Shown: positions 1-44,109 of the stretch, piece after piece
Layout of the letters: the number at the start of each line of letters is the position of its first letter
Numbering within the stretch: position 1 is the stretch's first letter
Origin: an uncultured Bacteroidales bacterium
GTDB lineage: Bacteria > Bacteroidota > Bacteroidia > Bacteroidales > JAFGXI01
Length of the DNA stretch: 44,109 nt
NCBI GenBank assembly: GCA_947311115.1
Contig: CAMZKE010000074.1
Location: 1 to 44,109 of the forward strand
Reading direction: 5' to 3'
Notes under the pieces: model-generated
The model's database searches: none
The model's input: only the letters and a program-made list of their open reading frames with translations
Told to the model about the DNA's origin: nothing
Made by a program: the position numbers and the translations under genes

Positions 1-30
1 AGAAAAAGAAAAAAGCATGAATAATTCCAT

Positions 31-90
31 CTAACTAAATTAGTAAAATTCTGAATATCACCAATATGGTGTTTATTAAAATTTAGTTAG
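31..90. repeat. Inverted repeat with nested hairpin
   Basis: An 11-bp perfect inverted repeat (CTAACTAAATT at 31-41, its complement at 80-90) encloses a second small hairpin at 59-71 (CACCA / TGGTG, 3-nt loop). It could be a terminator-like structure for a gene left of the window, although no T-run follows directly, or the end of a small non-coding element. Only the pairing is observed. Confidence 0.45.
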
Positions 91-298
91 CTATTTTTTG
101 CTACTTTTTCTAAAGTCTTGTAATCCGGGTTAGGCACATAACTTGAGATTTTTATAAAAAAAACGCAAATACTCCATTATTTTAACATTTTACTAAAACT
201 TTCAGAAATATGTGATTTTATTACAAACTATATTTATAAAACATAGCCTTGTCATTATTTGTCACGCATAGTTTTTAGTATTTATTTTATTTACACGT

Positions 299-306
299 TA
301 TTTTTG
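299..306 (+). promoter_or_regulatory. Probable -7 promoter element
   Basis: TATTTTTG matches the Bacteroidota -7 consensus TAnnTTTG and lies 50 nt before the ATG of the metalloprotein gene. No clear TTTG is seen at the expected -33 position, so this is a moderate call. Confidence 0.4.
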
Positions 307-356
307 GACTTGTATTTACTATTATTAAATAAGATAAAATAATTAAAAAATTTATA

Positions 357-1976
357 ATGATTTCTGCATTTACAAAAAAACTATTTTTATTATGCTTTAG
401 TGTTTTTATAACACAAATAAGCATGGCACAAAAACTAAAACCATATATTTTAATTGTTCAACCTATTGTTGTACAATCTGATGAAGGCACTAATCCTGCA
501 TCAATGGCTTTGCCTGAGAAACTTGTAGATAGAGCTTATGAAAAAGCGGGTGTTGACTTTTATTTTTTAGAACCAATTTATTATAATAATACTAAAGCAA
601 GAGATGGCAAGATTAATCTTGATGAAATAATTAAAAAATCGAAAAAAGATGGTGTTATAAGAGGAAATGGTGATATAATTAATATGTTTTTTGTAAATGC
701 TGTAGATGGTAACAAAGGACCTTTAGGTAGAGGTATGATGGGCGGTAATTATACGTTTATTTGTTTAGGAGAAGGCAACAAAAACGATACTAATTTCATA
801 AATATGCAAGCTTTTGTAATTGCACATGAAGTTGGTCATAATCTTTCATTAAAACATATAGTTGACGACCCAAATATTCCGGATACAATACCAAATATTG
901 AAGGTGATGGCGATTTTTCAGAGAGAATTAATCCAAAATACAGTTTAACAGACTATCAAATAGATATTATTCACAAAAGTCCGTTGGTTCATCCGAGAAT
1001 TGAGTTTTTATCTCAAAAGGAAGGTGAAGTTGCAATTCTTGACGAAACATTTGAAGCTTATTTTTCAAAACTTCAAGAGCCCGAAATTTCTGCATTTATA
1101 AACGAAAAAGTTGATTATACAGATATAGAAGCAGCTAGAGCGTATGCAAGAAAAAGGTTTTCTGCTGCTGTAACCGATTTTACTACTGAAGAGAAAGAGT
1201 GTATCAGCTTTGTAATAAATAGAGTTAACAAAGCACTGATAGACAATAATCTTAATACTATGGCTAATCACCCATGGCGATTAATTAAAATAGAAGATTG
1301 GCTTTGTGGCGGTTTTGCTCATACCAGAGGAACATATATAATTTTGAGTCAACGACATATTGATTATCTAAGCAAAAACTGGAAGGAGGATATGACACCT
1401 GAAGAAGAAAATGAATTAGTTGAAAAATTAGGTGGGCTATTGGTACACGAACAATTACACTCTTTACAAAGAACTTACAAATCAAAATTTGTTGATTTAT
1501 ACACCAATTATTGGAATTTTGTAGAGTCTGATAATATAGAAACCGATAGTAGTATTCAATTAATGGAAGTATCAAATCCTGATGCTCCTGTTGCAGAATG
1601 GGTGATTCCCGACCCTATTAACAAATCAAAATTTTATTGGGTAAGAACACTATTAAAAGATTATACAGGAATACCGGTTATGGGTAAGGATTTTACAGAT
1701 AAAGTTTTTACACTTACTAAAAAACAAGATGCTTATTATTTGCAAAGAGATGCAAACAATAATCCAATAGCATTGAAACTTGACGATATTAGTTTTTACA
1801 AAAATGCTTTCGCTGATAAAAATAGAGGTATAGACCACCCAAACGAAATTTCTGCATATATGTTTTCTGATTATTTTGTGTCTTTATTAACTAAAAATAA
1901 AGCTTTTGCTAATCAAAAACAAGAAGCTGTAAAAAATTCTAATGCATTTATAGAATGGATAAAAAAAGATATGTAA
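357..1976 (+). CDS. Secreted protein with two HExxH zinc-metalloprotease motifs
   Basis: The 539-residue protein starts with a signal peptide (cleavage near MAQ, residues 23-25), so it acts outside the cytoplasm. The first half carries HEVGHNLSLKH at residues 157-167, which has the metzincin spacing HExxHxxxxxH with Ser in place of the usual Gly. A canonical methionine turn after it is not obvious. The second half carries another motif, HEQLH (364-368), with a plausible third ligand at Glu497 in a NEISAY segment, as in gluzincins. It therefore reads as two fused metallopeptidase-like domains. There is no T9SS sorting domain or lipobox. It is a single-gene unit, convergent with mnmE, with 11 bases between the stops. 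The substrate is unknown; one domain may be structural and not catalytic. Confidence 0.7.
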   Translation: MISAFTKKLFLLCFSVFITQISMAQKLKPYILIVQPIVVQSDEGTNPASMALPEKLVDRAYEKAGVDFYFLEPIYYNNTKARDGKINLDEIIKKSKKDGVIRGNGDIINMFFVNAVDGNKGPLGRGMMGGNYTFICLGEGNKNDTNFINMQAFVIAHEVGHNLSLKHIVDDPNIPDTIPNIEGDGDFSERINPKYSLTDYQIDIIHKSPLVHPRIEFLSQKEGEVAILDETFEAYFSKLQEPEISAFINEKVDYTDIEAARAYARKRFSAAVTDFTTEEKECISFVINRVNKALIDNNLNTMANHPWRLIKIEDWLCGGFAHTRGTYIILSQRHIDYLSKNWKEDMTPEEENELVEKLGGLLVHEQLHSLQRTYKSKFVDLYTNYWNFVESDNIETDSSIQLMEVSNPDAPVAEWVIPDPINKSKFYWVRTLLKDYTGIPVMGKDFTDKVFTLTKKQDAYYLQRDANNNPIALKLDDISFYKNAFADKNRGIDHPNEISAYMFSDYFVSLLTKNKAFANQKQEAVKNSNAFIEWIKKDM

Positions 1977-1987
1977 CACCAAGTTAA

Positions 1988-3364
1988 TTACTTTCCAATA
2001 CAAAAGCTACCGAAAATATTTCCAAGAATTTCGTTATTGGATATTTCACCTGTAATTTCACCAATATAATGTATTGCATTTCTAATATCAAGAGCTATTA
2101 TATCGGTAGGCATTTCGTTTTCAATTCCGTCTTTTGTTTCATGTATTGATTGCTGAGCTTTAATAAGTGCCTCGTAATGACGAATATTAGTAACAACAAT
2201 TCCATTCGGATTTGTGATATTCTCATTAATATTATTCAGTAATGTTTCTTTTAACAAATCAATACTTTCGTTTTGTTTTGCTGAAATAAACAAGCAATTC
2301 AAATCTGAATTTTTAAATTCTAATATTTTATCTTTTGAAACTAAATCTGTTTTATTAGCAATAACTATTCGGTTAATATTATTATTTAATTGTTTTAAAT
2401 CTTCTTTTACTTCACTTATTGATATATTATTAATATCAAACAAATAAATATAAATAGTTGAATTATCAATTTTTTCAATTGCTTTTTCAACTCCTATTTT
2501 TTCAATTTCATCAGAAGTTTTTCGTAAACCCGCTGTATCGATAAACCTAAACTGAACACCATCAATATTTACAACCTCCTCAATTGTATCTCTGGTTGTA
2601 CCGGCTATTTCAGATACTATTGCTCTATTTTCGTTTAACAATGTATTTAACAATGTAGATTTTCCAGAATTTGGGCGACCAACAATTGCAACAGGTACAC
2701 CATTTTTTATTACATTACCATATTTAAAAGATTGTATCAGCTCTGTTAAATGTTTATCAACATCATCAATAATAGTATTTAGCTGTGTTCTATCAGCAAA
2801 TTCAACGTCTTCTTCCGCAAAATCGTTCTCTAACTCTATTAACGATACAAAATGAATAAGCAATCCACGTAAATGATTTAATTTAGCTGAAAAGCCACCT
2901 TTCATTTGCTGTATTGCCAACCTATGCGATGCTTCCGATTCTGATGCAATTACATCAGCAACACCTTCAGCTTGTGACAAATCCATTTTACCGTTTAAAA
3001 ATGCACGTTGTGTAAATTCTCCGGGTTTTGCAAAATGTGCACCTTCATTAATTATAATTTCAAGTATTTTTTTTTGAATATACACTGAGCCATGACACGA
3101 AATCTCGACAGAATCCTCACCGGTGTACGATTTTGGAGCTTTAAAAACCGATATTAAAACATCATCAATAACTTCATTATTATATACAATATTTCCGTAA
3201 TGTATTGTATTTGGTTTAGCTTTTAAGAGTTTTACTTTTTTATTTTGAGCTTGAAATATTTTATCACAAATTTGTAATGCCTCACTCCCACTTAACCTGA
3301 CAACTGCAATTGCACCATTTCCTGGAGGGGTTGAGATTGCACAAATAGTATTTTCAGAGTTCAT
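1988..3364 (-). CDS. mnmE: tRNA uridine-5-carboxymethylaminomethyl modification GTPase MnmE
   Basis: MnmE, with MnmG, builds the carboxymethylaminomethyl group on wobble uridine U34 of certain tRNAs in the cytoplasm. The 458-residue length is normal. The N-terminal folate-binding domain spans about 1-120. A helical domain is interrupted by a G domain with GRPNSGKS (229-236), GTTRD (255-259), DTAG (276-279), NKTD (337-340) and SAK (361-363). The protein ends in the family-specific CIGK (455-458), whose Cys is needed for modification. It is the last gene of a three-gene minus-strand run, starting 2 bases after the stop of the upstream barrel gene. Confidence 0.97.
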   Translation of the reverse strand: MNSENTICAISTPPGNGAIAVVRLSGSEALQICDKIFQAQNKKVKLLKAKPNTIHYGNIVYNNEVIDDVLISVFKAPKSYTGEDSVEISCHGSVYIQKKILEIIINEGAHFAKPGEFTQRAFLNGKMDLSQAEGVADVIASESEASHRLAIQQMKGGFSAKLNHLRGLLIHFVSLIELENDFAEEDVEFADRTQLNTIIDDVDKHLTELIQSFKYGNVIKNGVPVAIVGRPNSGKSTLLNTLLNENRAIVSEIAGTTRDTIEEVVNIDGVQFRFIDTAGLRKTSDEIEKIGVEKAIEKIDNSTIYIYLFDINNISISEVKEDLKQLNNNINRIVIANKTDLVSKDKILEFKNSDLNCLFISAKQNESIDLLKETLLNNINENITNPNGIVVTNIRHYEALIKAQQSIHETKDGIENEMPTDIIALDIRNAIHYIGEITGEISNNEILGNIFGSFCIGK

Positions 3365-3366
3365 AT

Positions 3367-4101
3367 TTAATAATAATATACTTTTTCTTCATTAGATGAA
3401 ACCTCAAACAAATAAGCTACAGATAATTGAAACACACGATTATACGACTTCTCATAATTTTCAGGTTTTGTTTCATATGTTAACACATCAGAAAGACCTT
3501 GAGAAAATCTTAACGAAACAAACATCAATACATCTTCTATAGGTATTTCAAATCCTAAACCTACTTTAAAACCATATTCATGTCTATTAGTTTTCACTCC
3601 ATCATTTGCAAAACTATCATCAATTTCATGAGAATCGTCTTTTAAAACTTTTTCGCCATATTTATAATATTCTTTATATTTTCCGGCAAACATATAACCA
3701 TAATACCCCCCTAATTCTAAATAAGGCCCCATGCCTCCTGCACCTAATACATATTTAAACATTAATGGCACCTCAACATAATGTAACGAATAATTCCATT
3801 CTCCTGTTAATGATGTATCGTTATATATTTTATCAATTTTTGCTTTCAAGCCCTTTGTATTATATGCAATTTCAGGTTGAATTGAAAAAGATTTTATCTT
3901 AAAATTGAGAACAACAGCTCCATTACCTCCAAATTTAGGCACAAAATCAGATATATTATTTCTTTCTTGATTGAATTCATCAACTGCGGGCATAGTTGAT
4001 GCCGAGCTCATATTTAATCCTGCTTTAAAACCCACAAAAATTTGTGAATAACCTGTACTTATTGAAAATACTATAATAATTGTTGCGAATATTTTTTTCA
4101 T
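3367..4101 (-). CDS. Outer-membrane beta-barrel protein (PorT-like family)
   Basis: The 244-residue protein has a signal peptide (cleavage after about residue 19, GYSQ). Alternating hydrophobic strands follow, beginning with the VGFKAGLNMS-type first strand common in small Bacteroidota outer-membrane barrels of the OMP_b-brl_2 type. It probably folds as an eight-strand barrel; its ligand or role cannot be read from sequence. It sits between the DUF4293 gene (18-base gap) and mnmE (2-base gap), so it is probably cotranscribed with both. It is one of five barrel genes between 3.3 and 9.5 kb. Confidence 0.75.
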   Translation of the reverse strand: MKKIFATIIIVFSISTGYSQIFVGFKAGLNMSSASTMPAVDEFNQERNNISDFVPKFGGNGAVVLNFKIKSFSIQPEIAYNTKGLKAKIDKIYNDTSLTGEWNYSLHYVEVPLMFKYVLGAGGMGPYLELGGYYGYMFAGKYKEYYKYGEKVLKDDSHEIDDSFANDGVKTNRHEYGFKVGLGFEIPIEDVLMFVSLRFSQGLSDVLTYETKPENYEKSYNRVFQLSVAYLFEVSSNEEKVYYY

Positions 4102-4119
4102 TTTATAATATTTATATTT

Positions 4120-4581
4120 TTATCGAATTCTGTTCATTGATTTTACCAATGCGTCGTCTTTTCTAATTTGACGAAAAGCTAAATAGTTTAATATCCCTGC
4201 AATTACAGGAAATACAATACTTATATTTGGTAGTATTACAGCATCGTAGTTTGAAAATGCACGATATAAAACATATACAGCCATACCGCTTAAACTAAAC
4301 ATTAAAATTGTATTATACATTGTTATACGTAATTGTAATGTTCGTTTTTTAAACAAAAAAATTGCAACAAAATTTAGCAAGCCAATTAATGGTATAAGTA
4401 TCATTAATGCGTATGTTTGTTGTACTAACTCTGTAGAATTTTCAATTATTTGGAAAAAACCATTAAACATTAGTTTATAATTTTGCGTTTCTACAACTAC
4501 TTCGCCTAAAGGCACAAAAAACAAGCTTTCAATTATTAATAAAGCCACCAATAAATATAGGGTTTGTATTCTTTGTATCAT
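4120..4581 (-). CDS. DUF4293 family four-helix integral membrane protein
   Basis: A 153-residue inner-membrane protein with four hydrophobic helices (about 7-24, 56-77, 86-107 and 119-136) and a positively charged C-terminus. The opening MIQRIQTLYLL and the overall plan match the Bacteroidota-specific DUF4293 family, which has no known function. It is the first gene of the run leading through an outer-membrane barrel to mnmE. A -7 promoter element lies 15 nt before the ATG. Homology is recalled, not searched. Confidence 0.75.
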   Translation of the reverse strand: MIQRIQTLYLLVALLIIESLFFVPLGEVVVETQNYKLMFNGFFQIIENSTELVQQTYALMILIPLIGLLNFVAIFLFKKRTLQLRITMYNTILMFSLSGMAVYVLYRAFSNYDAVILPNISIVFPVIAGILNYLAFRQIRKDDALVKSMNRIR

Positions 4582-4596
4582 ATTTACTTTTTTTTA

Positions 4597-4604
4597 CAAA
4601 AGTA
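4597..4604 (-). promoter_or_regulatory. -7 promoter element for the DUF4293-barrel-mnmE operon
   Basis: On the minus strand TACTTTTG matches TAnnTTTG and ends 15 nt before the ATG at 4581. It lies in an AT-rich 9-bp inverted repeat (4583-4591 / 4598-4606), which could serve as an operator or weak hairpin. A leader of about ten bases is implied. Confidence 0.5.
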
Positions 4605-4637
4605 AATAAAAAATAATGATTTTATATTTTAATGTAA

Positions 4638-5423
4638 CTAAAAATCTAGCAATACCAATCCTACTGAAAATTGATTTACTGGTACAGCCATGTTAGGATA
4701 AAACATTTCAGAGAAATTATATTCAGCATAAATTTCAAATACACCGTATGCAAATTTAAAAATTACACCATATTGGAATGGATTTAATTGGTAATTTTCA
4801 TAAATTTTCTCCTTAATTTTATTTCCATCACGTTTATAATTGTATTTCATATACGATACAATATTATACGAGCCGAAAACACCTGCCGAAACAAATATTA
4901 GTCTATGTTTTCTTCCAATTTTATTTTGCCACTCAAAAATTAAAGGAATTCGTAATTTATTAATTGTTAGTTTTGTTTTGTAAAAATTGTTTACTGTATC
5001 CTCAACAGCAGAAATACTTGTTGTTGTATTTATGATTCTGTAATAGTTCTTAAACCTGTAATTATTAAATTTAAGTCCTAGCCCTGTAACAATTCCAAAA
5101 TGATTTTTATACAAATTAAAACTATGCTGAAAAAAATCGAAGTTTACTTCCCACGAACGTATTTCGTTAAGCTCTAAAACATCTTCATTAATCTGTCCAA
5201 GTTGATTAAAATCTGAAGATGATTTTATATTCATCATATTTAAACCTAAGGAAAAACCGACTAAATGCCCTCTAAAATCAGGTTTTTTATTAGCTGATGT
5301 ATCAGAGCCAATAATAATTACTTTGGTTTTCCCAAATTTAAAAAAAGTTGTATCATTACCATCTGTTTGAGAATATGCAAAAACAGAAATAAAAAGCAAT
5401 ATTATAATACAAAACTTATTCAT
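4638..5423 (-). CDS. Outer-membrane beta-barrel protein, third gene of the sigma cassette
   Basis: The 261-residue protein has a signal peptide (about 1-18, ending AYSQ), a short soluble segment, then alternating strands from about residue 50 (VGFSLGLNMM) to the C-terminal FSVGLVLLDF, whose final aromatic residue is typical of barrels. Its ATG directly abuts the stop codon of the anti-sigma-like gene with no intervening base, which argues for translational coupling. It is therefore a candidate outer-membrane partner or sensor for the anti-sigma protein. That link is inference from gene order. No TonB box or plug domain is present. Confidence 0.7.
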   Translation of the reverse strand: MNKFCIIILLFISVFAYSQTDGNDTTFFKFGKTKVIIIGSDTSANKKPDFRGHLVGFSLGLNMMNIKSSSDFNQLGQINEDVLELNEIRSWEVNFDFFQHSFNLYKNHFGIVTGLGLKFNNYRFKNYYRIINTTTSISAVEDTVNNFYKTKLTINKLRIPLIFEWQNKIGRKHRLIFVSAGVFGSYNIVSYMKYNYKRDGNKIKEKIYENYQLNPFQYGVIFKFAYGVFEIYAEYNFSEMFYPNMAVPVNQFSVGLVLLDF

Positions 5424-6545
5424 CTATTTTCTTATTTTTTTTGATACCCTAAACCTGTTAGTGTTTATTGCTAATTTAGAAACCTCTCCATCTTTATTAT
5501 AAATTTTTTCTATTTTAGTACCTGTAAGTTCCGATATTTTTTTGCCTAAGAGTTGCCAAACACTTTTTGGATTAACTATATTTGGCTCATCATCATTACT
5601 TTTATAATGTGACATCATCTCTGAAATATAAACATCTGATTTTATTTCATTTGTAAGAGATTTAACCATTGTTGGATTACAATTTTCATTATTATCAACA
5701 ACATTATTCAACAAATCAGCTTCCTTTATATTATCATTTGGTTTTATTTCAGGTATATAAAATATTGGTTTATTATTTCTGTATTTAGGAATATTATTAT
5801 TTGCTAAATTTTCTTCAACAACAATTAATTGTGCATTTTTTTTACTAATATAAATGGGTTTTATCATAGGCTCATTGTTAGCAAAATTAGAAGTACTTTT
5901 TGCAACAATTTTAGGTGTTTCTCTCTTTATTACTGTAAATGCTTGTTGATTATCGTATTTATCGAAACTACTTAATTCGCCATAATCAACCACCGATGCA
6001 ATTTGCTGTGTTGATGTATTATTTGATATTTGTTTAAATTCATTATTATTTTCAAATAAAAAATATGAAATAAATATAACAACTAATATTGCGGCATATT
6101 GATATACCCTTTTTAACTTAAATATACCTGATGAAACAGAAGAACGTTTTAATTTTTCTTTTTCATTAAATGTTATATTCAAGTCTGGTTTAATAATTGT
6201 TTTTGTAAATATTTCAAATTCTTTCTTTTTATTAATATCTGTTTCTAGTTCTTTATTAAAACTAATAAGTTTTTCTTCCGGTAAATTGTTTTCTATTTTA
6301 TCAATACATTTATCAAAGAAAACACTTCCGGTGATAGTTGTGTCTGTTTTTTTAAGAAAATTTTTAGGTTCAAATTTTATAGGTTCTTTTTTGAGTTCAA
6401 CATATTTAAATTGATTAAACTCGTTATCCAAGTCACTATTCTGAGCCAGAAACAACATTAGTTCGGCAACCTGATGGTTGTTTAAGTTACCATCAAAGTA
6501 ATCAATAAAAAACTCTTCGTAATTATTTCGTGTTATTTTATTCAT
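5424..6545 (-). CDS. Anti-sigma-factor-like inner-membrane protein with duplicated N-terminal unit
   Basis: The 373-residue protein has a cytoplasmic N-terminus of about 145 residues, one transmembrane helix (about 147-165) and a long Asn-rich periplasmic region. The N-terminal unit NYEEFFIDYFDGNL (8-21), followed by a helix rich in charged residues, matches the short helical segment at the start of many Bacteroidota anti-sigma proteins. A second diverged copy appears at about 76-134. It starts 8 bases after the stop of the ECF sigma gene and abuts the barrel gene. The expected role is to bind and hold the sigma factor at the membrane. No zinc-binding HxxxCxxC motif is seen, so the anti-sigma call rests on position and architecture. 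Confidence 0.65.
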   Translation of the reverse strand: MNKITRNNYEEFFIDYFDGNLNNHQVAELMLFLAQNSDLDNEFNQFKYVELKKEPIKFEPKNFLKKTDTTITGSVFFDKCIDKIENNLPEEKLISFNKELETDINKKKEFEIFTKTIIKPDLNITFNEKEKLKRSSVSSGIFKLKRVYQYAAILVVIFISYFLFENNNEFKQISNNTSTQQIASVVDYGELSSFDKYDNQQAFTVIKRETPKIVAKSTSNFANNEPMIKPIYISKKNAQLIVVEENLANNNIPKYRNNKPIFYIPEIKPNDNIKEADLLNNVVDNNENCNPTMVKSLTNEIKSDVYISEMMSHYKSNDDEPNIVNPKSVWQLLGKKISELTGTKIEKIYNKDGEVSKLAINTNRFRVSKKIRK

Positions 6546-6553
6546 TTTATTTT

Positions 6554-7039
6554 TTAAAGTATTTTCTCGATACTTCCAATGTAATTTTTTAAAAACAAAC
6601 GTGCTCTATAAATATATACCTTAACTTGCGATTCGTTTAAATCAGTTATTTCTGCTATTTCTTTATACGAATATCCTTCGTAATCTCTAAGCATAATAAC
6701 TGTACGCTGCTTTTCAGGCAGTTTATCTACTGCACTTGTTAAAATTTCACCAATATCAGAATAATTTTCTGAATGTGAGTAACTAACTTCATTCACATTT
6801 TCGAAATCTACTATTCTTTTATTCTTTCTAAAATAGTCAATAAGAGTATGGTACGCAGTTGTAAAAATATAAGATTTTGCTTTTTCAAAAGATACTGTAT
6901 CAACTTTAACCCACATTTTAGTATAAGTTTCTTGAACTATATCTTTTGCAACTTCTTCATCTTTTGCATTTTTTAGAACAAATCTAAAGACTGCATCAGA
7001 AAACAAATCTACACTTTTATTATACTCTTTTATTGTCAT
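6554..7039 (-). CDS. ECF-type RNA polymerase sigma factor
   Basis: The 161-residue protein has only sigma regions 2 and 4. Region 2 spans about 8-75, with AKDIVQETYTKMW (31-43) and the DNA-melting segment AYHTLIDYFRKNKR (62-75). Region 4 spans about 105-152, with LPEKQRTVIMLRDYEG and a helix-turn-helix ending in YIYRARLFLKN. It would direct RNA polymerase to an envelope-response regulon and usually its own operon. The anti-sigma-like gene follows after 8 bases. A near-consensus -7 box (TATATTTA, 7061-7068) lies upstream, so autoregulation versus housekeeping transcription is undecided. Confidence 0.93.
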   Translation of the reverse strand: MTIKEYNKSVDLFSDAVFRFVLKNAKDEEVAKDIVQETYTKMWVKVDTVSFEKAKSYIFTTAYHTLIDYFRKNKRIVDFENVNEVSYSHSENYSDIGEILTSAVDKLPEKQRTVIMLRDYEGYSYKEIAEITDLNESQVKVYIYRARLFLKNYIGSIEKIL

Positions 7040-7081
7040 TTTCTTAGTGTATGACGATGGTAAATATAAATAGTTACACTA

Positions 7082-7693
7082 TTACATTGTATAAAATAAA
7101 TTAAGTACTAAAACATTATTATAACTACCGCTTTTATAAAAATTAAATGGCTCGTTATCTTTTATTGGTATTATTGAGTAAAGAAACCTGACTCCAACTT
7201 TAACATTTGGTGTAAAATGCCAATTTACCCCTACTAAACTACTAATATCAAATTTTCGCACATGATAATATTGTGGGTCTATTGGTTCTAAGCATTTAGT
7301 ATCTTCTTTTGCTTTTACATTTATTGCCGGAGCCAAACCCAAATCGAACGATAATTGAGTTATTTTTTTTATATGTTTTGGTTTAAGAGTAAGATAGGTT
7401 GGCAACTCAATATAATTAACTATTAATTTATAACAAGTTCCTGTTTGTGCATCAGAGAATTTACTACCTTTATTAATATAACTTATTTCAAGAGTAGCAA
7501 ACCACTCTTTATTAAAATTAAATCGTGTAAAAATACCAAAATCAAAACCGAATTTATTATATCCGCCATAAGTGTCGCCATCTACCTGAGATGTTACACC
7601 TCCAGCAAAAAAACCACCGGAAAAACCTTTTTCTTGCGAAAAAGAATTAATACTTATTAAAGCTATTATTAAAAATAAAAAATATTTTTTCAT
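7082..7693 (-). CDS. Outer-membrane beta-barrel protein
   Basis: The 203-residue protein starts with a signal peptide (MKKYFLFLIIALISINSFSQ) followed by strands beginning GFSGGFFAGGVTSQVDGD. I use the ATG at 7693; a longer frame exists only from a TTG six codons upstream and would spoil the signal peptide. The C-terminus ends in a hydrophobic strand with Phe-Tyr (LVLNLFYTM). It is a small porin-like or PorT-like barrel of unknown function. The gene lies 42 bases upstream of the ECF sigma gene on the same strand, so sigma transcription may partly depend on read-through from here. Confidence 0.7.
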   Translation of the reverse strand: MKKYFLFLIIALISINSFSQEKGFSGGFFAGGVTSQVDGDTYGGYNKFGFDFGIFTRFNFNKEWFATLEISYINKGSKFSDAQTGTCYKLIVNYIELPTYLTLKPKHIKKITQLSFDLGLAPAINVKAKEDTKCLEPIDPQYYHVRKFDISSLVGVNWHFTPNVKVGVRFLYSIIPIKDNEPFNFYKSGSYNNVLVLNLFYTM

Positions 7694-7709
7694 TCTGCTA
7701 TTAAAAAAC

Positions 7710-7740
7710 AAAAGCCATATGCTTACAGCTTACGGCTTTT
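7710..7740 (-). terminator. Rho-independent terminator of the 7762-8409 gene
   Basis: On the minus strand AAAAGCC (7740-7734) pairs with GGCTTTT (7716-7710) around a 17-nt loop and is followed by a run of six T. It separates the upstream barrel gene from the barrel gene at 7082-7693. Confidence 0.65.
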
Positions 7741-7761
7741 ATTATTATATTTTTATGTTAG

Positions 7762-8409
7762 TTAAAACCAACCACCTTTACTCTTATGTTTACCCATACC
7801 AAAATTGTATAGTAAAGCAACTCCGGCTATTACGGTATTACCTTTATTTACGCCAAATGTACCAAATCCTCGTAAATCAAAAGAAGCATTATTTGCTAAA
7901 TTAAACCTAAATCCTCCATTAAAATAAGGACCATGATTTAAACCTTCACTAGCCTCTTTTTCTCCTTCACGATTAGATGTACTTAGGACTACGTAATTAA
8001 AATCCCAACCAAAACCAAGAAAAACACCTATTCTATGCTTTGGGCCTTTAAAGGCTCCATGGTAGAAATTAAAATCCATTGTGATAGGTACATTTACCGA
8101 AATTCCACTTGTTACAACAGAATCTTCTTTTGTACCTCTATATTTACCAGATTTACTTTTTAACCCAAGTATTGATATGGGAAATCCCAAACTAACACTA
8201 GATTTTCTACCCATTTGCCCAAAAATAAATTTAGGTTCTAATATTGCACCATACACTGTTGGACCAGAGCTAGGACTTGCATCCATCACTCCTATTGCAG
8301 GTCCCGCTTGAAAAGCCCAAGACTTCCTCTGCTTACCTCCTGTACGTACCTGCGAAAATGAATTAGAAACTAATAACACTAAAACAATTAATGTGGTGAT
8401 ATGTCTCAT
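7762..8409 (-). CDS. Outer-membrane beta-barrel protein, glycine-rich
   Basis: The 215-residue protein has a signal peptide (MRHITTLIVLVLLVSNSFSQ) and then barrel-type strands such as WAFQAGPAIGVMDASP and FLGFGWDFNYVVL. The ATG at 8409 is chosen; the reading frame extends to a TTG at 8442, upstream of the signal peptide. The C-terminus is Lys/Gly-rich (MGKHKSKGGWF) and ends in Phe. A -7 element lies 30 nt upstream and a terminator follows, so it appears to be its own transcription unit. Function unknown. Confidence 0.68.
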   Translation of the reverse strand: MRHITTLIVLVLLVSNSFSQVRTGGKQRKSWAFQAGPAIGVMDASPSSGPTVYGAILEPKFIFGQMGRKSSVSLGFPISILGLKSKSGKYRGTKEDSVVTSGISVNVPITMDFNFYHGAFKGPKHRIGVFLGFGWDFNYVVLSTSNREGEKEASEGLNHGPYFNGGFRFNLANNASFDLRGFGTFGVNKGNTVIAGVALLYNFGMGKHKSKGGWF

Positions 8410-8439
8410 AATAAAAAATAGTTTTTCTTTAATCAAACA

Positions 8440-8447
8440 CAAAAATA
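8440..8447 (-). promoter_or_regulatory. -7 promoter element for the 7762-8409 barrel gene
   Basis: On the minus strand TATTTTTG matches TAnnTTTG and lies 30 nt before the ATG at 8409. It overlaps the rejected TTG start at 8442, which supports the later ATG. Confidence 0.45.
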
Positions 8448-8553
8448 GTATTTTTTTTGTGAATTAACATTATTTTTAAATTTATGTTTAATTTTTGTTA
8501 ACTTAGTTACAAAAAACAAAATTATTATTTTTCGACAACACTATTGTTTTGTT

Positions 8554-9450
8554 CTATTTTTTTCTTGTTAATAATGGTTGCAACCTATATGTAACACCAA
8601 ACTTTAGTCCCATATTTGCATAACTTCCGGAAGAATAACTACTATATAAACTAAACAACATAGTAGGTCCTCCGTAAATAATTATATTTTCCATAATTGT
8701 GCCATGAAACCCAAACATTCCGGCTCCAACAACAGTTATAGGGCTTAATTTATTTAAAAAACTAACAGTTTCTGTTGTTTGTTTGCCATAAATAGTTGAA
8801 CTAGTACTATTATAATATGCAGCTATAGGAACTCTTACATCTACACCCCATTCGGCGTAAAAGCCGAATTTATTGCCGGGAGTAATAAATGCTCTTAAAG
8901 GAATTTCTACATTATGTATAAAATATCTTCTAGTAGTATTAAGAAAATCTGTAGAAAAACTATTCACATTGTAACCAACTCCTATATTAAAACCAAACAC
9001 ATTGTTTAAATAATATTTAGTATCAATAACCGTTTGAACAAAAATCCCTGCACTATTTTCGTATGAGTAAACCTCATTACCAAACTCGTCAATATAATAG
9101 TTATCAGCAACATAATTATCGAAAGTGCCACCGCCTGTTGTAGAAATACCAACATGAAGTCCTTTTTTTTGTATTCTTGTTTTGTCAAGTACAATTTTAT
9201 TAATATTTAGTTTGCTATCCGAATTTTTAAAAGAGCTGCCATCTTCAAACTTAATACCGGCAATATCTGCTTTATTTATTGTTTTAACTTGATTTAGAGT
9301 ATCGTTAAAAATTGTGTATTTAACAATAGAATCTGCTCCATAACTTTTAATTTTAACTTTTAACAACTCTTTATCTTTTGTAACAATTATATCTTGCGAA
9401 AATGCTACACACACTTGCATTATTATCAAAGCGATAAATATTCTTTTCAT
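8554..9450 (-). CDS. Outer-membrane barrel with N-terminal DIIVTKDxE-type domain
   Basis: The 298-residue protein has a signal peptide (about 1-18). A roughly 55-residue beta domain follows (DIIVTKDKELLKVKIKSYGAD to GIKFEDGSS). It resembles a small domain I recall from other Bacteroidota outer-membrane proteins, where it precedes a barrel or a helical tail. The rest, from about residue 95 (KGLHVGISTTGGGTF), alternates hydrophobic strands up to MGLKFGVTYRLQPLL. No plug, TonB box or enzyme motif is seen. It begins the minus-strand series of barrel genes and is divergent from the M48 protease gene. Confidence 0.65.
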   Translation of the reverse strand: MKRIFIALIIMQVCVAFSQDIIVTKDKELLKVKIKSYGADSIVKYTIFNDTLNQVKTINKADIAGIKFEDGSSFKNSDSKLNINKIVLDKTRIQKKGLHVGISTTGGGTFDNYVADNYYIDEFGNEVYSYENSAGIFVQTVIDTKYYLNNVFGFNIGVGYNVNSFSTDFLNTTRRYFIHNVEIPLRAFITPGNKFGFYAEWGVDVRVPIAAYYNSTSSTIYGKQTTETVSFLNKLSPITVVGAGMFGFHGTIMENIIIYGGPTMLFSLYSSYSSGSYANMGLKFGVTYRLQPLLTRKK

Positions 9451-9528
9451 TTAATATGTATTTTAATATTTTTATAAGATAATTACACATAAATTGCAAT
9501 ATACCCTAAACAAAAATACTAAAATTAT

Positions 9529-9536
9529 TACTTTTG
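9529..9536 (+). promoter_or_regulatory. -7 promoter element directly before the M48 protease start
   Basis: TACTTTTG matches TAnnTTTG and ends only 4 nt before the ATG at 9541, which would place transcription initiation at or beside the start codon. No good -33 TTTG is visible at 19-21 nt spacing. Confidence 0.45.
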
Positions 9537-9540
9537 CCAA

Positions 9541-10767
9541 ATGAACGTAATATTTATAACAATAATATCGATAATTACTTTTGATTACTTGTTAGAGCAA
9601 GTTTTGGAATACTTAAACTCTACAAAAAGAGGAGTAACTCTACCTGATGAGTTAAAAGATGTTTTTAATGAAGATGAGTATAAAAAGCAACAAGAACACG
9701 AAAAAATAACCGGTAAATTTGGATATATAACATCTACATTCAGTTTAATAATAATGCTATTAATGTTTTTTCTTAATGGCTTTGCTAGTGTTGACACTAT
9801 TGCAAAAAGTTTCAGTTCAAATAATATTTTAATAGCATTAATTTTCTTTGGCATATTAATGCTTGCTTCCGATATAATAAACACACCTTTTTCTATTTAT
9901 AGCACATTTGTTATTGAAGAAAAATTCGGATTTAACAAAACAACTGTTAAAACATATATTTTTGACAAAATTAAAGGCTGGTTTATTGGAGCTATAATTG
10001 GCGGTATATTATTATCGGTAATTGTTTGGTTCTACTATTTTGCAGGTAATTTGTTTTGGTTATACGCTTGGGCTGTAATTAGCTTTTTTATGATTTTAAT
10101 GACTATGTTTTATTCATCAATAATAGTTCCGCTATTCAACAAACAAACAAAATTAGAAGATGGTGAATTAAAAACTGCAATTGAAGAGTTTAGCAAAAAA
10201 GTTGGATTTAAATTAGATAATATTTACAAAATTGACGGTTCAAAACACTCTACAAAAGCAAACGCATACTTTAGTGGTTTAGGAAAGAAAAAACGTATAG
10301 TATTGTACGATACTCTTATTAATGAATTAAGCACAAACGAAATTATTGCTGTTTTGGCTCACGAAATTGGTCATTATAAAAAGAAACACACATTAAGTAC
10401 AATAATTATATCGGTTCTTCAAATGGGGCTAACACTTTATATACTATCCCTTTTTGTAGGTAATCCGGCTTTATCAAAAGCTTTAGGAGTTAGCAATACA
10501 AGTTTCCATATCGGATTAATTGCTTTTGGCATTTTGTACAGCCCAATTTCTACAATAATAGGATTGGTTATGAATATAATATCGAGAAAAAACGAATACG
10601 AAGCCGATATGTTTGCAAAAAATAATTTTAGTGGAGATTATCTTATTTCTGCATTAAAAAAATTATCGAAAAACAGCTTAAGCAATTTAACACCACATAC
10701 TGCGTATGTGTTTTTTCATTATTCGCACCCAACATTACTTCAACGAATTAAAAACTTAAAAAAATAA
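9541..10767 (+). CDS. M48-family CAAX prenyl protease (Ste24-type)
   Basis: A 408-residue integral-membrane zinc protease. It has HEIGH (274-278), embedded in VLAHEIGHYKKKHT, and the third ligand glutamate in NEYEADMFAK (Glu352 most likely). Several hydrophobic helices are visible, including about 64-82, 95-113, 147-170, 175-195, 286-305 and 322-345. The length and the long N-terminal membrane region match Ste24 more than the shorter HtpX. In bacteria such enzymes are thought to act in membrane protein quality control, since prenylated substrates are not known there. A MORN-repeat lipoprotein gene follows after 4 bases and is probably cotranscribed. Confidence 0.92.
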   Translation: MNVIFITIISIITFDYLLEQVLEYLNSTKRGVTLPDELKDVFNEDEYKKQQEHEKITGKFGYITSTFSLIIMLLMFFLNGFASVDTIAKSFSSNNILIALIFFGILMLASDIINTPFSIYSTFVIEEKFGFNKTTVKTYIFDKIKGWFIGAIIGGILLSVIVWFYYFAGNLFWLYAWAVISFFMILMTMFYSSIIVPLFNKQTKLEDGELKTAIEEFSKKVGFKLDNIYKIDGSKHSTKANAYFSGLGKKKRIVLYDTLINELSTNEIIAVLAHEIGHYKKKHTLSTIIISVLQMGLTLYILSLFVGNPALSKALGVSNTSFHIGLIAFGILYSPISTIIGLVMNIISRKNEYEADMFAKNNFSGDYLISALKKLSKNSLSNLTPHTAYVFFHYSHPTLLQRIKNLKK

Positions 10768-10771
10768 TATA

Positions 10772-11197
10772 ATGACAAAATTTTTATTAATTATTACAAC
10801 TATATTTATTGTCGTTTCGTGCAAACAACAAGTAAAACTACAAGAAGAAGTTAAAGAATTTTATAATAACGGAAATAAAAAAACTGTTGAATTATTTGAT
10901 GATGTACAAGGCGACAAAATAGTTAGATATTATAAAGAATTCTACAAAAACAAACAGCTAAAAATTGAAGGTCCAATAAAAAACGATGAAAGAAACGGAC
11001 ATTGGATATTTTATTATAAAAATGGTAATAAATGGAGTGAAGGAAACTATATAAACGGTATAGCTAATGGTAAATTTACCCAATACTACGAAAATGGTAA
11101 ATTATGGATGTACACTTATTATAAAATGGGTAAAAAAACCAGAGTTATTCTTTTCGATGAAAAAGGTAAAGCTATTGAGGATAATAATTTAAAATAA
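10772..11197 (+). CDS. MORN-repeat (YwqK-like) lipoprotein
   Basis: A 141-residue probable lipoprotein with a lipobox ending at Cys17 (IVVSCKQQ). The mature part carries repeated units of the form YYKNGNKWSEGNY-NG, the MORN/YwqK type, from about residue 30 to 135. Homologues are often annotated as toxin-antitoxin YwqK antitoxins, but no toxin gene is adjacent and the lipoprotein signal makes that role unlikely here. The four-base gap to the M48 protease gene suggests a two-gene operon. Function unknown; MORN units commonly mediate lipid or protein contacts. Confidence 0.75.
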   Translation: MTKFLLIITTIFIVVSCKQQVKLQEEVKEFYNNGNKKTVELFDDVQGDKIVRYYKEFYKNKQLKIEGPIKNDERNGHWIFYYKNGNKWSEGNYINGIANGKFTQYYENGKLWMYTYYKMGKKTRVILFDEKGKAIEDNNLK

Positions 11198-11280
11198 AAT
11201 TATTTTATTAATAAATCTCCTCGCTGCAAGGTGCGAAGAATTTAACCCAAACTGATTAAATGATATTTATACACATCTAA

Positions 11281-12909
11281 TTATTTTACCAACTTCATTT
11301 CAAAAGTTTGGTTTTCGGTACTAATTTTAAGAACAACAATACCCATTTCAATATTTTGCATATCGTTTATTGTATAGTTATTTTCTGAATATTTATATAC
11401 TTTTTTATGTGCAAAATAAATTGTTCGTCCTAACATATCGTATAAACCAATAGTTATTTCTTGATTTTGAGCAGAATATAATTTAAAGCTTATTTCATTT
11501 TCCACAGGGTTTGCAGATGTATAAACAAAAACATCGTTTTTTGAATAACCATTAAGTTCTTGAATTGACAATAAAGCTTCTCCAAAATCAGGTATTCCGT
11601 AGCCATAAGCGGTATCAGGAGTATTGTATTTAGAGCTATTTTCTTCAATAATATTAAATAATTCAATATTATTTAATTCTGGTTTTGCTTGCCATAAACA
11701 GGCTACTAAACCTGCTGTTATTGGTGATGAAAAAGAAGTTCCGCTATTAGCTGTTACATTTCCTCCAGCATCAATTAATGCACTATTTAAACCCACAGCA
11801 ACTACATTTGGTTTTAGCCTACCATCAGAAGTAGCACCTTTTGAGCTAAACGATGCTATTGTTCCTGTATAGCCAATAGCACCAACAGTTAAAATACTAT
11901 CAGCATCGGCAGGTACACCAATATATTTCCACGCACTTGTGCCTTCGTTACCGGCACTATTTACAACTGCAATTCCTTTTCTTGCTGCTATTGTTGCAGC
12001 TATTGAAGCTCTTGCTGTTTTTCCATTTAAATCAGCATAAGTATGATTTTGTCTTGAATCGTCAAAAGTTGTATATCCAAGCGAACTATTTACTACATCA
12101 GCCCCAATACTATCAGCATACTCAATACCCGAAACCCAATAATCTTCTTCAATTAAATTTTCTCCATTAGTATCTTCTGTTCTAACCAAAACAAACGAGG
12201 CTTTGGGTGCTGTACCAATAAACTCACCTGGCAAATAACCTGCAATTGTTGAAAGAACCATTGTCCCGTGTGTGTGATAGCCATATACATAACTTGTTCC
12301 CGAAACAATATTTCTTGTAGCAATTATTCTATTATCAGTAAATAAATGCGAAAAACCCTCTATTTGGTCAACATTCATAAAGCCTGCATCTAAAATTGCA
12401 ATTAACATTCCTTCGCCTCTATAGCTATTGTTATGTAAAACCTCGCCATTATGTATATGAATTTGATTGTAAGCGTTTCCATAATCATAAAAATCGTCTA
12501 TTTCTTTTATGTTTTGAATTCCTTGATTTGTTTTTTTATTAGTAGCTTTTAACTGTGTAGCAAACCTATCAATATGTTCAATAAAACCTAAATTTTCAAT
12601 AGTATCTAAAAAAGCTGTATCTGTACTTGCTATTGTTACAGCATTTAGCCACTTCGATGTTAATAAAACATTACAACCTAAGGCTTCTAAGCTATCAATA
12701 TACAGCTGAGTAACAGGCAAATCACTTTCATCAATATTAATATTATATCTATTTCTGCGTTCGATTGCTCGTTGCGATAGAAAATTTTCCGGGTGAGAAA
12801 TATCGTACCCATTATTATTTTTATCAGATAATTTAACCCAATATTTACCCGAGTACGATTGCGAAAAAACTGTTGTAACAGTTATCAATAAAAGTATTAT
12901 TATTCTCAT
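11281..12909 (-). CDS. Subtilisin-family (S8) serine protease with T9SS sorting domain
   Basis: A 542-residue secreted protease. It has a signal peptide (1-16), a prodomain to about residue 160, then a subtilase domain. The catalytic Asp is in LDAGF (Asp174), His in HTHGT (His214), oxyanion Asn in SAGNEG (Asn321) and Ser in GTSFSSP (Ser392). From about residue 458 a beta-rich C-terminal domain runs from VYTSANPVENEISF through GLYDMLGRTIY to the lysine-containing end MKLVK. This is the pattern of T9SS type A sorting domains, so the enzyme should be exported across the outer membrane and anchored or released. Its ATG overlaps the stop of the upstream lipoprotein gene (ATGA), indicating coupling. 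All catalytic residues are present. Confidence 0.93.
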   Translation of the reverse strand: MRIIILLLITVTTVFSQSYSGKYWVKLSDKNNNGYDISHPENFLSQRAIERRNRYNINIDESDLPVTQLYIDSLEALGCNVLLTSKWLNAVTIASTDTAFLDTIENLGFIEHIDRFATQLKATNKKTNQGIQNIKEIDDFYDYGNAYNQIHIHNGEVLHNNSYRGEGMLIAILDAGFMNVDQIEGFSHLFTDNRIIATRNIVSGTSYVYGYHTHGTMVLSTIAGYLPGEFIGTAPKASFVLVRTEDTNGENLIEEDYWVSGIEYADSIGADVVNSSLGYTTFDDSRQNHTYADLNGKTARASIAATIAARKGIAVVNSAGNEGTSAWKYIGVPADADSILTVGAIGYTGTIASFSSKGATSDGRLKPNVVAVGLNSALIDAGGNVTANSGTSFSSPITAGLVACLWQAKPELNNIELFNIIEENSSKYNTPDTAYGYGIPDFGEALLSIQELNGYSKNDVFVYTSANPVENEISFKLYSAQNQEITIGLYDMLGRTIYFAHKKVYKYSENNYTINDMQNIEMGIVVLKISTENQTFEMKLVK

Positions 12910-13598
12910 TTTAAAGTTTGTTTATATATATAGCCAACATTTATACGCTGCTCCCAAAGTATTCCCGGCTGTGGTTCAAGCTCCGAAATATTTATTATTT
13001 CCTTATATGCTAAACCAATATTTTTAACGTATTTTTCTATGGCAAATTGCTTCTCTATTAAATTCTCATTATCGTTTTGAAGAACGGTTAAAACATCAGA
13101 ATAATCTTTACCTCCTATTATCTCATTAATATCAACATCAGTAATTTCATATTCTTCCGAGTCTTTTGTATTTTCAATATTTCCGTCCCAAACACGTCCC
13201 TTTTTTATAGGAAAAATTAATCGTTTATACCTATAATTTTCTTCTGTTTTAAAAATAGTATTTCCTGATTTTGTAACGTACCAAATATTCAACACTTTCC
13301 ACGTTGTATCTGATGCGTTTTTTATATAGCGTTCAATTCTGCAAGCCCTATCCCCCTCATTATCAACAAAAGTAGATTCAAAAAATTCTTTTAACTGATA
13401 TTTTATTGTATCATTAACACCAACAGCCCTATCAATATTTATTTCTGTAATATCATAAATTAATTCTTGCCCTACTGTTAACGGATAATAACTCATATCA
13501 ACAATAGGTACTACAAGCTCCTCATTATCTTTTTTACAAGAAAACAAAGCAACCGAAAATAATATGCTAATTATGATGTATTTCAAAATATTTTGCAA
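12906..13598 (-). CDS. Lipoprotein of unknown function coupled to the S8 protease
   Basis: A 230-residue protein with a lipobox at Cys21 (ALFSCKKD), so it is probably anchored to an envelope membrane. The mature protein is beta-rich, with segments such as YYPLTVGQELIYDITEI and YRYKRLIFPIKKGRVWDG, a pattern seen in uncharacterised Bacteroidota lipoproteins. No enzyme motif is seen. The last bases overlap the protease start in an ATGA arrangement, so both are made from one mRNA. It might assist or inhibit the protease, but nothing in the sequence shows this directly. A -7 box lies 33 nt upstream. Confidence 0.72.
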   Translation of the reverse strand: MQNILKYIIISILFSVALFSCKKDNEELVVPIVDMSYYPLTVGQELIYDITEINIDRAVGVNDTIKYQLKEFFESTFVDNEGDRACRIERYIKNASDTTWKVLNIWYVTKSGNTIFKTEENYRYKRLIFPIKKGRVWDGNIENTKDSEEYEITDVDINEIIGGKDYSDVLTVLQNDNENLIEKQFAIEKYVKNIGLAYKEIINISELEPQPGILWEQRINVGYIYKQTLK

Positions 13599-13631
13599 GT
13601 TAAGAGTTTTTTATCTGTTATTCAATTTTTA

Positions 13632-13639
13632 CAAAAATA
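13632..13639 (-). promoter_or_regulatory. -7 promoter element for the lipoprotein-S8 protease operon
   Basis: On the minus strand TATTTTTG matches TAnnTTTG, 33 nt before the ATG at 13598. The 150-base divergent gap also holds a -7 box for the PHP gene on the other strand. Confidence 0.45.
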
Positions 13640-13721
13640 TAACTATGCCATAGATGTAAAGTTATGTTAATAAGTTGCATTAAAAAAGCTCCATAAACTT
13701 TTTTATTATTAATAAAAGTAA

Positions 13722-13729
13722 TACATTTG
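13722..13729 (+). promoter_or_regulatory. -7 promoter element for the PHP-domain gene
   Basis: TACATTTG matches TAnnTTTG and ends 19 nt before the ATG at 13749. Together with the opposite element at 13632-13639 it defines a compact divergent promoter region between two T9SS-cargo operons. Confidence 0.5.
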
Positions 13730-13748
13730 CAACAAAACACAACTGTAT

Positions 13749-16067
13749 ATGAGAACATTAAGTAACTACGCTTTAATACTTATTTTATTATTAAGTAGCA
13801 ATTATATTTTCGGACAAATAAAACAAGGGAACACTGCAAATGCTGAAATTTTTGCAGATACTCCTTTCAGAATAAAAAAATATGACGAACAAGGAAATTT
13901 AAAAGCTATTCCTATTCATGTGTTTGCGCATGACGCTGATGGAACCGGATTTAACATACTGTTAATGAGTATAGATATCAGAATAAAAAATGCAACTGAT
14001 ACAAATTTCACAAATATTATTACTTTCAATAATTTATCAGATAATGGGTTTGATAGTTTATTTATTCTTAAATCTCCAAACAACAATAATCTTGATATAA
14101 AAGATTTTAGCACAAGTAGCTATCAAAAATCTACTAACCATACTATTGAGTTTACCGACTCTCATGATGGTTTAAGTGGGAACGATTATGTTAGAATTAA
14201 CAGTAAATATTGGTATTTTACAATTATGATTCCGGCTGATAAACTTGTTGGATTTGATGATATTATTGACATTAAAGTTAATTTTAATATTGACTGGTCG
14301 GTTGACGACGAAACCGATTTACGAGTATTTAGAACAAATTACGAAGTGCCTAAAATTGCCAATTGGTATCGTGGCGATGTGCATTACCATAGTGTTTTTA
14401 CTCAAAATTCGGCTGAAATTGGTTTACCTCTAGAAGCAACAAAACTTGCAGCAAAAGAAATAGGAGTTGATTGGATAATTACTACCGACCACTCGTGCGA
14501 CTTTGATAATTACGGTATAGGAATGAGCGAAAATTGGCAGTTTCTACAGCAAACAATTCAACAATTAAACCAAGAAGATAGTAGCTTTATTTTTATTCCG
14601 GGAATGGAAACTTCGGTAAACAATGGTGCTGGCGATATTGTTCATGCACTTACCTATCCTTCGCCTGACTCTATATACAGCATGCCATATTTAGGCGACG
14701 GTGGCGGCGACCTCAGCTCAACAGAAGTTACTGTTGATAAACTTTTAGACACACTAAGTTACTGCGGCGGTTTTTGTTATGCCGCTCACCCTTTTGCCGA
14801 AGGCGACAAACTTTCATTTGCTGTTGGCGGAAATGTGTGGAATTTAAGCGATAATAATTTCCCTGCTAATGACGACTCGTACCCTTCGGGAGGTACAGTT
14901 ATTTGTAATGATACACAAGCCCCATCAGATGTTTACTCTACAAACTCAAATTTTCTGTTTAAGAAAAACTTAAAAGGATTGCAAATTTGGAATTTACGTA
15001 ATACAATTGAAACTGATGATGAAAATTACAACCCTTGGAATATTGAATACGATAGTGAAATAATACCTTTTACAGAACTTAGCACAACAGAAACAGGGCA
15101 ACATTTATTCAGACTTTTACAAAATTTTGACCTAACAAATTTTCTATGGACAAAAGGATTAATAGAAAAAAATAGCAATCCAAACTTACAGAATTGGAAA
15201 TTTTTTATTTCGTCCGGCACCGATGCTCATGGTTCTTTTAATTACTCAAACACCGATTTGGCTTATGGTATGGGAAATATTTCGGATAACGCTGTAGGAA
15301 AACTTTCTACTTTAATTTATAGCGAAAATGGTATAGGCACAAGTGGAAAAAATATTTTAACTGCCCTTAAAAATGGTAATACAATACTTTCGTCAGGACC
15401 AATTGTTACATTTGGACTAAGCGAAACAGAAAACAATACATCGCCTGAAATTACTATTGGCTCCGATGCTGTTATTAATTATTCTGACATTAGTAATTAC
15501 AATATTATTACAAATGCACAAACTTCCGAAATGTTCGGATATATTGAATCGGTTAAACTTACAATAAATACTGAAGATAATATTTACGAGTACCCTTTAA
15601 ATAATACAGCGGATATAAATTCTGTTTATCTTGACGAAGTTCTTGAAAGTATTTTTGGCATGAATAATATACCAACTGACAAATATTTTTTAATGAGAGT
15701 TGAAATTACAACAACTAAAAATTATGGCAATTTAGCTACGCTATATCGTAAAAACAATGAACATTTCAGGTCGTACACTAACCCTATTTGGCTAAAACTT
15801 GCCACAACAACTAATATTAAAAAAATTACTGATGGAAACATCAAAATTTCATATTCAAACGATTTTATAACTGTAAATTACAATTCTATTAAATCTAAAA
15901 TTACAGAAATTAGTTTATACAATTCTATTGGTCAAAAAATTAAATCTTACAATTCTGACAATTCAAATTATATAAATATATCAAAAAGCGAATTAAAGCA
16001 TGATGTATATTTTGTAAAACTCAAGTCCACACAAGGAGTTATTACAAAGAAAGTTGTGGTTTATTAA
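13749..16067 (+). CDS. Secreted PHP-domain metal-dependent hydrolase with T9SS sorting domain
   Basis: A 772-residue protein with a signal peptide (about 1-22, ending FGQ) and a roughly 180-residue beta-rich N-terminal region. A PHP-type metal site follows: GDVHYHS (His212, His214), TTDHSCD (Asp247, His248), GMETS (Glu287), AAHPF (His347) and SGTDAHG (Asp492, His494). PHP domains hydrolyse phosphoesters in proteins such as histidinol phosphatase and DNA polymerase accessory domains. The C-terminal roughly 80 residues (ITEISLYNSIGQKIKSY through HDVYFVKLKS to KKVVVY) form a T9SS sorting domain, so the protein is extracellular. An extracellular phosphoesterase or phosphodiesterase is a reasonable guess; the substrate is unknown. 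The TTAA at the end shares stop codons with era on the opposite strand. Confidence 0.85.
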   Translation: MRTLSNYALILILLLSSNYIFGQIKQGNTANAEIFADTPFRIKKYDEQGNLKAIPIHVFAHDADGTGFNILLMSIDIRIKNATDTNFTNIITFNNLSDNGFDSLFILKSPNNNNLDIKDFSTSSYQKSTNHTIEFTDSHDGLSGNDYVRINSKYWYFTIMIPADKLVGFDDIIDIKVNFNIDWSVDDETDLRVFRTNYEVPKIANWYRGDVHYHSVFTQNSAEIGLPLEATKLAAKEIGVDWIITTDHSCDFDNYGIGMSENWQFLQQTIQQLNQEDSSFIFIPGMETSVNNGAGDIVHALTYPSPDSIYSMPYLGDGGGDLSSTEVTVDKLLDTLSYCGGFCYAAHPFAEGDKLSFAVGGNVWNLSDNNFPANDDSYPSGGTVICNDTQAPSDVYSTNSNFLFKKNLKGLQIWNLRNTIETDDENYNPWNIEYDSEIIPFTELSTTETGQHLFRLLQNFDLTNFLWTKGLIEKNSNPNLQNWKFFISSGTDAHGSFNYSNTDLAYGMGNISDNAVGKLSTLIYSENGIGTSGKNILTALKNGNTILSSGPIVTFGLSETENNTSPEITIGSDAVINYSDISNYNIITNAQTSEMFGYIESVKLTINTEDNIYEYPLNNTADINSVYLDEVLESIFGMNNIPTDKYFLMRVEITTTKNYGNLATLYRKNNEHFRSYTNPIWLKLATTTNIKKITDGNIKISYSNDFITVNYNSIKSKITEISLYNSIGQKIKSYNSDNSNYINISKSELKHDVYFVKLKSTQGVITKKVVVY

Positions 16068-16945
16068 GAGCTGTAGCCAAATTCCTTTAAGCGATTATCA
16101 TTATTACGCCAGTTTTTACTAACTTTCACAAAAAGGTCTAAATAAACTTTTTTATCGAAAAACTCTTCTATATCTTCACGAGCTTCGGTTCCTATTCGTT
16201 TTATTCCTGCACCTTTATTACCAATAATAATTGGTTTCTGACTTTCACGCTCTACAAAAATATTTACTCTAATTCTTATTATTTTTTCTTCCTCTTTAAA
16301 CTCTTCAACAATGGCTTGAGTAGAGTACGGAACCTCTTTTTTGTAATGCTTTAGTATTTTCTCACGTATAATCTCTTCAACAAAAAAACGCTCAGTTTTG
16401 TCTGTTAAAGAATCTTTTGGAAAGTATGCAGGAGACTCAGGCAAGTTATCTAAAATTGTGTAAAATACCTTTTCTACATTAAATTTATGCAAAGCAGAAG
16501 TTACAACAATTGTAGCTTTTGGGGCAAGTTTTTGCCATCTATCAATATACATCTGAACTTTATCTTGCTCCGACATATCAATTTTATTAATAACAATTAT
16601 TGTTTTTGCTTTATGACTTAATACTTTATCTAAAAACTCCTTATTTTTATCATCTTTCTCATAAACATCTGTTACATAAAGTAATATATCTGCATCGCTA
16701 AGTGCCGATTCGGAATAATGTAACATTTGCTCTTGCAACTTATAATGAGGTTCAATTACACCCGGAGTATCTGAATAAAGAATTTGAAAATCGTCACCAT
16801 TAACAATACCCAAAATACGATGTCTTGTTGTTTGCGATTTAGATGTAATTATTGAAATTTTCTCTCCCACCAACGCGTTCATCAAGGTTGATTTACCAAC
16901 ATTTGGATTTCCAATTATATTTACAAAACCTGCTTTATGCGACAT
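16064..16945 (-). CDS. era: GTPase Era, small-subunit ribosome assembly
   Basis: A 293-residue Era. The G domain has GNPNVGKS (12-19), a switch I region with SQTTRHR (37-43), DTPG (59-62) and NKID (120-123). The C-terminal KH domain has the IIIGNKGAGIKRIG loop (239-252). It binds the 3' end of 16S rRNA and helps mature the 30S subunit. Length and all motifs are standard. It follows engB on the same strand after 45 bases and has its own -7 box 6 nt upstream. It converges on the PHP gene with a 4-base overlap. Confidence 0.97.
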   Translation of the reverse strand: MSHKAGFVNIIGNPNVGKSTLMNALVGEKISIITSKSQTTRHRILGIVNGDDFQILYSDTPGVIEPHYKLQEQMLHYSESALSDADILLYVTDVYEKDDKNKEFLDKVLSHKAKTIIVINKIDMSEQDKVQMYIDRWQKLAPKATIVVTSALHKFNVEKVFYTILDNLPESPAYFPKDSLTDKTERFFVEEIIREKILKHYKKEVPYSTQAIVEEFKEEEKIIRIRVNIFVERESQKPIIIGNKGAGIKRIGTEAREDIEEFFDKKVYLDLFVKVSKNWRNNDNRLKEFGYSS

Positions 16946-16951
16946 TTTATC

Positions 16952-16959
16952 AAATTTAT
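16952..16959 (-). promoter_or_regulatory. -7 promoter element directly before era
   Basis: On the minus strand TAAATTTG matches TAnnTTTG and ends 6 nt before the era ATG at 16945. This would give a leaderless or nearly leaderless transcript. No -33 TTG is found at 19-21 nt. Confidence 0.4.
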
Positions 16960-16990
16960 ATTTTGTGCAAAATTATAACTAAAGCTTAAA

Positions 16991-17590
16991 TTACACAAGT
17001 TCTTTGTTAACATAATCGATATACGACAACAATTCATCTTTACCAAGACCTTTTTCCGATGATGTAATAAAAGTTTTTGGAAGTTCTTCCCACTCTGTAA
17101 GCAATTTCTTTTTATAAGCTGTAATATTTTTATTGAGTTTAGAGCTCGATAACTTATCAGCCTTAGTAAAAACTATTAAAAACGGAACTCCTTTATGCCC
17201 CAACTTTCTAAAAAACTCAAGGTCAATTTTTTGTGGTTCAAGTCTAGAATCAATAAGTACGAATAGAGCTGTAAGCTGTTCTCTTTTAAGAATATATTGC
17301 CATATAAACTTTTCGAATCTCTTGCGTTCAGTTTTCGATATTTTTGCATATCCGTAACCAGGTAAATCAACCAAATGCCAACTATCGTTAATTAAAAAAT
17401 GGTTTATAAGCTGCGTTTTACCGGGAGTACCTGAAACTTTCGCTAAAGCTTTTTTGTTACACATCATATTTATTAACGATGACTTTCCAACATTAGACCT
17501 TCCGATAAAGGCATATTCAGGAATATTTGAGTCAGGACATTTTTTAATATCAGTGTTTGATATTACAAATTCAGCAGTTTTAATTTGCAT
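16991..17590 (-). CDS. engB: Ribosome biogenesis GTPase EngB (YsxC/YihA)
   Basis: A 199-residue TRAFAC-class GTPase acting in 50S subunit assembly. Motifs seen are GRSNVGKS (30-37), GTPGKT (54-59), DLPGYG (75-80) and TKAD (142-145). The length is typical for EngB, and the GYGYAK extension after G3 is family-specific. It begins 11 bases after the stop of the Wzy-like gene and is followed by era, so housekeeping ribosome GTPases are embedded downstream of a polysaccharide gene run. Confidence 0.96.
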
Positions 17591-17601
17591 AATAAATTGA
17601 T

Positions 17602-19062
17602 TTATTCTTTTGAGATTTGTTCAAGTTCTTTCTTTTCAATTTCATCTTTATGATACAATTCTATAGCAATAATTGCAGCTGTGTAACCCCAAAACAGTGC
17701 TGAAATTTTATCAGTATCGAGAAAATTATTTAAAAAACCATGAATATAGTATGTAATTAATCCAAGAGTTAGAGATAAAATCAAAATTTTATGCTCTCTA
17801 GATTTTAATTTTGAATATAATGTTAATGCAGTATATAATGTTGCTATTAATATTAGCAAATATGTTAAAGCTCCAAGTGTGCCCGATTCTGCCAATGCTC
17901 CTATATATTCGCTGTGTGCATTACCCATATCGCCTGCATTGGTACTGATTATTGTTTTCTCGTACGACATTTGATATGGTGCATAATTAAACATATATGT
18001 ACCGGGTCCAAATCCAAATATTGGTCTTTCGTCATACATCCGTAAAGCAGAACTCCAACGATTTATTCGCTCTAAATTTGATGCATCTGATGCAATATTT
18101 GTCATTGACTCAATCTGTTGAGTAAAATTAGAGGAAGAATCTTGCTTATTACTCTCTAGGTATATAAATAGTTGAGTTTTAAAACTAAAAAATAATATTA
18201 ATAAGGATATAAAAACAAGTAAAACTGTTCTAAATTTAATTTTAAGAAGTACTAAAATTAACACCCCTATTGCAACAACCAAACTTAACCAAGCTGCTCT
18301 TGTGTATGATAATACCAAACCTACAAGAATAATTACAGTACCGATAAAGACAAATAGCTTTGTTGTTGATTTATAATATTTACTTATAACAAAACCTATT
18401 AACACAGGTGTTAAAAAAGCTAAAGCGGCACCATACGAGGTATGGTCACTGTAAAATGGAGAACATACAAAGTTTGCTGATTTTTGATCTAATAAGCCAT
18501 AAGATAGATGATTATATTCTGTATAAAAAACAACTATAATTATACCAACTGTATATAGCCAAATATACTTTCTAATATTCTCATAATTTCTAAAAAGCTG
18601 TATTGTCATAAAATAGAATGTGCTAATAAACCAAACTCGTACAAGTAAATATTTTATTGAAACAATAGGCATTGTGCTTGTTAAACTTGTTACTAACAAC
18701 CAAATTAAATTCAAATATATTGCTATTGAGATAGGGTGTTTTAGCACACGAGTATCATAATTTTTTTGTAGTATTAGTTTTAATATAAATATTAGCATTA
18801 TACCTACAATCATTGGTTCTGTAGGCATATACATATCAAAAGGTAAACCTGGCACTATTTCTCGTAAAGGTACAGATAATGGCACTAAAAATATAATTAA
18901 TAAAATTAGTTTATCAAGTGCAAAAAATGCGAATAATACCATCAATAGTAAAAAAGGAACTAACGAAAATAAATAGTTTTCTTTATAAATAAAGAATATA
19001 TTAATCCCTAAAAATGCTAGGGAAATAATATAAAACCATAATATTTTTTTGTTGTAAGGCAA
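17602..19062 (-). CDS. O-antigen ligase / Wzy-type polysaccharide polymerase
   Basis: A 486-residue polytopic inner-membrane protein with about a dozen hydrophobic helices and a central periplasmic loop (about residues 290-385). That loop contains [22 protein letters not shown] and [17 protein letters not shown]. The HSEY-x-E-x-G pattern is characteristic of the Wzy_C / O-antigen ligase (WaaL-like) superfamily. It either polymerises repeat units or ligates glycan to an acceptor; sequence alone does not separate the two. Two Wzz-like genes directly upstream (1-base gap) favour a polymerase role in an exported surface glycan. The C-terminus is Lys/Glu-rich and cytoplasmic. Confidence 0.85.
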
Positions 19063-19063
19063 T

Positions 19064-20002
19064 TTATTTTGTCGATTTTTTGCTCTCTATAAAAGCAATT
19101 AAAACTAAGCCAAAAACTAAAGCTCCAAAAACAGATAATATAACAATTATCCAACGTACAGGCGACACTTTTTTATCAGACACAAAAGGTTTTTCTACAA
19201 TATGAGCATACGTAATATCTTTATTGTATTCTGTAATTTTTTCCTCTAAGTCTTCTTTAAAAGTTTTTAATAATTCTCTTTCATCTTCAATCCTTTGAGA
19301 TAAAGCTTTATACTCTCCACCATACTTTTTAATATTATCTAAAATAGTTTTTGCTTCGCTAGCTTTTGAGGAATTAGAGCCAAGTAATCTATAATAACTT
19401 CTTGTTAGTTCCTTTACTTGCCAATCATAATCTAAAATACTGTATTCTTCTCTTAAAAATGTTACACGTTTTTCTAACGAATCTATTTCTTTTATTTTAT
19501 TTATTATTTCTTTTGTTCTAATATCAATAACCTCTTTAAATTTAATTCTGTGCATATCTCTAACTTCTCTATTATATAAAGTAATTAAAGTATCAACCAT
19601 TATTTTTGCAAAAGCAGGGTCTTCGTCAAGTACAGTAAGTTTAACCGATTCGTATTCAGTTTTACTAAACGATATATATTCACTAAATTTATACATTAGA
19701 GTACTCAAATACAATGGGTCGTCAGTATTTAATTTATAATGTTTATTTAAATCTAAAGCATCAACCAACGCAAATTTAATATCGTTAGATTGAATCATCT
19801 GTAACATTTGCTCCGTCTCATTTTCATCTGATAAAGGAGCTAAATTTACAGGATATAAAATTGCATACGATTTAAACAATGGTTTAATTAAATATGTTGC
19901 TGCTCCTGAAATTATCGCCACAACAATAATTAAAACTATTAAATGTACTTTCCACTTACCTATAAGCGAAAAAATTGATTTATTATTAAAATATCCTTCC
20001 AT
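19064..20002 (-). CDS. Wzz-like polysaccharide chain-length determinant (second copy)
   Basis: A 312-residue protein with Wzz architecture. It has a transmembrane helix near the N-terminus (about 17-37), a periplasmic helical domain with coiled-coil segments (about 140-255), and a second helix near the C-terminus (about 280-303) preceded by a Pro-rich stretch (PFVSDKKVSPVRW). No C-terminal tyrosine-kinase domain is present. It ends 1 base before the Wzy-like gene start and follows a paralogue by 41 bases. The pair probably sets the modal chain length of the glycan made by the adjacent polymerase. Confidence 0.82.
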   Translation of the reverse strand: MEGYFNNKSIFSLIGKWKVHLIVLIIVVAIISGAATYLIKPLFKSYAILYPVNLAPLSDENETEQMLQMIQSNDIKFALVDALDLNKHYKLNTDDPLYLSTLMYKFSEYISFSKTEYESVKLTVLDEDPAFAKIMVDTLITLYNREVRDMHRIKFKEVIDIRTKEIINKIKEIDSLEKRVTFLREEYSILDYDWQVKELTRSYYRLLGSNSSKASEAKTILDNIKKYGGEYKALSQRIEDERELLKTFKEDLEEKITEYNKDITYAHIVEKPFVSDKKVSPVRWIIVILSVFGALVFGLVLIAFIESKKSTK

Positions 20003-20043
20003 AGTATCGTAATTAAAAGAAAAATCGTTTTTTAAAAATAAGT

Positions 20044-21057
20044 TTAATCTAAATTTGACTTTTTTTTTACTAAGTCAAATAATATTAATATCAAAAGGCT
20101 TAAAAAAGCTAATGAAAAAGTAGAAACTAAAATTATTACCCACCTAATAGGGTAAGATTGTTTTTCAGCAGGATAAGCTCTACTTACAATAAACTTATAA
20201 GGTAAATCCTGTTCTATATTAACTTTAGCTTCAGAATATTTACCTTTCAATTCACTATAACGCAATAGTTCATATTCAAGCAGATTACTAACAGCTACGT
20301 GTGCACTACCATAATCGGCTAGAACATCAAGTTTTTTTTGCAACTTAGCTTCAGCTTTCTTATTGTTAGATAAAATTGCAGTCGAATACGCTCTGTTTAA
20401 TACTTCAGACTGCGTTTCAAAATCAAATACGCCAAGTTTTTCAAGAGTTTTTAACGAATCTTGAAGTGTTTGAATTTCTTCACCCAATTTATTAAATTCT
20501 TTTTCTACAATATAAAAAGCTTTTATGGCACGTCCTTTATGCATTGAAGTCATAACAGAATCGTAAAATGCAGAAATATCATTTGCAATATTAGAGGCAT
20601 ATTCTCTATCTTTATCGTAAACCTCAATCTTAACAGATAGGTATTTGGTTCTAATAAACGAAATATTGTCGTTATATTTATTAGCCAGTAATGTTTGAGG
20701 ATACTTACTATCAGCAAGCTTATAATGATTTAATAAATCATATTTATTTATAATTTTAGATTTTAACTTTTCAGATTTTAATATCTGAATCATTTGCTCT
20801 ACATTTTCTTCTTCGCCAAAAGTCAAAATATCTTTTGATGCAACATTCCGTGTTAAAAGCACTTCAGAAACAGAACTGTTAGATGCCGGAAAAAGTATTA
20901 CTGTTGATTTATATTTATAATCAATAAAAAAAGAAACAATAGTAGAAACAAGCATACCTATTATAATAACTATTATAAGAGGCTTCTTTTTTTTAGATAT
21001 AAAATCCAAAATACTTATAGAATCTAAGTCAAAACTTTTTTTATTTGTACTACTCAT
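20044..21057 (-). CDS. Wzz-like polysaccharide chain-length determinant (first copy)
   Basis: A 337-residue Wzz-family protein with a cytoplasmic N-terminus, helix about 29-50, periplasmic coiled-coil domain, and a C-terminal helix (about 306-328) after the segment YPAEKQSYPIRW. It shares the order of motifs with the next gene (EQMIQ, HYKL, YNDNISF, SVKIEV), so the two are tandem paralogues from duplication. The ATG at 21057 is used. The frame extends three codons to a TTG, but a good promoter with its -7 box ending 6 nt before this ATG rules that out. It starts the Wzz-Wzz-Wzy-EngB run. Confidence 0.82.
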   Translation of the reverse strand: MSSTNKKSFDLDSISILDFISKKKKPLIIVIIIGMLVSTIVSFFIDYKYKSTVILFPASNSSVSEVLLTRNVASKDILTFGEEENVEQMIQILKSEKLKSKIINKYDLLNHYKLADSKYPQTLLANKYNDNISFIRTKYLSVKIEVYDKDREYASNIANDISAFYDSVMTSMHKGRAIKAFYIVEKEFNKLGEEIQTLQDSLKTLEKLGVFDFETQSEVLNRAYSTAILSNNKKAEAKLQKKLDVLADYGSAHVAVSNLLEYELLRYSELKGKYSEAKVNIEQDLPYKFIVSRAYPAEKQSYPIRWVIILVSTFSLAFLSLLILILFDLVKKKSNLD

Positions 21058-21063
21058 AAACGA

Positions 21064-21094
21064 CAAAAGTATATTTTTAGATAATAACTAACAA
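21064..21094 (-). promoter_or_regulatory. Promoter of the wzz-wzz-wzy-engB run
   Basis: On the minus strand a TTG (21094-21092), a 20-nt spacer and TACTTTTG (21071-21064) match the Bacteroidota -33/-7 promoter. The -7 box ends 6 nt before the ATG at 21057, so the mRNA would begin at or just beside the start codon. Confidence 0.55.
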
Positions 21095-21114
21095 TTAAAT
21101 TTTCATTAGTATTA

Positions 21115-21576
21115 TTAAATTGTGTCAATAAAATCTTTTATCATTAATGATTTCACATCATTTCCATACGTATTAATATATGTATTAAATATTTCAATAC
21201 CTTCTAATTTCAATTTTTCATCAATAACATTATTACTCAAAATATTCTCAATAACCGACAAAGCCTCAATTGCAACAGTTAAATCTTCACTAACCGCAAT
21301 ATTGAAAAACAACAATAAATCATTACTAAAATCTAAACTTGATTGCCAACAAATACTAACTATCTTGTTTAATATTCTTTTATTTTCTTTCTGTTTTATT
21401 TTATCAACTATTATTTTATTGGCCGATTTCACTTTAATATTAACCAAAATATTAAAACTTTCTTTTACAATATCAGAATTTTCACTTAACAAACAATTAA
21501 ATAAAAAATCTACATCTTTTATACTGCCTTTACTTTTAATAGCTTTAAGCCTACTTAGTACCTGATTTTCACTCAT
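21115..21576 (-). CDS. HEAT-repeat-like helical protein, unknown function
   Basis: A 153-residue all-helical, soluble protein. Repeats of paired amphipathic helices are visible, for example SIKDVDFLFNCLLSENSDIV and LTVAIEALSVIENIL, spaced about 35-40 residues apart in HEAT/ARM style. No signal peptide or membrane helix is present, so it is cytoplasmic. The ATG at 21576 is used; the frame reaches a TTG two codons upstream. A -7 box lies 24 nt upstream. It is 57 bases upstream of the first wzz gene, which has its own promoter, so a link to polysaccharide export is not required. It is probably a protein-protein adaptor. Confidence 0.6.
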   Translation of the reverse strand: MSENQVLSRLKAIKSKGSIKDVDFLFNCLLSENSDIVKESFNILVNIKVKSANKIIVDKIKQKENKRILNKIVSICWQSSLDFSNDLLLFFNIAVSEDLTVAIEALSVIENILSNNVIDEKLKLEGIEIFNTYINTYGNDVKSLMIKDFIDTI

Positions 21577-21600
21577 AAACAAATTTTATTAAAAAAAATA

Positions 21601-21608
21601 CAAAGATA
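21601..21608 (-). promoter_or_regulatory. -7 promoter element for the HEAT-like gene
   Basis: On the minus strand TATCTTTG matches TAnnTTTG and ends 24 nt before the ATG at 21576. No -33 element at the expected spacing. Confidence 0.4.
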
Positions 21609-21740
21609 AAATTATTATATAATTATCCATATTTTAAAAAAAAATTGGGCTAAATGACGAATTATTGCATATTAAGTTTTTTTGTTTTAGAAAATTTACT
21701 ATTTTTACTAAAAATTATTAGCATAAAAACTTTTTAAAAG

Positions 21741-22646
21741 ATGGTATATTTAAAGAATATTTTTACAATGGCGTTCATAGGAACTGCTCTATTTTTATCT
21801 TCTTGTGGTAACGGAGGACAAAATAATGTTATTGAAGACGAAATTGACGATTCAATAAATGAAGAAGAAATGGTTGTTAATAACCTAGACAAGGCAAAGC
21901 AGGTATTTTACTCATTACCAAGCCCTATTGAAACGGCTATGTTAATGAAACGTGCCGGTGCAAAATATAATGAGGAGTTTTTAAATTCTATTGAAAACTT
22001 GCCTAATTATACTACTACAAAAAGCATGGCTTTGAACTTAGGTGTTTACAGTGCTGATTTAAGTTTTGCTAGTATGTTTGACCAATCTCAAGCATCTATT
22101 AAATACTTAACTTCAACAAAGAAATTAGCAGAAAACCTTGGCATTCTTAATGCTGTAGAGCAAAGTACTGTAAAAAGAATGGAAGGAAATGTTAATAACA
22201 GGGATTCGTTAATGGAAATAATTTCTGAAACCTTAATGAATTCTAATTCATTTTTAAAAGAAAATGACAGAGCTGAAGTAGCAGCTTTAATATTAACCGG
22301 AGGATGGATTGAAGGTTTATATATAGCTACTAAAATTGCTAAATCAACATCATCAAACAAAGAATTGGTAAATAGAATAATTGACCAACGCCTTTCTTTA
22401 AAAACTTTAAATAGTTTATTAGAAGAATATAAAGATGATGAAAACATTGCTTCTATTTATGAGGATTTACAAAAAATTTCAGCTTTGTACGAAAAAGTTG
22501 AAGTAACTACTTCAAAAATAGAAACAGAAGAAGTTGAAGGAAAAAGCACAGTGTTAAAATCTAACTCACAAGTTTCAATAACTGATGAAGTATTTGATAA
22601 TATATGTGCAACTGTTGATGAAGTAAGAAATAACATTACAAAATAA
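21741..22646 (+). CDS. Conserved-looking helical lipoprotein, unknown function
   Basis: A 301-residue protein with a lipobox ending at Cys22 (LFLSSCGNGG), an acidic linker (residues 30-48, many Asp/Glu), and a long helical domain (about 50-265). The segments FYSLPSPIETAMLMKRAGAKY and LNLGVYSADLSFASMFDQ look well conserved by composition. I recall similar unnamed Bacteroidota proteins but cannot name a family. It is followed after 8 bases by a small secreted protein gene, and a strong terminator closes the pair. No enzyme motif is seen; an envelope structural or accessory role is inferred. Confidence 0.7.
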   Translation: MVYLKNIFTMAFIGTALFLSSCGNGGQNNVIEDEIDDSINEEEMVVNNLDKAKQVFYSLPSPIETAMLMKRAGAKYNEEFLNSIENLPNYTTTKSMALNLGVYSADLSFASMFDQSQASIKYLTSTKKLAENLGILNAVEQSTVKRMEGNVNNRDSLMEIISETLMNSNSFLKENDRAEVAALILTGGWIEGLYIATKIAKSTSSNKELVNRIIDQRLSLKTLNSLLEEYKDDENIASIYEDLQKISALYEKVEVTTSKIETEEVEGKSTVLKSNSQVSITDEVFDNICATVDEVRNNITK

Positions 22647-22654
22647 CAAAACCC

Positions 22655-23116
22655 ATGAAGAATATATTTAGAACATTAGCTCTATTTTCTATTTTAGCAT
22701 TTATCCCGCTTTCGGGTCATGCTCAATGTAAAAGTTTTGCAAAGAAAGTATGTAAGTTAGAGCTATTACCATACGTTCACGATGGTATATACAATGCAAC
22801 CGTATTATCAGAAGGTGAAACTGTTGAATTATTTAAAACTTTTTATTCAGGACAAGAATACAGACTATCGGTTTGTGGTGATGAAAAATTACCTCCTATA
22901 GAATTTCAGGTTCTTGATGCTGATAAAAACGTACTTTACGATAATAAAGATAATAATTTTGCTAAATCTTGGGACTTCACCCTAGAAGCTAGTCAAATGT
23001 TGGTAATTTCAATACAAGTACAAACATCAGATGAATTATCTGATGAAATAGCCGAGGGCTGTGTATCAGTTCTGGTCGGTTTCTTAAACGTAGAAGACTC
23101 CTTTGACCAATATTAA
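22655..23116 (+). CDS. Small secreted beta-sandwich-like protein, unknown function
   Basis: A 153-residue protein with a signal peptide (1-24, ending GHAQ). The mature part has four cysteines (Cys25, Cys32, one near 73 in LSVCGDE and one near 138 in EGCVS), which could form two disulfides. A beta-rich centre follows: YNATVLSEGETVELFKTF, YRLSVCGDE and WDFTLEASQMLVISIQV. This resembles a carbohydrate- or ligand-binding sandwich, but I do not recognise a family. It is cotranscribed with the upstream lipoprotein gene (8-base gap) and followed 6 bases later by a strong terminator. Confidence 0.68.
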   Translation: MKNIFRTLALFSILAFIPLSGHAQCKSFAKKVCKLELLPYVHDGIYNATVLSEGETVELFKTFYSGQEYRLSVCGDEKLPPIEFQVLDADKNVLYDNKDNNFAKSWDFTLEASQMLVISIQVQTSDELSDEIAEGCVSVLVGFLNVEDSFDQY

Positions 23117-23122
23117 AAATAT

Positions 23123-23150
23123 AAAAGCTGCTTTTGCAGCTTTTTTTTTT
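23123..23150 (+). terminator. Rho-independent terminator
   Basis: AAAAGCTGC (23123-23131) and GCAGCTTTT (23136-23144) form a perfect 9-bp stem with a TTTT loop, followed by T to 23150. It ends the lipoprotein/secreted-protein pair and precedes the next ATG by only 8 bases. Confidence 0.92.
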
Positions 23151-23158
23151 ACAAACAA

Positions 23159-23830
23159 ATGAAACTAACTTATATTTTAATACTAATTTCGCTTTTGGGA
23201 GTTACATCATGCTCTAATAATAACAAAAATGAAATTGCGGCTGATGAAATTCTCGAAAAAACTATCGAGAGTAAATATTACAAAATAACATACAACTCTG
23301 TTGTTTTTAAGAAAAATGGAGAACCAATTAATACCATAAACGACACAATTGATACATTTATAAAATCTGAGATTAAAATATTTATTAATAGTGTTGACGA
23401 TGACATAAAAGAACTAATAGACAATAATGAAATTAGTGGCAAATATGAATTAAATATAATAACAAAACATTACATCACTACCTATGGTTTTATTAGTACA
23501 ATTATAGAGTTAAATCATTATACTCTTGGAGCACATGGCAACTCTGTTTTTAAGTCTATTAACTACGATATTATTAATAATAAATTTGTAAATTTAGCTG
23601 ATGTTGCTCATTTTAATAAACAGAACGGATTAACTAAATTTAATACTCTTTTAAATAAATACTTTATTAATAAGGATAGTTGTTTTTCAGACAAACCAAC
23701 AATAGACAAGAATTTTAACACATTTACAATTCAAGAAGATTCTATTGCAGTATATTTTGCACCATACGAACTTGGAGCTTATGCCTGTGGAAGTGCTGAA
23801 ATAATGATTCCGATAAACGAATTACCTTAG
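23159..23830 (+). CDS. DUF3298/RsiV-like lipoprotein
   Basis: A 223-residue lipoprotein with a lipobox at Cys18 (LGVTSCSNNN). The C-terminal part has the DUF3298 (RsiV-type) pattern: a segment FVNLADVAHF, a KFNTLLNKYF helix, and the ending DSIAVYFAPYELGAYACGSAEIMIPINEL. The last stretch is a near-standard match to the family's final strands. The upstream part (about 25-130) resembles the DUF4163 half usually paired with it. In Bacillus, RsiV binds lysozyme as an anti-sigma sensor; here there is no transmembrane anti-sigma segment, so only the extracytoplasmic domain is shared. It overlaps asnB tail-to-tail by 9 bases. Confidence 0.8.
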   Translation: MKLTYILILISLLGVTSCSNNNKNEIAADEILEKTIESKYYKITYNSVVFKKNGEPINTINDTIDTFIKSEIKIFINSVDDDIKELIDNNEISGKYELNIITKHYITTYGFISTIIELNHYTLGAHGNSVFKSINYDIINNKFVNLADVAHFNKQNGLTKFNTLLNKYFINKDSCFSDKPTIDKNFNTFTIQEDSIAVYFAPYELGAYACGSAEIMIPINELP

Positions 23831-25699
23831 ATTCTTTTTCCACCAATATTGAAAAACTATTAATGCCCAAATTTGAGCATGAACATCGCCCGGACTTGAA
23901 GAGAAAAGTCTTTGTTTTAGCTGTTTTATTGCTTTCGGATTGAATACTCCTTGTTCTTGAATAAAACTATCGTTTAATAAATCGTCATTTATTAATGAGT
24001 ACAACTCTGTTTTAAACCACTTTAAAAGTGGAACTTCAAATCCGTGTTTAGGTCTATTGTATATTTCTTGTGGTAAAACATTTCTATAAGCATCTTGTAG
24101 TATTCGTTTTTTCATATTATTTGTAAGCTTATATTTTTGCGACAAAGAAAATGCAAAATCAACTACCGTATGATCTAAAAAAGGGGTACGTACTTCCAAA
24201 CTATTTGCCATAGACATACTATCAACCTTATGTAACATATCATTTTGCAAAACAAGTTTCACATCGGTATAAAGTATATCGTTAATATCATCAGAATTTA
24301 TGTCTTCCAATATTTCGTGGCGTAAACGATTGATATGCTTTAAATTAAAATCACATCTTAATAACTCTATTGCATCAGATTGAGAATATAATGATGCCCA
24401 CAACCAATATCGTTCTTTTTTATCTAACTTGGCACCTTTAACAAATTTATTAATCCTTCGAGAAATATCAGCAAATTTACTATTCCTCGATTCAGGGAAA
24501 AATTGTGTAATTGGATAAGCAGATTTTAACATTAAGTTACTTAACGAACTTTGTGCTGCCTTATAATGAGCCAAATGTTTATTATAACCTGAGAAAATTT
24601 CATCGGCACCATCGCCCGAAAGTGCTACGGTTACTTTTTGCTTAGTTAGTTTACTTAATATATACACAGGAATTGCCGAACTATCGGCAAAAGGCTCATC
24701 AATATAATCTAAGATATTAAATAAATGCTCGTATAAATCACTGTTAGAAAGCTTAAAAACAGAGTGTTCTGTCTTAAACTTTTTTGCAACAGCAAGAGCA
24801 TAATTTGTTTCATCAAAATACGGTTCATCTTTATATCCTACAGAAAACGTATTTAATTTATCTACTTTATGTGATGCTAAAACTGTAATTATTGAGCTAT
24901 CAATACCTCCACTTAAAAACGAACCTAAAGGCACATCGGCAACCATTCTTCGCTCAACTGATTCATTTAAAAGTTTACGCAACTTAGTTTTTGCATCAGT
25001 ATAATTTAACGATGTATATTTTTGGGTATATGGTATTTTATAATAAACTTCTTTTTTTACACCATTGTTATTTATCAATAAAAAAGTACCCGGTGTAAGT
25101 TTTGATACTCTTTTAAAAATAGAATTTGGTGCAGGAATATAATTAAACTGAAAATATAACAGTACCGAGTTATAATCAATATCTTTATCAATACCATAAG
25201 CGGTAATAGCCTTCATTTCCGAAGCAAATATTATTTTATCGGCATCAGAATATATTAATAATGGTTTTATGCCATACCTATCTCGTGCAATTAATAGCTC
25301 ATTAGTTTGCTTGTTATATATCGACAAGGCAAAACAACCATTTATTCTTGACAAAAAACTTGAACCGTACTCAATATACATATACAATAGAACTTCGGTG
25401 TCTCCATTTGTTTTAAACGTATATTTATTTTCTAATAATTTGCGTTCGTACTCGTAGTTATAAAATTCGCCATTAAAAACTATGGTATAAATTTCGTCAT
25501 TTGAGTGCAAAGGTTGATTAGCCGAATCGCTCGTGTCAATAACAGATAAACGTGTGTGTCCTAAAGATGTGTTGGCATGCCGATATACACCATTAGAGTT
25601 TGGTCCACGTAATTTTAAAGTTTCTACCGAATCTTTAATTTTGTTATGAAACTGCTCTGAGTCTTCAGAAAATGAATATATCCCCGTAATTCCGCACAT
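23822..25699 (-). CDS. asnB: Glutamine-hydrolysing asparagine synthase
   Basis: A 625-residue AsnB-family protein. Starting at the ATG at 25699 makes Cys2 the N-terminal nucleophile (MCGITG) of the class II glutamine amidotransferase domain, with RLSVID (50-55), NGEFYNY (76-82) and a GD pair (99-100). The synthetase domain has the PP-loop SGGIDSS (263-269). The frame extends seven codons upstream, which would block Cys exposure, so the shorter start is right. It converts aspartate to asparagine with ATP and glutamine. Close relatives also amidate surface glycans, and three polysaccharide genes lie 2.8 kb away, but asparagine synthesis is the default. A promoter ends 5 nt before the ATG. Confidence 0.92.
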   Translation of the reverse strand: MCGITGIYSFSEDSEQFHNKIKDSVETLKLRGPNSNGVYRHANTSLGHTRLSVIDTSDSANQPLHSNDEIYTIVFNGEFYNYEYERKLLENKYTFKTNGDTEVLLYMYIEYGSSFLSRINGCFALSIYNKQTNELLIARDRYGIKPLLIYSDADKIIFASEMKAITAYGIDKDIDYNSVLLYFQFNYIPAPNSIFKRVSKLTPGTFLLINNNGVKKEVYYKIPYTQKYTSLNYTDAKTKLRKLLNESVERRMVADVPLGSFLSGGIDSSIITVLASHKVDKLNTFSVGYKDEPYFDETNYALAVAKKFKTEHSVFKLSNSDLYEHLFNILDYIDEPFADSSAIPVYILSKLTKQKVTVALSGDGADEIFSGYNKHLAHYKAAQSSLSNLMLKSAYPITQFFPESRNSKFADISRRINKFVKGAKLDKKERYWLWASLYSQSDAIELLRCDFNLKHINRLRHEILEDINSDDINDILYTDVKLVLQNDMLHKVDSMSMANSLEVRTPFLDHTVVDFAFSLSQKYKLTNNMKKRILQDAYRNVLPQEIYNRPKHGFEVPLLKWFKTELYSLINDDLLNDSFIQEQGVFNPKAIKQLKQRLFSSSPGDVHAQIWALIVFQYWWKKNLR

Positions 25700-25704
25700 A
25701 AATA

Positions 25705-25734
25705 CAAATGTAGCTAACAAAGATTAATTTACAA
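25705..25734 (-). promoter_or_regulatory. Promoter of asnB, apparently leaderless
   Basis: On the minus strand TTG (25734-25732), a 19-nt spacer and TACATTTG (25712-25705) match the Bacteroidota -33/-7 promoter. The -7 box ends 5 nt before the ATG that exposes Cys2, so the transcript should start at or next to the ATG. It shares a 73-base divergent gap with the promoter of the next gene. Confidence 0.6.
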
Positions 25735-25746
25735 TTAATTATTTCA

Positions 25747-25754
25747 TATATTTG
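25747..25754 (+). promoter_or_regulatory. -7 promoter element for the Tyr-rich lipoprotein gene
   Basis: TATATTTG matches TAnnTTTG, ending 18 nt before the ATG at 25773. The longer frame starting at 25752 would begin inside this box. Confidence 0.5.
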
Positions 25755-25772
25755 TTTCTTAAAATATACAAA

Positions 25773-26426
25773 ATGAAAATCTCAATTAAACTAATAGCAA
25801 TTTCAATCTTATTTTTTATAGTTTCATGTGGTTCAGTTACCAAAGTAACCGGTTTTTGGAACGAAAAGACAGAATTAAGACAAACTTATAAAAAGATAGG
25901 AATAATTGCAGTTACAAGTTATATACAAAATAGACAGATTGTTGAAAGCAAATTTGCCGAACGATTTAGGATAAATGGTTACGAAGCAGTTGAATGTTCT
26001 AAGTTTTTAACTCCTGAGATAATGAAACATAAGAATAAAAGCGAAATAGCAAACTTACTAAAGAAAAACAATATTGATGGCTTTTTAATTGTTAGTGTAT
26101 TAGATATAAAAGAAAGCGAGCATTACGTTCCCGGTTCTCAGCAATACTACCCAAGAACATATTATAATAATTACTATGATTATTATTACTATCAATACGA
26201 TAGAGTTTACACTGAAGGGTATTATGAAAAATCGGTTCAGGTATTTTTAGAAAGTAATTTTTACAATGTAAAAAGCGAGAAATTAATTTCTACTATACAA
26301 ACAGAAACTGCTAACCCTGCTGATATTAGTGATTTGGCAGATTCTTTTTCAAATACTATTGTAAAAGTGTTAGTTGAAAATGGAGTTGTAAAAAAGGTTC
26401 AAAGCAACACTAAGTCTCTGAAATAG
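25773..26426 (+). CDS. Lipoprotein with tyrosine-rich insert, unknown function
   Basis: A 217-residue lipoprotein with a lipobox at Cys19 (FFIVSCGSV). The ATG at 25773 is used because the upstream alternative adds non-signal residues and overlaps the promoter. The mature protein has alternating beta and helix segments (KKIGIIAVTSYI, SKFAERFRINGYEAVE, IDGFLIVSVLDI) resembling lipoproteins of the DUF4136/CsgG-like nucleotide-binding-like fold. Residues 118-151 form an insert with 15 tyrosines in 34 residues, plus Asn, Gln and Asp. Divergent from asnB and followed by a bidirectional terminator, it is a stand-alone unit. The family assignment is a guess from fold pattern only. Confidence 0.6.
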   Translation: MKISIKLIAISILFFIVSCGSVTKVTGFWNEKTELRQTYKKIGIIAVTSYIQNRQIVESKFAERFRINGYEAVECSKFLTPEIMKHKNKSEIANLLKKNNIDGFLIVSVLDIKESEHYVPGSQQYYPRTYYNNYYDYYYYQYDRVYTEGYYEKSVQVFLESNFYNVKSEKLISTIQTETANPADISDLADSFSNTIVKVLVENGVVKKVQSNTKSLK

Positions 26427-26522
26427 AAAAACAGAACCATTCATATAATTCAATAATATTTGGTATAATTCAAATACAAACAATCGAATACATAAATAAT
26501 TCAGGTTAATATTTATTTCACA

Positions 26523-26556
26523 AAAAAGCTCGTGCAAATTATTACACGAGCTTTTT
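26523..26556. terminator. Bidirectional Rho-independent terminator
   Basis: AAAAAGCTCGTG (26523-26534) and its complement (26545-26556) form a 12-bp perfect stem with a 10-nt loop. A-rich and T-rich ends on both sides let it serve the plus-strand lipoprotein gene and the minus-strand adenylate kinase gene, which converge here. The 96 bases before it (26427-26522) show nothing else. Confidence 0.88.
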
Positions 26557-26573
26557 AGTAGTATATAAATTAA

Positions 26574-27743
26574 CTATCTTAATCTAATAATTGCATCTTC
26601 AATAGTTGATTTCAGTCTAGAATACACTTCTTCTTTTGTTCCAAAACCATCTACTTTAACAACATCCATTTTCTTTTTGTAATATTCAGGAACTTTTGCC
26701 GAAATATTTTCATATTCTTCAATTCTATGAATAATAGTTTCAGGATTTGAATCATAAGTTCTTGAATCATCAGTTTTACGTCTGTCATACAAACGTTTAA
26801 AAGCCTCTAACATTGATATATCCAAATCTATAACCAAAGTTAATGAAGAGTCTACTTTACGCAATAATCCATCTAAAATATATGCTTGAACTATTGATCG
26901 AGGATAACCTTTAAATATAAATCCTTTTGCATCAGGATTATTATTAATTTCTCTTTCAATTATTTTAATCGCTATTTCATCAGGAACAATATCTCCTTTT
27001 TTCATATAGCCTTGTGCCATATTTCCAAGCTCAGTATTATCAGCAATTTCTTGTCGTAAAAGCTTTCCTGTTGAAATATATTTCAGTCCAAATTCATCGG
27101 CTAATTTTTTACTTTGACTTCCTTTACCCGAACCAGGCATACCAAGTAAAACAACATTAAATAATCTGTCTTTTAATGTTTCTTGAATAACTTTATTTAT
27201 ATTATCATAAATTTCATCAATTTCTCCAATTCCATTTACAGCATTATATATACCTCTTTCTTGATAGTATTTTGCAACAGGTGCCGTTTTTAAATCGTAT
27301 TCTTTAAGTCTATTTTCAATAACTTCGGCGGTATCATCAGCCCTACCCGATGTTTTTGCACGTTCAATCATTCTTTTTCGCAACTCATCTTTTGGCACCT
27401 CTAAACTTATCATACACGATAATTTAGAATTTAACCTCTGCAACATTCCCTCAAGAATATATGCTTGAACATAAGTTCTTGGAAAACCATCGAAAAGTAC
27501 TCCCCTTACTTTTGTGTTAGATTCAATAAAGCCTTCAATAATTTGAACAATTATTTCATCATCAACCAAATTACCTTTTTCAATAATCGATTTTGCTTTT
27601 AAACCTAACTCTGTTTTATTAGCTATTTCATTTCTTAAAATATCTCCTGTAGAAATATATGCAAGATTATACTTCTGTATAAGTTGTTTAGACTGAGTTC
27701 CTTTACCTGCGCCCGGAGGGCCAAAAAGTGCTATATTTAACAT
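26574..27743 (-). CDS. adk: Tandem adenylate kinase fusion (two Adk domains)
   Basis: The 389-residue protein consists of two adenylate-kinase-like domains, about 1-192 and 194-389; a normal short Adk has about 190-215 residues. Domain 1 has GPPGAGKG (8-15), STGDILR (31-37), DGFPRT (85-90) and GRADD (133-137), all standard, so it should interconvert ATP, AMP and ADP. Domain 2 keeps the P-loop GMPGSGKG (201-208) and STGKLLR (224-230). It has KGYPR (278-282) where Asp-Gly-Phe-Pro-Arg is expected and a loosened lid segment (DDSRTYDSNPE). The catalytic Asp is thus Lys, suggesting a weakened or regulatory domain. A -7 box lies 29 nt upstream, and a bidirectional terminator follows. Confidence 0.9.
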   Translation of the reverse strand: MLNIALFGPPGAGKGTQSKQLIQKYNLAYISTGDILRNEIANKTELGLKAKSIIEKGNLVDDEIIVQIIEGFIESNTKVRGVLFDGFPRTYVQAYILEGMLQRLNSKLSCMISLEVPKDELRKRMIERAKTSGRADDTAEVIENRLKEYDLKTAPVAKYYQERGIYNAVNGIGEIDEIYDNINKVIQETLKDRLFNVVLLGMPGSGKGSQSKKLADEFGLKYISTGKLLRQEIADNTELGNMAQGYMKKGDIVPDEIAIKIIEREINNNPDAKGFIFKGYPRSIVQAYILDGLLRKVDSSLTLVIDLDISMLEAFKRLYDRRKTDDSRTYDSNPETIIHRIEEYENISAKVPEYYKKKMDVVKVDGFGTKEEVYSRLKSTIEDAIIRLR

Positions 27744-27772
27744 ACTGTTATTTGTTTTTATTTATTCTTTTT

Positions 27773-27780
27773 CAAAAGTA
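27773..27780 (-). promoter_or_regulatory. -7 promoter element for the tandem adk gene
   Basis: On the minus strand TACTTTTG matches TAnnTTTG, ending 29 nt before the ATG at 27743. Confidence 0.45.
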
Positions 27781-27825
27781 TAAAAACAAATTAAAATATA
27801 TTTAAAGAAGTGTATAAAAATGCAA

Positions 27826-28917
27826 TTAGTTAGTAAAAATAACTCTTTTTAAGTTTATTTTATTATCCGATTCAAAAACAATAAAATAAACTCCATTAGT
27901 ATTATTTACTATTTTGCTCATTGAAATAATTGTTTTATTAAATCCTATTTTTTTATTTCCATCAATAAAAAAAAGTTCTAATCCTGATTCATTAAATATT
28001 CTAATTTCATATTTATCACTATTATTACTATCAAATTCTACATTAATAATATTTGATGTAACTGTAGGATAAACATTAAAAGATGTTTTGTTATTTTGAG
28101 AAATAATTTCTGTAGTTCTTAAACTATCTTTGTAAGTTACAGAATAGTTACTCCCTACAGCACTTTTAACAGTTAGTAGTGGTATCGACTGATTATCAGC
28201 ATACCAATTATATTCTACCGATTCGGGTCTATCAAAAGCAGTTCCAAAGCTATAATCATCGTAATAAATGGTATCTCTAATATTTAAAATTGACTTTATT
28301 CTAACAGTTTGAAATGTTCCAAAAGGGGTAGTTAACTCGCCAAAACCATCAACTATATTAACTCTATTTACTGTTTGCCCATAATAACCGATATTTGGAA
28401 TATCGTTTCCTGCTGACGAAATAGATGAGTTTGTAGCATCCATTAGAATTGGAAAATTAGTTGTAATATTTTCAACATTATCATACTTCATAACAGTTGG
28501 TACTCCGTTAATAGTACTCCCTGAACCAACTTTAACATATAAACTATTACTATTTTTAAAATAATCGTAATTATCGGTTATTTCAATTACTTGAATAGCA
28601 TTAGTAACCGTTCCTGTATTTTGCACTACGGTTGCTTTATGCTCAGGGTCTAAAAAATTATTATACGAATACTGATAAACATAGGGAGCGTCTGTTACCG
28701 AAAAAAAAGTATCATTAAGCTGTGTATCGTACTCTAAAAAAGAAAAATCCCAAGTATAATCTGTTCCTGTTTCATCAGGATTAAACGAAATATTAGCCAC
28801 TTTACTAATTGTGTAGATGTTTGGTGTTGGCATATCGCTATCATCAATAGTTATATTTTGAGAATTTACTAATAAAACCGAAAACATAAATAATAATGTA
28901 GAGTATAAATATTTCAT
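27826..28917 (-). CDS. Secreted protein with T9SS C-terminal sorting domain, unknown function
   Basis: A 363-residue protein with a signal peptide (1-19, ending VNSQ) and a beta-rich central region. That region includes YTWDFSFLEY (54-63) and GFGELTTPFGTFQTVRIKS (191-209), a segment I have seen in many Bacteroidota cell-surface proteins but which has no named activity. The C-terminal 85 residues (FNVYPTVTSNIINVEF, IRIFNESGLELFFI, NGVYFIVFES, LKRVIFTN) are a standard T9SS type A sorting domain. It is predicted to be exported across the outer membrane. It lies upstream of the adk fusion on the same strand, but an 82-base gap with its own -7 box makes them separate units. Confidence 0.82.
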   Translation of the reverse strand: MKYLYSTLLFMFSVLLVNSQNITIDDSDMPTPNIYTISKVANISFNPDETGTDYTWDFSFLEYDTQLNDTFFSVTDAPYVYQYSYNNFLDPEHKATVVQNTGTVTNAIQVIEITDNYDYFKNSNSLYVKVGSGSTINGVPTVMKYDNVENITTNFPILMDATNSSISSAGNDIPNIGYYGQTVNRVNIVDGFGELTTPFGTFQTVRIKSILNIRDTIYYDDYSFGTAFDRPESVEYNWYADNQSIPLLTVKSAVGSNYSVTYKDSLRTTEIISQNNKTSFNVYPTVTSNIINVEFDSNNSDKYEIRIFNESGLELFFIDGNKKIGFNKTIISMSKIVNNTNGVYFIVFESDNKINLKRVIFTN

Positions 28918-28967
28918 CTTAAATAATTTTGATTATCTGATAAAATTACAAAAAATTTGATAATAAA

Positions 28968-28996
28968 GAAAGCCCAAAAATAAATTTCGGACTTTC
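28968..28996 (-). terminator. Probable terminator of the PD-(D/E)XK gene
   Basis: On the minus strand GAAAGTCCGAAA (28996-28985) pairs with TTTTGGGCTTTC (28979-28968), 12 bp with two G-T wobbles and a 5-nt loop. The following bases (TTTATTATC) are only moderately T-rich, so efficiency is uncertain. It lies between the 29167 gene and the T9SS-cargo gene. Confidence 0.55.
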
Positions 28997-29018
28997 AAAA
29001 AAAAAAAAAGATTAATTA

Positions 29019-29064
29019 TTAACTTCTTTAACCTAAAAATAGATTTATGAAGTTAAGTTTAGGT
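29019..29064. repeat. Two interleaved inverted repeats
   Basis: TTAACTTC (29019-29026) is complementary to 29049-29056, and ACCTAAA (29031-29037) is complementary to 29058-29064. The arms alternate, so the two stems would compete. It lies in a 249-base non-coding gap (28918-29166) that otherwise shows only the hairpin at 28968-28996. It may be chance in AT-rich DNA. Confidence 0.3.
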
Positions 29065-29166
29065 CGAATGAAGACTAAAACTTTTGCGAAGTTATAAAAA
29101 TATGTGAAAATGTAAAATATTTATTGCTAAAAACTTTCTAAAATATTGAGCTAATTTTTGCAATAT

Positions 29167-29610
29167 CTATTTAAATGATGGTATCTCAGAAATAAATTTA
29201 TAATTATTCTCAGACTTATTAAACTCAACATAATAATGTACTAACCCGTTAGTAACTACTACAAATTTAGGCTTTAGAACATAATAATAATCAACTACTT
29301 GATTAAATGCTTTTTCAGATATTTTTACATTTGGAGCTTTACACTCAATAATAATATTGGGTTTAAAATCTTTATTAAAAACTAGAATATCGCATCGCAT
29401 TATATTTTTATTAATTTCAATTTTATATTCAACAGCAAAAAGCGACTTTGGATAATTTTTATCTTTAATTAAAAATTTTATAAAATTTTGCCTTACCTGT
29501 TCTTCAGGAGTGTATTTTACATACTTTTTTCGTATTTCATCAAGAATATAATCACCATTAGCCTCTGTCTTTATATTATATTCGTATTTTGGCAAGTTTA
29601 ATTCCTTCAC
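29167..29610 (-). CDS. Stand-alone HsdR N-terminal-type PD-(D/E)XK domain protein
   Basis: A 147-residue cytoplasmic protein consisting of the type I restriction enzyme R-subunit N-terminal domain (HSDR_N_2-like). It starts with TPEEQVRQNFIKFLI (34-48), then has the nuclease core Asp74 in RCDILVF, Glu89-Cys-Lys91 in IIIECKAP, and Gln104 in AFNQVVDYY. The three core residues D, E-x-K are all present. No helicase, HsdM or HsdS gene is nearby, so this is not a restriction locus. Such short proteins are common single genes in Bacteroidota chromosomes and have no established role. It is divergent from argS. Confidence 0.82.
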   Translation of the reverse strand: MKELNLPKYEYNIKTEANGDYILDEIRKKYVKYTPEEQVRQNFIKFLIKDKNYPKSLFAVEYKIEINKNIMRCDILVFNKDFKPNIIIECKAPNVKISEKAFNQVVDYYYVLKPKFVVVTNGLVHYYVEFNKSENNYKFISEIPSFK

Positions 29611-29654
29611 TTTTTTTTCTGTAAAAATACCAATATTGTCATAGATTTAATACT

Positions 29655-29662
29655 TATATTTG
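29655..29662 (+). promoter_or_regulatory. -7 promoter element for argS
   Basis: TATATTTG matches TAnnTTTG and ends 15 nt before the ATG at 29678. A TTG at 29636-29638 gives a 16-nt spacer, a little short of the usual 19-21. Confidence 0.5.
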
Positions 29663-29677
29663 CAAAAATTTTTTTAG

Positions 29678-31462
29678 ATGATGAATATTATTGATATACT
29701 AAGTAACGAAATTAAAATTGCGGTAAAAGAATTATATAATTCTGATATTGACAAAAAACAAGTTCAAGTACAAAAAACTAGAAAAGAAATTGCCGGAGAT
29801 TACACTATTAATGTATTTCCTTTGCTTCGTATATCAAAACAAAAACCGGAAGAAACAGCCAATGCCATAGGAGAAACACTTTTAAATAATACTGAAATTA
29901 TAGAAAATTTTTCGGTAATAAAAGGTTTCTTAAACATTGAATTAAAACAAGAAATTTGGATAAATTTTTTAAAAAATAATTATTCGTTACAAGAATTTGG
30001 GCAAGCAGACATAACTAATAAAACACTAATGATTGAATATTCTTCGCCCAACACCAACAAACCTTTACACTTAGGACATATTAGAAATAATTTATTAGGA
30101 TTTTCTGTTGCTGAGATTTATAAAAAAGCAGGTAATAATGTAAAAAAAGTAAATCTTGTTAACGACAGAGGTATTCATATTTGCAAATCGATGTTAGCGT
30201 GGCAAAAATTTGGTAATGGCGAAACTCCTGAATCAACCGGATTAAAAGGAGATAAACTTGTTGGTAATTATTATGTAAAATTCGACCAAGAATACAAAAA
30301 AGAAGTAGCAGAACTAATAAATAATGGTATAGAAAAGGAAGCTGCAGAAAAAACAGCCCCTCTCCTATTAGAAGCTCAAAAAATGCTAATAAAATGGGAA
30401 GCTAAAGATCCTGAAGTATATTCGCTTTGGAAAAAGATGAATGAATGGGTTTATAAAGGTTTTGATATAACATATAAAAACTTAGGGGTTGATTTCGATA
30501 AAATTTACTACGAATCGGAGACTTATTTATTAGGTAAAAAAATAGTACAAGAAGGGCTTATAAAAGGTATATTATTTAAAAAAGATGATGGTAGTATTTG
30601 GGCAGATTTAACCAACGATGGACTAGACCAAAAATTATTATTACGTGCCAATGGAACTTCTGTATATATGACACAAGATATTGGAACTGCTCATCAGCGT
30701 TTTTCTGAATTTAACATTGACAATCATATTTATGTTGTAGGAAACGAACAAAATTACCATTTTCAGGTTTTAAAACTTATTCTTAAAAAATTAGGTTACG
30801 ATTGGGCTGATAATATATATCATCTTTCGTATGGCATGGTAGAATTGCCTGAAGGCAAAATGAAATCGAGAGAAGGAACCGTTGTTGATGCTGATGATTT
30901 AATTGATGAAATGATAAATACTGCAAGAGAAAAATCGCAAGAATTAGGCAAATTAGACGAATACTCTGACGCAGAAAAAGAACAAGTGTACAAAACAATT
31001 GCTTTGGGAGCATTAAAATATTTTATTTTAAAAGTTGACCCTAAAAAAGGCATGATGTTTAATCCAAAAGAATCGATTGATTTTAATGGAAATACAGGAC
31101 CATTTATACAATATGCTTATGCTCGAATTCGCTCAATACTACGCAAAGCCAAAGAAAGTAATATAGACTTTTCTTCTATTACAAGTACAGAATTAAACGA
31201 AAAAGAAATAAGTTTGATAAAATCTAATTACGATTTCCCTGAAACGGTATTAAACTCTGCAAGTAATAATAATCCTGCATTAATTGCAAATTATGTCTAT
31301 AACTTGGTTAAAGAATTTAATCAGTTTTATCACGACTTTTCTATTTTAAAAGAAGAAAATTCAGAAATAAAAATTCATAGGTTAGCTATTGCAAATTTTA
31401 CAGGTACAACAATTAAAAATGCAATGAAACTTCTTGGAATTGAAGTTCCTGAAAGAATGTAG
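29678..31462 (+). CDS. argS: Arginyl-tRNA synthetase
   Basis: A 594-residue class I aminoacyl-tRNA synthetase that charges tRNA-Arg. It has the N-terminal additional domain (about 1-110), the HIGH motif as HLGHIRNN (131-138), the KMSKS-like GKMKSREG (393-400) and a C-terminal anticodon-binding helical domain ending in LGIEVPERM. ArgS enzymes often have a degenerate KMSKS sequence, so this variant is normal. The first of two adjacent ATGs (29678, 29681) is used. A strong 15-bp terminator hairpin follows. Confidence 0.97.
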   Translation: MMNIIDILSNEIKIAVKELYNSDIDKKQVQVQKTRKEIAGDYTINVFPLLRISKQKPEETANAIGETLLNNTEIIENFSVIKGFLNIELKQEIWINFLKNNYSLQEFGQADITNKTLMIEYSSPNTNKPLHLGHIRNNLLGFSVAEIYKKAGNNVKKVNLVNDRGIHICKSMLAWQKFGNGETPESTGLKGDKLVGNYYVKFDQEYKKEVAELINNGIEKEAAEKTAPLLLEAQKMLIKWEAKDPEVYSLWKKMNEWVYKGFDITYKNLGVDFDKIYYESETYLLGKKIVQEGLIKGILFKKDDGSIWADLTNDGLDQKLLLRANGTSVYMTQDIGTAHQRFSEFNIDNHIYVVGNEQNYHFQVLKLILKKLGYDWADNIYHLSYGMVELPEGKMKSREGTVVDADDLIDEMINTAREKSQELGKLDEYSDAEKEQVYKTIALGALKYFILKVDPKKGMMFNPKESIDFNGNTGPFIQYAYARIRSILRKAKESNIDFSSITSTELNEKEISLIKSNYDFPETVLNSASNNNPALIANYVYNLVKEFNQFYHDFSILKEENSEIKIHRLAIANFTGTTIKNAMKLLGIEVPERM

Positions 31463-31480
31463 AAATACCTACCAACACAA

Positions 31481-31518
31481 AACGCCCTATTTAAATAATT
31501 TAAATAGGGCGTTTCTTT
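31481..31518 (+). terminator. Rho-independent terminator of argS
   Basis: AACGCCCTATTTAAA (31481-31495) pairs perfectly with 31499-31513 over 15 bp with a TAA loop, then TCTTTT. It lies 18 bases after the argS stop. Confidence 0.92.
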
Positions 31519-31562
31519 TAGATTGTATTCCAAAATACTGACTACAACCAAATATTTTGGAA

Positions 31563-31590
31563 ATAAAAAAGCCACACAAAGTGCAGCTTT
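31563..31590 (-). terminator. Rho-independent terminator of secG operon
   Basis: On the minus strand AAAGCTGCAC (31590-31581) pairs with GTGTGGCTTT (31577-31568), 10 bp including two G-T wobbles with a 3-nt loop, followed by TTTTTATTT. It lies 27 bases after the secG stop and faces the argS terminator. Confidence 0.75.
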
Positions 31591-31617
31591 AAATATATTA
31601 TTTTACATATAATATTT

Positions 31618-31986
31618 TTATTTATCCTCAGTAGAAGCAGCTTCATTCGGCTGCGCTTGCTGCTGTCCTGCAGGAGGAGGTGTCATATTATTTAATGCAG
31701 CAGGGTCAACCTCATCTTGAATTTGTTTCTCAATTTTCATTTGATTTCCTGTATCAGCATCATTATGTTCTATTGATAAACTAGCACCAACCGAAAAAAC
31801 CAATAACGCAATAGCTAATCCCCAAGTTGCTTTTTCTAAAAAGTCGGTAGTTTTTCTAACGCCCATTACTTGATTAGATGACGAGAAATTTGAAACTAAT
31901 CCACCACCTTTAGAATTTTGCACTAATACAACAAGTATTAACAAAACTGCCACAATTACTATTAATATTGAAAATATCCAAAACAT
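31618..31986 (-). CDS. secG: Preprotein translocase subunit SecG
   Basis: A 122-residue inner-membrane subunit of the SecYEG channel. Two hydrophobic helices (about 3-23 and 54-72) flank the cytoplasmic SKGGGLVSNF-(S)3-NQVMGVRKTTDFLEK segment, a strong SecG signature. The C-terminal tail after about residue 80 is Pro/Gln/Ala/Glu-rich and low-complexity, as in other Bacteroidota SecG proteins, and probably disordered. It starts 4 bases after the stop of the Glu/Lys-rich upstream gene. Confidence 0.95.
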   Translation of the reverse strand: MFWIFSILIVIVAVLLILVVLVQNSKGGGLVSNFSSSNQVMGVRKTTDFLEKATWGLAIALLVFSVGASLSIEHNDADTGNQMKIEKQIQDEVDPAALNNMTPPPAGQQQAQPNEAASTEDK

Positions 31987-31990
31987 AATA

Positions 31991-33469
31991 TTATTTTTTT
32001 ATTAATTTTTCTATTTTTTTTATTTGGTTTGCAAAGTAACTATTTTTTTCGGGATATTTCAAACTTAATTTAGTAAAAGCACTAATTGCTTTTTCATATA
32101 ACTTTTGCTTAATATAAATATTAGCTAAAGTTTCTGTAATAAAATCGTCTCGTTCTAGCTCTCCTTTTTTTACAAGCTGCTTTGTATCTGTTACTTCATC
32201 AACTCTTGGCTTTATTTTAGCCTCAACTTCTGATGTAATAAATTTATCTATTAAATTAAATTGTTCTTTATTTTTTCCAGATGATTTTATTGGCATTTCA
32301 ACAAAATTAAGCCAATCATCAAAGGTCATCTCTTCTTTTACCGATTTTATTTTAGATTCCTCCTCAGCAATAAAATAATCTGAAATCGTTTCTTTTTCCG
32401 ATATTTTATTTATTTCTTCTAAAATATCAAGCTTAGTTTCTTTTATTTCTGGAACCTCAACCGTAGGTGTATTCTCTACTTTTATAGTTTCTTTTTCTGT
32501 TGATTTTGTTTTAGCTTCTTTTTCTGCAACTTTTATGTTTTCATCTGGTGTAGCTTTGTCAATAGTTCTTTTCTGTTCAAGCTTTACCTCTAGCTTAACC
32601 GGCTCAAAAGTTTTTTCTTCAACTTTAATTTTTTTAGGCTTACCTCTTAATACAGGCTCCGGCTTTTTGGTAGTTTTTTTCTTTTTTGACTCTGCTGCCT
32701 TTCTCAAAATGATATCGGCAATACTCTCTGTTTTATCGCTTTTTTGTTTATGCCTGTATTTATGTATTATTTTCTCAGCCAATGTTGCGTTAGCTGATAA
32801 TGATTCTTCAATAGGTTCTTCTCTTAATTTAATAGGTTCTCGCTCTGATAATTTTTCTTTTACATTATTTGCTTCAACAGGCTGTATAGATTCCGTTTTT
32901 TCAATATTTTCACTTGTTTTTACTTCTTCTTTTTCAATTAAGGTTTCATTATTAGTTTCTGTAACTTCAGGTAATTCTACTGAGTCAGTCTTTGTTTCTC
33001 TATTAGTTTCATCAAATTTTTCAGAATCTTCTTCTTTAACCAAATCTATCTTAGACACTAATTTACTATCACTTACAACAATTTCTTCATCAATATCTTC
33101 TAATTTATTATCTACAATTTCTATTTCATCAGATTGGTTAATTTCATTTTCCTGTTCATCTTTGTTATTTGTAATATGCTCAATAGCATCTATTTCATGA
33201 GTTTTCTCGTCAGCCTGTTCGATTATTTCAGCATCTGTGTCAATATGTAAATAATTAAAAAGCTTACTTCTGTCAACAGAATAAAGCGATGCTAATTTTA
33301 TAAAATTATCGTATTTAAAACTACCATTATTGAACAAAACCTTAGTTTTTAACACATAAGCTGTTTGAAAATAAGGAAATTCTTTAATAATCTCATCAAT
33401 ATTTTGTTCATCAATATTTATCAATAAACTACTATCAGAAATAATATTATAAAATTGTTCTTTATTCAT
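31991..33469 (-). CDS. Glu/Lys-rich protein with TPR-like ends, secG-linked
   Basis: A 492-residue cytoplasmic protein with no signal peptide. The N-terminal roughly 75 residues are helical (FPYFQTAYVLKTKVLFNNG, a TPR-like pair). The middle (about 90-380) is extremely rich in Glu, Lys, Thr and Ile with repeated EKTES/EPIK-type phrases, so it is likely disordered or extended. The last roughly 65 residues hold another TPR pair (FITETLANIYIKQKLYEKAISAF, LSLKYPEKNSYFANQI). The pattern recurs in Bacteroidota next to secG, but I know of no assigned function. It has a -7 box 17 nt upstream and is the first gene of the secG operon. Confidence 0.72.
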   Translation of the reverse strand: MNKEQFYNIISDSSLLINIDEQNIDEIIKEFPYFQTAYVLKTKVLFNNGSFKYDNFIKLASLYSVDRSKLFNYLHIDTDAEIIEQADEKTHEIDAIEHITNNKDEQENEINQSDEIEIVDNKLEDIDEEIVVSDSKLVSKIDLVKEEDSEKFDETNRETKTDSVELPEVTETNNETLIEKEEVKTSENIEKTESIQPVEANNVKEKLSEREPIKLREEPIEESLSANATLAEKIIHKYRHKQKSDKTESIADIILRKAAESKKKKTTKKPEPVLRGKPKKIKVEEKTFEPVKLEVKLEQKRTIDKATPDENIKVAEKEAKTKSTEKETIKVENTPTVEVPEIKETKLDILEEINKISEKETISDYFIAEEESKIKSVKEEMTFDDWLNFVEMPIKSSGKNKEQFNLIDKFITSEVEAKIKPRVDEVTDTKQLVKKGELERDDFITETLANIYIKQKLYEKAISAFTKLSLKYPEKNSYFANQIKKIEKLIKK

Positions 33470-33486
33470 TTTTTAGTTGTACAATA

Positions 33487-33494
33487 CAAAAGTA
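33487..33494 (-). promoter_or_regulatory. -7 promoter element for the TPR-secG operon
   Basis: On the minus strand TACTTTTG matches TAnnTTTG and ends 17 nt before the ATG at 33469. The rest of the 240-base gap (33470-33709) is AT-rich with no other feature I can defend. Confidence 0.45.
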
Positions 33495-33709
33495 CTAAAA
33501 CTTAAAGTTTTTATTACTTGTTACTAAACTTATTTTATTTATGATTTAAAACACTATTTCACATTTTACAAATAATATACTAATGTATAAATACACTATT
33601 TACAAAAGAAACGCATGATATAAAACATCTCAATTCACCATTATTTTTCTTAAAAAAAATTACGTAAAATTGTTTTTTTTAGAGGACATTTATAAATTAA
33701 TATGTTTTA

Positions 33710-34363
33710 CTACAACAACTCCATAAGCGATTTCACTACATTATCTGCCCCATCATGTATATCTACAACAGTAGCATCTAACATATAGCAAGGGGTTGTT
33801 GCTACTTTATATTTTTCATCAACAACAACTTCGCCATGGTTTGTTTTTTTATGATTAGCTCCAAATTTTTCAACTGCGTCGGCTGTGTCAGCATCCTGTC
33901 CAATAGTTAGTTCAACCCCATCTAAAACTTTAGCAATAAGCACAGGCGAAATACATAATGCACCTATTGGTTTATGAGCTATTGCCATATCTTTAATTAC
34001 AGTTTCTATTTGCGGAATTACATTCATATCGGTTCCATTAAAAGCAAAATCGCATAAATTTTTAGCTACGCCAAAACCTCCGGGAAAAATTATCGCATCA
34101 AAATCATCGACCTTAAAATCATTTAAATCTTTAATATTACCACGTGCAATACGAGCCGATTCTATAAGTACATTTCGAGTCTCGTTCATTTCTTCACCGG
34201 TAATATGATTTACTACATGATATTGATTTATATTTGGAGCAAATATTTCATATTCGCCACCATTCTTTAAAATAGCATACAGTGTAAAGGTTGCTTCATG
34301 AATTTCTGCACCATCAAAAACTCCACTTCCTGCTAAAACCACAGCAAACTTAGGCTTTTCCAT
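33710..34363 (-). CDS. elbB: ElbB/ES1-type DJ-1/PfpI family protein
   Basis: A 217-residue class I glutamine-amidotransferase-like protein. It starts FAVVLAGSGVFDGAEIHEA (6-24), a signature of the ElbB (sigma cross-reacting protein 27A) family. It has the FPGGFG turn (93-98) and the nucleophile elbow with Cys137 (IGALCISP). ElbB has glyoxalase activity in Escherichia coli and has been linked to isoprenoid synthesis. Full family length, cytoplasmic. No promoter consensus is seen upstream. It is divergent from the short-chain dehydrogenase gene, separated by 83 bases that contain a 13-base palindrome (34391-34403). Confidence 0.9.
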   Translation of the reverse strand: MEKPKFAVVLAGSGVFDGAEIHEATFTLYAILKNGGEYEIFAPNINQYHVVNHITGEEMNETRNVLIESARIARGNIKDLNDFKVDDFDAIIFPGGFGVAKNLCDFAFNGTDMNVIPQIETVIKDMAIAHKPIGALCISPVLIAKVLDGVELTIGQDADTADAVEKFGANHKKTNHGEVVVDEKYKVATTPCYMLDATVVDIHDGADNVVKSLMELL

Positions 34364-34446
34364 ATTTCTATATTTTTAATTTATTAATACAACTAATTTA
34401 GTTATTTTAGTCTAATTTTAAAAATTAAATTTTAATAAATATAAAA

Positions 34447-35208
34447 ATGAATAAAATAGCATTTATAACAGGGGCTACAGCCGGAATTGGGAAAGCTATA
34501 GCTAATAAACTTTCTGAAAATAATTTTGATGTAATAATTACTGGTAGAAGAGGCAATATTTTAGACGCTCTTGAAAAAGAAATAAAACAGAAATATGGTG
34601 TTCGTGCTCTAAGTTTAATACTCGATGTTAGAGATAGGGAGGCATGTAAAACTGCAATAAATAAACTTCCTGAAGAATGGAAAAACATAGACTTACTTGT
34701 TAATAATGCGGGCTTAGCTGCCGGATTAAACACAATACAAGAAGGAGAATTTGAGCATTGGGATAGAATGATAGACACAAATATTAAAGGTTTATTAAAT
34801 ATTACCAGACTAATATCGCCTTTAATGATTGCAAAAAATCAAGGACAAATTATAAATATTGGTTCTATTGCAGGCAAAGAAGTTTACCCTAATGGAAATG
34901 TATATTGTGGCACAAAACACGCTGTTGATGCAATAACAAAGGGTATGCGTATTGATATGGTACAACATAATATTAGAGTAACTTCTATTGACCCCGGTAT
35001 GGTTGAAACCGAATTTTCAATTGTGCGTTTTGATGGAGATAAAGCAAAAGCTAAGCAAGTTTACGAAGGCTTTACTCCTCTTTTTGCCGACGATATTGCA
35101 GACACAGTACTTTTTGTTGCTACTCGCCCGGCTCATGTTAATATTAACGATATTATTATTATGCCTACTGCTCAGGCAAGTGCGGTAATTGTTAATAAAA
35201 AGAGTTAA
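34447..35208 (+). CDS. Short-chain dehydrogenase, NADP-dependent (YdfG-like)
   Basis: A 253-residue classical SDR. The Rossmann glycine motif TGATAGIG (8-15) and Arg34/Arg35 after the second strand (ITGRRGN) favour NADP. NNAG (86-89) is conserved and the catalytic residues are Ser140, Tyr153 and Lys157 (YCGTK). The order and the segment IDPGMVETEFS resemble YdfG, which reduces or oxidises L-allo-threonine and 3-hydroxy acids; this assignment is from memory of the family. A terminator follows 84 bases after the stop. Confidence 0.9.
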   Translation: MNKIAFITGATAGIGKAIANKLSENNFDVIITGRRGNILDALEKEIKQKYGVRALSLILDVRDREACKTAINKLPEEWKNIDLLVNNAGLAAGLNTIQEGEFEHWDRMIDTNIKGLLNITRLISPLMIAKNQGQIINIGSIAGKEVYPNGNVYCGTKHAVDAITKGMRIDMVQHNIRVTSIDPGMVETEFSIVRFDGDKAKAKQVYEGFTPLFADDIADTVLFVATRPAHVNINDIIIMPTAQASAVIVNKKS

Positions 35209-35292
35209 ACTCATTTCATTGACAAATTAAGCCGAATTATTCATTAACAAAAATAAATTAACTTACTTAAAACCAAGCTAATAGCACAAAAG

Positions 35293-35326
35293 CAAATTAT
35301 CCAAATTGAGATAATTTGTTTTTTTT
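35293..35326 (+). terminator. Rho-independent terminator of the SDR gene
   Basis: CAAATTATC (35293-35301) pairs with GATAATTTG (35310-35318), 9 bp with an 8-nt loop, followed by eight T. It may also slow transcription of the PepSY-like gene coming from the other side. Confidence 0.8.
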
Positions 35327-35362
35327 GATATACATATTTCTATATAATTTCTTGATAACAAA

Positions 35363-35809
35363 CTAATCATTATCATTCTTTGTTTCTTTCTTTACAATAC
35401 TGCCATCTGGTGAAATTGCTACTTCAAAATCAGTTTTGTTTTTTTCAAGCTCAAATTCATAAATTTTACCATTGGCTGTTTCAGATATTTCTGCTTCTTC
35501 AATTTTATAACCGTTAAAATCTTTGTCAAGTGTTGATTTTACCTGTGAAGGAATTTCAGATTTTTTTATTTCATATTCAGTTTCTTTCCAATTAGCATTA
35601 TTATCAAAATTGGCAGAATATTCTTTGCCATTCATTTTAAATTCGGCTTCCCATTCTGTTGCATTTTCTTTATCCCAACTTACTTTTGTTGCGTCAGGAA
35701 ATTTTTCTGTAAATGCAGTTTTTACTTTTTCAGGAACATTACTTTTTTGTCCGCATGCTGTATATGCCATTGAGCTTACAAGCAGCATTAAAATGATTAA
35801 ATTTCTCAT
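35363..35809 (-). CDS. PepSY-like (DUF2874) lipoprotein
   Basis: A 148-residue lipoprotein with a lipobox at Cys19 (AYTACGQ). It has two consecutive units of the PepSY-like type found in Bacteroidota: VKTAFTEKFPDATKVSWDKE...WEAEFKMNGKEYSANFD, then VKSTLDKDFNGYKIEEAEI...YEFELEKNKTDFEVAISPDG. Such proteins are periplasmic or surface exposed. A link to beta-lactamase-inhibitor-like folds has been made for the family, but activity is unknown. It is 67 bases downstream of the efflux operon's last gene on the same strand but has its own short upstream region with a near-match -7 box (TAATATTG, 35847-35840). Confidence 0.8.
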   Translation of the reverse strand: MRNLIILMLLVSSMAYTACGQKSNVPEKVKTAFTEKFPDATKVSWDKENATEWEAEFKMNGKEYSANFDNNANWKETEYEIKKSEIPSQVKSTLDKDFNGYKIEEAEISETANGKIYEFELEKNKTDFEVAISPDGSIVKKETKNDND

Positions 35810-35876
35810 TATAAATATTTTTATTTGTTAATAATGCTACAATATTAAGCAACAATTCTAAAGCAATTTTGAAGTT

Positions 35877-36509
35877 TTATTTTATTGGTATAATTTCCAA
35901 ATTATCGAAATATGTTACTGCGTCAGATTTTGTCCATAAACCAATTTTTCCCGCATTTTTAAAGCTGTTATCATTTGTTTCCATCTCTAATTTATCGTTA
36001 AAATAGCATTTAATATTTTGGTTATTCATAACAATTTTAATGTTATACCATTTGTTTGCTTCCATTTTTATTATAGCAGATTTAAGTTGAATCCTCCTCC
36101 CATTTACAACTTTATAAACTCTAAAATTATTTTCTAATGGGTTAGCTCTTGCAACATAATAATTATTTTCATCTTGATAACGCCAAATAGGACCGCCACC
36201 TTGGTCGCCTTTGCCTTCAATAGCTTTAAACTTTAATCTAATTTCTACATTTTCATATTGCAAATTATCATTTACAATAACATTAAACCTATAATCTTCT
36301 GTTTCTGTCGAAACCTGAGCTAAAACTTTATTATTATTATCATCAATAATTTTCCATTTACACTCTTTGCCTTTGCCTGTTAAATGACTTGACCACGATA
36401 ATAATCCGCTTGAGTTTAAACTATCGAAGGTAAAAAACCTTTGTTTTTGTGCCTTACAACTTATAATTGTTACAAAAATTACAGTTAAAATAATCAGTAT
36501 TCTTTTCAT
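35877..36509 (-). CDS. DUF1080/LamG-like secreted protein at the end of the efflux operon
   Basis: A 210-residue protein with a signal sequence that can be read two ways: lipobox at Cys18 (TIISCKA) or cleavage after CKAQ. The mature part is a jelly-roll-like beta sandwich. It has YENVEIRLKFKAIEGKG, GGPIWRYQDENNYYVARANPLENNFRVYKVVNGR, WYNIKIVMNNQNIKCYFND and AGKIGLWTKSDAVTYFDNLEI. This is the DUF1080 (3-keto-disaccharide hydrolase / GH16-like) pattern, often carbohydrate-binding or hydrolytic. It follows the RND gene after 5 bases, so it is probably part of that operon, although its role with an efflux pump is not obvious. Confidence 0.75.
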   Translation of the reverse strand: MKRILIILTVIFVTIISCKAQKQRFFTFDSLNSSGLLSWSSHLTGKGKECKWKIIDDNNNKVLAQVSTETEDYRFNVIVNDNLQYENVEIRLKFKAIEGKGDQGGGPIWRYQDENNYYVARANPLENNFRVYKVVNGRRIQLKSAIIKMEANKWYNIKIVMNNQNIKCYFNDKLEMETNDNSFKNAGKIGLWTKSDAVTYFDNLEIIPIK

Positions 36510-36514
36510 ATCAT

Positions 36515-39500
36515 TTATTTATTTAATTTTATAATTCTTAAAAAACTCGGTAAAACCACCAATAATAGTGGCATTGCAACAATAAAACCACCTATTACGG
36601 CAATGGCTAATGCTTGTTGCATTTGTGCTCCAATTCCAATACCAATTGCTAACGGAATAAGTGCAAGAATAGCACTTAATGCGGTCATTAAATTTGGTCG
36701 TAGGCGAAGTGAAATAGCATTTTTAATAGCAAAATTTTTATCCTGTTTATCAACATCTTTAAAGTATTGGAATACTGTAAAAATAGCATTTTCGGAAATT
36801 ATACCTACAATCATAATAAGTCCTGTATAACTACTTACATTTAAAGGAATATTAAAAATATAAAGCAAAATTAAACTCCCACTTATACCTAATAATGAGA
36901 TAAATAATATTAATATTGCAATAGACCAACGCTTAAAAATAAACATTAAAACTACAAAAACCAATAGTGCGGCTAGTGTTAATATCATTAATAATTCTTT
37001 AAACGATTGCTGTTGTTGTGCATAAGCTCCGCCATATTCAATTTGATAACTTGGCGGTAAATCAATTTTATTTGAAAATTCTGATTTTAAATCGTTAATG
37101 GCTGTTCCTAAATCTTTGTTTTCTAATCGAGCAGTAAGAATAATTACAGGTTTTAAATTTTCTCGACTTTCTATAACATCGCCTGATTGTGGTCTTACAT
37201 CACAAAAAAACGATAAATTACGAGTAGTACCATCAGGAAGAAATATTGCTTGTTTTTTAAGCACTTCTATGTCATTATCGGCAAAATCGACAAAACGCAT
37301 AATTATACGTCTCATTTGCTGACCTTCTTGAATATCACCAATTTGCAAACCAGATGTCATTGCGGCTTGGTCGGGGTTTGGAGTTGGGATATTAGCACTT
37401 CTGCCAACAGGCACTCCTTCAATAATAGAACTTAATTGTGTATTAAAATTGCTTAAATTAATATCGTAAAGTGCTAATTTATCGAGTTTAGGTTTGAAAA
37501 TAAGAGCAGGTCCTTCGGGAATAAGTCCATCATCAATATCAACAATACCGGGAATACTATCCATAACCGAATGGCATTGGTCGGCAATAGTTTGCAGTTG
37601 TTTATAATTATCGCCAAATATTTTCACTTCAATGGGTTGAGCTTTTCCTATTAAATCGCCCAATAAATCGGCAATGCGTTGCCCAAATTCAATATTTAAA
37701 ACTGTAACTTTTGCCGAAATTTCGTGCCGTAAATCATTAATTACTTCTTCGGTTGATTTTTTGCGACTGTGCTTTAACTGAATAGAATAATCGCCTTCGT
37801 TGGCAGGATGAGCTCTAAATGACATTCTTATTCCTGTTCGGCGCGAATAACTTTCTACGTTTGGATTTGCCAAAATTACTTTTTCCATTTCTTTACATAA
37901 ACGGTCTGTTTCGTCAATATTAGTGCCGGGTGGCGAGTAATAATCTAACACAATAGAACCTTCGTCTAATTCGGGTAAGAAACCTGTTTGCAGTTTTGTA
38001 GAAACAAAATATCCTGAAAATAATAATATTAAAACAAAAACAATAGAATAAACAGGCTTGTTATAAAACCAAGTTAATGCAGATATATTTGTATTTTGTT
38101 TTTTAGCTTTTGCGTTGTGTTTATATCCTATAATAATATGAAAAACAGGCAACAGCAACCAAGTAACTAAAAACGAAACTATCATTGTTATTTGCATTGT
38201 ATCGGATAAAACACGAAAGAAACTGCCTGCCAATCCGCTCATTAATCTAAAAGGAAAATGTATTACAATGGTTGATAGAGACGAAGCAATCATTGCAGGC
38301 AACAAAAATTTTATCGACATCTGAACCACCTGATATTTATTTTTTTGGGGGTAATCTTCATGATTTTTGTAAATCTGTTCAATAATTACAATTGCATCAT
38401 CAATAATTAAACCTACCGATGCTGCAATAGCCCCTAGCGACATAATATTTATAGTTATTCCGAACAAACGAAGCACCAAAAATGAAAATGCCACCGTAAC
38501 CGGTATGGTTAGCATTACAACCAAACTTGAACGCCACGAACGTAAAAATAAAATAATAACCAAAAATGCAAGAAACAAACCCTCGTAAATGGTTTTCATA
38601 GTGCCATCAACACTTTCGGTTACAAATGCACTTTGATTGTAATATGGTTTTAACGAATAGCCTTGTGGCAAAAGTTTTCGAATATCTTTTGCTTTTTGTT
38701 CAATATTATTGGCAAAATTGGTAAGATTAACACCGGGTTGTTTAACTAAATCAATAATAACAGCATTATTTCCATTTGCATTAATTTTTACAAATTCTTG
38801 TTGTTCTTCGAGTTTTATTTCTGCAATATCTTTTACTTTGATTATTCTACCGTTGCTATTCTTTATTACCGTATTGTTAAGTTCGTTAATATCTTGAACA
38901 CGAGTATCGAGTAAAGTAAGATACATTCGGTAATGGTCGGGCAAAAGCCCTGCCGATGACACAAAATTGCTATTATCAAAAGCATCAATAATATCTTGCG
39001 GAACAATACCGAGAGCCGTCATTTTAGCAGGAATGGGTGCTATTACATACTCCTTACTTCGCCCTCCGCGAATAACTACATTTGAAATACCATTGACTTG
39101 TGAAAATGTTGGGCGAACGATAATATTGGCAATATCTTTTAAATCTACATCGGTTTTGTTGGGATTTTCGAGGGTGTAACCATAAACAGGAAATAGCGAT
39201 TGGTTCATTACCTCTGCCGAAATATTTACATCGGGCGGAAGGAAATTTTTTATTTCATTAATACGACTTTCCAGCTGTGGTTTAAGTGCATAAATATCTA
39301 ATCCCCAATCGAAATACACTTCTACTGTTGCACTTCCTCTACTTGTGCTACTTTTTACTAAATGCACGCCATTTACTTTTTTTACAGCACTCTCTATGGG
39401 TTGAGTAACGCTTATCATCATTCTATCGATAGGTATTTGACCGGCATCGATAATAATAGAAATACGAGGAAACTGAACTTCAGGAAACAGGTTAGTTTTC

Positions 39501-39589
39501 ATTTGAGTAAACGAAAAAATACCTGCAATAAATATTAGTATGCCTACTAATAAAATTGGTTTTTGTAATGTTTTAAAATAACTATTCAT
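36515..39589 (-). CDS. RND-family efflux pump, inner-membrane permease
   Basis: A 1024-residue proton-driven transporter with the two-fold RND layout: N-terminal helix (10-29), large periplasmic loop, six-helix bundle, second periplasmic loop, second bundle. Transmembrane helix 4 carries GLIIDDAIVIIE with Asp397-Asp398, the proton-relay pair of HAE-1 multidrug pumps, and not the single Asp of metal pumps. Yet the second loop begins with PELDEGSI (539-546), a phrase of CzcA/CusA metal pumps. The substrate therefore cannot be called. It lies 94 bases after the adaptor gene; that gap holds a small 4-bp hairpin (GCCC/GGGC) and nothing else clear. Confidence 0.92.
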   Translation of the reverse strand: MNSYFKTLQKPILLVGILIFIAGIFSFTQMKTNLFPEVQFPRISIIIDAGQIPIDRMMISVTQPIESAVKKVNGVHLVKSSTSRGSATVEVYFDWGLDIYALKPQLESRINEIKNFLPPDVNISAEVMNQSLFPVYGYTLENPNKTDVDLKDIANIIVRPTFSQVNGISNVVIRGGRSKEYVIAPIPAKMTALGIVPQDIIDAFDNSNFVSSAGLLPDHYRMYLTLLDTRVQDINELNNTVIKNSNGRIIKVKDIAEIKLEEQQEFVKINANGNNAVIIDLVKQPGVNLTNFANNIEQKAKDIRKLLPQGYSLKPYYNQSAFVTESVDGTMKTIYEGLFLAFLVIILFLRSWRSSLVVMLTIPVTVAFSFLVLRLFGITINIMSLGAIAASVGLIIDDAIVIIEQIYKNHEDYPQKNKYQVVQMSIKFLLPAMIASSLSTIVIHFPFRLMSGLAGSFFRVLSDTMQITMIVSFLVTWLLLPVFHIIIGYKHNAKAKKQNTNISALTWFYNKPVYSIVFVLILLFSGYFVSTKLQTGFLPELDEGSIVLDYYSPPGTNIDETDRLCKEMEKVILANPNVESYSRRTGIRMSFRAHPANEGDYSIQLKHSRKKSTEEVINDLRHEISAKVTVLNIEFGQRIADLLGDLIGKAQPIEVKIFGDNYKQLQTIADQCHSVMDSIPGIVDIDDGLIPEGPALIFKPKLDKLALYDINLSNFNTQLSSIIEGVPVGRSANIPTPNPDQAAMTSGLQIGDIQEGQQMRRIIMRFVDFADNDIEVLKKQAIFLPDGTTRNLSFFCDVRPQSGDVIESRENLKPVIILTARLENKDLGTAINDLKSEFSNKIDLPPSYQIEYGGAYAQQQQSFKELLMILTLAALLVFVVLMFIFKRWSIAILILFISLLGISGSLILLYIFNIPLNVSSYTGLIMIVGIISENAIFTVFQYFKDVDKQDKNFAIKNAISLRLRPNLMTALSAILALIPLAIGIGIGAQMQQALAIAVIGGFIVAMPLLLVVLPSFLRIIKLNK

Positions 39590-39683
39590 TTTAATCTGTT
39601 TGGGTTTAATTCCCTGCCCCTTTGGGCGTATATAATATTATTATTCCATAATGATACTTCGTTCAATTGCGACGAGGAACTCA

Positions 39684-40589
39684 TTATTTTTCTATTAAAA
39701 CAGTGTCACTCAATCCGTAAGCTCCTTCGCTTATAAATAAATCTTTATCATTAAATTTAGGACTTAGTATTTCAACCTTATCATACGTTTGATTTCCAAT
39801 AGTTACAGGTATTTGCACGGCTGTGCTATCATTAATAAGTTTCATAAGCCAAAATTTTGTCATTAAAGCATCTGTTTGCAAACATTTTTTAGACAACACC
39901 TGTGTTTGCTGTTTATTGCTTTTATCAATAAGGACCTTAACTATCATATTTTCAGGTAAAAACTGATTGGTATTAATACCTGCTAAAATTTTTATGCTTT
40001 GCGATGTTTCATCAATTTGAGCTAAGATTTTTGAAAATTTACCAATAAGTTCGTTATTATCGGGTAAAATAATTTTACATTCAGTTCCTATTTTTGCAAA
40101 ATTATTATACTCAAAAGGAATATTTACTTGCACTTTGAAATTATTTGATGCTAATATACCGCACATTACAGTGCCTTTATCGGCAAACACATTTTTATTT
40201 GCAATATTTAAGTTTGCAATTCTGCCACTTGTTGGTGCATAAATTTTTATAATTCCATAGTTAGGCGAAGTGCTATCGTTTTTATTCGTTAAAAAAGCTT
40301 CCGGTGTTTGTATCTCAAAAAGCTGCTCTCCTTTTGAAACTATATCGCCTTGCTGAATTTTTACTTTTGTTATATATCCACTTATTGGAGCTACTAAATT
40401 ACTTTTGTTTAAGTAAATGGTTTTGCCCGAAAATTCTATATAGTTAGGCAGATAAGCATTTGTAATTTTACTCACTTTTACTTTAATCTTTGGCGTTGTT
40501 TTATTTTGCTCTTTTGTTTGCTCTTTGCACGAATTTAATACAAATATAGCTGATATTACTAAAAATATTACTACTGTTTTTTTCATCAT
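39684..40589 (-). CDS. RND efflux periplasmic adaptor (membrane fusion) lipoprotein
   Basis: A 301-residue HlyD/MFP-type adaptor linking the RND pump to the outer-membrane channel. It has a lipobox at Cys21 (LNSCKEQ), then a biotinyl-lipoyl-like first half (VAPISGYITKVKIQQGDIVSKGEQLFEI), a second lipoyl half (IYAPTSGRIANLNIANKN) and beta-barrel/MP domains. The helical hairpin between the lipoyl halves is very short, shorter than in AcrA-type adaptors. It starts 6 bases after the TolC-like gene stop, in the same operon. The first of two ATGs is used. Confidence 0.88.
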   Translation of the reverse strand: MMKKTVVIFLVISAIFVLNSCKEQTKEQNKTTPKIKVKVSKITNAYLPNYIEFSGKTIYLNKSNLVAPISGYITKVKIQQGDIVSKGEQLFEIQTPEAFLTNKNDSTSPNYGIIKIYAPTSGRIANLNIANKNVFADKGTVMCGILASNNFKVQVNIPFEYNNFAKIGTECKIILPDNNELIGKFSKILAQIDETSQSIKILAGINTNQFLPENMIVKVLIDKSNKQQTQVLSKKCLQTDALMTKFWLMKLINDSTAVQIPVTIGNQTYDKVEILSPKFNDKDLFISEGAYGLSDTVLIEK

Positions 40590-40595
40590 TATAGT

Positions 40596-41879
40596 TTAAA
40601 AATTCCAATAATTATAAGAAATTATTAATGCTTGTTTTTGCAATTGCAAATTTAAATTCTCTTGCTTTTTTGCATAAATATCACGAACAATATTTTTAAA
40701 GTCCATTATTGATATTTGTGCCTGAGATAATTGAATTTTGTACAACTCAACTAATTTGGCATATTGATTTAACTGATTTTGCACAATTACAATTTGTTTA
40801 TCAATAGCTTTTATTTGAGATAAATATCTTTCTTTATTTATTTTGGTTTGCTTATAGAAATTTTGCTTTTCAAATTCAAGCGTTTGCATTTCTATAAGTG
40901 ATTTGTTGTGCTGAATTTTCTTTTGATTACCATCAAAAATATTCCAAGAAAAATTTAGACCGGTTGCAAAGCCAAGACGATTTACTGAGGGCATATAAAT
41001 AGCATTTAGTCCGGCATTGGCAAATAAACTTAGTTTGGGTTTATATTTTTGATTAAATAATTGCCTGTTTGCAATAATACTTAGACTATCTAATTTATAT
41101 TTTTCTAAAAATACAGAGGAGTTTATGGTATCAGCACCAAGTTGAATATTAACAATTTTAAGATTAACGGTGTTAGTATCGGTAATTCCACAAAGCAGGT
41201 TTAGGTCAGCTAAATTAGTGCGATAATCATTTGTATATTTCTCATATTTAAGTTTGTAATTATCTGATTCTATTTGCATTAGCATTAAATCACTATGCTT
41301 GTAAATGGCATTTTCCACCAATTTTTGCATTGTTTGTAATTGCTCGTTCAGTTTATTTAATAAAGATTTGCTAATATCGCTTTGTTGTTTGGCTTGCAAA
41401 CATAAAATGTATTGATGGCTAACTAACTTCTCTAATTCGTGTTGTGTTAAAATAATATTATTTTTGTTTAAATTTGTTTGAATTTCAGCTTGTTGCGAAT
41501 AACTTTTATAAATACCACCCAAAAATAATGGCTGTTTTACAGATAGGTATGCTTGGTATTGTCCACCATCTGAGTATGCTAAATCGTATCCGGTGTACGA
41601 ATTTGCACCATCAGAAACCCATTGAAATTTATTGCTGTTATTATCGTGAGAAATAATTGGAGAAAATAAAACATTGGCTTCCACATTTACTTGTGGTTTA
41701 GAAATAATGCTTTTCACCTTTTGCATATCCAATTGAATTATTTTGTTGTTATTACGGCTTTTATTTATAAGCGGGCTGCTTGTTTTGGCTTGCTCAAAAT
41801 AATAATTTAAATCACGAGTTTGTGCATTTACTATAACAACAAAAAATATTAGGTATATACTTAATTGTAATATTTTCAT
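40596..41879 (-). CDS. TolC-like outer-membrane efflux channel
   Basis: A 427-residue protein with a signal peptide (1-20, ending VNAQ). Two long helix-strand-helix repeats follow, including LNYYFEQAKTSSPLINKSRNN near the start and IYMPSVNRLGFATGLNFSWNIFDG near the middle. This is the outer-membrane efflux protein (OEP) family. The ATG at 41879 is used; the longer frame begins at a TTG inside the kinase gene and delays the signal peptide. The chosen ATG overlaps the histidine kinase stop (ATGA), giving translational coupling. It supplies the outer-membrane exit duct for the RND pump. Confidence 0.9.
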   Translation of the reverse strand: MKILQLSIYLIFFVVIVNAQTRDLNYYFEQAKTSSPLINKSRNNNKIIQLDMQKVKSIISKPQVNVEANVLFSPIISHDNNSNKFQWVSDGANSYTGYDLAYSDGGQYQAYLSVKQPLFLGGIYKSYSQQAEIQTNLNKNNIILTQHELEKLVSHQYILCLQAKQQSDISKSLLNKLNEQLQTMQKLVENAIYKHSDLMLMQIESDNYKLKYEKYTNDYRTNLADLNLLCGITDTNTVNLKIVNIQLGADTINSSVFLEKYKLDSLSIIANRQLFNQKYKPKLSLFANAGLNAIYMPSVNRLGFATGLNFSWNIFDGNQKKIQHNKSLIEMQTLEFEKQNFYKQTKINKERYLSQIKAIDKQIVIVQNQLNQYAKLVELYKIQLSQAQISIMDFKNIVRDIYAKKQENLNLQLQKQALIISYNYWNF

Positions 41880-43117
41880 TTTACTATTTTTAAAATAAAA
41901 CAATGAAATTCATCTTTCTTATATGTAATTTGCATATTGTGAGTGTTACAAATTTGTTTAACAATGGCTAATCCTAATCCGTAAGATTTTGAATTTTCTT
42001 TCGAAAAACGATTAAATATCGTTTTGTTTGTAAGAGAATTTTCACTACCTGTATTGCAAATTGTCAACTCATTTTCGTGTATTTCTATATATATATTTCC
42101 ATTATAAATATTGTGATTAATAGCATTGAATAATAAGTTATTTAGAAGTACATCAGCAAGTTCTGAATTTATATTAATAAAAAAATCACCATTAAATTTA
42201 TTGTGTATTCTAATTCCTTTTGAATTTATTAATGGTGATAGTTCGTTTATTTTTTTCTTTATATTATTATTAATGAGCACTTTATTATCTGCAATATATT
42301 GTTTATTTTCAATTTTGGAAAGCAACAACAAACTTTTGTTTAAATTAGATAAGCGTTTTACTGCATTTATTGTTGTAACAAGTTGCTTAAAGGTTTTTTC
42401 TTGTAGGTCTTGTTGTAAAATTTCTTCTAAATTTAGTAAAATTATTGATATTGGCGTTTGTATTTCGTGAGAGGCATTTTCTGTAAATTCTTTTAATGTA
42501 TTATAATCGGTTGTTAATTTTTTAGTAAGTGTTGTTAGCGTTTTGTTTAATCTGTCAAACTCCTGAATATTAGTTTGTTTTAATTTGAGATTATTTAACT
42601 TATTAAACGAAAAATTTTCTATTGCTTTTAAATTTTCTTCAAAATCTTTCCAAACAGTTTTATTTATTTTTTTTGTGGTAAAGAATAATATTGTTAAAGT
42701 TAAAACTAACAATAACAGTAACGGTAAAGAAATTGCTATTATTAAATCGTCGGCTTCTATTAAAGAATGACGCAGCCTAATTAAATAATATTTATTATTG
42801 ATTTTTACGGTGTTAGTGTATTCTAAATAGGGTTCGTTTTCGTTCTCTGTTTTATCAAAAATAAATATTTCTTTATATGATTTTGGCTTAATCATATTTT
42901 TCGATATTAATTTTGTTTCAATTATAGGGTAAATATTTGGTGTGTTGTTTTGTGTTTTAATCTCATTAATTATTGCATATTCTTTTTGAAATATATCTTC
43001 TTTAATTTCATCGGTTAGTATCGTTTTTAAAACAAAATAGCCTATTACACTAACAAATAGCAGCAAAATGCTTATAGTTATTAAATATTGACGATTTATC
43101 TTTGTAAGAAATTTCAT
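41876..43117 (-). CDS. Sensor histidine kinase controlling the efflux operon
   Basis: A 413-residue two-component sensor. It has two transmembrane helices (about 11-31 and 125-147) around a periplasmic region of about 90 residues. A dimerisation domain follows with the phospho-acceptor His217 in NASHEIQTP, then a catalytic ATPase domain with the N box LLFNAINHN (328-336) and the G-box SYGLGLAIVKQI (378-389). There is no clear HAMP motif. It autophosphorylates and passes phosphate to the adjacent OmpR-type regulator. It overlaps the regulator by one base and the TolC-like gene by four. Confidence 0.93.
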   Translation of the reverse strand: MKFLTKINRQYLITISILLLFVSVIGYFVLKTILTDEIKEDIFQKEYAIINEIKTQNNTPNIYPIIETKLISKNMIKPKSYKEIFIFDKTENENEPYLEYTNTVKINNKYYLIRLRHSLIEADDLIIAISLPLLLLLVLTLTILFFTTKKINKTVWKDFEENLKAIENFSFNKLNNLKLKQTNIQEFDRLNKTLTTLTKKLTTDYNTLKEFTENASHEIQTPISIILLNLEEILQQDLQEKTFKQLVTTINAVKRLSNLNKSLLLLSKIENKQYIADNKVLINNNIKKKINELSPLINSKGIRIHNKFNGDFFININSELADVLLNNLLFNAINHNIYNGNIYIEIHENELTICNTGSENSLTNKTIFNRFSKENSKSYGLGLAIVKQICNTHNMQITYKKDEFHCFILKIVK

Positions 43118-43791
43118 TATTCTGTAAATTTATATCCCATTCCGTAAATAGTTTTAATATAATCGGTTCCGCCCTTAGATTTAATTTTTCTGCGAATATT
43201 GTTTAAATGTGTGTAAATAAAATCATAATTATCGGATAAATCGATATTATCGTCCCACAAATGCTCAGCAATTGCTTCTTTCGTTAAAACTCTATTTTTA
43301 TTTATGATAAAATACAATAACATATCGTATTCTTTTTTTGTTAATGTAATTGGTTTGTTGTTTATATTAACTTCTTTGCTATCAGTATTTAATATTATTT
43401 CGTTAAATATTAATATGTTATCGCCTTCGTACTTACGCCTTCTAAGAACTGCTTTTATTCTTGAATTAAGTTCAGATAATTGAAAAGGTTTAGTCATATA
43501 ATCGTCAGCACCAAGGTCGAGACCGTTAATTTTATCGTCTAACGAACTTTTTGCAGAAATAATAATTATACCGGCATGTATATTATTTTTCTTTATTGAT
43601 TTTAACAGCTCTATTCCGTTTCCATCAGGCAAAGTAATATCTAACAGTATAATATCGTACTCGTAAATTGATAGTTTATAGTTTGCTTTTTCAAAATTTT
43701 CGGCTAATTCGCAAGTGTATTTTTCTTTTGTAAGATAATTACTTACACCAATTAATAATTCTATTTCATCTTCAACTATTAAAACTTTCAT
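43117..43791 (-). CDS. OmpR-family response regulator
   Basis: A 224-residue regulator. The receiver domain has Glu7-Asp8, phospho-acceptor Asp51 (LLDITLPDGNG), Ser79 and Lys101 (MTKPFQ). A C-terminal winged helix follows (about 125-224, with EAIAEHLWDD and a final YGMGYKF). It is first in the operon, transcribed from a -7 box 4 nt before the ATG. It probably controls its own operon and the efflux genes behind it, in the manner of CzcR/CopR-type systems, but the stimulus is unknown. Confidence 0.95.
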   Translation of the reverse strand: MKVLIVEDEIELLIGVSNYLTKEKYTCELAENFEKANYKLSIYEYDIILLDITLPDGNGIELLKSIKKNNIHAGIIIISAKSSLDDKINGLDLGADDYMTKPFQLSELNSRIKAVLRRRKYEGDNILIFNEIILNTDSKEVNINNKPITLTKKEYDMLLYFIINKNRVLTKEAIAEHLWDDNIDLSDNYDFIYTHLNNIRRKIKSKGGTDYIKTIYGMGYKFTE

Positions 43792-43795
43792 TTTG

Positions 43796-43803
43796 CAAAA
43801 ATA
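43796..43803 (-). promoter_or_regulatory. -7 promoter element of the efflux operon
   Basis: On the minus strand TATTTTTG matches TAnnTTTG and ends 4 nt before the regulator's ATG at 43791, suggesting a leaderless start for a six-gene operon. No -33 TTG is seen at the right spacing, as may be expected for an activator-dependent promoter. Confidence 0.45.
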
Positions 43804-43958
43804 AGTTTTAATTCTAAAGGAAATCTAAAGTTTTATGAATAATGTGATTTGCGTTATAAGTAAAATTGCTTTTGTTTATAACCGGTGCTTTATGACTGCT
43901 TAGGGTTGGCAAAATGTTTATTGTTTCTTTTTTTACAAAGATGTTATTTTTAAAATTA

Positions 43959-43989
43959 GTCAAAGCCTCACTTAGAGTGAGACCTTGAC
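43959..43989 (-). terminator. Terminator of the right-edge T9SS gene
   Basis: On the minus strand GTCAAGGTCTCACT (43989-43976) pairs with AGTGAGGCTTTGAC (43972-43959), 14 bp with two G-T wobbles and a CTA loop. TAATTTTAAAAA follows. It begins two bases after the stop codon at 43992-43994. Confidence 0.75.
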
Positions 43990-43991
43990 AT

Positions 43992-44109
43992 TTACTCTTT
44001 AACAAACTTACCAACGGCACTGCCAACTCGTACAAAATATACGCCTTTTGGCAACTTGCTAATATTAATTGTTATTTGTTTGTTGTTTGTAGATATTGCT
44101 TCGCTATCA
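43992..44109 (-). CDS. Partial CDS: C-terminal end of a T9SS-exported protein
   Basis: Only the last 38 codons and stop are inside the window; the gene continues past the right edge. The translated end contains ITINISKLPKGVYFVRVGS followed by AVGKFVKE. This matches the last strands of a T9SS type A sorting domain (I-x-I-S-x-L-x-x-G-x-Y-x-V-R-V...K-x-V-K). The parent protein cannot be identified. The nearby 73-codon open frame at 43814-44035 reads through the same bases in another frame and is not a gene. A 14-bp terminator hairpin follows immediately, supporting this stop. Confidence 0.85.
   Translation of the reverse strand, partial: DSEAISTNNKQITINISKLPKGVYFVRVGSAVGKFVKE

Follow-up and report, generated by a model that had tools for sequence, protein, structure and literature searches.

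The window (the whole stretch of DNA analysed here, 44,109 nucleotides from an uncultured Bacteroidales bacterium) carries on its minus strand a cassette in which the gene for an ECF sigma factor is followed by that for a membrane anti-sigma-like protein and then by that for a small outer-membrane barrel. ORF coordinates, profile matches and AlphaFold2 (AF2) models agree with the original prediction of a sigma gene, an 8-bp gap, a single-pass anti-sigma and a barrel gene at zero spacing, the barrel ATG standing right behind the anti-sigma stop codon. Two further elements had gone unmentioned: a promoter, in full TGTAAC-N16-CGTC-ATA (7078-7053), and a run of three more genes on the same strand, starting 42 bp ahead of the sigma gene. 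The features of the cassette are as follows.

7053..7078, minus strand: ECF-type promoter TGTAAC-N16-CGTC, 13 nt ahead of the sigma start codon (pattern kept in relatives)
6554..7039, minus strand: ECF sigma factor, 161 aa (Sigma70_r2 E 1e-9, Sigma70_r4_2 E 2e-19; tree)
5424..6545, minus strand: single-pass anti-sigma-like protein, 373 aa (ORF, AF2, family search)
6411..6521, minus strand: anti-sigma helical module 1, residues 9-45 (AF2, alignment)
6201..6344, minus strand: second helical module of the anti-sigma, residues 68-115, repeating module 1 (AF2, alignment)
6042..6128, minus strand: transmembrane helix, residues 140-168 (AF2, hydrophobicity)
5565..6038, minus strand: predicted disordered periplasmic tether, residues 170-327, about 158 residues (pLDDT <50 throughout)
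5436..5561, minus strand: small C-terminal alpha-beta3 domain, residues 329-370, a putative docking domain (AF2 block pLDDT 59-81; motif conserved in alignment)
4638..5423, minus strand: outer-membrane beta-barrel, 261 aa (ORF, AF2, structure comparison, family in relatives)
5310..5351, minus strand: short periplasmic beta-hairpin of the barrel protein, residues 25-38 (AF2, moderate confidence)
4641..5285, minus strand: eight-strand barrel domain, residues 47-261 (AF2, structure comparison)

The sigma factor consists of regions 2 and 4 only, within the roughly 160-190 aa expected of ECF members of the sigma-70 family. In the anti-sigma, there is one hydrophobic segment (residues 147-165), which lies within the AF2 helix at 140-168 and is followed by about 205 residues. 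Both cytoplasmic modules are modelled as three-helix bundles, and relatives have one to six copies; the anti-sigma at L335:3057-5033 has about six tandem copies of the N-terminal module of about 70 residues. On the AF2 model, the disordered chain of 158 residues would be long enough to span the periplasm. As a single sequence, the protein matched no Pfam or NCBIfam family above cut-off, no FecR domain and neither RseA nor RseB, and a PDB sequence search gave no credible relative for it or for the barrel. The class I anti-sigma profile (ASD-I/zf-HC2) found nothing in the window protein. Of 19 relatives, two matched it weakly (best E 0.0065), and one relative scored 22.0 bits against the class I domain cut-off of 22.2.

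The AF2 model of the barrel, fed with 28 locus-derived sequences, has eight strands (mean pLDDT 87.6) and an N-terminal signal-like helix; only about 27 residues separate signal and barrel, too few to accommodate a plug. A loosely similar hairpin motif occurs in 22 of 41 relatives. Structure comparison with VIA-align returned NspA (Z 12.6), OmpA (11.9-12.2) and OprF (11.6), all at 7-9% identity, a level that indicates a common fold and does not imply function. Ail, which gave the top Foldseek matches, was set aside as a functional relative on the same ground, as it merely has the common eight-strand fold. The window barrel alone had no meaningful match in Pfam or NCBIfam, and 19 of 28 relatives matched PF13568 (OMP_b-brl_2). 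In many Bacteroidales relatives, a DUF2807/GIN domain precedes the barrel, giving proteins of about 500 aa (for example L087:6522-8072). Two small OMP_b-brl_2 barrel genes lie on either side of the cassette on the same strand (3367-4101 and 7082-7711), both also present in the sister genome (L072). Elsewhere in the window, a 389-aa ORF (26574-27743) resembles a tandem pair of adenylate kinase domains.

Conservation of the cassette across Bacteroidia

Because the anti-sigma is too divergent for a single-sequence scan of genome contigs, which returned no matches, named genomes were scanned with a sigma alignment instead. This gave 80 loci, mostly from uncultured Bacteroidales, and including Marinifilum flexuosum DSM 21950 (L229) and members labelled Lentimicrobium, Salinivirgaceae and Marinilabiliales. 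The sigma relatives are 45-71% identical to the central member. Where the locus extends 3.5 kb or more downstream (54 cases), the anti-sigma adjoins the sigma gene in 53 and the barrel is adjacent too in 32. Class-wide, 80 of 149 genomes encode a member of the anti-sigma family, the sigma/anti-sigma/barrel triad occurs in at least 9 of 20 loci fetched across the class, and gene maps place the triad order in many families of the order as well as in other orders of the class. The three-gene order, for which a search in other Bacteroidota had been proposed, recurs class-wide, far past close relatives. Since both order and spacing recur across the class, they are not due to chance. The three genes almost certainly form a single regulatory unit.

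Anti-sigma and barrel also tend to occur in the same genomes. In a set of 60 (the window genome, its sister, the family and the order), 36 encode both, 4 the anti-sigma only, 8 the barrel only and 12 neither (Fisher p 8e-5); a profile search for the barrel added one barrel-only genome (p 3e-4). The barrel is not adjacent to the anti-sigma in one sub-clade, and many genomes encode it elsewhere. Of the four members of the family that belong to other genera, three (G002, G004 and G005) keep sigma and anti-sigma, and no barrel of the window kind was detectable there by profile search; the anti-sigmas of G003 and G004 are shortened to 205-210 aa. Natural short anti-sigmas of this length (L073:6738-7370, L075:6329-6946) have neither tether nor terminal domain, and in these relatives the barrel is unlinked or absent. 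In L105 (G059:C109), the order differs: the barrel gene precedes the sigma gene rather than following the anti-sigma, and again has the promoter. The barrel alignment was too diverse to yield patterns.

Promoter and predicted regulon

The consensus TGTAAC-N16/17-CGTC, with a spacer of mostly 16 or 17, precedes the sigma gene in 85 of 110 distinct cases, or 99 of 110 with relaxed −10 letters, against a mean of 0.25 in dinucleotide shuffles. Among linked barrels, it stands ahead of 46 of 50 when at least 40 bp separate the genes and of none of the five with a shorter gap; the window barrel, at 0 bp from the anti-sigma, falls in the short-gap class. For unlinked barrel genes, the promoter was found within 150 bp in 12 of 20 cases, compared with 4 of 601 unrelated ORFs. 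Barrels thus carry the promoter whether linked or unlinked, which argues that ECF-regulon membership is old for the barrel and no by-product of adjacency. Given these promoter copies of its own, the barrel is at least a regulated product. Stand-alone DUF2807-like genes (for example G053:C63 and L274) bear the promoter too. The flanking OMP_b-brl_2 genes could suggest that an ordinary sigma/anti-sigma pair merely happens to lie beside an unrelated porin-like gene, an explanation that is contradicted by the class-wide recurrence and the shared promoter and that we consider extremely unlikely. The TGTAAC/CGTC consensus is of the general ECF type (AAC/CGTC), and in some relatives it also precedes other ECF sigma genes, where regulon assignment is not unique. 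Flavobacterium psychrophilum has an ECF motif whose CGT box is conserved, and promoters of this class drive type IX secretion (T9SS) genes there (PMC9723704).

In the window genome there are 12 promoter sites, nine of which lie clear of longer ORFs, at 13-86 bp from the start codon that follows, whereas a reversed-pattern control placed 1 of 17 sites correctly (p 2e-4); the whole-genome count does not exceed this control (12 versus 17), and the signal lies in placement only. Besides sigma, the site-bearing genes encode an M16 peptidase, an ABC ATPase, a CarboxypepD_reg plus DUF5686 protein, an S46 peptidase, an M13 peptidase with a lipoprotein-like N-terminus, an S49 SppA-type peptidase, a DUF4412 protein and a secreted BNR-repeat protein. 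All five well-placed sites of the sister genome precede orthologues of this set (S46, sigma, DUF5686, SppA and DUF4412; 60-83% identity). Exported or membrane peptidases make up four of the eight targets other than sigma, and the simplest reading of the predicted regulon is one resembling an envelope-stress response. No T9SS core gene is among the predicted targets of the window genome.

A separate barrel as proposed outer-membrane sensor

Two sister lineages bear on the role of the barrel. At PG0214-type loci, a homologous barrel lies behind a short anti-sigma of 148-154 aa, which could not extend as far as the outer membrane; two such loci were fetched, and one encodes a small secreted-type protein in between. 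In family f68 (L336-L339), the sister sigma is 39-43% identical over its length and has the same kind of promoter, and the C-terminal half of the anti-sigma is itself a PorP/SprF barrel (PF11751, E 3e-20 to 5e-30). These fused anti-sigmas lie at L336:2717-4429, L337:1872-3551, L338:2020-3690 and L339:1665-3332, and the gene after the fusion, where checked, encodes a stand-alone PorP/SprF barrel. The fused barrel belongs to another family than that of the window. In the tree, the four f68 sigmas group together with support, next to the window and PG0214 clades, with 85/92 for all three together. No in-frame fusion of a window-type anti-sigma with a window-type barrel was found in the 80 named loci or in the other fetched-locus maps. 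A 738-aa frame at G182 (L334) was considered as such a fusion and rejected, as the open frame extends upstream of the anti-sigma start and across the sigma gene.

The cassette had been proposed to be a trans-envelope signalling module. Its class-wide conservation, the promoter type of sigma and barrel and the anti-sigma/barrel fusion of the sister lineage uphold one functional module with a non-TonB barrel, in which the barrel may sense the surface and contact the anti-sigma. We favour, with a probability of about 0.52, a split version of the dual membrane-spanning anti-sigma Dma, an envelope-stress switch that would read the outer membrane through a separate barrel. In the resting state, the cytoplasmic helical modules of the anti-sigma would hold sigma. 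The anti-sigma would cross the inner membrane once, with the disordered tether spanning the periplasm and the small C-terminal domain docking on the eight-strand barrel, a contact that we infer. The state of the outer membrane, or possibly the supply of folded barrel, would then be read in the cytoplasm, and a disturbed outer membrane would presumably cause the release of sigma, which would then switch on its own operon as well as the genes for the barrel, envelope proteases and transport. The recurrent gene order, the co-occurrence of anti-sigma and barrel, the promoter ahead of both sigma and barrel genes, the placement of sites in the window genome and its sister, the Dma-like plan of the anti-sigma, minus the barrel, and the f68 fusion count for a split Dma. 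Against it count the barrels encoded elsewhere under a promoter of their own, an arrangement expected of a regulon output, the family members with no detectable barrel, those with a shortened anti-sigma, the pairing of the PG0214-type barrel with a too-short anti-sigma, the different family of the fused barrel and the occurrence of the promoter consensus before other ECF sigma genes.

In the main rival explanation, the barrel would be output only, with sigma freed by an inner-membrane or periplasmic cue (for instance if the anti-sigma were degraded step by step, as RseA is), the barrel serving as a repair or barrier protein and its place in the operon ensuring co-expression. Such a barrel would be expected to have its own promoter copy, also when unlinked, to occur with short anti-sigmas as in PG0214-type loci, to belong to a regulon of envelope proteins and to be missing from some relatives that retain sigma and anti-sigma. 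This explanation leaves the tether of about 158 residues, the conserved terminal domain and the sister-lineage fusion unexplained, and gives no account of why a single target should stay beside the anti-sigma class-wide. We regard it as a serious and somewhat less probable rival to the split Dma.

The barrel might instead be a PorT-like assembly factor or a T9SS factor, the module then reporting outer-membrane protein assembly or T9SS load and not damage. Three of 28 barrel relatives match PorT/SprT weakly, the fused variant has a PorP/SprF domain and T9SS genes of F. psychrophilum are under promoters of the ECF/CGT-box class. The window barrel itself has no match to PorT/SprT (NF052311, cut-off 125 bits), the scores of its relatives are weak (best E 5e-5) and the predicted regulon of the window genome lacks T9SS core genes; this explanation is improbable.

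A broader proposal, which we make tentatively and at slightly short of an even chance, is that Bacteroidia possess, throughout the class, an envelope-stress sigma system not described before. Its tethered anti-sigma would read the outer membrane by way of a separate eight-strand barrel docked in trans, as the two-piece counterpart of Dma, and one sigma would govern both the barrel and the envelope proteases.

Relation to known systems

A recognised class I anti-sigma domain is encoded near only 6% of Bacteroidetes ECFs (PMC7406223), and for this reason a conserved, unnamed anti-sigma family is useful in itself, the control of most Bacteroidota ECF sigmas being an open question. With the family come its promoter, a regulon prediction and a putative partner in the outer membrane, trans-envelope sensing becomes testable in two separable proteins, and Marinifilum flexuosum offers a cultured carrier of the module.

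The module resembles FecI-FecR-FecA and SusC-linked ECF systems in its ECF sigma, single-pass anti-sigma and outer-membrane partner, but has no FecR domain, plug or TonB-dependent receptor, and its barrel has 8 strands rather than 22. Enterobacterial sigma-E is an autoregulated ECF sigma with a membrane anti-sigma, RseA, and an envelope-protease regulon. The window system shares a predicted autoregulation, a membrane anti-sigma and envelope proteases in the predicted regulon, whereas it has no RseA/RseB match and an outer-membrane barrel gene is linked to the pair. Barrels of the OmpA/OmpX/NspA type have the fold of the window barrel, which lacks a Pfam match. The GFO_1088/PG0214 group of sigmas (NF058625) is a sister clade in the tree, and some of its loci encode a homologous barrel; the window sigma scores 117.8 bits against the cut-off of 130, and the anti-sigmas of that group are short, unlike that of the window.

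The premise that Bacteroidota ECF systems signal through TonB-dependent receptors, from which the original prediction started, is too narrow, as Dma1/2 and Reo are anti-sigmas with non-TonB barrels (PMC13088901, PMC9308784). PMC13088901 gives the Dma plan as an N-terminal sigma-binding domain, a transmembrane helix, a disordered tether and a C-terminal barrel. A cognate sigma of group ECF21 is a further mark of the class. The genome of the window encodes a one-piece Dma-like protein of 569 aa behind another ECF sigma (G000:C26:6638-8347, L135:6638-8347), with an N-terminal part, a transmembrane segment, an Asn-rich, disordered-looking tether and a C-terminal OMP_b-brl domain; homology between it and the window proteins was not detected. 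A search of the literature outside subscription papers, to which the first descriptions of Dma1 and EcfO belong, found no account of the sigma/anti-sigma/barrel triad. The window module has in common with Dma/Reo a Bacteroidota ECF sigma beside an anti-sigma with a transmembrane helix and a long tether and, as predicted, an outer-membrane barrel partner and an envelope-related output (PMC13088901, PMC9308784, PMC13114119). The modelled anti-sigma appears to have the N-terminal sigma-binding domain, the single transmembrane helix and the long disordered tether, a likeness of architecture only. In Dma/Reo the barrel is within the same polypeptide, whereas here it is a separate ORF, which in most relatives has a promoter copy to itself, and the tether leads into a small terminal alpha-beta3 domain. 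By definition the module is not a Dma, yet by analogy it would work like Dma/Reo, as a split Dma. A barrel without a plug in Bacteroidota ECF signalling is already precedented by Dma1/2 and Reo.
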